Source: Odiellus spinosus (Eukaryota; Arthropoda; Arachnida; Opiliones; Phalangiidae). From it: DNA of 64,000 nt. The notes beneath the pieces were generated by a model. It was not told where the DNA came from. It worked only from the letters and a program-made list of their open reading frames with translations, and ran no database searches. Below are positions 1 through 64,000 of this stretch, one piece after another; position 1 is the first letter of the stretch, and each line of letters begins with the position of its first letter. The DNA is taken from positions 13,484,601-13,548,600 of the forward strand of contig OY987237.1 of NCBI GenBank assembly GCA_963920705.1, read 5' to 3'. Position numbers and translations under genes: made by a program.

Positions 1-1598
1 TCAAGTTACAGGGAAAACAAAACCCAATAATAAACTATGCACCTGTAAAAGTATTCTATCCGCCGCGCATTCAAGCTCAGTGAAAAGCTGGCATTTAGGG
101 GCAAAATAAAATATATAAGAAACCTTCAGAATCATCTGAAAATTTTTTCCATTCGCAAAATATGATATCAAACGAAAAACACGACAATACGGGATATAAG
201 AGATAAGAAGTTGCCTCTATCTTCAATCCTATTCCGTCTCTATAAGATATACGATCCGAATTGATTTGATATTTCGGCGAGTCCAAGACATAACCATACA
301 ATAAGCCAAATCATATAAAAGAGACAGAACCAAATAAACTTTGTACACGCTACCATTTCAGGGTGATTCAGACAAAAAGACGAAATACGGGAAAAAGGAG
401 TAAATATTGGGAGACAGTGCAATCTTGTTTTTGCAATCTATATAATCGAACTCTTCGACGAAATATACAAAAAGCGGATGAAGTTTTCAATACGTGCAAA
501 GCTGAGCTTCCTGCTTCTACACACATTCAAACCATGGAAATACGAAGATACCAAGTTGGAAACGTACAACAGATTTGAACTGGTACAGACTATATTTCCT
601 TTACGCTAGCATAGTTTGAAGAACTACTTTTTAACATATGCAATTTAACATTGAGTATAACTACGCCTTAGATTTCGGTAGTTTGCAAACTGTTTTTGAA
701 TAAATGAAAACAAGAGACCTTTCTCTTGGATCTTGAAATGTTAGATTGGAAACCTTTATCCGTATATCTCAAGGAGTTGGTGATCATGGTCCGAGGGAAA
801 GGAAGTAATAGAATGTAAGGTACGTTACACTGTTTCTCTACGAAACTTTATAGTGAATTTATCTCGCTGCTTCTAACGTAAAACTAAGTTATTGAACTTA
901 GTTACTTGTATCATGGGTCGCAGGCATGCGAAAGCAAAATATTGACTGTTTCCAATACTCTAGTTCAAGAGCTTGCTCCGATTACGTTTTTCAAATTGTG
1001 CACCAATCCACCCCTAAAGTTTTTTCCATTATGCTAATTCCTCTTGAACCTAAATACATGACGATTTTTAAAACAGACTTGAATTTAAATAATTTAAAAT
1101 ATTGTAAAATAACGAAACTTCGGGAAATAGATATAATTAAAGCTCTATTGATTATTTCGCCTGTTAAGCGTACTTTTTTGGTCCACAATAAATTTTTTAA
1201 CCGTATAGTACTTAAATATATAAATTTAAGATCAAATTTATGTTTTTTTAAGAGGTTTTACGGCAAATATTTCTGTATTTTCCGGTTGGCTAAATAACTA
1301 GTTAATTATACTTAAAATTATACCCAAAACCTCAACAGAAGGCATACCTAATTTCTTTTCTAAGAATTACTAATATGATTTAAAAATTTAATGTTTTTCA
1401 TCAGCGTAATTGCTAATTAAATAAAATGTTTAAGATTTGTATTGGCACCTTTAAAACTAAATAAGTAAGTGATACGACCATTTCTTCAGTTTCTATATTT
1501 TATTTTGTCTAAGTTGCAGCCTTAGGACTGACCTTCATTGCCATTAATAACCGGTTTTCCAATAGCAACTTATACCCCTTACAATGTTATAATTTTGT
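1..1598. other. AT-rich DNA, nothing recognised
   Basis: No repeat array, RNA gene or recognisable coding sequence was seen. A 123-codon open frame at 926-1297 (+) has a low-complexity Ile/Lys/Phe-rich composition typical of chance frames in AT-rich DNA and shows no domain I know. Confidence 0.6.
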
Positions 1599-1605
1599 AT
1601 AGCAA

Positions 1606-1942
1606 CAGAAGCCGATGAAACCCTCCTTTGAAGTCTATTACTCCCGGGTCTTGTCTACCCCTCTCTGTATGGGTTATTCTCAAAAGGCGCGATCCGTACG
1701 CCTCCTAACGGTAGATGTTTTCGGAGCGGGAGCTCGTCGAGCGAATATCTTTAGCAGCCTTGGAGTTCGTCCAAAAAACGTCGTCGTTTGTGGAGAGAGA
1801 GAATTTCCAATTTTCCGTAGACAGGGGGGATGAAGTAGGACCCCTTCTAACTCGTAAAATCGTGAATTTTACCCATACAGAGAGGAGCGCTATATGGAAC
1901 ATTGGAGTAGTAGACTTCAAAGGAGGGTTTCATCGGCTTCTG
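1606..1942 (+). mobile_element. M1 MITE copy 1 (alpha)
   Basis: Full-length, 337-bp non-autonomous DNA transposon and a good type copy. It starts CAGAAGCCGATGAAACCC and ends with the exact reverse complement. The left and right ends match over 39 bases with one mismatch, then a second inverted repeat, CCTCTCTGTATGGGT, lies at element positions 55-69 on the left and 58-72 from the right end. The 7-bp target duplication ATAGCAA is at 1599-1605 and 1943-1949. All eight diagnostic sites are alpha: TTATTCTC, GATGTTTTC, TCCAAAAAACG, TTCCGTAG, GGGGATGAAG, TTCTAACTC, ATTGGAG, and CCGATG in the terminus. Plus orientation is defined as the TTACTCCCGGG arm first. There is no transposase inside; the 70-80-codon frames on both strands begin at the ATG in the terminal repeat and match no family I know. 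Confidence 0.95.
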
Positions 1943-1949
1943 ATAGCAA

Positions 1950-3032
1950 CATAGCATTCTAACTTATACTTCATCCGATGGTATTGGGAGTATCCCTAAC
2001 AGAAAGGGTGAGAAACAAGATTTCCTAGACTTATGAGTAACATAAGGCATTTCCTTGTTCGAGACGTCAGATTAACTTTCTTTAGCAGCCTGTCTTTGTC
2101 ATTCAAAACCTCCGAGAGGAGGACACGGTCCAGACCCTATCTACGGGTCGCTCTATATCCATTCTCCCCCACCAAACACTGTACCATGGAGGATTAAGAT
2201 AGGGGAACAACGCCCCCTATAGAGGAACGTATACCAAAGCGTCTACCCCTCTTATAGCCTACTTAATTCTTTAGAGTCAGGCAAGGGCTATAGAAGACAG
2301 ACGGACAGTCACCACAGAATACAGACAAGGACTTTTATCAGTATAATTTTATAATATATATTCTTCCGCCGTAGAGTTAACAGTTATTCGTGTTTTAGAT
2401 TGATAAGCACGTCTAACTTTGGTTCGCGTATTAGGGGCGGAGATTGTCCAACAGAAATTGTCACGCGGGCTATTTCGCGACTGCCACGAGGGCACGCCGT
2501 TGTTGAAACCATAAGTTATATATATTCCAAGTAAAATACATTGTTATTCTATTCGTGATATAATTTGGTCAATGATTTAAAAGCAATGTAGTAAAAGTCA
2601 GGTTGACAGATATTGATATGAGCCAACTTACGCGAATGAGTATTTATAAGTCAATTTATTTAAACCATTGACTATATATCTAAAAGGATTTTATTTGGAC
2701 GAGTGATTTCAAGAAATACTAAACAATTGTTAAGTATAATAAATTATATGACTTCATTACAAATTCAGGTTAGTTTTATTTCTGCTAAGATATGCTGTCA
2801 AACTTGGAATCATGCGTTATTTATGGTAGGATACATCGAGGTGAGGCTGTAAGGTCGAACCAACTAATAAACATTTACATGACGTAAATAGGCAGAGGGA
2901 GGAAATACTATGTCTCGTCTCTTCGCGCCCGAAGGGACGAACTATTTTGTAGGGGCTCAGGGGATGGAACGAATTTTATGAAACTATCCTAATCTTTCAA
3001 TTTTTAATTTAATTTCTTCGAATGAACCATAC
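1950..3032. other. AT-rich DNA, nothing recognised
   Basis: Right of M1 copy 1 there is a moderately GC-richer stretch (about 2100-2520). No open frame of note, inverted repeat or RNA gene was recognised. Confidence 0.5.
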
Positions 3033-3184
3033 CCGAGGGGTCCGACACTCTTGAATTAGCTGTACACCTGAGTTCAGCTTTGACAGCGCATTGAGTTCGA
3101 ACTCTTATGAACTCTGAGTTGAGCTTTGATAGTGCAAAGAGTTCAAAAAATTTGTACACCTGAGTTGGCGAGTGTCTGCCCCCT
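3033..3184. mobile_element. Small inverted-repeat element with GAGTTC-rich interior
   Basis: The ends are imperfect inverted repeats: GAGGGGTCCGACACTC on the left against GAGTGTCTGCCCCCTAG on the right. Inside, TGTACACCTGAGTT occurs near both ends in direct orientation, and the interior iterates GAGTTC/GAACTC words. TGTACACCTGA also flanks the minisatellite inside the element at 21623-22088, so the two may be related. I saw no clear target duplication. It may be a MITE remnant or a chance foldback. Confidence 0.45.
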
Positions 3185-3924
3185 AGACCATACCTACGAA
3201 AAGATACCGCGCCACACTTATAAGGTATTGCGTGATTTATGGCACAACTAACTGTAGAAAGAAGGGGGATTAACCTTAAAAAAGAAATTTAGGATCCCAT
3301 TGACAGATGTCTTCGCTTTTCAAAAGTCATTCGAATAAACTGGTAACGTAATACTGAAAGTAGGGCGAACCCAGCTTTACAAATTCACGGTGCATGAGGA
3401 GGGGACGCTATACGTAAGGTTCTATTTTTGCATTAGTCTCGTGAGTTACTGGGGTCCTGTTTAGACTTATTTTGACGCTTTAGAAAATTGAAAGCAATAT
3501 ATTGAGATTAATTTAGACTAAGATTTATTTTAATTATAGAGCAAATCTAAAAAAAATTCGTACTTAGTAGAGGTTTGAAAAAGCTTGATATTGAATTAAA
3601 TTACGATAACATCGGTCAATATGAAAGGTCAAGTTTGAAAATTTAGTTAAAACGTTTACCATATCGTTTCTCTAAAGTTTCCGTTTTCTGGGCAAATCCT
3701 TCTAGACATAAACCCTCTGACTTTATAGGACTAATAGTTCAGTCTAAACAAAGGATAAAGCGATATTTCGACGTTATACGAGTCTTTGCAAATTCCCAAT
3801 CTAAATTCAAATCAGGATACCCCGTCGTAAAGGTCGGATGAAAAGGAAAAAATAAAAATTTTACTGAATTTATCGTCTCAGGGCTACCACCAAGTTCCCA
3901 AAGTACAGTTGGGGAATCATAAAA

Positions 3925-4012
3925 ATTTAGGGTAAAATGGGGGCCAAAATTCTCAAGATAGGAACAAAATAGGGACCAAAATTCTCAAGATAGGGACAAA
4001 ATAGGGACTAAA
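3925..4012. repeat. Short tandem repeat, about 32-bp unit
   Basis: About two and a half copies of a unit built from ACAAAATAGGGACCAAAA and TTCTCAAGATAGG follow each other, with small differences between units. There is no sign of function. Confidence 0.7.
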
Positions 4013-5786
4013 AACCCATTTGAATTTCAAATAATTCGTTAGATTTCACTTGTCACTCTCTATTCGCGCTCATATTCGATGGGAACCAATTAATAAAGAA
4101 TTATCCGTTACAAGAACGATTTTCGTTATACTTAACAAGATATTCCCTGTAATAATCGGGTCGCGCAAAATGGAAAGCACCGCTCTGAGAAAATGGATCC
4201 CATATTTAAATCCCTGGCTCTAGTTTCTATAGAGAAACGTCTCAAAACGTTCGTCATCCTTACAGCTGGAGCATTGATTATTATACGAAGAGTTAATGTA
4301 GAACACGATTTCCCACTAAGCCTTGGCGGTCTTCGCGGAATAACAAGAGCCTATTGTTAAGCCTCGGTTTTGGACCTCATATATTCTTACGATATATAAA
4401 GGAAATATTCAAGTCAAAATGAGAGTTTCGTACGGATAAGCATGCAACTCCAAAAATTGAAGTTTTAAACAAAATTTCGTTGCTAAACTTGGTATTACAT
4501 AAGTTGCAGGACTTTCGTCTTCTAAATGAGCTATATCAGTAGTACCCTAGGCGCCCAAGTTATTAATTAGTGTCATGTATTTTAAAATTTCCCAAATGTT
4601 TTACATTTTTAATTCTTGCTTTCAGGTTGATTATAGCCCCTTTTATTAAAGTTTAAAAATGTAGATTATCTTTTAAGAAAACTGAGTGAAATGAAATATA
4701 ACGCAAATCGATAAGAGACATTCGACAGGGTGTGTAAGAGAACTCGGATATAGAAAGAACCAGGCGATAGGTGGAGATATAAGACCATTTCTGATTACGG
4801 CTCTCAATCAAAATGAAAACTATAGATCTACGCATGCGCTCTAACGATTTAAATAAACCCTTTTACCCTTAGGGAACGACCGACGTAGCAGTTAATAGCG
4901 CAGGATACCAACGGGTTAATCAAACTTGAGATATGACCGCTGTCAGTAACGGGCAATTTGATTAGAAAAGGAGTTTTAAGGGAGATTATGCAACGGAACC
5001 CCAAGGAGGTATTTAGAGCATATCTACACCATTTCTCTAATTTTACTCTTAGCCATCAGGCGATTTAGATAATGCTTTTACAATATTTTCTCCGTACCAA
5101 ATATATACGCTAATCAAGATTTAAGGAATTTTACTGGCAGCAATTAAGATTGAAGTTACGTGACACCGAGAGAATATGTAAACCCTCACCAAGAGTATCG
5201 GTCTGGACTGTTGCTATATGGACGAGTGGGAGAAATATCAATGGAATTGGTTGCCGAACCAATACCAAGCATGCCCACAATTTTCCACGGATGCCAGCTT
5301 TTAGGACTTTAAACAATGACCACTTATCTTAATAGATAAAGATTAATACCAAACCTAGCATTCATAAGCATCCTCTAACGGGAATTCCTCTTTATCAATT
5401 AAGAAAAGTGTCCACTGTTAATAGTCCTAGCTAAGGCCATACACTAGTAACTTTTAAATAGGTTTTTCATTTACTTTTGGTGATTCATTTATAATTAAAT
5501 TATACTTCCATGAATTAAAATGTATTGTTAGCTACTCTCATGTAAACTGAACGATAAGTGATAAGCGAAAGGTTTGGGCGTCTTTTGTTTAATCGAAGAT
5601 TCTTTTAATTGAATGAACCAATCAGGTTTCAGAGACAACTTTTTAAAGTTTTACTACGATAACGTTTGTTTAAAGAAGCAGAATCAAATAATATATTTTC
5701 TTTTAAAATGTACCTTTAAAAATAACTATCAAAAAGGTGTTTATAAAAAGCTCTTATAGTTAAAGATATTGCGAAATGTATATTGA
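4013..5786. other. AT-rich DNA, nothing recognised
   Basis: Short open frames on both strands around 5131-5332 mirror each other and show no domain. No repeats or RNA genes were recognised. Confidence 0.5.
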
Positions 5787-5793
5787 ATTATAT

Positions 5794-6129
5794 CAGAAGC
5801 CGATGAAACCCTCCTTTGAAGTCTATTACTCCCTGGTCTTGTCTACGCCTCTCTGTATGGGTTACTCTCAAAAGGCGCGATTCGTACGCCTCCTAACGGT
5901 AGATGTTTTCGGAGCGGGAGTTCGTCGAGCGAATATCTCTAGCAGCCTCGGAGTTCGTCCAAAAACGTCGTCGTTTGTGGAGAGAGAGAATTTCCAATTT
6001 TCCGTAGACAGGGGAGATGAAGTAGGAGCCCTTCTAACTCGTAAAATTGGGAATTTTACCCATAGAGAGAGGAGCACTATATGGAACATTGGAGTAGTAG
6101 ACTTCAAAGGAGGGTTTCATCTGCTTCTG
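5794..6129 (+). mobile_element. M1 MITE copy 2 (alpha)
   Basis: Full length, 336 bp, with the duplication ATTATAT at 5787-5793 and 6130-6136. It is alpha at the diagnostic sites. A one-base loss in the A run (TCCAAAAACG instead of TCCAAAAAACG) joins two frames into one 143-codon open frame that runs out into flanking DNA at 5776-6207. That frame is an accident of the deletion, not a gene. The right terminus has CATCTGC where most copies have CATCGGC. Confidence 0.94.
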
Positions 6130-6136
6130 ATTATAT

Positions 6137-8845
6137 ATTTAATCCCTTTCTTTCTTGCCGCTTTTCACTTTATCGCTTCAAAGTTTAGTAAGACACCGAA
6201 GGCTTGAAAAGGGAGGCCAGTTTAGAGCCATTAGGATCTCAACAAACGTTTAGACATTAATTTCGCTAAGCCTAACTGCGTGTTTATAACAACTATAGCG
6301 CTAAAGGTTCGCGAATTATCTAGTTTTAGGTCTCAGTTGGGAATAACGTACGGAGATTCGTGGCAGACCAGCATTCGATGATGGTATACGGCGAAACAGT
6401 ATGGTATAGGAGTTATCCAATAAAGGGGAGCTAGCTGCCTGCGTGGGAATATGGGAATATTCAATATTACGGATCAAATCATCCCGAAATGGGAAAATTC
6501 GAAATCGTCTCTGAAGTCCGAATCAGTTCAAAATTTGAATACGGGTTATACGATAGGCAGTATTCAATCGATTACATCAGCTTCTTAGACGTAGAGGGAA
6601 ACCTAACTACGATATTGATGTAATTTCAGAATGAATTTAAAATCTGTTAGCCAAGTGGAACGTTCCGGAAACGTTACAGGGTGTCTTCGTGACGAGATTG
6701 CGTGGATATAGACGTTGTCTCGGCTAGTATAGCTCGATATACAAGTAGTTAAATATGCAAAACGGCGTACGCGTATATAGTAGGAATTGGATGAAGTTTA
6801 AACCGTGTATTAAGAGAGGATATAGATAAATGGCAGCCTTTATAGTTGGCCCCAAAAGTTCAAAAATTATACATTTTCTTCTATATTATCTTTTATGCTT
6901 AAGATTTCAAGGATTTTGGAATAATTTGCAGTTCTCGGTCTTCCAATAAAACCCTTAAAATCTTTCTGAGAAGGTGGTGGATTTTCTTAGCTTTGTTTTA
7001 GAGAAAATAGCGGTATTATAACGAATGATTATCCAAACTTCATTGACTTCGACTATTTTTTTTAAGCACTTTTATGGAAAAATAGACCCCATGTGGATTA
7101 AAAAACTCAATTTATCATAAAAAAAAGCAGTATTTTGTTGGTAGTAAAACTCTACAAGATATAAAAGAAGAACTTTGATGTACTAAACGTAGAGCTTACA
7201 AGAAAAAAAAAAAAAAAAAAAAAAAAAAACAAGCAACCACTTAAAATCCTCAGTTTATTCAAATTCGTTTTTCAAACTCCCAAATCGAATTAATCGGAAT
7301 TTTTTTTTTTTAGAAGAAGATTCCCTTAAGTTTACTTTAAACAACCGAATTTAAAAGTGATCTAAAATTTCGAATTCGGTTAGGTTAGTTCTTTCAAGAT
7401 ATAAGAACAAGTATTCTATTTTAATCGCAATTTTCGGACCAAATCTGTACGGTAAACAAAACGCTCGACACGAAAGGTATATTTTGTGGCACGCTTAAAA
7501 GATTCAGAAAGATTCTTACTACGAAACTACATATTAAAATGATATAATTTTGGTACTAAGACTGTATTTTTAGCATATATTCTATTCAAACGAAGTTTGA
7601 AAAAAAAAACTATCGGAAAGGTAAGGCGTAATGTTACTCAATGTTAAAACTATATCGAATAAAAGTAGTTTATGAATATGAATATGGGAAATTTGTGGAA
7701 GAAATCGTATTTTTTTGAAACGATAAATCTTTATATAAATACCAACAACTATAGCAAAAAGCGAATATTCAAGAGAAAAAATACTGTTTTTGAGAAAAAC
7801 AAATTACTCAGGCAAAAACTTCGTGCAGCCTCGTCTCTTGGGGACATTATTTTCCAAATATTTTCTCTATTTTTCCCCTCACACAACAAAAATTCCTATT
7901 TTTTTTCCTTCATTTTTTATCTTTAGTTCATTTCATCTTTAAACTTCAGTTTTAAGAAAAGGTAGGCTACCTTTATTTCTCAAGGGACAGTAAGACGTTG
8001 TAAAGGTTGCACATAAACCTGTAGATATTTTACTGTACTATATTAAACTACGTTACTGGATATGTATTTAGCATTGTGAAAAGACTTTAAACGATTACTT
8101 AAAACGTAATATTTGGAGAATTTTATGACTTCAATTGAATGCTTTGTAATCATGCGCTGCGCAACTATTTGAACATTTAAGGAATCAAATTAGGCTTAAT
8201 TAAAAATTAAAACTAAATAAGAATGACATCGGTCCTGACAATGCTAATTAAACCAGTGCATTTTGCAGCATATTTATAAATTTGGTAGTTTCATTAACTA
8301 TTCGTTACCATTTAAAAATAGAAATAACTCAAAATTATTTGACACTACACCTTTAAGTAAACAAAATCATAGAAAGAACAGGTACCGTAGCTTTGTACGA
8401 ACTGTCATTTCAAGAATGAATATTGAATATACTATATCAGTTTATTTCAGTCTAAAATATCAGTATGTATGAAGGTAAATCTACTTATATCTCTAAGTAT
8501 TCTATAGTTTTGTGTACACTAACAATTCCGGTTGATACGGACCTAATCATGTTCGAGTTTTTTGAATGAATTGAGATATCTCTATGCAATGTGAAATACA
8601 GGATATAACAAGATGGTCAAGCCCATAGGAATAGCTAGCCCCTGACATTGTAAAAGAGGCTGAAAGGAATGATTCTATAGCAGGGGTGTGTTATGCAGGC
8701 ATAAACGCTCTTTAAACAATTTGAATGGCGTCTCGAGATTCATTTAAACACGAAGTTGCGGAAATTTCTCGAGCCGACTATATTACCGTGATCGTTTTTA
8801 TGCGATATATTGAAAAAGACGAATATCCCCGCAGTCATTGCATTC
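6137..8845. other. AT-rich DNA with a poly-A tract
   Basis: A 27-base A run lies at 7203-7229. The rest is AT-rich with scattered T runs. Open frames at 7672-7926 and 8263-8472 are Lys/Asn/Phe-rich chance frames. I see no retrotransposon body upstream of the A run that would make it a poly-A tail. Confidence 0.5.
7203..7229. repeat. Poly-A tract (27)
   Basis: Uninterrupted A run. No retrotransposon body was recognised beside it. Confidence 0.95.
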
Positions 8846-9629
8846 AAATCATGTTTTTCAAATCATGTTTTTCAAATCATGTTTTTCAAATCATGTTTTT
8901 CAAATCATGTTTTTCAAATCATGTTTTTCAAATCATGTTTTTCAAATCATGTTTTTCAAATCATGTTTTTCAAATCATGTTTTTCAAATCATGTTTTTCA
9001 AATCATGTTTTTCAAATCATGTTTTTCAAATCATGTTTTTCAAATCATGTTTTTCAAATCATGTTTTTCAAATCATGTTTTTCAAATCATGTTTTTCAAA
9101 TCATGTTTTTCAAATCATGTTTTTCAAATCATGTTTTTCAAATCATGTTTTTCAAATCATGTTTTTCAAATCATGTTTTTCAAATCATGTTTTTCAAATC
9201 ATGTTTTTCAAATCATGTTTTTCAAATCATGTTTTTCAAATCATGTTTTTCAAATCATGTTTTTCAAATCATGTTTTTCAAAACATGTTTTTCAAAACAT
9301 GTTTTTCAAAACATGTTTTTCAAAACATGTTTTTCAAAACATGTTTTTCAAAACATGTTTTTCAAAACATGTTTTTCAAAACATGTTTTTCAAAACATGT
9401 TTTTCAAAACATGTTTTTCAAAACATGTTTTTCAAAACATGTTTTTCAAAACATGTTTTTCAAAACATGTTTTTCAAAACATGTTTTTCAAAACATGTTT
9501 TTCAAAACATGTTTTTCAAAACATGTTTTTCAAAACATGTTTTTCAAAACATGTTTTTCAAAACATGTTTTTCAAAACATGTTTTTCAAAACATGTTTTT
9601 CAAAACATGTTTTTCAAAACATGTTTTTT
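8846..9629. repeat. 14-bp satellite, 56 units in two homogeneous blocks
   Basis: The unit AAATCATGTTTTTC is repeated 31 times without change (8846-9279), then switches to AAAACATGTTTTTC for 25 units (9280-9629; the last unit ends in T instead of C). The only difference is T to A at one position, and the switch is abrupt. In the second block the core AAAACATGTTTT is a perfect 12-bp palindrome; in the first block it is not. Because 14 is not a multiple of three and the unit has no stop in any forward frame, three overlapping frames of about 275-306 codons run through the array. These are artefacts and should not be annotated as genes. Confidence 0.97.
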
Positions 9630-9938
9630 ATTACTGACAGACTAGAACTCAACACGCATAAGCTCCCTTCGCGATGACTTGTTTATTGTTTTCGAGTTTT
9701 CATTACTGACAGACTAACACTCAACGCGCATAAGCCCCCTTACTATCTCGTTCGCGACGACTTGTTTATTGTTTTCGAGTTTTCATTACTGACAGACTAA
9801 CACTCAACACGCATAAGCTCCCTTACTATCTCGTTCGCGACGACTTGTTTATTGTTTTCGAGTTTTCATTACTGACAGACTAGAACTTAACAAGCATAAG
9901 CTCCCTTACTATCTCGTTCGCGACTACTTGTTTTCGAT
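9630..9938. repeat. Minisatellite, four units of 72-83 bp
   Basis: Units begin ATTACTGACAGACTA at 9630, 9702, 9785 and 9868. The first lacks about 11 bases (ACTATCTCGTT region) present in the other three, giving spacings of 72, 83 and 83. Units share CATAAGCTCCC, CGCGACGACTTG and TTATTGTTTTCGAG. The array abuts the 14-bp satellite directly on its left. Confidence 0.95.
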
Positions 9939-9970
9939 ACGATGACGTTTTTCGTCATTTCTGGGACACC

Positions 9971-10127
9971 GACTTCAGACTTCAGACTTCAGACTTCAGA
10001 CTTCTGACTTCTGACTTCAGACTTCAGACTTCTGACTTCTGACTTCTGACTTCTGACTTCTGACTTCTGACTTCTGACTTCTGACTTCTGACTTCTGACT
10101 TCTGACTTCTGACTTCTGACTTCAGAC
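9971..10127. repeat. 7-bp satellite (GACTTCW), 22 units
   Basis: There are 22 exact 7-mers, GACTTCA or GACTTCT. In order the last base is A four times, T twice, A twice, T thirteen times, then A once, followed by a partial GAC. It is the third tandem array in a row in this 1.3-kb stretch, and like the 14-mer array it varies at a single A/T position. Confidence 0.96.
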
Positions 10128-13100
10128 TACCAGCACGACTCAAAACACTAGCTAGAACCTATACAAGTATAGGGTCTAGCTAAAAATTAACTATTTTATA
10201 GGCTTGCACGAATTAACTGGGCTAAGACAAATGGACTGTATATTCCCACGAGTATATAAGACATCTTTAGTATATACAAGGTAAAACATTAATGTACCTA
10301 TACAATTTTTTTCAGATGAAAAAACGGTCTTTTCTTAATGCTACCTTTCCACACAAGGGGGAGTGTTTGACGTTATACATCACCAGCAAAAGAGGAGGTT
10401 CCCACGGAATACTTAAGCCTTTTTATTTTAAATAAATGGTACGCGGACCCATCCCAAAACTCTTCACGTAAATTTGGGACCAATTAAACTAAAATCTGTG
10501 TAGAAAAAACTTTTTTTTTTTTTCCATGGAACGACCGTCGAACCGTGCTAGGTTTAAATAACTTTTGCGTGATTAACTTAACTCTATTTAAAATTAAAGG
10601 GACAAAGAAATGTTATTATTCAAACGCGTAATAAAATCTAATATTATATTACTAATGTTTAAATAATATTTTTTTCTTCAGTAGGGAGTCTTAATCACTA
10701 TAAGGGATATTGCCAGTTAAGTGTTGCTAGTACCATTCTGAACCAGACAGAACGTAGATAAAAATTTTGATTGGAACTGATTTGAATAGAACTCTACTCC
10801 TGTAGATTCTGACAACATTGCAATGTTTAAGTTTTAACTCCAAATAATCGGAGATTACGTAACTGAGTACGTATTTAACATTACCAAAGACTAATCAGTG
10901 AACAGATTACAGTGGTTATGTTCCCTTGGTTTCAAGAATACACTAATTTTTATTTAAGTTTATGTTCCCTTTACGTCTCCCTACACCTAGCTTCTAGTTA
11001 CAGGGCAAACCGTAAACACGTAGCCATGCAATTCCAAGATGTTTTACGACCAGAATCTACTTTTAAATAAGCAAAAAAAAGTCGTGCATGACGCGTTCTT
11101 GTCGGAAATTTATCACCCTAAGCCTAAAATCGCTAGCGCGCTTCTAGGTTATAGCCGTCCCGCCCCAAGATTTGGACATATTTACGACACGCCACTGTTT
11201 CCAACCTAACTAGGTTGCTAACAATAGTAAAGAGAGTGTATAACAAAAAAAAAAAATGCAAGTAAACCTAGGTCGAATCTTGTTGTGCATGCACTTTTCG
11301 CGAACCAGAAAAAAAGGAATAGAAAAAGTATCAAAATATTCAGCCCGATAGGAGGCGCGCAAAAACGTGGCAAAAGAGCGTGCATGGCGCGAAAAGTCGG
11401 GTATCCCCCCCCCCCCCCTTTCCTCATTTTCTTAGAGCCCCGTGGCTGTAACTAAGAAGCGTTTGGGCCCGTTATATAGAGAAAAGGCGGGCGAATGGTT
11501 TCTAAGAGTAAAACAGATCCCATATGTCACCGTCGGCCAGCCATTTTTCATAGAATAACTGTCAAAGGTCCGCCGGCTGCCTAGATAAATGGCAATGGGG
11601 AAGTAGTGGGAGAGTGAGAGAACGCTAGTTCTGACTGACGAGCCGTACTCACGGAATCGCCTCGCGAGTTTCTGCCTTACGAGTCGCATTCCCTCACCAC
11701 CACGCGGCGCTAGATATCCTTTGACTTTAGATTCTCTTCCGCTGGTCTGATCTCGAGACGCGTTTGAATCTATGTAGTAGGCCTCGATTTCAAACAATTC
11801 AAAGGGGTAGTCTCACTAAAATAAAATATTCATCACTAAATCAAAAATATCCACATTTAACCGATTACAGGTGTTATACGGTTGTTTTGATTACGATAAG
11901 GGATCAATACTTGCTTCGAAACATAACCATAACCTCTAAACTTTACAGGGGTTCACAGAGTTTAGAATTCCGCCACCAGGTTTAATACCTCAGAATTTAG
12001 GTTAACCATCTTAGATGGTTACTTAGGGGTCATACCTAATGTTATGGGGTTCTTCTTATGAATAATGTTTTGTATATTAGATTTTAATTATGCTAGCGAA
12101 AAATTACGCGTCACTTGCTCTTATAACTTTGCTCAAATACGTCATGGGAAAATAGGACATACGAAACTACTCCGAAAATGAGAGACCCAGAGCTAGAGAA
12201 TAATTAATAGTCCAGAGGGTTTAACTGATACCCGACGCTACTTTATTGAATCTCTGGTGTCGTGAATCGTCTGCCTCCTGGTGGAATGTCAGAATCAGAG
12301 ACAACTCTTTCATATATATATTTTTAGCGATCCAAAAATAAACTCCCTGGTCGTCATATACGCATCATATGAACTATAAAATAATAGCTAGAAGAATGGG
12401 CCTCCCAAAAATATCTATAACTTTATCATAAAGATGTGTGGGCTGGTGATAGACTTCAAGACGTCCCAGGATTAGAAAAATACAAAATGACAGCCTATGT
12501 CGTATAGAAATCGTCCAAAGTTGACGTCAGAGGACGCGTGAATGATATATTGAAGGTATTTAGGTGGGTTTACAAAGCCTTGATACTTTACGGTATATCT
12601 TGAAAAAATTTGAAATCTGATTTAAAGTTTAAATATATTTTTAAATTTAAAATTATTTTCGACAAATTTCGTTAGTACTAAGAGGTACTCGAGGGAAGGG
12701 TGTGGCTACTCTTTAAACTATTATATTTCAGTTATTTCCAAAGTAATGCATTGGATTGGTTAGTTGTCCATATGACGTACGTTCGATATGAAAGATTACC
12801 ACATAGTAGGAGTGATTTTGATTAACAGCGATAGTTCAACATTCAAATCTTTGTCTAATTTCGCAAGATGAGGCGAATAGCTCACTCATGTATTCTTTAA
12901 CTACATATATTCATAAAACTTGAGGGTCCTCACATGACCATGGGGTCTAGTAACTCATCGCCATGCTACTGTATTTCAAAACTCTTTATAGATCATTTCT
13001 TAAGCCTACTTTTAGAGAAAAATGAAAATTTAGGCTTATCTTAGTTTTGGTCACATTTCATTCTTCCTTTAAAGGGAATATAAAGCTCTGGCTCAAATGT

Positions 13101-13760
13101 AGACTACACTAGAAACTGTAACTCGAATTCGTTACGGGGTTCTAAATTTAGATCATAGAGCATGGTTGAACTATACGACAAAACCCAGAGTTCACTACTA
13201 TTAGGTCATGACATTAGGAGAAAATTGATGAAAAAGAAGTTCCTTAAGATCAGTTTTACAACAGTTACATCTCTAGATGAATTTTAATATTACGTATCAA
13301 TTCGCTTTAGCTTTAGATAGATTGCAAAATTACTATGGGAATATAAATTATAACAATATAAAATTTCGGGTCATCGGGGAAACAGCTATGTAGATGGGAA
13401 AATCCCATGCCTCTATTAAACCTTGCTAAATAACTAGTTATGGTAATTAGAACGGGTTATACCGTAAAGGGTGCTATGATAATTAGACTGTAAACCAACC
13501 ACGCATCGATTGAAAGACGTAGCTATAGGATTTTCCTTCGTTAATTTTAACTTTCTTTCAAGTCCCAGAGGTCCCGAGCGACTGAATTTAAATGAAGCTT
13601 TTAACCATAGGGTTTTTTTAAGAAAATATATTGATAATACCATAAGTTAGGTACTACTTTCCTACAATAAATAGTTCTATTATAATAGGGAGACAGCAGA
13701 GAGCCAAGGGGGAAAGAAAACCTGACGTCATGGAACCCCCTTACTGGGGGAGCACTTGTA
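10128..13760. other. Intergenic DNA, partly GC-richer, poly-C tract
   Basis: A 14-base C run lies at 11405-11418, and 11090-11780 is somewhat GC-richer than its surroundings. A 121-codon minus-strand frame at 11432-11797 shows no domain I recognise. A T run is at 10511-10523. Near 13045-13065 CATTTCATTCTTCC followed by TTTAA resembles a solo right end of the T1 TTAA elements. Nothing else was recognised. Confidence 0.45.
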
Positions 13761-14142
13761 AGGGCGAATACTGGAACTCCATCACCTAAGGGGATGACAC
13801 CGAGATGAGAGATAGAAACCTCTGACGTATCAATGTCTACCTTGCTTGCTCTCTATATTGTACTAATCGAATTCTCATGGTTTTTAAAAATAGGTACTTA
13901 GCGACGCATCGCTGTCGTTTTTAGAATTATATTCGGAAGGAAAAACGAATATGAAGGGCGAATACTGGAACTCCATCACTAAGGGGATGACACCGAGGTG
14001 AGAGATAGAAACCTCTGATGTATCAATGTCTACCTTGCTTACTCTCTATATTGCACTAATCTAATTCTCATGGTTTTTAAAAATAGGTACTTAGCGACGC
14101 ATCGCGGTCGTTTTTAGAATTATATTCGGAAGGAAAAACGAT
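13761..14142. repeat. 194-bp tandem duplication
   Basis: Two adjacent units (13761-13954 and 13955-14142) start AGGGCGAATACTGGAACTCC and end GGAAGGAAAAACGA. They differ by a handful of substitutions (for example GAGATGAGAG against GAGGTGAGAG, GCTGTCG against GCGGTCG) and small indels such as CACCTAAG against CACTAAG. This is a fairly young local duplication of unknown content with no open frame of note. Confidence 0.95.
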
Positions 14143-14808
14143 ATAATAATTAAGCCACAATTAGGCTTAGTTATTTTAGTACACTTTTTTTCTTTCATAT
14201 ATCAATATACTAAATGAAACCGCTCCTAAAATATTATCAATAGAGTTAATTCGACCCAAGCTGCAAAAATGAAAACACCAATCCTACCCATTTGTTAAAA
14301 AAAAATTGCAAGTTTCTCTACTTGAAGTTTAATATTTAAGTACACCAATTTTACTTAAGTATCTATCCCCTCCATATATTTTTTTTCTAATCTCGCAATT
14401 AAGTAAATTGAATGCCTTGCTGGATGGTGTTAAGAATCTAATTCCAGGTAAAACCAAAGTACCTAAATGTCTCTTTCCCAAACGGGGGTGGGGGCGCCAA
14501 TCTCACTGCTCGATCCTTTTCGAGAAAATATATTTTTTAGTTTTTGCTCCGGGGTAACAAATGGGATTTGGGTCCATTCTCTCTCTTTTCCCTCGTGAAT
14601 CTACATTGATTTTATAATCTTTTCAAATCCACCTCCACAACGGCGCATAATACGAGGCCTAGGCTTAACTAAAAGGGCTAATGAAATCAAAAATTGATTT
14701 TATTTTATTATTTGTATCAGGAAATATATTGGATTTTTATAACGCTAAGATGTACGTTAGTCTAATGTGTTTTTTACGATTGAGGGAAGGAAAACAAATA
14801 CGTGATAC

Positions 14809-15225
14809 CAGAGGTATATAATAACCCCCTTCGGGAGAAGTATGAAAGCCCCTATACTACCAATGCTAAAAATCACGAACAACAAGAGCCCGCTGCTGAC
14901 TATCTAGGCCACTAGCTCGCGCTGGACTTCTCAATGTCGCTACTCTAGTAAATGGTCTTTGTATAAACAAGACGGCTCGATTTGTGTTTAGAACTTCCTG
15001 TCTCGGGAGTCAGGCTGTCTGTTAAAATGGAGTCGAAGGTTGACTTCAGCTCGCTGGTTCCGGAAGTGCGCGTAGGGAAAATTTAGCGAGGTTCAAAATG
15101 GTGTAACTATTTTTTGGGAGTAAAGTGGTGTGTCGATCCGCCGCGATTTACGCCGGGCACTCGTTGTTCGTCGATTTTGCCTACCTTTCATACTTCCCCC
15201 CGAAGGGGGATATTATATACCTCTG
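14809..15225. mobile_element. M2 MITE (CAGAGG ends, 7-bp duplication)
   Basis: A 417-bp element with imperfect terminal inverted repeats of about 43 bp: it starts CAGAGGTATATAATAACCCC and ends with the near reverse complement, the arms running as far as GAAGTATGAAAG / CTTTCATACTTC. The target duplication GTGATAC is at 14802-14808 and 15226-15232. The interior is GC-richer than the flanks and has no long open frame. It shares no sequence with M1 beyond the terminal CAG/CTG, yet has the same duplication length and the nTnnnAn pattern. Only one copy was seen. A hAT-like non-autonomous element is the best guess. Confidence 0.88.
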
Positions 15226-15232
15226 GTGATAC

Positions 15233-15820
15233 GCGGAAGATCACAATATTTTCTAATAGACCTATTTTTAACGACATTTTGACGTCATATTGAGCGAAAA
15301 TAAGATTCTTGGTTCAGAAATTAGACAGCCGAATCTAAGGCTATTCACATTCCTAGTTAAGCACTAACGTATACTAATCAATATTTAAAAACTAAAATAA
15401 TTTGGGAAAATTTCATTGTCCCTTTGAGCTCCCTACCCTATACCATTTCTGCCGTCAGATAAGAAATCTCACTCTCTTCTACCGCTTCTCTTCACCCACA
15501 CCAGTCCCTCGACAAAGAAATATTCCCAAAATAAATCAAAAACAGTGCGTGGTCTCTCCCACGAGTCTCTTCTTGTCTCGATATAGATGGCGGGAGTACG
15601 TAACTTTACATATTTTAGAGTAAAATACAGGAAAAGTGGGGAAGAGATATCACGTGATGTGACGTCACATTCGTTAAAACGACAGAAGGGGCAGGTTAAA
15701 CGCAGCCGTTTAAGTGGATTAACAGGAATATATATTAAATCCACCTGGTGAAAAACGGTAGAACTAATACAGTGATCAGGTGACCGGATGTGGGTTTTTC
15801 CCCACTCTATACTTCACTGA
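15233..15820. other. AT-rich DNA, nothing recognised
   Basis: Open frames on both strands at about 15402-15744 overlap each other and show no domain. TATCACGTGATGTGACGTCAC near 15648-15668 contains an E-box-like CACGTG and a CRE-like TGACGTCA, but no gene lies nearby to give them meaning. Confidence 0.4.
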
Positions 15821-15827
15821 TGTTTAG

Positions 15828-16163
15828 CAGAAGTCGATGAAACCGTCCTTTGAAGTCTATTACTCCCGGGTCTTGTCTACCCCTCTCTGTATGGGTTAGT
15901 TTCAAAAAGCGCGATTCGTACGCCTCCTAACGGTAGATATTTTCGGAGCGAGAGTTCGTCGAGCGAATATCTCTAGCAGCCTAGAGTTCGTCAAAAAAAC
16001 GTCGTCGTTTGTGGAGAGAGAGAATTTCCAATTTTGCGTAGACTGGGGGTATGAAGTAGGACCCCTCCGATCTCTTAAAATTGGGAATTTTACCCATACA
16101 GAGAGGAGCGCTATATGGAACATTAGAGTAGTAGACTTCAAAGGAGGGTTTCATCGGCTTCTG
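15828..16163 (+). mobile_element. M1 MITE copy 3 (pure beta)
   Basis: Full length, 336 bp. The flanking 7-mers are TGTTTAG (15821-15827) and TTTTTAG (16164-16170), one mismatch. It is beta at all eight diagnostic sites: TCGATG in the left terminus, TTAGTTTC, GATATTTTC, TCAAAAAAACG, TTGCGTAG, GGGTATGAAG, CTCCGATCTC (here TCTCTTAA after it) and ATTAGAG. The right flank TTTTTAGTAAAA is shared with the right flank of copy 13. Confidence 0.93.
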
Positions 16164-16170
16164 TTTTTAG

Positions 16171-17135
16171 TAAAAAGCGCTGGCCCGTACCTTTCCCCGA
16201 TTTGAATTCCCATATCACCTTAGAGTACGCTACGTTTCCTTCAAAAACTTCACAAGTAAAAGAAAAAAATAAGAATAATAGGCTATTTTAAACTCACCGA
16301 AATTTGGCTACTCTCAAAATAATAATACGATGTGACATATTGTCATGTCAGTCAATGATCTTGGTAATTCGCGACACTTTGACACTGAACAATTCAAGTC
16401 TGATGTGACACATTCGTAGGAAGGAAAACAATACGTTAAATCTAATTTTAAACGACATTTTCTTGGCACTCGCGAAGAAACAATAAGGTTGAATTAATTT
16501 AAATTATTTAAAGCCTTAATTCCCTCAATTAAATTACTCTTTCTCTTCTAAAATTAATTGTATAAATTTATTTACGGAGACTGTTTTCGAGACAACCGAC
16601 CGGCTCAAAAGTTCGCCAATAAATGATAAATATTTGCCCTCGTGAAATAAAAAAAAAAAAAAAAAAAAAAAAAATCCACCCCAAAAATAATTTTTTTGTC
16701 TATACTAAATTAAAACTAAATCGGTATAGACCTAGAGTGAAAAAACAACTTGATATAAATCAAATATATACTGTTTTTTTCTGCAGTTTTTTACCAAATG
16801 GATTAAATGGCTATTCCAAGTTAAACCCCATTAAACCCCCTTCTGTTATTTTACAAAGCATTATAACTAATAATGACGTCACATATCTTGAATCTTCAAC
16901 ACTCGTTTTATACCCACTTTGATTTTAAGACTAATAAGATAAATTGTCATTAAAGATTTTTTAAGAACGCAATTTAAGTCGAAAGATTGAATTAGAAAAT
17001 TATTTTAATGATTATGATAAAATAATATAAGATAATTTTCGTGGATAATTATAATTAAAGTAAATTTGAATTAAAACTGTCAAAATATATATATAAATCC
17101 ACAAAAATTCTTCATTTAGGACCATGCGTTTATAA
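16171..17135. other. AT-rich DNA with poly-A tract
   Basis: A 26-base A run lies at 16649-16674, inside a chance 99-codon frame. GATGTGACA-like words near 16330 and 16401 are weakly inverted. Nothing else was recognised. Confidence 0.45.
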
Positions 17136-17142
17136 ATAACAC

Positions 17143-17479
17143 CAGAAGCCGATGGAACCCTCCTTTGAAGTCTACTACTCCAGTGTTCCATATAGCGCTC
17201 CTCTCTGTATGGGTAAAATTCACAATTTTACGAGTTAGAAGGGGTCCTACTTCATCCCCCCTGTCTACGGAAAATTGGGAATTCTCTCTCTCCACAAACG
17301 ACGACGTTTTTTGGACGAACTCCAAGGCTGCTAGAGATATTCGCTCGACGAGCTCCCGCTCCGAAAACATCTACCGTTAGGAGGCGTACGAATCGCGCCT
17401 TTTGCGAATAACCCATACAGAGAGGGGTAGACAAGACCCGGGAGTAATAGACTTCAAAGGAGGGTTTCATCGGCTTCTG
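17143..17479 (-). mobile_element. M1 MITE copy 4 (alpha)
   Basis: Full length, 337 bp, inverted relative to copy 1. The duplication ATAACAC is perfect at 17136-17142 and 17480-17486. All diagnostic sites are alpha. Private changes include GATGGAACCC in the terminal repeat, CCAGTGTTCC, and TTTTGCGAATAACC for TTTTGAGAATAACC. Confidence 0.95.
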
Positions 17480-17486
17480 ATAACAC

Positions 17487-18962
17487 TTGTTGTTTAAATC
17501 AGTTGTATTTTAGCCCAAAACTAAACAAAATAAAATAGTGGGTAAAAAAAAATTGTCGAGTTTTATGCAATGTTCAGTTCACTGATGTGTTTTTCATGTT
17601 TAGAAAATGCGATAGACTCTGCGACATTGATACATGCGATAGAGGAACAAGGCCCTTCTCACAAGTTTCTTCTATCACAGTATAGAGTGTCGTCAATGAG
17701 TAAAAACTTAGACCCCCTTGAATTCAATGCAAACCAAACGCTTAAAACATCTGCATGGCATTTTAGTCGTTGCAAATTCAAATTGTTTCCAACCAAATAT
17801 TTGTTATTTATAAGTTTACAAAGTAAGGAAAGGTACGGCGGATTAATACGCAATATTAAACATCATAGAAGTAAAAGTAGCGCTCTTGAACAGACACTTA
17901 AAGGTAAGAGCATTGAAAATAAAGGCCTTGTGATAAACCATGCTTTACAATCTTACTTTGCATAAATTTAAGATAGACAAAAACCGATTTTCTACGGATA
18001 TTTTTACTCTAAGTAAGGTTGTATACTGAAATATAGTTTAGAACTGATTTTTTTTTACGTCTCTCGAAGTCCTAGTGTATGTTTAAACAATTTGAATCAA
18101 CGCCTACAAAGCTGGATCAATATTAACTTATAGTTTATTTCGAAACTGGATTTTTTAACGTACTCTAACTTAGCTTAATTGTCTGAAATAAAAAATACCC
18201 CAATTGTATTGGTTTAATTAATTTGAACCAATAAGTACAGAGGCATAATGATGATTTTATTTTAAAGCATCATCTCAATATCCATTCCCCTTATATCTTC
18301 ATTGGCTCAAATCAAATACGTCGAAGCTGTATCTTCTCTTTTATATGTGTTTTGAATCTAGTTCTACGTAGGGGATAGATATACCTCTATTCAAAGTCAC
18401 CTAAAAGTGGTATCATTGAACTAACAGAGTCTCCCCCGCCTTTGATATTGGTGAAGAGCGATGACGAAGCTATCTATACGAATGGAATCTCTCTTCCGAG
18501 CGATTTTTTTTTGCCATCCCTCTTGGCGTTGAGAGGCTCGCGACAGTGCAAGGGAAAAATATACTTAAGAGGCTATATACTTATGTCATTGTCAAGTAAG
18601 AGTTATACCGAAGGCTAAGGGACCCTTATCTATTCCTTTTTCATACTCTCAAGTAATGGTTGGTCCAGTCTGTTGGGAAACTAGGGCCCCTAGACGCGAA
18701 CTGGGCCTATATATATACGCGTATATATCTAGAACAAAAAACTGCATTAGCATAAACGCCCTATTTTTCCTGTCCAGATTTTTCTTTTTCCACCATCAAC
18801 GCTTTTTCGACACTTACGATTTTCTCGAGAGGGGATGAATATAAAGTTTAACTTGCTACGATGATCTTTTAAAATGGGAAAAAAATATTCAAGTTTGAGC
18901 AAAATCTTTATATAAACCTTCAGAGTTCGTTATATTGTAAGGTGTTTTTTATATTCATAACA
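17487..18962. other. AT-rich DNA, one unrecognised open frame
   Basis: A 131-codon plus-strand frame at 17570-17965 is the longest frame outside repeats. Its predicted product has scattered Lys/Ser/Phe, no signal peptide, no clear membrane segment and no motif I know. I see no splice structure or second exon. It is probably a chance frame but could be part of an exon. Confidence 0.3.
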
Positions 18963-18966
18963 TTAA

Positions 18967-19285
18967 AGGGAGAACGTACCCTTAAGATTTTTTATCGATT
19001 TCTTATTGTTTAAATAGGCCTAATCCACTAGTGAAGAAATTTACGAAACAGATATTAAACTAGAAATAAATCTAAAACTTACCCGGAAAAATTGGCTTAG
19101 CGGGATTCATGGAGAGCCTGATTTCCTCGCGTATAAGGCGACCAATCGAACGTGGAGTTCTCGCGTGAAGGACGGGCCTTTGCTCATTGGTTGCTAAGAC
19201 CTTACACGGAGGAAATTCAGGATCTACACGAATCTCGCTAAGCCTATTTTCAGGGTAAGTTTTAAATTAATTTCTAGTTTAATTA
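18967..19285 (+). mobile_element. T1 TTAA foldback element, right-truncated
   Basis: It follows TTAA (18963-18966) and starts AGGGAGAACG. The left arm carries the family words TTTAAATAGGCCTAATCCAC, ATTAAACTAGAAATAAAT, ACTTACCC and GGCTTAGCGGGATTCATGG. The centre holds GGCGACCAATCG, and the right arm returns through AATCTCGCTAAGCCTATTTT to TTTCTAGTTTAAT. It then stops: the outer part of the right arm and its TTAA are missing. Compare the complete copy at 54403-54835. Confidence 0.8.
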
Positions 19286-19736
19286 AGCAATCCAGCTTTT
19301 AAAGTTATGGAAGAAAACTATAAACATATTACATTCACACCATCCCTTTTGAGGCCAAATTTACCAATTTCAATACCAATATTTTCCCGCCACATTGTAA
19401 AGCTTTAAAGCGGCCAGTTTTGAATCCCTCACGCTGCGACTGTGTCTTCATCTTTTGGCACCTTTTCCTACGCTATTAATGGCTTAAAGGGTTTGTCTAG
19501 AATATTTAGCAGAGCTAAGGTTTCGCGAAGGGTATTACCTAAATAATACCGGGGGCTTTAAGACTACCAAACCTGTTTGTAATTTCCGATAACAAACGGA
19601 AGTGTTTGAAAGCAAGCGCGAATATATAGAAATTTCAAATAATAATTCAACCTTTGAAACTTGAACTTATATTCTTTTACAAAAGGTTTAGTTCTACTTG
19701 TTTTAAGATTGAAAATACATTTCTACAAACTATAGG

Positions 19737-20073
19737 CAGAAGCCGATGAAACCCTCCTTTGAAGTCTATTACTCCCGGGTCTTGTCTACCCCTCTCTGTA
19801 TGGGTTATTCTCAAAAGGCGCGATTCGTACGCCTCCTAACGGTAGATGTTTTCGGAGCGGGAGTTCGTCGAGCGAATATCTCTAGCAGCCTCGGAGTTCG
19901 TCCAAAAAACGTCGTCGTTTGTGGAGAGAGAGAATTTCCAATTTTCCGTAGACAGGGGGGATGAAGTAGGACCCCTTCTAACTCGTAAAATTGGGAATTT
20001 TACCCATACAGAGAGGAGCGCTATATGGAACATTGGAGTAGTAGACTTCAAAGGAGGGTTTCATCGGCTTCTG
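19737..20073 (+). mobile_element. M1 MITE copy 5 (alpha)
   Basis: Full length, 337 bp, with the perfect duplication CTATAGG at 19730-19736 and 20074-20080. It is alpha at every diagnostic site and very close to copies 1 and 12. Confidence 0.95.
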
Positions 20074-20116
20074 CTATAGGAGATCGTCGTGCGTGGGAGT
20101 TTCGACAGCCCTTTTT

Positions 20117-20150
20117 ACCTCCCCGACTGAACTTTAGTTCAGGGGGAGGT
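20117..20150. other. Strong hairpin
   Basis: ACCTCCCC, a GA bulge, CTGAAC, the loop TTTA, then GTTCAG and GGGGAGGT form a 14-bp stem with a 4-base loop. It sits just before a TGTC/TGTG microsatellite. A perfect stem of this kind next to a microsatellite suggests a small foldback element or its end, but I saw no second copy here. Confidence 0.7.
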
Positions 20151-20163
20151 GTTACACTGGTCG

Positions 20164-20224
20164 TGTCTGTGTGTCTGTGTGTCTGTCTGTGTGTCTGTCT
20201 GTCTGTCTGTGTGTCTGTGTGTGT
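20164..20224. repeat. TGTC/TGTG microsatellite
   Basis: An irregular run of TGTC and TGTG tetramers. Open frames that read through it (Val/Cys-rich on plus, Thr/Asp/His-rich on minus) are artefacts. Confidence 0.95.
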
Positions 20225-20386
20225 AAGCGGATATCCTGTGTAAACGGAAGTCACGTGACCTAGCTCGTGGAGCCAAAAGTCTAGAGACGTAATCATACCA
20301 GCTTATCGTTCAATTCCGGGGAATTACCTCCTTTAAGCGTGGCTGCCACATTGAGTTTCAAGTGTCGTGCAAAGACATACAACAGG

Positions 20387-20640
20387 ACGTCGCCCATTGC
20401 ACATCATCGCATTCCACCATCCACTTTACGGTCGAACCTTGATGCTGAACAGCCGAAGGCGATTATAAGCAATGGGACGTCTCCCACTGTCATAATCACC
20501 TCCGACCATCCCCGCACCAAGGTCCAACCTCCAGTTTCCGATCTCAGCGTTCCATACTAGCGAGGCGTCCCCCACTAGTACAGTTCACATCAACCTTCCA
20601 CTGACTCCAAACATCGCCCCACCAATGGGTAAATTGCGTC
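20387..20640. repeat. Degenerate GC-richer repeat
   Basis: Words of the type GACGTCGCCCATTGCAC, GACGTCTCCCACTGTC and GGCGTCCCCCACTAGTAC recur at about 20387, 20479 and 20563, each followed by a C-rich ACCTTCCAC-like stretch. Spacing is about 85-92 bp. The similarity is weak and was judged by eye. An open frame at 20339-20560 lies across it and is probably not a gene. Confidence 0.4.
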
Positions 20641-21619
20641 GCCAAGCGCCTAGAGATCAAGAATCAGCAAGACATTGAAAGGGGGGGGTTTTCCCCCTAA
20701 CTTCATGGCCATCACGCACGGTTACTTCGATTAATATAGCCCTTCGAAAGGTTTATATAGTATCTTTTTGGAACGAATGCAAATTAGCCTCATGGGGTGA
20801 TTGTTTAGGGAAATGAAACGCAATATTAATTTATATTATAATTAAAAATATTAAAATGGTTCATCTTAATCTAATTAATTAGAAAGTCGAAAAATTAATT
20901 TAAAATTCGAGATAGTTTAGAAGTTATTTGAGAATTTATGCAAAAATTTAAAGAAATTTGACCGATTAATGGCAGTTTTAGTTGGCAGCATGCGCCTAAG
21001 CTATTTTCCATATATATCATTTACTCGAAAAAGCAAAGGTATAACGGGCAGTATAGGCTTATCTCTGGTGCAAACTTGGGGTGGATTGAAGAACTTAAAT
21101 AAAGGTGCGTTTACACGGGTATGGAAGATTGAAACAACATAATTTAGATAAGAGATAAGACAATAATAACTTCGATTATACTCGGTGAATTTTTAACCAG
21201 TTCAAGGGGAATTGGTGTATAAGATTTGAAGCTGAGGCGGATTTATGCATAATGTTAAACCACTTAAGAAAAATGATAGTCGTGAAAACTCTCCTCGAAC
21301 AGAAGTAGAGTAGGTTTCCAGTGTATTTGTGACACGTGTAAAATCGAGTTCGCCAGCACGCGAGTATGTGTAGACCACTAAATTTGAAGTCGGAAACCTC
21401 TTTACGCATGGAAAATATCAATGTGATTTTTTTTTGATATTCTTGGGAGAATCAGCTTCATGTATGGGGAAATATCGTAATCTTCTGGCAAACTTGCAAA
21501 CAGTGGCGTATTTGGTTTTAATTACTGGCACGGATTTTCAAATTAATTTTTTTATAATTTTCGCGCGTTTCGCAAATTTATTTCGTGCGAAATTGTGTAC
21601 ATGCGCAGAGCGAACCAGG
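20641..21619. other. AT-rich DNA, nothing recognised
   Basis: A GGGGGGGG/CCCCC stretch occurs near 20681-20698. GGTGCGTTTACACGGG near 21103 looks like the end of a TAA-flanked MITE, but no partner end was found. No gene was recognised. Confidence 0.4.
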
Positions 21620-21622
21620 TTA

Positions 21623-22088
21623 ACGCGGATACACACAGACCTGTTTTTACGCGTTTCACGCTCGTGAACTCATAGAAGTACCATTAGCACGCGCGAGCGA
21701 GGTGCAAACCACTCTAGAAAAATTTTGTACACCTGATTCCAGATTCATTTGATTGTCAGTGATTCCGAATCAATTCGCGTGATTCCGAATTGATTCGTGA
21801 TTCGCGTGATTCCGAATCGATTCGCGTGATTCCGTATCGATTCTCGTGATTCCGAATCGATTCGCGTGATTCCGAATCGATTCGCGTGATTCCGTATCGA
21901 TTCTCCTGATTCCGAATCGATTCGCGTGATTCCGAATCGATTCGCGTGATTCCGTATCGATTCTCCTGATTCCGAATCGATTCGCGTGATTCCATTTAGT
22001 TTGTACACCTGATTCCAAGAGTGGTTTGCCCATTGCCCCTCGCGCGTGACCGTGAAAAGCGTGAAAATAGGTCTGTGTGAATCCGGCT
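21623..22088. mobile_element. TTA-flanked inverted-repeat element with internal minisatellite
   Basis: TTA lies on both sides (21620-21622 and 22089-22091). The arms are imperfect inverted repeats of about 110 bp: ACGCGGATACACACAGACCT on the left matches AGCCGGATTCACACAGACCT read inward from the right. Both continue through a TTTTTACGCGTTTCACG-like stretch to GCAAACCACTCT. Between the arms is a 20-bp minisatellite. A 3-bp TWA duplication is characteristic of PIF/Harbinger elements, so that superfamily is a guess. There is no transposase. Confidence 0.75.
21761..21993. repeat. 20-bp minisatellite with 60-bp higher order
   Basis: From 21808 the 20-bp unit GATTCCGAATCGATTCGCGT (a) and variants with GATTCCGTATCGATTCTC (b) follow in the order a b a a b a a b a, a 60-bp higher-order period. 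Degenerate units precede it from 21761. TTTGTACACCTGATTCCA flanks the array on both sides. Minus-strand frames rich in ESRESIRNHANRFG repeats are artefacts of the array. Confidence 0.93.
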
Positions 22089-22318
22089 TTAGTCATGCCA
22101 CAATTAACAATTGACGAACTTTCTTAAACCGGATTGACATTGAAATTTCTCGTGTTTTAATAGTCATGTATGATATGGTTGACCCAAGAGTGAAATGTAG
22201 ACAGAGTGAGGAAAAGAATCACGTGATTGGATCTCGTGATGACTGCTAGTTTTAGTTTCACACTTTTTCATACATGAATTTAATGTTAATCCCAATTAAG
22301 TATAATAGAACCAGGCTT

Positions 22319-23905
22319 TTAATGCCTACTGTCGTGTATTTCCGGTAACATTTTAGCTAGTGTGGAGTCACGTAAAATGACGTTTGTTTCACAACTTGGT
22401 ATATTTTTACTCAGGCCTGCCCTGTCAGAAAAAAAAAAATATAAAAAATTTATGGTAGGGCCAAAAGAGAAACATCTATTCTTTACTCACAGCATTATCA
22501 CCAAAAAACGTGTTTTTAGACGTAGGCTTATAAGGTATCTGTAGGTCGTGTAGCACCAAAAAGCGAAATTGTACTTCACAGTTCGTAGTTTAGCGTGTTA
22601 TGCGGAAAGCTTATTCGTTAATTGTTTATTGAATATGTTTATTTACGGTTATATGACGATACCGAGGTCATAACTTGATTTTGATCAAATATTTTGCCTA
22701 ATGACGTTACTTGGTCTACAAATACTCTAGTTTTCTTAACGCCGATATGATTTTACTGAGGGACCTTGACCTTGCTTATCTAAATTTTAATTTATTGAAC
22801 GTAAAATCGTTTCATTTCTTTTGAAATCTTCGACGAAGTTTGTTCTCTAGAGATTTGACTCGTTGAAATTTTAAATTAAGTTTCATTCGTTTGAATACAA
22901 TTTATTGGTAAGGAAGTAATTTTGAATTTGAATCATTTATTTGATGCGTTAATTATTTGTTTGGACATTTTTGGTATATTTTCATTGACCTGAACTCTAA
23001 TTTTTATTACTGAGTTGTGACTGAAATATTAGTTTGGAAATCAAAAGGTTTTTTTTTTCTGACTCATTTTTCTCTGTAGTAATTTTTTGTTTTCGTAAAA
23101 GAGTTATTAATGCCTACTGTCGTTTATTTTCGGTGATGTTTTAGCTAGTGTGTAGTCACGTAAAATAACGTTTGTTTCACAACTTGTGTTGTATACTGAA
23201 GCCATGTATAGGTTCAATTTGATATAACATTTTGCCTTTTCACGTTACTTGGTCTACAAATACTCTACAACCGTCAAAATTCTGATATGGTTTTAAAAGA
23301 AGAACCTTGACCTTGTGTATTTAATCTCATATCGAGATTAAATGTTTTTCGCATCTAATTTTAATTGGTTTATCAATATGTTATTTGTATAGATATTTTT
23401 TTTAAGATTTTATATTTTTTAGATTAAAATAAATTTATTATTCCAGAAGATTTTGTAGAATCTAGTTCTCAGGATTACCGGTGTTGAAAATTTATTTTGC
23501 TAATGTTATCTTGATGTCTGTGTTTTCTGCCCGCTATTTGGTAGTGGTAAGATTAATATTTTTAATTTTAATTAATTGACTTATTTGGCGTTTATTTGAT
23601 AATTTGCTTTACTTAAATTGTTCGTGTAAGGGCTATTTTACATATTACCAAAGATTGCTAATTTCAGTTGTCTTAATTCTGATTTTTTTGTTTTAATACT
23701 GAATTATGGACTGGATTATTTATCTTGAAATCTATGTGGTTATATCTTATTTATTTTCCTTTTTTTCTCTAGTTAGGTTTGGTTTTAAGTAGAGAATTAT
23801 TTGGGGTTGTGTTGGTATACTGAAGAAATGCATATAGGTTCAATGTGATATAATATTTTGCCTATTTCGCTGTTTCTTCTACTCATCCAATACTCTACAT
23901 TTCTT
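22319..23905. repeat. Degenerate direct repeats, about 0.5-0.8 kb apart
   Basis: TTAATGCCTACTGTCGT...TTTTAGCTAGTGTG...GTTTGTTTCACAACTTG occurs at 22319-22403 and again at 23106-23187. ATTTTGCC...GTTACTTGGTCTACAAATACTCTA occurs near 22690 and 23227, with a weaker third version near 23855-23901. CCTTGACCTTG follows in the first two. GTATACTGAAG...ATAGGTTCAA occurs near 23191 and 23817. Together they look like two to three diverged tandem units with indels, or fragments of one larger interspersed repeat. No coding content was recognised. Confidence 0.7.
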
Positions 23906-25507
23906 TTCATCTTTTATTTTAGGTAGGGTTAGGTTAGATTACCTTAACGTCGGGGTCGGGGAGGTTATATTTTGGTTTCCCAACTTGTTAGATATTACGC
24001 GCGTATTAAATCTATCAATGTTATCTTTCTCGCGCATGCGTTGTGTCAATGTTTCCGTTTTCACTAGCTTTTTGGTGACTCCGAAAGATAATGATAGATT
24101 TTCGTATTCAAATCTGTCTGGAATGTCGTCATTCAATCCCGATATCTTTTAAAAAACGCTGATTGGCCAGCAATGTGAGCGTCTCTTCGCAATCATTTAT
24201 TGTTTATACTGTTTATTAGTTTTTGGTGAGAGGAAATGTGAAATAAATGGCGCAAAGACTTATTCTCTGTAGTTCCACGCGTAGTGAGAAAGTGATAAAC
24301 AAATACCAAGTCAATAAGCAGAAATCCAACTCCCACCCGTGGATATAGGAGGGGAACGGCATTATGGACAGACATTCGAAGGACACAATTCACCCCAAAG
24401 TAGCTGACATTAATCTTAAACTATAATACAATTGAAAATCCTTTTGAGATTCCGCCAGGAGCAAATCAGATTCTCTCTCTTAGAAGTTCCTTAGAACGAG
24501 CTTTGTCTTCTCGTTCGGCTACAAATCTCTAGTCACTTTGGATTTAGAACGCGGAATCGTGTTTCAAAAACCCCTATACAAGCTATCTTTCCTTTGTTTT
24601 CCTCTATTCCCCATTACTCAAACTAATCTTTAAGCTATGTAGTTAAGGTTTTAAGATCGATAGAGTTAAATTTAGTTCCAGTTACGTTCCTATACAATTA
24701 GAGAAAGTTTTCGATCGATTAGGACTAACATTGATTGAAAAGTTTAAATTAGGTTTAAAGTTAGACGGAGTAAATATAGAGTACCGAATGGAATTCCATT
24801 TTCTATGAAAATTGGCAGTACCAAATTACCTTTCAATCAGAGCACGTACAATTTCTTAAACAATATGATTCATATATTTCAATTGTATAATTTTAAATAA
24901 TAATTGAAATGTATATAAATTAAGGTATATTATTTAGATGATTAAACAAATTGCGATGGACGCCAAAAATGTTGAGTTAAAGGCAGCGCCGCAACGTCTT
25001 TTTTAATAGACGATAATTAAATTAGGACTTCGTTCCAACCTTGAAAAAAGGGAACATCTTCCGTAGAAACAGGTTCTATTTAACGGCTCTTTTTGTTAGT
25101 TTCAAGGTTGGAAAAAGTATAGAAAATCATACACTTTGTACCAGCCTTGAAAAAAAGACCATCTTCAATACAAAGGAGTGCTTTTTAACGGGTATTTTAT
25201 CAGTTTCCAAGAATATTATAAAAAGAATTGAGATCCTTTGACTGTACAATTGTTGCCTTTGATTCAAATTTTTCGAAAATGATAGGAAAAAAATAATTTT
25301 TTATTAGGTTTCATTCTTCCTATTAATTCGCTAAGCCTTGGAAACTTTCTAACTGACTTTCAGATGCCTTGGGATTTTCTAGTTTAATTATTTAACATAC
25401 TCTTGGTAATATTCGAAATAGCGAATTTTTAAAAACTTTTTGGTTCGTATATATTTAGGATGTTAACACGCATGCTCCGAATCAATTTGTTGAGTAGCAT
25501 AAATATA
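23906..25507. other. AT-rich DNA, nothing recognised
   Basis: Short minus-strand frames at 23939-24136 and 24193-24393 and a plus-strand frame at 25041-25241 show no domain. AAACCTTGAAAAAA-like words near 25040 and 25148 repeat weakly. No RNA gene was seen. Confidence 0.45.
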
Positions 25508-25514
25508 CCTATAC

Positions 25515-25852
25515 CAGAAGTAGATGAAACCCTCCTTTGAAGTCTACTACTCTAATGTTCCATATAGCGCTCCTCTCTGTATGGGTAAAATTCCCAATTT
25601 TACGAGATCGGAGGGGTCCTACTTCATACCCCCTGTCTACGCAAAATTGGAAATTCTCTCTCTCCACAAAACGACGACGTTTTTTTGACGAACTCCAAGG
25701 CTGCTAGAGATATTCGCTCGACGAACTCCCGCTCCGAAAATATCTACCGTTAGGAGGCGTACGAATCGCGCTTTTTGAAACTAACCCATACAGAGAGGGG
25801 TAGACAAGACCAGGGAGTAATAGACTTCAAAGGAGGATTTCATCTACTTCTG
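25515..25852 (-). mobile_element. M1 MITE copy 6 (pure beta)
   Basis: Full length, 338 bp. The flanking 7-mers CCTATAC (25508-25514) and CCTACAC (25853-25859) differ at one site. Both termini carry GTAGATG/CATCTAC in place of GCCGATG/CATCGGC. All the internal diagnostic sites are beta. One extra A in ACAAAACGACG relative to most copies. Confidence 0.93.
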
Positions 25853-26229
25853 CCTACACTAGGATGAAAAGGAAAAATTAGGTACCCAAATGGGAAATAG
25901 AAGATTTTAGTATATTTGAGAAAGTTTACTTTGAAAGTTTCAATCAGAATATTATATTAATCTGAATTAATTATTAATTAATAATAAACTTGGAACTTTC
26001 TAGACTGAAGCTTGTCAGATTTAAAGTTACAATTAGGATAAAGTTTGAAGTTAAGAGTAAATTCACCACGGATTAAAAATAAAATTTACTAATTTGGATA
26101 GAATATATAGAAATCAGTTTATTAATTAAAAAAGTTTATTAATACTAGTAAGAAGAGATTTTATTTCTTATTAATTAAAAGACGGATACTTCATGGCGGT
26201 TATTAGCTCTGGTACACACTCGAATGTTA

Positions 26230-26443
26230 TTGTAAAACTCACGGAGGTCTCTTAAAGACCGACCTTTGCTCATTAGTCGCCGACTCATCAATAAAAAGAA
26301 ATTCAGGATCTCCGTGAATTCAGCTAAGCCTATTAAATTAAATGATTTCTAGTTTAATACTCGTTTGAATTTTGTTACTGGGGTGTTTGGTCTATTTAAT
26401 CGACAAGGAATAAGAAAATAACTTGTTGGATTGCATTCTCCCT
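26230..26443 (-). mobile_element. T1 TTAA element, right part
   Basis: The right arm of a T1 foldback element: GAAATTCAGGATCTCCGTGAATTC, AGCTAAGCCTATT, TTTCTAGTTTAATA, then GCATTCTCCCT directly before TTAA (26444-26447). A central part with GACCTTTGCTCATTAGTCGCCGA can be seen. A left arm was not recognised, so the left boundary is approximate. Confidence 0.65.
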
Positions 26444-27173
26444 TTAAATTGCATGAAAAATTGAGTGATTTTTGAAACAAATCCGAAATTTCTTCGTGCC
26501 TAATTTCGCAATTTTAATAATTAACCTCGAATTTTAAGGCATATCTAAATCGATTAAAAATATTTTGTTTCCAGAGTCTATACCCTTTAATCCAGTAAAC
26601 TCTCTAAGAGACTAAGAGACAATTTAAAACGAGTAAAAAGATAAAAGCTGATATAACGACGTCATTACGTTAGTTTCTTCGCTTTACACTCCACTGCTTC
26701 CAAGTCGGTTGACAGATTTCTCTTCTAAAACCCAAGCGCACCATTTATCGTCTTACTAATTGACTATTCGCCACAGTTCCTGACAAGTACCGCAACCAAT
26801 TAAGAATGCTTTTTTAAAGAAAAAAAAAAAAAAATTGATAAATACCCACTATTAAGAAGAATATTCTGGAACAAAGAGGCGTAAATCGGTGGCGTTGCGA
26901 AAAATCTTAAAAAGCAAAATGTGTACCTATTTATAACACGCTAGCGCGAGGCCTTCTTCGCTTTAGCCGATATTTAGTTCATAATTTAAACGGTAGGGCT
27001 ATTACCAAAAATGACCGAGCAATAACCGCACCACCTATACGCTTAAAGGTGAAGCTAGCCGCGCCATATTTCATCTTCCTTATCAAAGAGATGGTAAAAT
27101 GAAAATTTTAAACTTGAAATTCGACCGCGTACGATGTTAGGTTAATTAGAAATCAGTTAAATATGGATGATTA

Positions 27174-27512
27174 CAGAAGCCGATGAAACCCCCATTTGAA
27201 GTCTACTACTCTAATGTTCCATATAGCGCTCCTCTCTGTATGGGTAAAATTCCCAATTTAACGAGATCGGAGGGGTCCTACTTCATATCCCCCTGTCTAC
27301 GCAAAATTGGAAATTCTCTCTCTCCACAAACGACGACCTTTTTTTGGACGAACTCCAAGGCTGCTGGAGATATTCGCTCGACGAACTCCCGCTCCGAAAA
27401 CATCTACCGTTAGGAGGCGTACGAATCGCGCCTTTTGAGAATAACCCATACAGAGAGGGGTAGACAAGACCCGGGAGTAATAGACTTCAAAGGAGGGTTT
27501 CATCAGCTTCTG
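27174..27512 (-). mobile_element. M1 MITE copy 7, beta/alpha recombinant without duplication
   Basis: Full length, 339 bp, but the flanking 7-mers ATGATTA (left) and ATTCTAG (right) do not match. Its left half is beta (CTAATGTTCC, GAGATCGGAGG, TATCCCC, ACGCAAAATT) and its right half is alpha (TTTGGACG, GAAAACATCTACC, TTTTGAGAATAACC). The switch lies between about 27300 and 27345. The 20 bases after it are identical to those after copy 20, which has ATTCTAG on both sides. Copy 7 therefore looks like the product of ectopic recombination or conversion between a beta copy and a copy-20-like alpha locus. Confidence 0.94.
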
Positions 27513-27530
27513 ATTCTAGTATGAAAGAGT

Positions 27531-27590
27531 TGTAGAGAGAAAGGATGCTTAAATTTTCTTTGTAGAGAGAAAGGATGCTTAAATTTTCTT
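27531..27590. repeat. 30-bp tandem duplication
   Basis: TGTAGAGAGAAAGGATGCTT followed by AAATTTTCTT occurs twice exactly, immediately right of the flank shared with copy 20. The window ends too soon to tell whether copy 20 has the same duplication. Confidence 0.95.
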
Positions 27591-29968
27591 TCATATCATG
27601 TCAATAATCCAAAATATTAAAATTATGATTAACTTGAATTTTAACTCGACTTAGCCCTTATAATCCTCGATGCGTTTAGATAATTATGTACATAATTTAA
27701 CTACAACAAATTCGCGTTAATTGATTATTTAATATATTTATAATAAACCTTTGTAATCCCAAATAATTAAAAATGTTTAATATTTAAATTTAAGACCAAT
27801 TTCGAGCCTCCGAACAATCTGTTCAAGTATTTAATATTGACCAATAAGAACGCGTGATTCCTAAAATTCAAAATTTGCTATGCTCGTATAACGTCCTAGT
27901 AAGTTTTCATATATATTTTTTTTAAATATAAATGTAGCCTATAATTTTAAGGGGGTATAAGGATATTAATGAAAAAACGTTTTTTTTTCACCTTCCCTTC
28001 AATGTTACGGTCATATGGAGAAAGGGTGTAAGCACGCCGCACCAAAGCCAATCTCTTAGGTTGCCCGAGCCTGGTCCAGATTAATGAACTTCATCATCGG
28101 TGATAGCCTCGATTAAGGCTTAAATAGCCGTTATTTACGCGCGTTCCCCGAAGGGGTATTATCAAAGGAACGCTTTGGCCCGGCAATAGCCGAACGCGAA
28201 AGCGTCGAGCGATGACAATGGGGCGAGCGCCCACCTCCTTCCCTTCGAGCTATAGTATTCGCCGCTTTCTTTTGGGAGGCACTCATGCAAATGAAGCCTT
28301 CTCGTTGTACACATTTTCTCCCGACCGCACCATCAGCCATTTACGTTAAAAGAACCGTTCGGACACTTTATCGAGAGAAAAGCGGGGGGAGCTAGGACAG
28401 GACGACCAAAAAATGTTGAAATATTTTTCAAGAGCCTTCGTGCGAGATCTAAATATTGTTTTTAAAAGTCAAATATGATCGTTTTCGCACCATTCAACCT
28501 CCTCCTAAAGTTCCTGTTGAAAGGTACAGCGTTTCACACAGCGGAATTTGCGCTGTTCAAGCCGTTTCTTGCGAGATTTAAACTTCATAAATTCTAAATG
28601 CAAGCTATAAGTGGCTTCTTGCTAGCGGAAACGGAATCGGAATCAAACTGGATATGTTCAGCACCTTCTTTAATTATTTAAGATCCATTGCAAATTACCC
28701 CGAAAAAAACCTGAGAACAACTCCTTTTCTTTTTAGGCGAAAAACGGTATTTTATTTTCCGTCCCAATAATTCCGCGAATTGAAATCCGTCTAGATCATT
28801 TTATATCGCGAATATAAGGAAGGAGCTTTTTTTACGGGCGGGGCTCGCATTATGTAAACACAAACCAGTAACCATTTATTCTAAGCTGCTATAAGCTTAT
28901 TTTTTAAAAGCGCTAAGACCATTTTGGTGGGCGCTTACAATCGCTTAGAACTAGGAGATTATTTATATCGCCTCGCGACTTTAACGCAATACTTTCGGCG
29001 TTTATGTGAAGGCCTTTAAAATGAGTAGATGGGCTCATTCTCTTCCCTATAGCTCCAGTAAGATTTCGCGTACAAGCAAATATATTCCAAGAGAAATCAA
29101 GCTTTAATAGGAGATAGTATGTATATTTATTTAATCCTGTATCAGAACCACTTCCTAAAACTACTTTTATTCCTCTACGGGGTTTAATATTACGTATCAT
29201 TACGCCTCACCTTTACCTCAATAGTTTAAAATAACTCTCGAACAATAGGAAGGGATATTTTTACTCGTTGAAAGAAGGTATAAAATACGGAGTCTTTATC
29301 GCGTTGTTAAGAGATGGGTTTTGTGAGAAGAGATATAAGGAAAAAGATAAAAATATCAATTTGGTAAATGTATAAGATATACATTCATATTTTTGTAGAA
29401 GAAAACCAGCCTATAGGGATATAATTCAATTAACAACTGAAAAATGTTTCCATTTCTTAAGCGCGTTGAGTATATTTTAGTGACAAAGTTTTGAAGTTAA
29501 ATTTGGAGTAAGACTGGAGTTTTTATTTTTTATTTTATCATCAGTTTAACATTATGTTACGTACTTCATATCTCATATAATCTTAAAAGTATTTTGCGAA
29601 GACTTCGACAAGGAACATATATAATCGCTGAGATTATCTCTAGACTGAATTAAGATAATCCTGGTCGAAGAGAAAGAGTTTAATCCTAAATACCTAATTA
29701 TTAACTTTCTGACAACCAAATTTTTTAAAAACGTTGCCATATGAGGAGAGAAAGTGAATCAAATAATGTAAAATTATAGGCTGGTTTAATCTGATAGGCC
29801 AGATTATCTCCTCTATGATACTGAAATCATTTTGCTGAAATTCAAAACATTTACCAAATGAAGAAGGAAACGTTTTTGGGTTATTATGATTGGTCAGATT
29901 TTTTCCTTTCAATTAAATCAGTTTGTTAAAATTAAAATCAAATCCAACTTTTAAATACATAAATGCGA
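27591..29968. other. Intergenic DNA, nothing recognised
   Basis: A GC-richer patch at about 28020-28420 includes a short chance frame on the minus strand (28131-28340). A 95-codon minus-strand frame at 28913-29200 shows no domain. No repeats or RNA genes were recognised. Confidence 0.45.
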
Positions 29969-30131
29969 AGAAATTCTTAATCTCCATGAATCCAGCTTAG
30001 CTTATTTTCCGATAATTTTTAAATTTATTTCTAGTTAAATAATTGTGTGTAATTTTTGTAGTGGTGGATTAAGCTTACTTAAACGATAAGGAATTGATAA
30101 AAAAAATCAGTTGTTAGCTTTCATTCTCCCT
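29969..30131 (-). mobile_element. T1 TTAA element, solo right arm
   Basis: The family words GAAATTCTTAATCTCCATGAATCC, AGCTTAGCTTATTTTCC, TTTATTTCTAGTTAAATA and GTGGATTAAGCTTA lead to CATTCTCCCT followed by TTAA (30132-30135). The left arm is absent or too diverged to see. Confidence 0.7.
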
Positions 30132-30255
30132 TTAACATCAAAAACCAGAAGGAAAAAATTAAGACGTAAAAAAATATTTTTCAAATGATTTACATATTCG
30201 GTTTTCATTAATAGAATAAACCTTAGAATAGTTCTTACATCTTTACAGCTATAGT

Positions 30256-30594
30256 CAGAAGTAGATGAAACCCTCCTTTGAAGTCTATTACTCCCTGGTC
30301 TTGTCTACCCCCTCTCTGTATGGGTTAGTTTCAAAAAGCGCGATTCGTACGCCTCCTAACGGTAGATATTTTCGGAGCGGGAGTTCGTCGAGCGAATATC
30401 TCTAGCAGCCTCGGAGTTCGTCAAAAAAACGTCGTCGTTTTGTGGAGAGAGAGAATTTCCAATTTTCCGTAGACAGGGGGGATGAAGTAGGACCCCTCCG
30501 ATCTCGTAAAATTGGGAATTTTACCCATACAGAGAGGAGCGCTATATGGAACATTGGAGTAGGAGACTTCAAAGGAGGGTTTCATCTACTTCTG
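30256..30594 (+). mobile_element. M1 MITE copy 8 (mosaic)
   Basis: Full length, 339 bp, perfect duplication CTATAGT at 30249-30255 and 30595-30601. Termini carry GTAGATG/CATCTAC. Left markers are beta (TTAGTTTC, GATATTTTC, TCAAAAAAACG), then alpha TTCCGTAG and GGGGATGAAG, then beta CTCCGATCTC, then alpha ATTGGAG. GGAGTAGGAGAC for GGAGTAGTAGAC is private. An intact duplication means the mosaic existed before insertion or arose by conversion inside the element. Confidence 0.95.
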
Positions 30595-30601
30595 CTATAG
30601 T

Positions 30602-31004
30602 GTAAATAGGAGCATATATTGGATTATCTCTAGAAAAACCTTCGTTTTTCTCAATTAGTAGTTATTGCTGTTGGCTCTCCCCATAAGAAAAAAATTCCGG
30701 GCTGGGAATCCAGAAAAAAAAAAAAATATATAGGAAGAAAATTCTGAAAATGCCATGACTTAAACTTATATTTTAATGACTACGTCAGCTTCAGAAGCTG
30801 CACCCTAAAGATGATATTTTTTTTTTGTCCCACGCCTTGAAGCCGAACTGGGTTCTTCTCCAGAAATTGATCGTCCAACCGAATTTTTCAGGGGATAAAA
30901 GAGAGGGTAAGGGGAAAATAATTTTCTAGGGGTTTCATAAGGTTTCGTCACACGACTTTTCGGTATTTATAAAATATTGAGTTGAAATTTAGTTTTAACA
31001 GGGT
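30602..31004. other. AT-rich DNA, nothing recognised
   Basis: An A run lies at about 30713-30725. No open frame or repeat of note was seen. Confidence 0.45.
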
Positions 31005-31350
31005 GATGATGTCAGGTTATGAAATGAAGGCTTTCTTTTGATAGATATATATAATTATAGTGTTGACATCTACTATCTTTAAAGAGAGAATGAAACTACA
31101 TGGTAAAAATTAGGCCTAAATTACTAATTAAATGAAGTTAAAATACAGACTAACAGATTAGTGAAGTCAGGTTTTGTAATCGGGATATTCCTTAATAAAT
31201 ATATATTGTCGACGTCTGTATCTTTAAAGAGAGATTGAACAGGTTGATTAGGTCAACTTTTGAACATTTGACGATGTTTTTTATGTATAATTATTTAAAG
31301 GGAAAATGAAACGAGGTAAAAATTAGATCTAAAAATTAAATTGAATAGAA
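31005..31350. repeat. Three degenerate repeat units carrying T1-like ends
   Basis: GTCAGGTTATGAAAT, GTCAGGTTTTGTAAT and GGTCAACTTTTGAAC each lead, after 60-75 bases, to TTTAAAG plus a T1-like terminus: AGAGAGAATGAAAC at 31083, AGAGAGATTGAAC at 31228 and AGGGAAAATGAAAC at 31299. TAAAAATTAGGCCTAAAT and TAAAAATTAGATCTAAAA follow the first and third. They could be tandem copies of one T1 left end with flanking DNA, heavily diverged. Confidence 0.5.
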
Positions 31351-32360
31351 TTACAATTACTTTTTAAAATAATTATGGCGTAATTGTGTATAAATCCACT
31401 GTGTCTTTTGAGATAAATCTCCGTGAACAGGAGTTTACGAAGATTAAATGGTAAACTAATTCAATTAAGCTAAAATTATGCTAGTAAATTGAAATAATAA
31501 TTACAATAAAATTAATTTCACATTTCAGTATCCCTTTTAAATGACGCTGTTATCTCGCGCGAAACACATTTCACCGTTGACACCCATGATGAATCTTAAT
31601 TTAGAAATGTTTTATGGCATAAATAAGATCTAATTTTATCGACATTTCAACTACCGAGTCGAGTTATAAAACTAGAGCACTTAATTCAAGAGAAATTGAC
31701 AATACAAAGGAAACTAAAGCGGATGAATATATAATATTAAATCTCGTAAAAATATAAGTAGTCTTGGAAAAGTACTCGTGAAAGAATACAGGATACGGTA
31801 AAATGAGAAAATACTAAGAAAAATGTCACGATCGAAACTGCATGCTCATGGACAGGTGCAACTCTTCAAGCGTTATAGACTAAAGGCCTATTAATAAATA
31901 TGATCTTATATTCGCGGGGGTGGAGACGTATAAACGTATAGTTAACTTCTGTTACGAAGATTTGGTAAAAAGAAAGGGCTATAAGGGAGTTTCCAGTTTC
32001 GTCCCAAAATAGATCTAAGACGCGAGGGGTTGGTTATTCCGTACTCCGCGGCTCTTTAGCATTCATTTTGCGGATTCTCTCTCGTATATATAACCTCCAA
32101 TTGAGGTCTTCATTACAAGGGAGGCCCTTGTGCCTCTAATTTCGGGAGCACTGAATCACGCATTGACTTGGAATTAGATTACGAACCCCGCGAGTTTTCG
32201 TCTCTCGTCTCCTAATGAGCGTCGACTCGTTTATATCTTTTTAGAGATTTTTATTTCGCAAATGAATCTATTCGTGAAGAGATACTTTTAGAAAACGCGT
32301 GTCCCCATAACGGTATAGAAATTTGACCTTTTTGTCGATTTAATTTACCCACATTATTAC
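31351..32360. other. AT-rich DNA, nothing recognised
   Basis: I see no repeat array, RNA gene or meaningful open frame. The minus-strand frame at 32251-32448 is M1 sequence reading out into its flank. Confidence 0.45.
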
Positions 32361-32367
32361 ATTTTAC

Positions 32368-32705
32368 CAGAAGCCGATGAAACCCTCCTTTGAAGTCTAC
32401 TACTCTAATGTTCCATATAGCGCTCCTCTCTGAATGGGTAAAATTCACAATTTTACGAGATCGGAGGGGTCCTACTTCATACCCCCCTGTCTACGCAAAA
32501 TTGGAAATTCTCTCTCTCCACAAACGACGACGTTTTTTGGACGAACTCCAAGGCTGCTAGAGATATTCGCTCGACGAGTTCCCGCTCCCAAAATATCTAC
32601 CGTTAGGAGGCGTACGAATCGCGATTTTTGAAACTAACCCATACAGAGAGGGGTAGACAAGACCCGGGAGTAATAGACTTCAAAGGAGGGTTTCATCGGC
32701 TTCTG
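32368..32705 (-). mobile_element. M1 MITE copy 9 (beta with an alpha patch)
   Basis: Full length, 338 bp, perfect duplication ATTTTAC at 32361-32367 and 32706-32712. Beta at most sites, but TTTTTTGGACG is alpha and the termini are GCCGATG/CATCGGC. Private changes: CTCCCAAAATATC and GCGATTTTTGAAAC. Confidence 0.95.
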
Positions 32706-32712
32706 ATTTTAC

Positions 32713-33660
32713 GCATAAATATCTATGTCAGTTTATTTTAAGGTACTATAATTGAATCCATTCTTAATATTTAAAAAAACTATAATTAAATCCATACGGG
32801 AAGGTTTTTCCTTTGAAATATTTCACATAAACGTCCAGACGTTAGTTGAGCACGAGAAACAATTTTTCGACCACGATAAAATAATCATAATCTTAACTTT
32901 ATAATCATAAATCATTGGCGCTATATAGGTGCTGCATATATTCTTTGCCAGCAACGTTAATAACGGTTAGTCCTTATCACAACCTTATCTATAACTAATG
33001 GCTCTTAGGTGGGCCCTTAAATACTGGAACGGTTCTCGGACACGTTTATAAATTAAAGCTCCCTCCGCAAAACGGCCAGACGGAAAACAGTTTCACCTAG
33101 CTCTACATATAGCTGTTTACAAAATAATAAATCAAGACAAGAGATGTAGCGTGTTTAAAAAAAAATCAGCGTGGTTCTTTGGCACACGGGAATTTTAATT
33201 TAAAAAATAATTTAACACAAGCTAATTTAACACAAGTCTAAACACTAAAGTATATTTAGAGTTCAAAAATGACTGTAATTTTAGAAATTGGTAATTAAGG
33301 GTTTCACGATAATATTATTGGTATTCGAAATAGTATTTGTATTTTCATTTCTGTGATTTTAAATGTGGAATTTCTCATTCAAACGTTTTTAAATTTTGTT
33401 TAAACAATCATTGATTTTTTGTCATTGAATTGATAGGTCAAAGTTAGGCAGACATGAAAAATTAATTAATGAATTAATTATGTCCTTAACGACCCCAAAC
33501 GCGAATAACTATCGAAAAGTTGACTCTTTGACAATTTAAAATGTTAAACTTTGACCTCTTAGAGCATTTTTTTTGGGGCTTTTGGGGCTTTTAATCCGCA
33601 AAGCTATAAATAAATTAATATAAATATATTACTGTTTCGACAATTTTACCTGAGCAAACC
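32713..33660. other. AT-rich DNA, nothing recognised
   Basis: Short iterations TTTTGGGGCTTTTGGGGCTTTT occur near 33570. No gene or larger repeat was recognised. Confidence 0.45.
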
Positions 33661-33661
33661 G

Positions 33662-33832
33662 TACATTACCATTACCCTGATAATTTACCATGTAAATTAC
33701 CATTACCTGTTAATTTACCGCTTAAATTACCATTATTACCGTGATATTTTACCAAGTAAATTACCATTATTACCGTGATATTTTACCAATTAAATTACCA
33801 TTGCCCTGATATTTTACCGCGTAAATAACACC
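33662..33832. repeat. TTACCATTA minisatellite, about 31-34-bp unit
   Basis: About five units of the form TAAATTACCATTATTACC followed by GTGATATTTTACCAAG, with length differences of a few bases. The middle two units are nearly identical and the outer ones are diverged. Confidence 0.88.
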
Positions 33833-33835
33833 AGA

Positions 33836-34583
33836 GTAGATTACCTTGAAGGTAAAGAATATTCCATCTTAAATTATTTGCGCATACAAGCTATGGGTTC
33901 CTTTGATTTCTTAATTTCTTTGAACGTCAAATCAAATTCCAAGCACCGCGCGTTATATACCACGTATATGTTTAATAAATATATATCTTTACATCGATTC
34001 GTTTCTTTTACGCGACGTTTTTAGACGACGGCACTAAGGCGCAAGAAGTCGTACATCGCTGTTTACTGGCGTGATTATATAAGCCCCAAAGGACACACAA
34101 AGTCCATACAGGAAACCCTAATTACCAAAGGTTTTTTTTTCCGCGCGAGTTAGAGTCGACCACCGGGGCATTCTTATACTACTATCACGTCCGACTTGGG
34201 GTGCAAAAACACGTAGTGGAGTCCGGAATCGAACACGCTTTAGCGCCAACGTAGATTATTAGGGTTCCAAGCCATGTAGGGGAATGGTGAGAACCACCTT
34301 TATAGCTTCCGAATCAATCGAGAATTTCAGCGCATTTTAAACTTATAGCCTCCATACTTTGTTAAAGAAGGGTAACATGATATAATTAGGTAATACTTAT
34401 TGTAAACTCGGCATGAATTTGACAAGAGTTTGTTTGCAAACTACGAAACGACGAAAAACTAAATATATTTTTAGAAAAATTCTCGACTTTCACAAATTTA
34501 AGAAATGTTTTATTAAATTTTCTTGAGCGATTATAACTACAAGAAAATTGGATTGGAAATTAATCAAAATAAAACTCTCATTA
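33836..34583. other. AT-rich DNA, nothing recognised
   Basis: A T run lies near 34132-34140. A word resembling a tRNA B box in reverse near 34225-34235 lacks a matching A box and is not called. Confidence 0.45.
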
Positions 34584-34590
34584 GCTTTAT

Positions 34591-34927
34591 CAGAAGTCGA
34601 TGAAACCCTCCTTTGAAGTCTACTACTCTAATGTTCCATATAGCACTCCTCTCTGGATGGGTAAAATTCACAATTTTACGAGATCGGAGGGGTCCTACTT
34701 CATACCCCCTGTCTACGCAAAATTGGGAGTTCTCTCTCTCCACAAACGACGACGTTTTTTTGACGAACTCCAAGGCTGTTAGAGATATTCGCTCGACGAA
34801 CTCCCGCTCCGAAAATATCTACCGTTAGGAGGCGTACGAATAGCGCTTTTTGAAACTAACCCATACAGAGAGGGGTAAACAAGACACTGGAGTAATAGAC
34901 TTCAAATGAGGGTTTCATCGGCTTCTG
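34591..34927 (-). mobile_element. M1 MITE copy 10 (pure beta)
   Basis: Full length, 337 bp, perfect duplication GCTTTAT at 34584-34590 and 34928-34934. All internal diagnostic sites are beta. Private changes: TAGCACTCC for TAGCGCTCC, CTCTGGATGGG for CTCTGTATGGG, GTAAACAAGACACTGG, and TTCAAATGAGGG in the right terminal repeat. It is one of the more diverged copies. Confidence 0.95.
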
Positions 34928-34934
34928 GCTTTAT

Positions 34935-36440
34935 ATTTATTGCTTCAAACTACATAAACACATAGAACACTTGACTTAATTATCTAAGTTTTAACTTACC
35001 ATTTTTAACTTTTTAACTTGCCATATATATCTAACATTTAACTTAATTTTCTACTGGTTAATTAGTCTACATATTCAATTAAATTTTGTCCCTAAATGTA
35101 ACTGAAATGTTTTAAGCCCTGGGTCCGCAATGACATGGAGTAAGAAGCAAAAAATAAACCTCCGGTTAAGTAATGAATCAGACGTTACAAAAAAAAAAAA
35201 TACCTTGACCAAGACACTTATAATTGGTTCAAGAGGGATTTACAATAGAGCTGAAACTTTGGCGGAATAATACACCATACTAATTATAATAGAAGTGAAA
35301 ATAGTAACGCAAGTTAATATTTGAACTGATAGTAGGTGTGTTTAGCTCGCTGCAGCGTAGCATCCGACCACACACAGCGTCGTAAGTCGTCTAGGGACGA
35401 GTAAACAACAATGCACCTTGATAAGACTTATCGAATATTATCTGGTATATACACAGTTACACGCGGTGGTGGTCGTTGGACTGGTCTGAGGGATTTTTTT
35501 TGGTTTGTTCGGATGACATTTATGCTCGACTGAATTTTTTATATGCCACAGAAATGTCACGGAGAAACAAAATCTTGATTATTTTCCTTTTACCTCAAAA
35601 TGCTTCGCAGAATCACAATATGTCCAAAGAAAAAAGATGATTCGCGTGGTATTTATATTTAATTGTGTAACATAATTTGAAAAATTATAATATTTCGTGT
35701 AAATTTCATTAATTCCACGGATTTTTCATGAGGTACAAATGTAATTTGAGTACCATTTTCGGAAAGATCGTTAAAAAACGATTCAAACTATATATACATA
35801 GAAAATATTATCATATCATTAAAAATAAATATTTTATAATCGCAATCTTAAATGATTTTTGAAAACGAAAATATCCCATAATACTATATTGTAAAGCCTA
35901 CAATATCTCGCGAAACGGGCGGTCTGTTTCGCGAAACTACTTAATCCAGAAACTACCACGTTTCATTTGGAACTTATCGTTAATTACGGCCCACAAGCTT
36001 GAGGATTGACTGTATAATTGCTTAGGGGCGGGTTTAGTGGAGCTCATTTAAGCTCTACTTCCGATAGTTCTACTATTGGCCAGCAGCAGTCGATAAAAAT
36101 AGTAATGACGAAATAATAGACTCGATGTTTTTTAGTCTTTGCAAAAAAATGGTGGCAATCCCACTTTAACGTGTCTAAATTATTTTGAAAGTGAAGTTTG
36201 TAATAAATGTGTTCCTTACAAAACAAATCTGAATTAAAGCTTTGGAATTCGAAAATATGAAATATAATTGTGTTTTAAAATCATTATCCTTTTCGAGGCT
36301 ACTTTCTTTGTGTTTATGGCTAAATTTTCAATTTGTCTAAATTGAGTTTCGCCACGAAAAAGATATAATATGGCGATTAAAAGATTCATTATAAGGAGAA
36401 ACGAGAAACAGACGTTATATTTGCCCAGTTATAATTATAT
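34935..36440. other. AT-rich DNA, nothing recognised
   Basis: An A run lies at about 35189-35200. TTTTCATGAGGTACAAATG...GGAAAGATCGTTAAAAAA near 35726-35777 recurs weakly near 37073 and 61672, hinting at an old interspersed repeat. No gene was recognised. Confidence 0.4.
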
Positions 36441-36447
36441 ATAATAT

Positions 36448-36785
36448 CAGAAGTCGATGAAACCCTCCTTTGAAGTCTATTACTCCCGGGTCTTGTCTAC
36501 CCCTCTCTGTATGGGTTAGTTTCAAAAAGCGCGATTCGTACGCCTCCTAACGGTAGATATTTTCGGAGCGGGAGTTCGTCGAGCGAATATCTCTAGCAGC
36601 CTCGGAGTTCGTCCAAAAAACGTCGTCGTTTGTGGAGAGAGAGTATTTCCAATTTTCCGTAGACAGGGGGGTATGAAGTAGGACCCCTCCGATCTCGTAA
36701 AATCGTGAATTTTACCCATACAGAGAGGAGCGCTATTTGGAACATTAGAGTAGTAGACTTCAAAGGAGGGTTTCATCGGCTTCTG
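36448..36785 (+). mobile_element. M1 MITE copy 11 (mosaic, mainly beta)
   Basis: Full length, 338 bp, perfect duplication ATAATAT at 36441-36447 and 36786-36792. Beta except for alpha TCCAAAAAACG and TTCCGTAG in the middle. Private changes: GAGAGAGTATTTCC and GCTATTTGGAAC. The same 7-mer target was hit by copy 17. Confidence 0.95.
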
Positions 36786-36792
36786 ATAATAT

Positions 36793-37117
36793 TTTACGTA
36801 TTTTCGCAATACATATTTCGTATTGTTTTATATATAGCAATATATACTAAATTTCTCAAAGCTTAGTCATACAGATAAATTGAAACTAACCAGACTTCTA
36901 TATATCTCCCCCAAATTTGAAATTACACAAATTTCTATATTACACTTATACCAAAATAATTTGCGTAAAATTTAATTCTCTTAGATTGGAAATTAGATAC
37001 GCTATAATTACGAGTCTAAAGTCATCTTTTAAGGACAAATCTCACAGATTTATGTAAAGGCTGTCACAGATTTTTCATGAAATCCAAATGAAAATTGAGT
37101 AGCATTCAACATCATAC
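36793..37117. other. AT-rich spacer between two M1 copies
   Basis: About 325 bases between copies 11 and 12. Nothing was recognised apart from a short word shared with 35.7 and 61.7 kb. Confidence 0.5.
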
Positions 37118-37124
37118 ATCATCA

Positions 37125-37461
37125 CAGAAGCCGATGAAACCCTCCTTTGAAGTCTATTACTCCCGGGTCTTGTCTACCCCTCTCTGTATGGGTTATTCTC
37201 AAAAGGCGCGATTCGTACGCCTCCTAACGGTAGATGTTTTCGGAGCGGGAGCTCGTCGAGCGAATATCTCTAGCAGCCTTGGAGTTCGTCCAAAAAACGT
37301 CGTCGTTTGTGGAGAGAGAGAATTTCCAATTTTCCGTAGACAGGGGGGATGAAGTAGGACCCCTTCTAACTCGTAAAATTGGGAATTTTACCCATACAGA
37401 GAGGAGCGCTATATGGAACATTGGAGTAGTAGACTTCAAAGGAGGGTTTCATCGGCTTCTG
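37125..37461 (+). mobile_element. M1 MITE copy 12 (alpha)
   Basis: Full length, 337 bp, perfect duplication ATCATCA at 37118-37124 and 37462-37468. Pure alpha and close to what a consensus would look like. Confidence 0.95.
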
Positions 37462-37468
37462 ATCATCA

Positions 37469-37947
37469 CTATAGTGACGAGGTAATTGTACAGCCTACAG
37501 TTGATTCACTGTAATTAATTATCGTTAATTACGTTCCAAAAATAAATTACGTGTAAGGTTGAATTAATATTTTTGGTCCGAATTTATCAACTTTCCCTTA
37601 AAATAATTTAAGGAAATTAAAATTTATTAAATTTTACACTTCGGGTTTATTTTCATAGTCTTATCTCATCAGATATGTATAGATATTAAAATGGGCTTCA
37701 AAATTAAACCAATCAAGACCAAATCGGTGCATAAATAAAGAAGATATAATTTTTGGAAAAATTATGATTACAACGACATCTGTAACTTCCTAACCGATTT
37801 TGTTGAAATTTTATTCAATTTAAAATTAATTTCGTGAGATATTTCCTTTAAAATTCCAACTAATGATGTAAAGTTTAAATATCTTGGACAAAACTAGAAA
37901 AATCGATTTTAAACGTTAGAAATTTAGTAATAAGAAAATTAATCTAA

Positions 37948-37985
<38 letters not shown>

Positions 37986-38483
37986 GTACTTAATAAAATT
38001 AAATAAAATATGCAAATGATATTGCAATGTTTTAATGGTGGTGAAACAAAAATTCGCCGCAATTAGGGGAATTAGAAGTTCATTAACTTCAGCGTAAGAA
38101 CTATATCTAGGCGGTGTCGCGCATGCGCGAGACTAAGTCTTACACAAAGCCAAAAATGAAGATAAACAAGGCGTATGGAATTAAAAGCAAATACTACATG
38201 AAAACGCAATTTAGAAATACAATACGTATTAACTAGAAATGGCAACGCGAAAAAATAAAGCAAGCAATATATAGCAGCATGAGAGGAAAAGTACGAATAA
38301 ACTTAAAAGAGTTTTCAAATGGATTTATGGATTAGAAATTAGTTATACGAGTGTTGGTGCAAAAATATATTAAATGAAAATCAAACCAAATTTTTTTAAG
38401 GAAAATTAGAATTGAAACGCCATCGACCGTAACAAAATAAGGGTAAGAAAAGTTTCGTATCGAACATACAAAGGGGGATAATC
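37469..38483. other. AT-rich DNA with an AAT microsatellite
   Basis: An (AAT)n tract of about 12 units runs from 37949 to 37985. No gene was recognised. Confidence 0.6.
37949..37985. repeat. AAT microsatellite
   Basis: About 12 uninterrupted AAT units in AT-rich DNA. Confidence 0.96.
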
Positions 38484-38486
38484 TAA

Positions 38487-38712
38487 AGCCGCGTTCATAC
38501 TAGGCATTGGAATCGATTTAAATCATTTCAAACCGATTCGCTAGAGTCAAGTGAACGGGAAACCATCTTTTCTCTAATCGATTTGATTCGATTTCTCGAA
38601 ACTGCTTCGGGAACCAGTTTCATACCGATTCGGTTTCACCAAGCGATATATAAAATAAATCGATTCCTGGCGATTTGAATATCGGTTTGATTCTACCGTT
38701 TCAAATGGATTA
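38487..38712 (+). mobile_element. TAA-flanked MITE end, GATTCGATT-rich (first of an inverted pair)
   Basis: It follows TAA (38484-38486) and starts AGCCGCGTTCATACTAGGC. The interior iterates ATCGATTT and GATTCGATTTCTCGAAACTG words, then TTCGGGAACCAGTTTCATACC and GATTTGAATATCGGTTTGATT. The same words in the same order occur inverted at 41704-42071. No second terminus was found, so it is truncated or solo. Confidence 0.7.
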
Positions 38713-38769
38713 CGGAATAGCTAGCTTGATCAGCGCATAGCTAAAGGTGAGCATGATCTAAATTTTTAG

Positions 38770-39106
38770 CAGAAGCCGATGAAACCCTCCTTTGAAGTCT
38801 ATTACTCCCGGGTCTTGTCTACCCCTCTCTGTATGGGTTATTCTCAAAAGGCGCGATTCGTACGCCTCCTAACGGTAGATGTTTTCGGAGCGGGAGTTCG
38901 TCGAGCGAATATCTCTAGCAGCCTTGGAGTTCGTCCAAAAAACGTCGTCGTTTGTGGAGAGAGAGAATTTCCAATTTTCCGTAGACAGGGGGGATGAAGT
39001 AGGACCCCTCCGATCTCGTAAAATTTGGAATTTTACCCATACAGAGAGGAGCGCTATATGGAACATTGGAGTAGTAGACTTCAAAGGAGGGTTTCATCGG
39101 CTTCTG
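38770..39106 (+). mobile_element. M1 MITE copy 13 (alpha with one beta site)
   Basis: Full length, 337 bp, perfect duplication TTTTTAG at 38763-38769 and 39107-39113. Alpha through GGGGATGAAG, then beta CTCCGATCTC, then alpha ATTGGAG. AAAATTTGGAATTTT is private. The right flank TTTTTAGTAAAA is shared with copy 3. Confidence 0.95.
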
Positions 39107-39113
39107 TTTTTAG

Positions 39114-39912
39114 TAAAAGTACTACAAAATATACATTTAAACGTACCGGAACTAATCTTTTGTATATTAGAAGAGATTAAGTTAAGTAACTTGTAAAATA
39201 ATCTACTCAATTTTAAATATTTTCAAAATACGTTTAGCGTTTAAAATCCTAAAGTTACTACGTATTTGTCCTCAAATTCCCGCTAAGGCTTAAAGCAACG
39301 AACAGTGACTAACGTTGTAGGAGGACTTTTGTTCGGGGCATTACTCTTACACCACGACAAGAGAAAAAGAAAGAAAAAAAATCAAAATGTATGATTCGTA
39401 CGCAAAAAAATTAACCCTTTGAGGCGGAAAAACACGAACTCGTGACATTTAAAATAATACCGCGTTTGCTCCGCGAAAGGCCTGGACTTGATATAAGGCA
39501 CCCGTAATTAACAATGACTTGTTGTAGGAGGACAAGGCTTGGCGACAAAAAATATAGCGGCCAGTCTTTTCGTAATACGTTCTAGAGAACTGTAATTACA
39601 AAGGTCACGAGAAAAAATACATCGGACTTTGGTGTCGCCAATCTGACGTGACCAACGGCAATTTGGATCCAACAACCCCAAAAGAAAGTGTACTTAAATA
39701 AACGAGAGATTTAATACAGGATTTGATAAGGGTGTGGCGCGCAAGATGCGACCTAATATATTTACAACAAAAAAATAAAATAAAACTTCGAATGAGAGGC
39801 AGTTAAATGTGAAAATTATGGAAATATTTCATATTTGTTAAGTTTAATATACACCTAAAAGATTCCCCTATTAAAGACGCAATTGTTTATTTATAATAAT
39901 TCTCATCATTAC

Positions 39913-39953
<41 letters not shown>

Positions 39954-41703
39954 ATTTTCATGGGAATTTAGATTTTTCTAAGATTTTCATGCAAGTTGAT
40001 TCTTATTTGACTTTATTAAAGTGATTACGTCAATGAGAACGTATTTAGCATTACAAAAGGCTTTAATTGATAAGTTTGTAATCGTTGTACTGACTTACGA
40101 ATAGATGAAGTATGATTATTTATCTTTTATTTTCAATTTATGATTTGGCTTAGCGAATTGGTTTTCGCGCTCTTTAAAGAACGGCATGGCATACATGAGA
40201 TTCAACCCTATTATTTAAAGATATCAAGTTTACGTTTGGAATTGTAAAATTTAAGACCCAATTTAGAGCATAAAAATCGATCAGTTTAGAAAAAAAAAAC
40301 CAATAATCAATCCTTATACTAAGCCTAACTTTTGTTCGTTTCAACTTTTCCGAGTTTTAAAAGTACTAAATCCTGTTACGAAGCTCAAACTAAAAATAAA
40401 ACATCGGGAAAGAGTATTAAACGCATGAGAGCGCGAAAAATTAATTTATTTGGGTGTGTTAAAGCAAAATTTCGAATCTGAGAAAACGGAAATCCGAAAA
40501 AACAAGAAAACAATCTATGAAATACGAGAATTCTGTTGTAATTTTCAAATTTGGTTCATTTTTGACCAAATTAATTGATTATTTCTTTATTTTGAAAGTC
40601 GATTTATTTCCACATTCTATGGGAGCATATTGAAACGAAACGTAACACCAAGCTCACGCGTATGTAAAAACAGTCTAGGGAATTTGCAATATCAACTTGA
40701 CAGGCCTAACCAATTTCCATTTCGAATTTAAAGCTAGTGTTTAATATTTAACTTGTACATCATGAAAATAGGCTTAACAGGGTTTCATGGATAGTTTGAT
40801 ATCTCAAAAGATTTTCCAGCGAATCACACGAGAAGCAAGCGGTTTATTACGATCATAAAATGTTTCTAGGCCTAAATATCAAATTCTCCATGGATCACTG
40901 CCTATATAAATCCACCTCAGCCTTTTCCATTATGCAAAGTAATTCTGAAGAGTATACTATTGTTGTAATACTCAGAGTACGATAAACTACCTTATTTTTT
41001 GGACACGTATGGACAAACCCAAAAATACAGTAATGATCTTTAGACCTATAATTTAGGGTAAAGCTTCTTTTTCCCCAATTTTTATCCTACTAGGGGTGAA
41101 GAAGATAAAAAAATGGTGAGGGATCATTCTCTCTCTTGCTCTTCATCCCGGGATCGAGCGTTATCCCTATCCGCGTGACGTTTTGAAGAGAGATGACTCA
41201 GCATTAATGTGGGGACAGACCAAGGCCCTTAAAAAAAAATAGGGATGCTCATGAGGGGTTCGAACACGGGTAGGAATTGTTTGCTAACACGGTTAAAATA
41301 GGTCCGAAATATACGCGTAGAGGAAGTTCCCACTCGATTGGGGTTGGGACTCTCCTTACACTGCAAAGTAAAACGCGAAGGGAATTTAAATAGCCAGTAT
41401 TCTAGTCTAGTTTCTAGCCAGGACTGACTAAGGCCTAGTGAAAACCGCCAAACGCGTAGGGTTTTATATTATATGTATCACGAGAAATAGTGGATCGAAA
41501 CGTAAAGCCTGATGGGCTTACTCTTTGAATGTCAGGAGAAAGGACCAATTCTAAAAGGCCTGTTTAACTAAAATGTTGGACGGTATTAAAATCTGGTATA
41601 TTTTTATGCAAAGTAGACTGATATTTTACATAAGGAGAACAAAAGACTTAACTAACTAATCCAAAAATTGGATTTAGTTTCATTTGTAATTTGTTCAAGT
41701 AGA
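39114..41703. other. AT-rich DNA with a 32-base A run
   Basis: The longest A run of the window is at 39919-39950. At about 40765-40920 GAAAATAGGCTTAACAGGGTTTCATGG resembles the middle of a T1 arm, and a weak inverted partner (CTCCATGGATCACTGCCTAT) follows, so an old T1 copy may lie there. No gene was recognised. Confidence 0.4.
39919..39950. repeat. Poly-A tract (32)
   Basis: The longest homopolymer of the window. Similar runs of 17-26 occur at 16649, 51008, 55925 and 62646. None sits at the end of a recognisable retroelement. Confidence 0.95.
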
Positions 41704-42071
41704 ATCGGTTTGAAACTGCTTCCCGAAGCTGTTTCGAGAAATCGATTTAAATCGATTGAAGAAAAACGGTTCCCGATTCACAACCATTTCTTAATCGATT
41801 TGAATCGGTAAAATCAAACCGATATTCAAATCACCAGGAATCGTTTTGAGCGTCACGTGTTCGCGCATTATCTTTATAAATCGATTTATTGATAGCATCG
41901 TCTATCGGTTGTTGAAACCGAATCGGTATGAAACTGGTTCCCGAAGCAATTTCGAGAAATCGAATCAAATAGAGTCACATGACTCCAGCGAAACGTTTAT
42001 AATGGTTTTAAACGCGCCTAAAACTGCAGCGAAACGGTTTGAATAGACTTAGGCCTAGTATGAACGCAGAT
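41704..42071 (-). mobile_element. TAA-flanked MITE end (second of an inverted pair)
   Basis: Read on the minus strand it starts ATCTGCGTTCATACTAGGCC after TAA (TTA at 42072-42074) and continues with GATTCGATTTCTCGAAATTG, TTCGGGAACCAGTTTCATACC and GATTTGAATATCGGTTTGATT, the same order as at 38487-38712 but with an insertion of about 60 bases before the last word. The far part repeats CGATTTCTCGAAACAGCTTCGGGAAGC. The two copies face each other across about 3 kb. Confidence 0.7.
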
Positions 42072-42074
42072 TTA

Positions 42075-42802
42075 GTCAATGATCAATTCCCTGATATTTC
42101 AAGTTTTTTTTAAGAACTTTGCGTGATGTAAGAAACAGACCTATAGCCGAGTTCCCGAAGGTAAGAAAAATAAAAGATGAGAACTGTAGTTAGAATAAGT
42201 TTGAGTTTTACGCACGTACAAAGCTAGAAATGTTTCTACGATTACGTATGATTCGTTAAGAATTCTATAGCTTCAGACGAGCTAAAAACTCAAAATGTCT
42301 CGGACTATATGAAGGAGGCAAGGCCTAAAGGAAAGGGGGAGAATATAAAAAAATTCCCCTCAATTACCTCCGTCGTCTTCTTGCTAGGGTTATTTCTGGA
42401 TAATGAAGTTTCCCCATCACCCAGGACTGGCGGTAATTCCACCAAAAACTCCGGAGCCGTTTATCGCGAGATGGCAGCAAAAAATGAGCGTAGAGCAGAG
42501 AAAAGAAAAAGACGAAGATCGAGACGCTTTAGGCATATCAAACGTTATGATCCTTTCCGAGGTAACTAGTTTAATACAACCTCCTAGATTTGCCATGGAA
42601 GGAGAAGTTTTGTTCCCATAGGTACCAATGACAACGCGTTAGCTGCGTTACTAAGCAACGTCCCCTTAATTTTGGAGATTCAGATAGATTCAGAAATTAG
42701 GGATAATCATAAAATGGACAAGTTGGTTTGTTCATAAACGTCCTCTATCGGCAAACGGTGGCAAAAGTAGGAACTAGCAAAACCTAGAGATTGGGTATAT
42801 GG
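42075..42802. other. Intergenic DNA, unrecognised frames
   Basis: Two overlapping plus-strand frames (42309-42569, 86 codons, Lys/Arg-rich end; and 42403-42621) cover a slightly GC-richer stretch. The basic run near codons 62-72 resembles a nuclear-localisation or RNA-binding tail, but nothing else supports a gene. Confidence 0.3.
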
Positions 42803-42809
42803 ATATAGA

Positions 42810-43146
42810 CAGAAGTAGATGAAACCCTCCTTTGAAGTCTACTACTCTAATGTTCGATATAGCGCTCCTCTCTGTATGGGTAAAATTCCCAATTTTACGA
42901 GTTAGAAGGGGTCCTACTTCATCCCCCCTGTCTACGGAAAATTGGAAATTCTCTCTCTCCACAAACGACGACGTTTTTTTGACGAATTCCAAGGCTGCTA
43001 GATATATTCGCTCGACTAACTCCCGCTCTGAAAATTTCTACCGTTAGGAGGCGTACGAATCGCGCTTTTTGAAACTAACCCTTACAGAGAGGGGTTGACA
43101 AGACCAGGGAGTAATAGACTTCAAAGGAGGGTTTCATCGACTTCTG
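42810..43146 (-). mobile_element. M1 MITE copy 14 (mosaic)
   Basis: Full length, 337 bp, perfect duplication ATATAGA at 42803-42809 and 43147-43153. In window order: beta CTAATGTTC, alpha GTTAGAAGG, ATCCCCC and CGGAAAATT, then beta TTTTTGACG and TTTTGAAACTAACC. Private changes include GTTCGATATAG, CTAGATATATTCG, GACTAACTCC and GGGGTTGACAAG, making it one of the more mutated copies. Confidence 0.95.
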
Positions 43147-43153
43147 ATATAGA

Positions 43154-43695
43154 ATAAGTAGACGCATATTTGGTTTTGTTAGTTATTTCTTTTGCCTGTC
43201 CTATTTGCCGTTAGAGGACGCTGAAGAACGCCAGTTTAATTATTCATCTTTATCTCTTTAGGTAGGAATTCATTGTTAATAGTTTTAGATGAAGAAAGGT
43301 TTCAAAAACTAATCAGCTGCTTCGATATGTAGCGAAGAAACAAACAAGTTGTCGCGAGCTCGAAACCACACCCACAACTGGTTCCTTGATTTAGTGGTAG
43401 AGGTTCTAAAATGAAATAAATTCCTAGAATCTTGGAGCTGAAATCTCGTTAAAGAAAAATTGAAGAAATCCCACCAATCACGCATATTAAATATTTAAAT
43501 AAATATATTTTTGAAGCCCTCACAGTGCGCCAATAACTTTACTTTAAAGAGAATCTTAGAGCTAAAAATTAAATTGAATATATTTTCGAAATCACCGTGA
43601 CAAAAACATGTATTCGAGAATTTTTTTAGAATTTTTAAACAAGTTTTTGGTATTTAAATTAATTTCTAAAGTTTGGTAAAATTTGAAAATATATA
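43154..43695. other. AT-rich spacer, nothing recognised
   Basis: About 540 bases between copies 14 and 15 with no repeat or frame of note. Confidence 0.5.
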
Positions 43696-43702
43696 TATAT
43701 AA

Positions 43703-44040
43703 CAGAAGCTGATGAAACCCTCCTTTGAAGTCTACTACTCTAATGTTCGATATAGCGCTCCTCTCTGTATGGGTAAAATTCACAATTTTACAAGATCGGA
43801 GGGGTCCTACTTCATACCCCCCTGTCTACCGAAAATTGGAAATTCTCTCTCTCCACAAACGACGATGTATTTTTGACGAACTTCAAGGCTGCTAGAGATA
43901 TTCGCTCGACGAACTCCCGCTCCGAAAATATCTACCGTTAGGTGGCGTACGAATCGCGCTTTTTGAAACTAACCCATACAGAGAGGGGTAGACAAGACTC
44001 GGGAGTAATAGACTTCAAAGGAGGGTTTCATCTACTTCTG
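43703..44040 (-). mobile_element. M1 MITE copy 15 (mainly beta), duplication unclear
   Basis: Full length, 338 bp. The left flank is an AT run (TATATAA adjacent to the element) and the right flank is ACATATA; no 7-base match is seen unless a base was gained in the AT run. Beta at most sites, with alpha CGAAAATT. Private changes: TACAAGATCGG, GACGATGTATTTTTGACG, GTTAGGTGGCG. Starts CAGAAGCTGATG and ends CATCTACTTCTG. Confidence 0.93.
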
Positions 44041-44047
44041 ACATATA

Positions 44048-45832
44048 CATATATATAAATTATGGCCAATCATATTATTTCAGCCTTCAACAGCGCTTGT
44101 AAAAATCCCGAAAACATCTTTTGGCATGGCAATTCCGAAAATAAAAGCCATTTTTACCTCCAAGTTGCCATTTAAAATTAAAATTAAACTATATGGATGA
44201 TTTATAAAACTTATTCGTATTACAATCTGAACTCGGATAAATGCTAAAGGTAAAAGTGAATATATTAAATTTAATCTTAGAAGGAGGTCTCGTTTCCCGT
44301 GAAAACCTATAAAAATTCTATAAGAATTACCATCCTTTCTAAGAATGAACGGTATATACAAAAAAAGTGGGTATCCTCACGAGGAAAAAAAAAAATGACC
44401 AAGCACACATACCTATGCATAAAAAGAACGAAATTCAATTAGCGCTCATACGTGGTTAGCTTACCAAAATATCTAGGCTGTCTGAAACGTGCCGGGTCAA
44501 GTCCTTCACTTTTCAAAAAAGAAGAAAAAAAAAAAAAAAAATCCCTATACAGCGCGCAAAGAAAAGACCACGGAGAAAAAAGTGGAGAAAAATCTGTATT
44601 GGCATTTTTTATGTTCGGACAGACGAGTGAAAAAACTCGCGTGACAAACAAGATATTCAATTAAAGGAACGCACGTGCTCGACGACCACGTTTGGGCAAC
44701 AGCCAATGAAAAAAAAGATGTTAGCCAACCAAACAAGATGGTTTTTAGACTTCATAGAATGTCTTGTTATCAAAGGGAAAATGCAGCATTTTCACATTAC
44801 TTCAGTTGTTATAGGGTTGAATTTTCCCTTTAAAGGATGGGCTTAAAACTGTACATGGCCTTGAACGAGGGGCCCGGGTTCATAAGGTCACCATATAACT
44901 AAGTATGTAGAAATTATATTTCAAGATATATTTATAATCCTCAACGAGTTTTAAAAGAAGAAATGCAATCTTCCAATCTCAAGGATAATTTAAAAAAATA
45001 TAGATAATAATATTAGTTTATGATATTAATCAATGGATTACAATTGAGGAATGAAATTTTGCTAAATTTAAATATAAAAGAAAAATTAATTCTGAGAAAC
45101 TTAACTAAGCTTACATTTAAGTTTGTAGTTTTAATAAAGAAATGTAAAGAGAAAAGTGTTTAAAATAGGATTAGGTTTTCAACTTGTAATTATAATTATT
45201 ATACTTTAAAATAATTAGTTATAGTTGTCAAAAGATTATAAATTTGAGACGTACTTCAAAAGATTAAGTTCTTAATTGATTTTATAGACAGCACGAAGAA
45301 AAATTTAATTCGGTTGATTAAATTAAAAACTTTATTTTTTATTCTCGATATTAACTTTTTTAGCTCAATGACTTTTAATTAATGACACGACACGCGTGGA
45401 TAATTGGTTAAAAGGCGAGAGTTAGGGGGACTAGTTTCTAAAGACACAAGCGTAGCAAATTTGGGCAACGACCAAACCAATTTTTTTATAGTTTAATTCA
45501 AACCCCTTAAAGGGCGGGAGAAAAAGATATTTTAAGAGAATTGATACCTTTTATAAATTAGGCCCAAATCAAGGGACAGATACTTCGTATTTTAATTTTA
45601 ATCGGATTTATTATCAGGCTAATAGGATTAAATTAATTTTTAATTCAATTTAATCACGAGTTAATTATGAGCTCGCGTGACCCCTTGAAGCCAATAAGAA
45701 TTAACCATTAAAATAATGTTAAAATGATACACTGGACATTCTTTAAGTATGAGAAAAATCTCAAAAACTAAAACCCTAGCCTGATTGGATTTCAAAAGGC
45801 GTTTTTCAAGCTCATAGCTGATAGAACTTTCT
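44048..45832. other. AT-rich DNA with a tiny T1-like palindrome
   Basis: An A run lies at about 44525-44540. The 56-bp T1-like element at 44774-44829 is listed separately. Open frames at 44080-44736 overlap on both strands and show no domain. Confidence 0.4.
44774..44829. mobile_element. T1-like 56-bp end-to-end derivative
   Basis: AGGGAAAATGCAGC on the left and, inverted, AGGGAAAATTCAACC from the right are only 56 bp apart in total. TTAA follows on the right (44830-44833) and TCAA precedes on the left, one base from TTAA. It looks like a T1 element reduced to little more than its two ends, though chance cannot be excluded at this length. Confidence 0.5.
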
Positions 45833-46142
45833 ATTGGCTGTCCTTTCAAAGGTGGCCGAACATTATATTGGCTGTCCTTTCAAAGGCGATGAAAATTTCA
45901 ATTGCCTGTCCTTTCAAAGGTGATGATACTTTCTATTGGCTGTCCTTTCAAAGGCGGCCGAACTTTCAATTGGCTGTCCTTTCAAAGGCAGCCGAACTTT
46001 CAATTGGCTGTCCTTTCAAAGGCGGCCGAACTTTCTATTGGCTATCCTTTCAAAGGCAATCAAAATTTCAATTGGCTGGCCTTTCAAACGCGATCAGACT
46101 TTCTATTGGCTGTCCTTTCATAGGTGATCGATCTTTTATTGG
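45833..46142. repeat. 34-bp array, ten units with ATTGG and CCTTTCAAAGG
   Basis: The word ATTGG(C) starts at 45833, 45867, 45901 (here ATTGCC), 45935, 45969, 46003, 46037, 46071, 46105 and 46138: nine steps, eight of exactly 34 bp and one of 33. Each unit reads ATTGGCTGTCCTTTCAAAGG followed by a more variable GCGGCCGAACTTTC-like half. ATTGG is the reverse of the CCAAT box, and CCTTTCAAAGG is a near-palindrome. Three overlapping plus-strand frames of 63-107 codons read through the array and are artefacts. Confidence 0.96.
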
Positions 46143-48007
46143 CTGCCTTGATAAGGATGACGAGGGAAAGGGGTTAATTGCTCTTAATTAATTAGAATAA
46201 TTTTTCTAATTTGACTTATTTTTATTTGGAACAAAAAAAAACATTAAAATTTTTAAAATAATTTTAGTTTGAATCCTCCCTTTGTAAAAAAAAAAAAATA
46301 AAAAAGCCCGGGTGCAAAAACTAATTGCTTATTTTTAATGCTAGTATAAATCAAACGGCGTGATCTATCGGGGTCATTGGATCGGGTTATGTATGTTCCA
46401 ACGCCAGCTAACACTTAAGCCTCTGTTCTTTAATTAAAATTATTGATTAATATTTTATTGGTTATCGATAATTTTCCTCGTAAAGTTAATTAAAATCTCT
46501 TACCCTCTCTCATACTTTCGGATTTTTTTTTTTTTTTTTAATTTAAGCCAAAATTAAGAATTCCCTATTAAAAAAGACGGGGCTGTAAACCTTAAGAAAC
46601 CAGCTCGGCCAATAATGAAGAAAAAGGACTCGTTAAAAAGAACTAATGCTATTAAGACAACGGTTGCCACATAAATTAAAGCTAAATTAAATTGACCTAT
46701 TTATATCAGATAGTCTGGCACGTAAGTTGTTAAGTAATCGCATCTCTTAGAAGAACATTTTACATATAAATTACTCGATATAAAAGCAATTATATTGAAG
46801 TTAAATAAACTAAGGATTACATGGAAAAAATATCGAAAAGTTTTGGCTTAGTTGAACAAATTTTTTACCCCAATTTTAAATTTACACAGAATCAGTCTAC
46901 ATAAAATAATCATCTTTGGTTGAATAGCAACAAGCCTTCATTATAGAGAAAAATATTTAGCCAAAACTAAGTAAAAATCCAAAAAAAAATGATTAATTTT
47001 AAAAGAATAGGTATAAGAAACCATTATCTTCATGGTTTTCGCACTAAGGTCGAAATCGAGCTAGGCTTAACTATTTTTCAAATTTTTTGAAAAGGAGCTA
47101 CAATTAAGGGTTATCAGAAGCTGCCCAAAACCATTTCAACTACTAAATTCAATAAAGAAAAAGCTATTACTACATACGTAGTTTCCTTATAAGAACTATT
47201 TTAAATCATTGAGAAAAAAGATTTAACCTTAAACCAATTGCAATCTCGCGCGGAAATAAAAAAATTAAAAATAAAAACCACGTGGTACCGTTTTCCCGCC
47301 CTTTTTATACCTTAGCTAAAGTTAGTAGGATCTATTGATTTAAAAGCAATAGAGCGTAAAGCGAGGAGAAAGAGTTACACTAGCTTTATTTCTTTCCGCC
47401 TTTGATTCTATTCTTTATAATAAAGTGAATATTCTCTAAAGCGGTCTAAAGGAACAAATGAATTCCGCTAGAATTTTGTTTCTAGAAAAATTTTCAAACA
47501 CACGGAAATAGGAGGCGGATTGATATACAATGTTAAACAAGCTTTTTAAGATTCAAATTTTATATAAAGATTGGGCTGAAAGTTTAGTTTTGTACGTGTT
47601 GAAAATACAAATTGAATCTAACTCGGCGGAAGAAGTGAACGGGGTGGATCTTGACAGAAGACAAATTATTTGCCCGAGATTTTTAAGTGCTTCGCAAAAT
47701 GTTCCCAACTTTTCTATAGCAAAGGCCTAACGTTCTATTATATGGTAGACCTATTTTCTTCGCACCCAAACCCTAAAATTACCGCCAAGAACGAGTTGCC
47801 GTGTCGAAGGTTGAAGGTGCTAGCTATATTCTAGAGAGAAGATTGAACAAGTCGTTACTTACTTAGGACAAAGATGGAGTTATAGTAGCTATTTTTGAAT
47901 ATCTTACGTTTCAGACAAAGATCGAGTATGTAATTTTTGATATATATTTCAGATTCTGTTCTTAAGCAACGAGTTACACGCGTTTGAGATGCAATTTTTT
48001 CATATAC
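46143..48007. other. AT-rich DNA, nothing recognised
   Basis: A T run lies at 46523-46539. A 66-codon frame at 47530-47730 has no recognisable domain. Confidence 0.45.
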
Positions 48008-48014
48008 TTATAGT

Positions 48015-48351
48015 CAGAAGCCGATGAAACCCTCCTTTGAAGTCTACTACTCCAATGTTCCATATAGCGCTCCTCTCTGTATGGGTAAAATTCACAATTT
48101 TACGAGTTAGAAGGGGTCCTACTTCATACCCCCTGTCTACGGAAAATTGGAAATTCTCTCTCTCCACAAACGACGACGTTTTTTTGACGAACTCCAAGGC
48201 TGCCAGAGATATTCGCTCGACGAGCTCCCGCTCCGAAAACATCTACCGTTAGGAGGCGTACGAATCGCGCCTTTTGAGAATAACCCATACAGAGAGGGGT
48301 AGACAAGACCCGGGAGTAATAGACTTCAAAGGAGGGTTTCATCGGCTTCTG
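48015..48351 (-). mobile_element. M1 MITE copy 16 (alpha with beta patches)
   Basis: Full length, 337 bp, perfect duplication TTATAGT at 48008-48014 and 48352-48358. Alpha at both ends, but the middle has beta CATACCCC and TTTTTTTGACG. GGCTGCCAGAG is private. Confidence 0.95.
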
Positions 48352-48358
48352 TTATAGT

Positions 48359-49614
48359 AAATTTAAAAGGTTATGGACTATCAATGTATCATAATTATCA
48401 TAATTATATTTAAAAAAAATCTCTTTATAGAGCCATATTAATTTTTTATTACCCAGATTTAATTAATTATAGTGCATTCTATAGCGTATTCCTTGCTAAC
48501 TTGCTACATAGTTCAGGCAATACCAGACCAAAATACAGAGATGGTACCCACTTCTAAGGATTTGTTTCTGAATATAAAGAGATTCAAGGTGTTTAATTAT
48601 TGGATTTGTATTAATTTAAGTATAATTTTAATTATATATTGTAATTATGATATTTACATGTACAGAATTAATGTATTATTAATTATTTATTCGTATAGGT
48701 ATTGAAAAGTATAATATAATTTTTAAAACCTTAGTTTTTTTTTTTTTTTTTCACAATTAAAGTAAAATTAACCCTGCAGCTTTGCTTCTCCGTGAACACC
48801 AAAGCTCGAAGGTTGGAACACTTTTACAGGCGCTTGTTGAAAAACACGTAAATAATCTCGCTATATTTTAAGGGACACAAAAATGAATCGTGCACAATTG
48901 AGTAAAAAACTTTGCCCCCTTTGAAACAAAAAAGGCTTAATCTTAAAATCAATTTCCCTTAATACTTAATTCTAAAACAGTTTGCAAACAAATGAAAGGT
49001 AAGGCGGATGAATAAAAAGTAATAAATTCCAAGATAGAAAGTAGTTTCGGAACATCTCGGGAGGAGCCAATACATTTTTTACGTTTGGTAAACTTTCCCC
49101 GTTATAGGATCTTTAATCACCAGAAATTTGACGACGAAAAAAAAATAATAATCTTACAGTCGTTGTTCTTTGTTGTTTTTTCTTTCTGTTATTTTTTCCC
49201 CTACATTAATTTGAAGGACTACTTTAATCTCCTACGATATATTACATTGTGTGTAAATACGCCGTAGCTTTAACTTCTTTACAAACTGATATTGAAGACA
49301 GTATAACATCTGCGGTGAAACTTTAAACTTAAGAAAATAATGAAAAATGATCCATTGTAATAACCATTAATTCTCCCAAGTTTTTTATATATATATATAA
49401 ATGATGCTTTCGGATTTTCTATTGTTTAAGAAAGATTTTTGTCCAACAGAAAAGAAAAAGAATAAAAATGAAATGGAGTAATTATAATCATCGATCCGGG
49501 AGACGCAAAATTAATATTATAAGAAAAAGAGGACTTGCATTTTTGTTTTTATCCTTTTTAAAGAGATGGTGGAATGAAAATTTCACTATTTTTAATCTAT
49601 AATTGATTTATACT
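48359..49614. other. AT-rich DNA, nothing recognised
   Basis: A T run lies at 48735-48751. Open frames at 48472-48705 and 49085-49267 are Ile/Tyr/Phe-rich chance frames. Confidence 0.45.
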
Positions 49615-49618
49615 TTAA

Positions 49619-49864
49619 AGGGAGAATGAAACCTAACAACAACTGCTTTTTAATTATCGATTACTTATCGTTTAAATAGGCCTAATTCACCATTAAATAA
49701 ATGACTAAATATTAAACTAGAAATAAATTGAAAACTTTCCCGGAAAATAGGCTTAGCTGGATTCATGGAGATTCTGAATTACTTTATATTGATGGGTCAA
49801 TACAACCAATGAGAAAAAAGCCAGTCGTAATGATTATCCAAAATGATAACATTTCATACTTCCT
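49619..49864 (+). mobile_element. T1 TTAA element, internally deleted
   Basis: TTAA lies on both sides (49615-49618 and 49865-49868). The left arm is nearly complete: AGGGAGAATGAAACC, TTTAAATAGGCCTAATTCAC, ATTAAACTAGAAATAAAT, AATAGGCTTAGCTGGATTC. The right arm is reduced to a short CATTTCATACTTCCT end. At 246 bp it is a deletion derivative of the 433-bp form at 54403. Confidence 0.8.
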
Positions 49865-50101
49865 TTAATCCGAGAAAGACACTGGAAGGGAACGGAGAGC
49901 ATAAAAAGGGAAATAAACTAGAATGAGATTTTTGTTCGTTAATTAAAGAGGTTTATTAAGAAATGTAGGAGGGTGGCGAATAAGGAGTCTCTCATCAAAT
50001 AGGATTATTTCTCAGCACTTTACAACAAAAAAACAGATCGTGTTTTAGAGGAATTTTTCTTATTAATTTATCAACCTTCAAGAGAATGTGGATAATAATA
50101 T

Positions 50102-50437
50102 CAGAAGCCGATGAAACCCTCCTTTGAAGTCTACTACTCCAATGTTCCATATAGCGCTCCTCTCTGTATGGGTAAAATTCCCAATTTTACGAGTTAGAAG
50201 GGGTCCTACTTCATCCCCCCTGTCTACGAAAAATTGGAAATTCTCTCTCTCCACAAACAACGACGTTTTTGGACGAACTCCGAGGCTGCTAGAGATATTC
50301 GCTCGACGAACTCCCGCTCCGAAAACATCTACCGTTAGGAGGCGTACGAATCGCGCCTTTTGAGAATAACCCATACAGAGAGGGGTAGACAAGACCCGGG
50401 AGTAATAGACTTCAAAGGAGGGTTTCATATACTTCTG
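50102..50437 (-). mobile_element. M1 MITE copy 17 (alpha)
   Basis: Full length, 336 bp, perfect duplication ATAATAT at 50095-50101 and 50438-50444, the same target 7-mer as copy 11. Alpha, with a shortened T run (ACGTTTTTGGACG) like copy 2, which joins frames into a 116-codon open frame on the minus strand. The right terminus reads CATATACTTCTG. Private: TACGAAAAATTGG, CAAACAACGACG. Confidence 0.95.
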
Positions 50438-50444
50438 ATAATAT

Positions 50445-52457
50445 CAATAATTATTTTCTTCTTTACTAAGAATATATAATTATTTATTAAACATAATTAA
50501 TATACTAATTAACTGATTAGAAAGTTTCTGGTCAAAAACAAATACTAAAAATAAGCCTATTTAATTATATATATTTTAATTAATATTATTAATATTTTGA
50601 GATCAAAAAATATAATTAATATAATATCACAAGTAATATCATTTATATATGTTTCATTGTTTCAAGGCTAAATCTTTTAGTCAAGGTGTGTTTCACTCTT
50701 ACGATTTTTGTAAATGTATTTAGACATCTTTTAACGGTCTAAAACGTTAAAAAAAAAAAACTTAAATCTACTTCCAGAATGAGTCTGCGAAAGGTATGAG
50801 TTTGTACCCAATATAATCTTACAATAGAAGCAGCTGCGTACAAAATTTAAAATTAAATTTAAAATTAAAATATGTATTATTAGAATATATCATATTTGTG
50901 CCAAAGTTTTGATAAACTTCTAATGATACACTAATTATTTTAAATTTCATTTCAGAGTTGAAATTATTTTATGTCGCTCATCCTTTAATTAAAAATACGA
51001 AGTTTGAAAAAAAAAAAAAAAAAAAAAAAAAGCGATTATTTTTAAATTCCCACCCACTAGGCAGCCAAAGATGTAGTCTAATCTAAAGGATAATAAACTC
51101 GCTTGGCTAAGCGCGAAAACTGTACACACACCCTCCTTCCTCCAAATAACTCTCCATCTTTAATAATACATTATTAAATCAATTTGTTCCTAGAGCTTTC
51201 ATACCGTTACTCTTTTCAAGGATGATAAAAATGGAGAGAAAGAAGACATTCATCACGAGTTTGCAGTACGTACAAAACTACGAGAGGATTAATTACTAAG
51301 AAAACTGAACTTTCAAGGGAAAATGCAGCCCCACAAAACGTTATTCTTACTTTATCTCTTTAAATAAATAAAATAAAAAATACAATATGAATTTTTAAAA
51401 ATTATTATTTAACACGTGGACTTTTTTCTTTTTACAATTTTAATCAAATCTAATTTAAATTTAAGTAGTACTAATTGTCGACTAAAGGAGCTAGGCCTCG
51501 TAAATATTTTTTTTGCTAATTCCCACGCTATTTTATTTGTTAATATAAATAGAAGTTTGGAAAAAAATTTTACAAGGTCTATTAAAACAAATATACTTGT
51601 TTTCAGGCTTCATTCTCCCTAGAAGGAACCTTATCATTACGGTATGGGTTAATAATAATTAATGGAGTCGCAGCAGCCTCTAAACCTAAATGAAATTCAA
51701 ACTAAGAAATATTACTTTCTTATCAAAATGAAACTAATATATTGTTATTCAATATTATATATTAAATATATTATAAACCTTTAAGATTTTTGGACATGAT
51801 TCTAGAATGTTGAAATTGATTATTACTGTTTGAATTAGATTTATATTTTGGGCAAAATCATGTCAAGAACACTTTAGAGGAAAAATTCGTGATGTGAGAA
51901 ACATAATACCCTCTCTCTACACCCGAATTCAGCTCCCCTTGCTTTTGATAACAATCTAAAACAAGAGAAAATAAAGCGAGAGAGAGAGAGAGAGAGAGAG
52001 GGGGGGAGAGGGATGGTTACTCAACTATTAATCCCCCGGGCCCGCTATTTGAAAAGGTATAATCTATATCTTTGAAATGTACGGCGCTTATATAAAATTT
52101 TTACAGTCTATTCCTTTGTTCTTCATGTTCGCTTACTTCCCGATTTCAACTCCTATATCATTCTACCCCAGCGCCGCCCTTAACTCAACCGGCACGAGTT
52201 TTGGCACGTGCTGAATTACTGACAAACGCCACACACGAGGCGAGGGAGGAGGACAACATACACAAAAGATACAATTTAACAAGACGGTTCAGAGTTGGGA
52301 TTACTTTTATGGTATAACCCTCGAGGATTAACCATGCAAATATATATGCGAGTAATACGAACTAAATTATTAAAGAAGAGAAAATCTTATTGTTAAAGCA
52401 AGAATTTCTGTAGTCTCAAATGAATTATATATTACTCTTTGAAAACTTATACTTTAG
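50445..52457. other. AT-rich DNA, microsatellites, possible old T1 copy
   Basis: A 24-base A run lies at 51008-51031 and a GA microsatellite at 51978-52012. AGGGAAAATGCAGCC at 51316 and, inverted, AGGGAGAATGAAGCC ending at 51620 could be the two ends of a diverged T1 element, but TTAA is not intact on either side. No gene was recognised. Confidence 0.45.
51978..52012. repeat. GA microsatellite
   Basis: About eleven GA dinucleotides run into GGGGGGGAGAGGG. No function is implied. Confidence 0.97.
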
Positions 52458-52464
52458 ATTAGAC

Positions 52465-52801
52465 CAGAAGCCGATGAAACCCTCCTTTGAAGTCTACTAC
52501 TCTAATGTTCCATATAGCGCTCCTCTCTGTATGGGTAAAATTCACAATTTTACGAGTTAGAAGGGGTCCTACTTCATCCCCCCTGTCTACGGAAAATTGG
52601 AAATTCTCTCTCTCCACAAACGACGACGTTTTTTGGACGAACTCCAAGGCTGCTGGAGATATTCGCTCGACGAGCTCCCGCTCCGAAAACATCTACCGTT
52701 AGGAGGCGTACGGATCGCGCCTTTTGAGAATAACCCATACAGAGAGGGGTAGACAAGACCCGGGAGTAATAGACTTCGAAGGAGGGTTTCATCGGCTTCT
52801 G
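52465..52801 (-). mobile_element. M1 MITE copy 18 (alpha with one beta end marker)
   Basis: Full length, 337 bp, perfect duplication ATTAGAC at 52458-52464 and 52802-52808. Alpha except CTAATGTTCC (beta) near the left end. GACTTCGAAGGAGGG in the right terminal repeat and GTACGGATCGC are changes; the latter GGATCG is shared with copies 1 and 20. Confidence 0.95.
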
Positions 52802-52808
52802 ATTAGAC

Positions 52809-54398
52809 TAATTTTATAAATAATATTTACTTTAATCTAATTACTAAAAAAGAGCGCGTCAATTACGTATCCGATTACAGCCTTTAGTAATGCTAAATAC
52901 GTACTCAATTTAGTACAGTTAAAGCTAAGGTCTTGTACACTTAAGTATATTATCATCGATTATGTTAAAAAGAGAGTTACGTAAGAGAAAAATCATTAAA
53001 TATTGCCGATTTAAAAATAATTCATTATCACCATATAATTCTCTTGGTACTTTTGTCTGTCTGTTGGTAGGGAACGCTAAACCGCAAACGCAAAGCTGAT
53101 TCCCTATGATAAACATCGTTGCAAACTCCGGTTGAATTTCAGATTTTATTTCAAAATGCGCGCCTAGTTTGAATTTTATTTTAATTTTCGCGCGGTTTTG
53201 CGATCGAGTCACGTGTTTTATTTCAAGTTTAACGGTAATTAGGCCTAAGCCTTATTTAATTTTTATACATTTTGAAAATTAGAAACTTCGTGACAAGTTT
53301 ATTTTTGCGATCTTTAAAAACGAAAGAACTGGAAATAAATAATTGAAATTTCAGTATATGATTAAACCACATTTGTTTTGTAAAGAATTATGGGCGAACT
53401 TAAATATCCTTTCGCGCTGGCTTTCAGCGTATGGTCCGATTATATTATATTTCAATTCACTCTTTCCAAAAAATTAAAACTACGAAAAGCGCAATTACAT
53501 TATCTTCACTTCGAACGGAAATTAGGTGTCCGAACTTAAAAAAAAAAAAAAAAAGACAAAGGCTATATACTTTTGCCTTCTTTATGTAACTAATTTCAAA
53601 AGGTGTGAAATGGACTGTGACTAATAAAGTTTCCGTTACAGCTTGGCCGTGGCAACGCCGACTGGGTCTATATCTATCTATACAAGTGGAAATCGACGGG
53701 AGATTTCCCCGGTATCTATGTTTGCTCATTAGCCAGCCACCATCGACTTTCGACTACCAACTGAGCTTCGAACGTACACTCCTTTTACCGTTCGTTTGCG
53801 AAGTCAATTAGAGACACTCGAAAACGTCGAAACTCTAGCCAAAGGGGTACCAAGCACCCTCCTTCGTACCTTTACTCGAAGCGCGCAATACATATAGTTA
53901 TCACTTAAGCTGCAAACGTGTTCAAAATGTTGTTTGACTTTTACACGGCATATATACGGACGAGAACTAAACTAGAAATCAGTCGGCCAAAACACCTTCC
54001 TCATTAATTCATAATCATATTTCGAGCAAACTGAAATTTAATTAGAATATTTCTCAAAAATTTAACAAATTACGACTACCCGACCTTTCCCATTTTACCT
54101 ACAAATATTGAAACCACCGCACCGATTGAATATTTAACGGATTAAATGCCTCAAGCGGGTTTCAAGTTCAAAATTAAAAGTAACGGTACAATTTGCAAAG
54201 TGGCAAAGGAGATGTTATAAACTAAAATTTTGCAAATTTTTAATAATTCAACACTTACACCCAACTTCGAAACCTATTATATCAAATTCGATTTCAATTT
54301 GAATCGAAATTATTTGTATTATTATTTGCAATTTCAAGACAAATTTTAAATTATGAGGCGGTTAAATATATTAAAAACCACAGTTTGCAAAATGTTCT
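52809..54398. other. AT-rich DNA, nothing recognised
   Basis: An A run lies at 53538-53554. Open frames at 52925-53212 and 53457-53811 show no domain. GGCCGTGGCAACGCC near 53644 begins a slightly GC-richer patch of unknown nature. Confidence 0.45.
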
Positions 54399-54402
54399 TT
54401 AA

Positions 54403-54835
54403 AGGGAGAATGCAACCTAATTACAAGTTATTTTTAATCGATTCCTTATCGTTTAAATAGGCCTAATCCACCGATAAAAAGTTTACAATACAAATATTAA
54501 ACTAGAAATAAATTTAAAACTTACCCTGAAAATAGGCTTAGCGGGATTCGTGGAGATCCTGAATCGCGTCCGTGTAAGGTCTAGCGACCAATGAGCGAAG
54601 GCCCGTCGTTCACGCGAGATCTCCACGAGACTTACGTCGCGCGCGATTGGTCGCTAGACCTTACACGCGAGGAAATCAGGAGCTCCATGAATCCCACTAA
54701 GCCTATTTTCAGGGTAGGTTTTAAATTTATTTCTAGTTTAATATTTGTTTGTAAATTGTTTAAATAGTGGATTAGGCCTATTTAAACAATTAGGAATCGA
54801 TAAAAAATCATTTGTTGTTAAGTTGCATCCTCCCT
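54403..54835. mobile_element. T1 TTAA foldback element, complete (type copy)
   Basis: A 433-bp element between TTAA at 54399-54402 and 54836-54839, starting AGGGAGAATGCAACC and ending with the reverse complement of AGGGAGGATGCAAC. The two arms pair over nearly the whole element, about 195 bases each. They share TTTAAATAGGCCTAATCCAC, ATTAAACTAGAAATAAATTT, CCTGAAAATAGGCTTAG and GTGTAAGGTCTAGCGACCAAT, leaving a short centre around 54595-54640. A TTAA duplication is typical of piggyBac and Kolobok elements, and the AGGG start does not decide between them. There is no coding content, so it must use a transposase made elsewhere. Confidence 0.9.
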
Positions 54836-54839
54836 TTAA

Positions 54840-56100
54840 AAAGTTTATATTTGGAGACTTTATTAGGCAAATAACTTATTTAATCGATTTCATTTTGACC
54901 CTTCCTTTAAAACGGAATCTTTAAGACTATATACGCATTCCATTTAACCTTTCAAACCCTACTACCTTTCGCCTGCCCTTTTAAAAACTGTAAAACTGAT
55001 ATCTGATACTGAAACAACCTAACCTATATGGAAAGGAAACTGGCATGACAGGGAGACTCTTGGAAAAAAATATATATATAATTTATTTTGGTCACTGCAA
55101 TTTCCGGTTTAAAGGTACTTAAAACTTGAAGATAACGATTTTTTTGGATCATGTGGCTCAAAGCCAGGACTTTAAAGGTACTTTTAAAACGGTATAGGAT
55201 ATCCTGATATCCTGAGAGAGTCATTTTCACGCGGGATGGGGGTCTCTCAATTATCTACCGCCTTGAAGAACCTTTTCCACAATTTCACTGTGTCAGTAAG
55301 TTTGTGCGACTTACTTCGAGTAACTCTATCATAGTTGGAGAAGTACTATAATTGTTTAAGGGATAGTCTCAAGAATGAGAAAATTCTGATAAATTCTCCT
55401 TATACCTGGATTGGAACGCTACCACCCATAGCATAGAACACTCAATTAGCGCCCTCTATCGTATAATTCGTTCTAACACAAACTATATCTACGATATCAG
55501 CGCGGCTCTCTGATTGGATGCAATGGTACGTTGTATTCCGAACAGGAAAAATGTGTTTCATATTTTAACGAAGGCAGTAACATGAGCGCACCATGCTGGG
55601 TAAGAATTATAAACGACATTACTTGGAAACAAACAATGAAACAGTGGCTAACCAATAGGAAACGTTCATCCTGAAGATATATTTAATATTGTCATATCAG
55701 GAGAGATCATAGTGGCGATGGTACAGATCTCTACTTCCTCCAAGTACACCAGACAAATTGAATATTAAAGATTATAATTTAAAATATCTGATACTACCAC
55801 TTTAAAGTTCTTCGAGGAACGAGGAACAACATCTAGTTACCTCAAATAAGTCGAACGAACTAGATTAGGTCTATGGATCTTTCCCCATCTTTCTAGAAGT
55901 ACACCTATATACGAAACGGAATAGTTTTTTTTTTTTTTTTTTTTAGATTTTCTCGTCAAATCCTATCCTGGATTATGGATCCCCCGGTGTTGAAAGAGAT
56001 CTAGGCCATGGGCGAGTCTCTTTCTCTCTCTTTCGGTGTAAAATAGGACAGTATAATATCACAGGATCTGTCCGCGAAGAATTTAGGTATGAAATGAAAG
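54840..56100. other. AT-rich DNA, nothing recognised
   Basis: A T run of 20 lies at 55925-55944. The minus-strand frame at 55024-55230 shows no domain. CCCTTCCTTTAA near 54899 resembles a solo T1 right end. Confidence 0.45.
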
Positions 56101-56470
56101 CGGGGGACGTGAGATAATCGGTTGAAAAAAACTATCAGAAACTTAACAGGTTCCCTTATTTCAATATTCTCAATTACAGGGCGAACAGATAAGACTATAT
56201 TTACTGTAAAGTGTGCGAGTATATTCGGGGAAAGGTAAGTAATAAAAAGAAAGCGATTTAGGAGAGATACTCGGTTGAAAAAAACCTATCAGAAACTGAA
56301 CAGGTTCCCTTGTATTTCAATATTCTCATTACAAGGCTTACAACAAACAGATAGTATATTTTCTGTGACGTTTGTGGGTATATTCGCGAAGCGATAAGTA
56401 ATGAATAGAAACCGATGTAGGAGAGATAATCGGTAGAGAATACCATTAGAAAACTATACTTCTTAAGTAC
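56101..56470. repeat. Diverged tandem repeat, 152-160-bp unit
   Basis: GAGATAATCGGTTGAAAAAA at 56111 recurs as GAGATACTCGGTTGAAAAAA at 56263 and as GAGATAATCGGTAGAG at 56423. Between them AACAGGTTCCCTT, TTTCAATATTCTC, ACAGATA and TAAGTAAT recur in order. There are two full units and a partial third. Confidence 0.85.
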
Positions 56471-59400
56471 TTACTCTATTATCGGGTTAACCACGAACAA
56501 ATCGGAAGAGTATATATTTTAGGGGTAGCATCACCAGTCAATCTATATGAACGTGTCCAGGCAGGAAACGCAATCATAGAAGCACCATGGACCAATCCAT
56601 ACGTAATGACGTACATAACGTTCGAAGTGGGTATCGAGGCCCTATTGGCGAAGGAGGAGGTATAAGGTCACCGTACAGCGTAAAGCCGAGATTTTTTAGA
56701 CCTAAGGGATCATTTCGTTCGTCTAAAGTCGAGTTCAAGATGAGTTGGCAAAATGAGAAAGGCAGTCGCGGATTATTACATAATGTTAAACTTTATGGGT
56801 TAAAACTTATCGTTGTCATCGACCCTTGAACACGCGTCATTTTGGTCATCTACGATTCATTTCAAATGAAATTTTCAAGGAGGATAAAGATATCGCGGAG
56901 GATTTTTTATTTTTATTGAAAACTTATTATGGAACGAACTCGTGGTTTACGGATAATTTCGGTCTTACTCTAGTTCATCTCAAACTTTAAATTCCATATT
57001 TTCAAGGGCTTATAGTCAATTATATATCAAATTCGAATTGAGTTGTATGATATCTAGCTTTGTATTCGTTGCAAATTTCGCAAGGAACAAACTAAGGAAT
57101 TTAGAGATTGTTTCGGTCATCTACAGTTCATCCCAAATACAATCTTCCACAATGATAAACGCTTTTAAATCTTGTTCAAGAGTGTATCGACTCGTATATA
57201 ACCCGTATTTGTATTTATTGCAAACACAAAATGAAATAAACCCTAACTAAGCCCAGGGAAAAAAATCGAATAATTTTGAAGGCTGTCACAGATGGGTTAC
57301 AAAATCCGATTATCCCCTTGTCTCTAACATTTTAGTATTAAACATTATTCACTGAACAAGTTTACTTCCACTCACGGGACTAGGTGGCTTGCTTGCTCGC
57401 AAATAAAGCGATTTCTTCCAAAAAACTACTTTCTGGGGATACGAATTCGTATTTATTTTTTTACCTTGATTTGACAGAAGGTGAAAACGTATTGGTTATA
57501 CTTTGACACCAATGATTAGTTTGTTTAGACACAAAGCGAACCAATAGGGTTACGTCTGGTGTCAAACCAAAGTAAAACTGACAATCTTTTAGGTAGAAGG
57601 GCTCAATATGTTTCCAAACTGTTCGACGGTGTGAATCAAGTTAGGCCTTTGCTCTATATGGATATTATATCTCTAGAGTTTCCGAGCCACACGAGCCATT
57701 ATCAAAAATGACGCCAGCTTCAACTTGATTCTTTAGTAGCGGGTTAAAGTGAAACAAACGGGTCCCAATGAATTGGCCGAACCACATTATCGTTAGGGTG
57801 AAGTTGAAAGGGAGGAATTCTCATCCCCGTTACGAACCACGCGAAAGTTTATCGCCGAAACGAGACGAAGCGACACGATTTGGAGACTCAATATAGAATG
57901 GTACACCTTTTTTTTGTCCCCGAAAATCTACCCCCTTAAAAACTGAGATTGAGTAAGGCGTTCGCACTAACAACTTCGTTTGAAATGACAATGGACGAAT
58001 TCCGCATTTGTGGTTGTATTTTAAAAATGATTCAACTGCAAGTGTTGTTATTATTGGCGCGGAAACTGCTAAGCCTAATTTGAATCCCACTAGGCCTAAA
58101 TTTGGGCCATATTCTCATCGTGAGAAAACAATTCTTAATGTTGGTATATTATTTTTAAATTATAAAAGCAAATACATCATTTATCGCGATAATGAACAGT
58201 TAGTTGCCTGAAAACTTAAACAATATATTTACACAACACTTACATATATCACAGGGAGACCCAATGCGATTATCTAGCAATTATTCAACTATAATCAAAA
58301 TTCAAATGAGAGTAACTAGGTTTTAATTCATTTTAATCAAGCAAATTTAATTAATTTGTAAGTAATTTAATCTAACAAGAGTTACTCATTTAAGCATGGC
58401 AGTAACCATTTGATAAAAAGAAAAAAAAAAAGATTATGACCACAAATTGGTAATAAAAACATTTGATTACCGGGTGGTAATAAACACGAGTAACATCTCG
58501 GTTTATCCAATAGGATTAATCTTAAGAGGGTACTCTCCGGTACAGTAATGAGAATGCGTGGTATTAAATGTCCTAAAAGCTCGTACTAATAGAGACTCTA
58601 CATATAAGGTGAGACACTAACAGAAACAAAAGCTTTTTACGACCACACCGCGTCGTGGTACGCCGTACTGGGGAACCTAACCCTATCCCACACAGTCACG
58701 GTCGTCCTCCCCAAATGGATATATAGAGGTTGACAATAGGTGCGAACGTTTCTTTGTTCTTTAACATAGAGACAAGGCCTAATCGAGTTTGCCGCTATCT
58801 TTCTCCTACATAGCGCGATCCCTTCTTCCCTACCCGTTAAAACTCCCCAGCATCCCCAAAACCATCTCCTCGGTCCTAATACCGTTGAGATCCGAGCTTC
58901 TCTTTCCAACCCCACCCCCCTCTCTCGATCGCCCTCTCCCGAGTCTCAGGACGCTCTGTTCTTTTCTAAATGGCACCGAATCTATCCCATCTCTTTCGCC
59001 AGCAGCGAGAGTCGCCCATCCTAGCCCCACCAATCTTGCCCACCCGCCCAAAACTCTCGAGCCCACCCCCTAAGATCGCTATGGTTCGGAAGAATAATGT
59101 CGTAAATCGAGGTAACGTCAAAATTAAATGTTTGGATCTTAATTTTGATGAAGAATTCATTTGATAGGTGTATAAGAATATTTGCCTCATTTTAATTAAT
59201 TTTACTAATCAAATAAAGTTAAATTAATGTACGATAAAAGTACTTAATGAGGCTGTAATTGTGTACTTAATAAAACATCGATTAAGATATAATATTTAAA
59301 ACGAATTAATTGATGGTATAGATTTGAAAGTTCAATTGGAATTGAAATAAAATAACCGATTCCGCGTATATTTACCGAAGAAATATTTTCGCAGATTCGT

Positions 59401-60329
59401 TACGATTAACTTTAGGTTACGATATTTTTGTCCCTAGCTAACCAAAATGAAAAGAGGGACTCAGAATCGACCCAACCATCGCTCGGCGTTGATCGACCGG
59501 GTGCAAAAAACCTCGCGGGATCCACAGCTCCGCATCAACTCTATACGCCGCTGTTTCTAAGTAGACCGATTTTCCATGGGGGTGAGTCTCTTCCTACACT
59601 CGCTATCAGTTTTAGAACGCAATGGGTACAAAACTAACCATCCTCATACTCCTAAGAAACTCAAAAAAGAAGGATGAAAGACGACCCTAAGCTTTTTACG
59701 TACAGAAATCCAAATTCGATTCAACTGGGGGGTCCGTTCAACTTACTTGACTTAACGCGTAGTTATATTTAAAAGCAGGGTTAATTTGCAGTACGTACGA
59801 GGCTAGAATCCCTTCCATCTCGAATAAATAAAAAATACGGTTAAATCACGCACATAGTTTTGATACGTGCTGTAAACTAAAACTAAATTTTGACTATGGA
59901 ATTGGGTGTATATTTATCGTATTTGAGGCAACAAAACAATGTTGGAGGAACGAGAAAAAGCAAGCGATTAAAGGGAGAATCAAGATGAATTAATTATATT
60001 TAAGGATAATTATTAATATCAGCAAACGTCCAGGTATATGTATCGGCAGATTCTGATTCGAGGCACTAGCAGTCGCCGTGTAAATAATGAAATCAGAAGC
60101 GCCACCCTTTGGAGAAATTCCGGAGTTGGAAGGGCCCGCCTAAATTCCATTTCTTCTCTCCCGACTTAAAATATCGAGGAAGAGTCCAAATCACTCGAGC
60201 CAGACAGGGGTGTTAACTTTTTTTCTGTTGTATACTTTCATGTAATAAAGTGATACACTTTTGACATTAAAATTTGGTATAATAGATAATATTAGATTTC
60301 ATTCTACCTTTAATAAACCAAACCATATC
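56471..60329. other. Intergenic DNA, a GC-richer patch, no gene recognised
   Basis: About 58640-59090 is clearly more C-rich than the rest, and frames open on both strands there (for example 58789-59073 plus and 58637-58915 minus), which is what a C-rich strand gives by chance. TTTGACACCA and TGGTGTCAAA form a spaced inverted repeat near 57508-57566. AGGGAGAATCAAG after TTAA near 59972 looks like a solo T1 left end. I cannot exclude an exon or promoter in the C-rich patch. Confidence 0.35.
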
Positions 60330-60336
60330 ATTGAAC

Positions 60337-60617
60337 CAAGGAGGATCAGAGAAGGAGAGGAAATGTGGGGACGGCGCGGTTCCTACTGCGTCGGCCTAAA
60401 CTCCCACTCTGGGAGAACGGGGGTAGAGACGTTTCGTGGTAAAATGTTGTCGCGTGGGTAAAACGAATCCTTTATGAGACGCGCTAGCTAGAGACCACGT
60501 GACAACAGTTTACCTCGAGAATTTCCTATCCCCCCTTTCCACCCGAGTGGGAGGTTGGCTCTTCTCTCTCTAACTCAACGCAGCCCCACATTTCCTCTCC
60601 TTCTCTGATCCTCCTTG
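60337..60617. mobile_element. M3 MITE (CAAGGAGGATC ends, 7-bp duplication)
   Basis: A 281-bp element with a perfect 34-bp terminal inverted repeat, CAAGGAGGATCAGAGAAGGA onward to AATGTGGGG. The target duplication ATTGAAC is perfect at 60330-60336 and 60618-60624. The interior is GC-richer and has no long frame. It is the only copy in the window and shares no sequence with M1 or M2, but has the same duplication length and target pattern. Confidence 0.93.
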
Positions 60618-60624
60618 ATTGAAC

Positions 60625-61186
60625 CCCATTGCTTGAAAGAAAGTTAAGAATAAGCCCTAGTCTGCCGTTCGTTTTCGAGCCTTTTCCTGTAACATTTGAG
60701 CATTGTCTGTAATAAGTTGGACGAAACGTAATGGGTGAGGAAAAAAATATCCTATATTTTCGAATCAGTTTGAAATGGCAACGCGTTCAAGACTACAAAG
60801 TCTATATCAACACGATTTTTAATAGAGATTAAATGGGAAACTAACTTTGAACGTACGGATAATTAAAACTGAAACAAACTATAGAGATGGGAAAATATAG
60901 AGAAAGGGGAATTTAGCGAGAGAGAGTTGGCGAAAAAAAAATATATATCCTATTGTGATGGGACCCAAGAAATTCCATGGAGAAAATAATTTGGTTTTTC
61001 CCTAAATAGAAATTGACGCCAACCGTATAAGCATTGTCATATATTGTTGTCTTTATCGACTTCTTTTAAGTGTAAAGAGGCTCTCTAGATCTACGTAGCG
61101 TTTTTTTATTCCATCATCCCAGAGAATGGAGAAGAACTACTTGAAATAGAAAATATACGTATTCAAGTGTATTCGCGCGTTAATGG
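60625..61186. other. AT-rich spacer, nothing recognised
   Basis: About 560 bases between M3 and M1 copy 19. No repeat or open frame of note. Confidence 0.5.
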
Positions 61187-61193
61187 ATATATA

Positions 61194-61530
61194 CAGAAGC
61201 CGATGAAACCCTCCTTTGAAGTCTACTACTCCAATGTTGGATATAGCGCTCCTCTCTGTATGGGTAAAATTCCCAATTTTACGAGTTAGAAGGGGTCCTA
61301 TTTCATCCCCCCTGTCTACGGAAAATTGGAAATTCTCTCTCTCCACAAACGACGACGTTTTTTGGACGAATTCCAAGGCTGCTAGAGATATTCGCTCGAC
61401 GAACTCCCGCTCCGAAAACATCAACCGTTAGGAGGCGTACGAATCGCGCCTTTTGAGAATAACCCATACAGAGAGGGGTAGACAAGACCCGGGAGTAATA
61501 GACTTCAAAGGAGGGTTTCATCGGCTTCTG
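61194..61530 (-). mobile_element. M1 MITE copy 19 (alpha)
   Basis: Full length, 337 bp, perfect duplication ATATATA at 61187-61193 and 61531-61537. Alpha at all sites. Private changes: CAATGTTGGATATAG, GGTCCTATTTCATCC, ACGAATTCCAAGG, ACATCAACCG. Confidence 0.95.
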
Positions 61531-61537
61531 ATATATA

Positions 61538-63634
61538 GTTATGATACAATATGCTATGTAACGTATTGCAGTGAGATTCATTTTTAAAGATGAATAATAA
61601 ACTCGAATAAATTGATTTGTTATCGATTACGTATAATTAAAATAGGCCTAATTTTTAATCAAAATGGAAATTGAGTAGAATTTTTGGAAAGATCGTTAAA
61701 AAATTCAGAGGAACAGGGAAATTGAAAATGAACCAAAAAAGTCAAGGGATTTTAGGATATTTTTAAAAGTCAGGGAATTTAAAGATCTTTAAAGAAACTT
61801 GGAAATTACAATCATTAGCTGCGGAAAATATTTGAAGCTGACCGTGTCAGTTGTATAGATTAGAACAAAGATACGCCTGCAAAAAGTTTGGCGAACGCAA
61901 TTATATAAAAAATAAAAGGTTAAAAATTGGGTAGTATTAGCTGAAACGGTCAGGGAAAAATCGTTAAAAAAGGTCAGGGAAAAACCAGGAAAAGTCAGGG
62001 AATTTAAATCTGAAAAAAATTGGGGCAACCCGGTCGTATGAAAACTATAGTTAATTAGTAACATTCCGTTTATTTTCGGTATTTTCATTTTGAATTAAGT
62101 TTCTTATGAAGCTGCCCGACAGACAGACGTAGCCAAAGAGTTATATATTTTAATGAATATCTAATATTATCCGTTATTAAATTTTCTCATCGTTATTATT
62201 TGATCAGTTAGTAGGGTATACCATATATTGTTAATAAATCAGCATTCATTATAGTATATATCCACCTATATAACAACCCTCATGACATATTATTGTCTCC
62301 AACGTATTTGCAATGCAAACCCAAAGTTATATTCCAACTTTGAGATATAACATCATGACGACCAGACGTAGATAAGCCTCAAATCCCATTGCCATAACAT
62401 TACCAGAAACCAAGGGAAACAGACCGAGTGCGCGTTAATCAGTTTAGTCCCGTCTCTAATCTAACCTAGAATACTTGGGATACATTATGGAGATATAGTT
62501 AAGGACTATTTCAATAGATGGCGCAACCTAGACGATTACTCTTCACCTATTGACTTTACATCGGTTTCCCACCGTTAATCAATAGGTTTACGGAATGGAG
62601 GCAAGAGGTTGGAAGGTACGCTATTGATTTCGTGGCACCCAGGAGAAAAAAAAAAAAAAAAAAAAAAATTAACCCTAATATGAATGCTAAAACGGCGTAA
62701 CTTTTAAATACGCTTTTCTTGATTGTTATTTAATATGGAAGGAGATTTAATTAGGAATTTAATGAAAAGAAAATTAACATTTAAGGGTGATATTTAAATG
62801 ATTAAATGGAATAAATTTAACAAGATGTGTGGAGGGAATATACCCATTTTTAGAATTTTTCATCCTAAAATATAAGGAGCAATTATTTAATTAAAATTAA
62901 GCCTTTCTAGGAGAAATTGGAAATTCAGTTTTATGGGAATGTTCAGTGAAATTGAAACAATATTGGGTATGGTAGAGTTTTTAATTATGATGTTGAAGTC
63001 GTCTCTAGGATCGACACGTACGATTTACACTTTAGAATATTATCTATCTACTTGTTATCTATAAATAAAACTTAAATTTGTTCAAACGCTTAAAGTTAAT
63101 CTGATTTTCTAGAGTGATTTGAAGAAAATTTGGGAACCACTATTAAGAAAATAAAAATAATAAGAAAGGGGATTTCTAGCGCAGCTATAGATCCTACATT
63201 TTGGAAGTCAGTCGAGGACAATTGATCGTTTGGACTCGTCGCTTGGCACGTCGGGCAAAAAGGTCGAGCTAAGTTATCTTTGGATTAAAAAAAACCCCAA
63301 AAAACGGCGTTCACTCCCATTGGGGCGCGTGCCAGCGTAGCATCACTCTTCCGAAGGGTAATCGATGATAGAGTTCCCAATTAATTGTTTGGGTTGTTTA
63401 GAGGCTCGCGGGAAAATAATCAATATAAGGACGAAGACTGTGACGTCGATCTATTTTCGAAAGCAAAACGAAAGAAGGGGTTAAAAAATAGCGTTCGCCA
63501 ATCGTTTGGGCTCCTTTTTTCCGTTTTCTTTCATTTCTTTTTCCGCTCGTTCGTTCAGAATTGGATTTTTTCCGCCGTCATTCGAAATCGAATCGTAATG
63601 GCTTCCAATTTTTCTGTTTTATACTTTTTTTTTC
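61538..63634. other. AT-rich DNA with GTCAGGGAA words
   Basis: AAAGTCAGGGAATTT-type words recur at about 61768, 61949, 61973 and 61992, a pattern seen in degenerate DNA-transposon remnants of several animals. A 23-base A run lies at 62646-62668. An 86-codon frame at 63385-63645 starts MFGLFRGSRE and becomes Phe-rich; I do not recognise it and it runs to the edge of copy 20. Confidence 0.4.
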
Positions 63635-63641
63635 ATTCTAG

Positions 63642-63980
63642 CTGAAGCCGATGAAACCCTCCTTTGAAGTCTACTACTCCAATGTTCCATATAGCGCTCC
63701 TCTCTGTATGGGTAAAATTCCCAATTTTACGAGTTAGAAGGGGTCCTACTTCATCCCCCCTGTCTACGGAAAATTGGAAATTCTCTTTCTCTCCACAAAC
63801 GACGACGTTTTTTGGACGAACTCCAAGGCTGCTAGAGATATTCGCTCGACGAACTCCCGCTCCGAAAACATCTACCGTTAGGAGGCGTATGGATCGCGCC
63901 TTTTGAGAATAACCCATACAGAGAGGGTTAGACAAGACCTGGGAGTAATAGACTTCAAAGGAGGGTTTCATCGGCTTCTG
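63642..63980 (-). mobile_element. M1 MITE copy 20 (alpha)
   Basis: Full length, 339 bp, perfect duplication ATTCTAG at 63635-63641 and 63981-63987. The first bases are CTGAAG instead of CAGAAG, a change in the third-from-end dinucleotide that normally matters for transposase cleavage. It has two extra bases in the GA-rich tract (CTCTTTCTCTCC), plus GTATGGATCG, GAGGGTTAG and GACCTGGG. The 20 bases to its right, up to the window end, equal those right of copy 7. Confidence 0.95.
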
Positions 63981-64000
63981 ATTCTAGTATGAAAGAGTTG

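Follow-up and report, generated by a model that had tools for sequence, protein, structure and literature searches.

Copy 7, a complete MITE, is followed on its right side by 49 bp that are identical to the right flank of another member of the same family, copy 20; and we consider it likely that copy 7 was an ordinary insertion that subsequently had its right junction reconstructed through break repair, in the course of which the end of copy 20 was copied together with the flank adjoining it. The 49-bp identity occurs at two loci only, ends abruptly, and passes into a short tandem repeat at copy 7, and the target duplications of the donor are intact. These features were observed in a window of 64,000 nucleotides, by which we mean the whole stretch of DNA analyzed (C15:13484601-13548600 of a genome of 443 Mb in 286 contigs, in which the enclosing contig measures 17.2 Mb); positions to the left of the window are given as negative numbers, and the features are compiled in Table 1.

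The right junction of copy 7 and its donor

The initial annotation had described copy 7 as lacking a target duplication, and this was confirmed, since the right-hand heptamer ATTCTAG (27513-27519) differs from the left-hand ATGATTA at four of the seven positions, leaving no 7-bp duplication. The further statement that the 20 bases after copy 7 equal those after copy 20 (27513-27532 against 63981-64000) proved correct base for base, and the expectation that this flank might run past the end of the window was borne out: the identity continues for 29 bases more, reaching 27561 and 64029, to give 49 of 49 matching bases, and then stops in abrupt divergence. Its start coincides exactly with the boundary between element and flank. 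A search of the 443 Mb with 27513-27660 returned two candidates, both of which, upon being scored, turned out to be copy 7 itself and the 49 bases flanking copy 20; a chance origin of the match is excluded. Immediate divergence beyond 64000, or the assignment of the 20 bases to a dispersed repeat, had been named in advance as grounds for abandoning the idea of a transfer, and neither occurred; the presence at copy 7 of a flank belonging to the locus of copy 20, about 36 kb away, is supported.

A flank common to two elements could also have arisen had two independent insertions struck the same target within two copies of another repeat, and other copies of this MITE family do sit in dispersed repeats; the 49 bp, however, are present at two places only and are followed straight away by divergence, and we give that account practically no credence. 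An assembly error at 27.5 kb might likewise be suspected, near-identical repeats being prone to poor assembly. Against that suspicion, the window lies within a single contig of 17.2 Mb, composites with intact outer duplications recur elsewhere in the genome, and copies 7 and 20, being 18 substitutions apart, are not one collapsed sequence; such an error is in our judgment very improbable.

We regard the site of copy 20 as the source because ATTCTAG still stands on both sides of that element, whereas copy 7 has no duplication. The right halves of the two copies differ by 6 substitutions, a distance that ranks 57th of 101, with 47 of the 101 copies being closer; and since the right half of copy 7 is no closer to copy 20 than to most others, it does not demonstrate copying from copy 20 within the element. 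At three of the differing positions in that half, copy 20 carries a base that is rare or found in no other copy, and therefore an older transfer, or one that started near the end of the element, would fit.

The relationship between the two loci had originally been read as a crossover or conversion between dispersed copies, of which reading the transfer of a flank stands and the crossover does not. Unequal crossover or another reciprocal exchange between copies 7 and 20 would find a precedent in hybrid duplications, the classical sign of crossover, as in the Galileo inversions (PMC2775673); but only 49 bp of flank are shared, the donor copy is intact on both of its sides, and a reciprocal junction, sought in the genome, was not found. 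A tandem duplication by unequal exchange would, in addition, have left the hybrid to the right of copy 20 instead of to its left, and we thus hold a reciprocal exchange to be highly unlikely. A second locus carrying the left flank of copy 7 beside an intact duplication, as had been proposed, was not encountered either, the sole genome match of 200 bases of that flank being its own locus.

The 30-bp duplication that had been noticed in the right flank of copy 7 is real; it begins inside the patch, and its slip point shares TT, as judged by eye. The 25 bases at 27589-27613, which span the last bases of the repeat and those after it, were found, at two mismatches or fewer genome-wide, at their own locus only. 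The heptamer ATGATTA then recurs at 27625, a recurrence whose chance amounts to 1.4% when calculated from its frequency in 283 kb and to ~4% when calculated from its density in 83 kb; this second occurrence may represent copy 7's own right duplication, an assignment that is suggestive only. For copy 7, we also considered end-bypass (transduction) involving a cryptic end farther downstream and rejected it, for ATGATTA is not found after the 49-bp end or after the 79-bp end.

Table 1. Positions of the elements, duplications and flanking segments at the recipient and donor loci (window coordinates).
Feature	Position	Strand	Remark
Left 7-mer ATGATTA	27167..27173	+	presumed remaining half of the target duplication of copy 7
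Copy 7, complete 339-bp MITE	27174..27512	+	beta-left/alpha-right haplotype
49-bp patch	27513..27561	+	equals right flank of copy 20; opens with copy 20 duplication ATTCTAG
30-bp tandem repeat, 2.1 copies	27530..27591	+	built from the end of the patch
Sequence after patch and repeat	27592..27624	+	native flank or filler; 27589-27613 single in genome
Second ATGATTA	27625..27631	+	112 bp past the element; candidate other half of the duplication of copy 7
Copy 20 left target duplication ATTCTAG	63635..63641	+	
Copy 20, donor-site MITE	63642..63980	+	
Copy 20 right duplication ATTCTAG and start of donor flank	63981..64000	+	shared stretch runs 29 bases beyond the window

Proposed repair and composites elsewhere in the genome

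The rebuilding of copy 7 may be envisaged as follows. The element would have been broken at its right end or close by, through transposase or by accident, and a strand from the break would have invaded the homologous right-hand terminus of copy 20, or of the allele of that site; synthesis would then have continued through the terminus of the element into 49 bp of single-copy donor flank, one slip-back, or stutter, would have generated the 30-bp repeat, and end-joining to copy 7's own side would have completed the repair, with the right target duplication being lost or displaced. We use the term run-off for this form, in which a patch starts at the terminus of an element.

When the flanks of 64 copies in 283 kb were compared outward from the element ends, two shared stretches longer than 14 bases emerged: the 49 bp of copies 7 and 20, and 154 bp common to a minus-strand copy at -94857 and a plus-strand copy at -90353. 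The first of these latter two, 122 kb to the left of copy 7, consists of CTTTTAT, a complete element, the 154-bp patch, a repetition of the element's last 46 bp, and again CTTTTAT. The patch equals the right flank of the oppositely oriented copy, 4.5 kb off, and opens with that copy's duplication CAACAAC; at the point of rejoining, CA is shared. Donor, recipient, entry, exit and the recipient's duplication are all visible here, which makes the case clearer than that of copy 7. Synthesis would have run through the end of the element into the donor flank and then returned to the remaining end of the recipient. No further match to the 154-bp patch was present among the 40 of 812 candidates that were scored. 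End-bypass was rejected in this instance also, since an element-like end, sought in the donor where the patch stops, was not seen; and a Fisher test on the difference between the left and right halves (p 0.007) was set aside, because right halves are generally conserved and other copies match equally.

If run-off is a process, complete ends that are followed, at a distance shorter than one element, by a second end piece are to be expected elsewhere, with patches derived from nearby. A search by structure alone for a complete end, 150-180 bases and a second end returned four places in the genome, as against 0 in the reversed control: the 154-bp case itself, C15:13260385, C6:15555179 and C7:21414729. 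The outer duplications are GTATTAG in the C15 composite and GTTCAGC in the C6 composite. Of the patches in these two, 68 bases each were used as queries, and, among the 40 candidates scored out of 168, each gave one other perfect match on its own contig, of 68 bases at a distance of 10.8 kb for C15 and of 66 bases at 11.1 kb for C6. Patch and donor in the C15 case agree at 97.3% over the first 149 bases and, after a gap of ~34 bases, at 16 of 16. As separate observations on that patch (L066, C15:13260020-13261020), the ~34 bp of donor that it lacks are missing at a CGA microhomology, and it belongs to a dispersed repeat with many relatives of 85-96% identity. In the C7 composite, the element's own 33-bp flank is repeated before a piece of ~165 bp of its own left end; its own allele or sister served as the template, the repeated flank being its own. 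By eye, the rejoining points share TAG in C15, nothing in C6 and ACG in C7, which result gives microhomology in all but one of the four composites with the 150-180 pattern; at copy 7 the corresponding features are TT and the 30-bp repeat.

Intervals of 70-100 bases between the two ends were found at five places (reversed control, 0), and an inspection by eye of strings of 80 letters revealed one place without a patch, one with ~10 bp, and three with foreign stretches. The donors lie on the same chromosome as their patches, at distances of ~36.5, 4.8, 10.8 and ~11 kb. The location of patch starts at the termini of elements is in part built into these results, for the searches either looked outward from the ends or required a complete end. 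An identical donor stretch elsewhere, a donor that is itself unaltered, and copying in one direction—the marks of a repair-mediated duplication—were found at copy 7, in the 154-bp case, and, over 66-68 bases, in the C15 and C6 composites.

The C15 and C6 donor sites (C15:13249735/36 and C6:15544275/76) contain no element at the start of the patch in this assembly. An ordinary copy with the duplication GTCTCGT ends 151 bp before the C15 donor, and no element occurs within 984 bp upstream of the C6 donor. Empty donor sites imply that the insertions in question have disappeared or segregate as polymorphisms, or else that the end of an element became attached directly to an unoccupied target. This last possibility corresponds to a one-ended transposition, in which the transposase would attach one end of the element to a target site close by, with the repair then copying some of the target before it switched back; in that event, the patch would open with the target-site 7-mer, because the 7-mer marks the point of strand transfer. 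The two empty sites favor such a course, as do the donor 7-mers ATTTTAC and ATATTAT, which carry the preferred T at position 2 and A at position 6. The outer preferred bases at those donors, on the contrary, fit by eye in just one of four positions, the donors of copy 7 and of the 154-bp patch hold an element with its own duplication exactly where the patch starts, and the C7 composite (L070) used its own flank. We therefore consider one-ended transposition improbable, and retain repair copying from the end of a resident element as the reading of copy 7.

Only tentatively, and with more doubt than confidence, do we extend that reading to the proposal that run-off provides a MITE family of ~13,000 copies with a permanent means of spreading short pieces of single-copy DNA between loci, the patches constituting an archive of vanished insertions. 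If the proposal were true, the end of each copy would prime repair on a neighbor, synthesis would regularly exit through the terminus, and donor sites now empty would make the patches a record of insertions since lost.

Comparison with known systems

The proposed event at copy 7 belongs to a known kind, namely one-way repair copying with near donors, short lengths and microhomology. Ectopic gap repair induced by P elements, reportedly an experimental, transposase-induced system of Nassif et al. in 1994, resembles it in the use of ectopic sites as repair templates; the cases described here, in contrast, are natural fossils.

The repair-mediated duplications that Pace et al. (2009; PMC2671141) describe have a mean of 162 bp in the proximal class, which class is bounded at 5 kb, and they exhibit microhomologies of 2-9 nt, filler sequence, and donors that are mostly near and on the same chromosome. 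Common to that description and to our cases is the one-way copying of short nearby stretches, of similar lengths, into a transposon at a break. The present cases differ in that the patch beside copy 7 and that of the 154-bp composite start exactly at the border of another copy of the same element, in that the donor of copy 7 lies 36 kb off, and in that three of four donors fall beyond the 5-kb class.

According to Tan et al. (2021; PMC8277862), single-copy Pack-TIRs arise by gap filling, with a bias toward near donors, a median microhomology of 2 bp, and breakpoints skewed toward the interior of the element. The capture of nearby DNA by elements with terminal inverted repeats, the near donors and the microhomology have their counterparts here; the form that we observed consists of a complete end, a patch and a second end piece, and it is the only form that our searches could find. 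For Galileo, of the P superfamily, PMC2775673 and PMC4168063 report 7-bp duplications that are identical in ~89% of the end-preserved copies, and so absent from some, as is also the case in our family; the reciprocal exchange, inversions and exchanged duplications of Galileo nevertheless set it apart from a one-way patch. In our searches of the openly available literature, we found no description of the run-off form, with its patch starting at the element terminus.

These composites preserve, at the level of the sequence, fossils of ectopic break repair that show the recipient, the donor, the length of the patch and the join alike. More of them are recovered by simply searching for a complete element end with a second end piece within a few hundred bases. 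A MITE that lacks a target duplication, or that bears mosaic markers, need not indicate a crossover.

The MITE family, its duplications and mosaics, and the remainder of the window

The 20 copies in the window belong to one MITE family, with ends CAGAAGCC...GGCTTCTG, termini CAGAAG...CTTCTG and, in the 283 kb around the window, computed lengths of 323-344 bp. The elements are short, numerous, inverted at their ends and flanked by a duplication of fixed length, as befits a MITE, and the pattern of their left end gives 12,937 matches genome-wide at two mismatches or fewer. Open frames of up to 147 amino acids run across some copies; to our knowledge, such an element is too short for any known transposase. 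The density of the family, when expressed relative to a genome mean based on the left-end count, which may miss diverged copies, is ~10 times that mean in the window (20 copies in 64 kb) and ~8 times in the 283 kb (64 copies). Between C1:170439 and C1:2624097 we observed 74 exact left-end matches, all on the plus strand, among the 100 places listed, which accumulation may be an artefact. The element was also sought in plasmids, viral contigs and papers, with nothing relevant being found.

In total, 102 copies were examined: the 64 of the contiguous 283 kb (C15:13384601-13667600), and 38 distant ones chosen by their likeness to copy 7. Exact 7-bp duplications flank 72 of the 102, and the target preference deduced from those 72 sites is a loose palindrome with T at position 2 and A at position 6 of the duplication and with T and A three bases outside, each preferred base being present in 71-76% of the sites. 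By analogy, a 7-bp duplication of this composition would be compatible with Galileo (GTANTAC), and the superfamily may be P or hAT; the T at 2 and the A at 6 recall the hAT target consensus nTnnnnAn.

Among the 64 copies, the computed ends are bordered by exact 7-bp duplications in 45 and by duplications with one mismatch in 5. The other 14 comprise two with exact 8-bp duplications, one with an internal deletion but an intact duplication, one composite, two in AT-rich sequence that show a single mismatch when the reading is shifted, and eight without a duplication, copy 7 being one of them. A neighbor's flank is present in two of the 64. Eleven flanks from seven other duplication-less copies (two from the unselected 283 kb and five from the distant sample) were searched genome-wide and produced 11 matches, each being the copy itself. 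Repeats, AT-rich stretches and damaged element ends had been excluded from that query, which exclusion applied to both flanks of -96175, -68104, -78017, 78350, 143873 and L037, to the left flanks of 154687 and L048, and to the right flank of L005. Because the tested flanks of other duplication-less copies found only themselves, run-off explains a minority of the lost duplications, the losses being mostly of other cause.

Two minor observations concern neighboring sequence. A solo remnant of 33 bp, composed of 24 bp of one end and 9 bp of the other, extends from -22458 to -22426 (C15:13462142-13462174) with ACAGTTG on both sides, and is what would remain after an aborted repair or after a deletion within the element. 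Copies 3 (15828-16163) and 13 (38770-39106) have 12 bases in common beside their left ends, including CTAAAAA, which is probably a coincidence in AT-rich targets.

The change from beta to alpha markers within copy 7, which the initial annotation had taken as a sign of exchange, is real, in that this copy has beta at four left markers and alpha at five right ones, but it fails as evidence of exchange. That haplotype is present in nine of the 102 copies, eight of which belong to the 38 picked for their likeness to copy 7, and seven of the nine retain a duplication (five exact, two with one mismatch); the mosaic element was accordingly rejected as proof of exchange. Among the 64 unselected copies, the exact haplotype is that of copy 7 alone, and left/right marker mosaics of some form number nine, seven of them with a duplication. 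Since mosaics are found with duplications, transposition has propagated them, and the presence of one at the locus of copy 7 does not point to an exchange there. An association between the mosaic haplotype and the loss of the duplication received no support (7/32 vs. 9/70; Fisher p 0.25) in this sample, which is biased because the 38 distant copies were selected by likeness to copy 7. The automatic score, moreover, counts -13333 and -94857 as duplication-less; by inspection, the duplication of the former and the outer duplication of the latter are intact.

Within the window, ARAGORN predicted no tRNA, and no Rfam match attained the gathering score. Positions 8843-9628 are occupied by 56 copies of the 14-bp repeat TTCAAATCATGTTT, which array is open in several frames, and further tandem repeats have a 193-bp unit at 13760-14141 and a 60-bp unit at 21799-21993.
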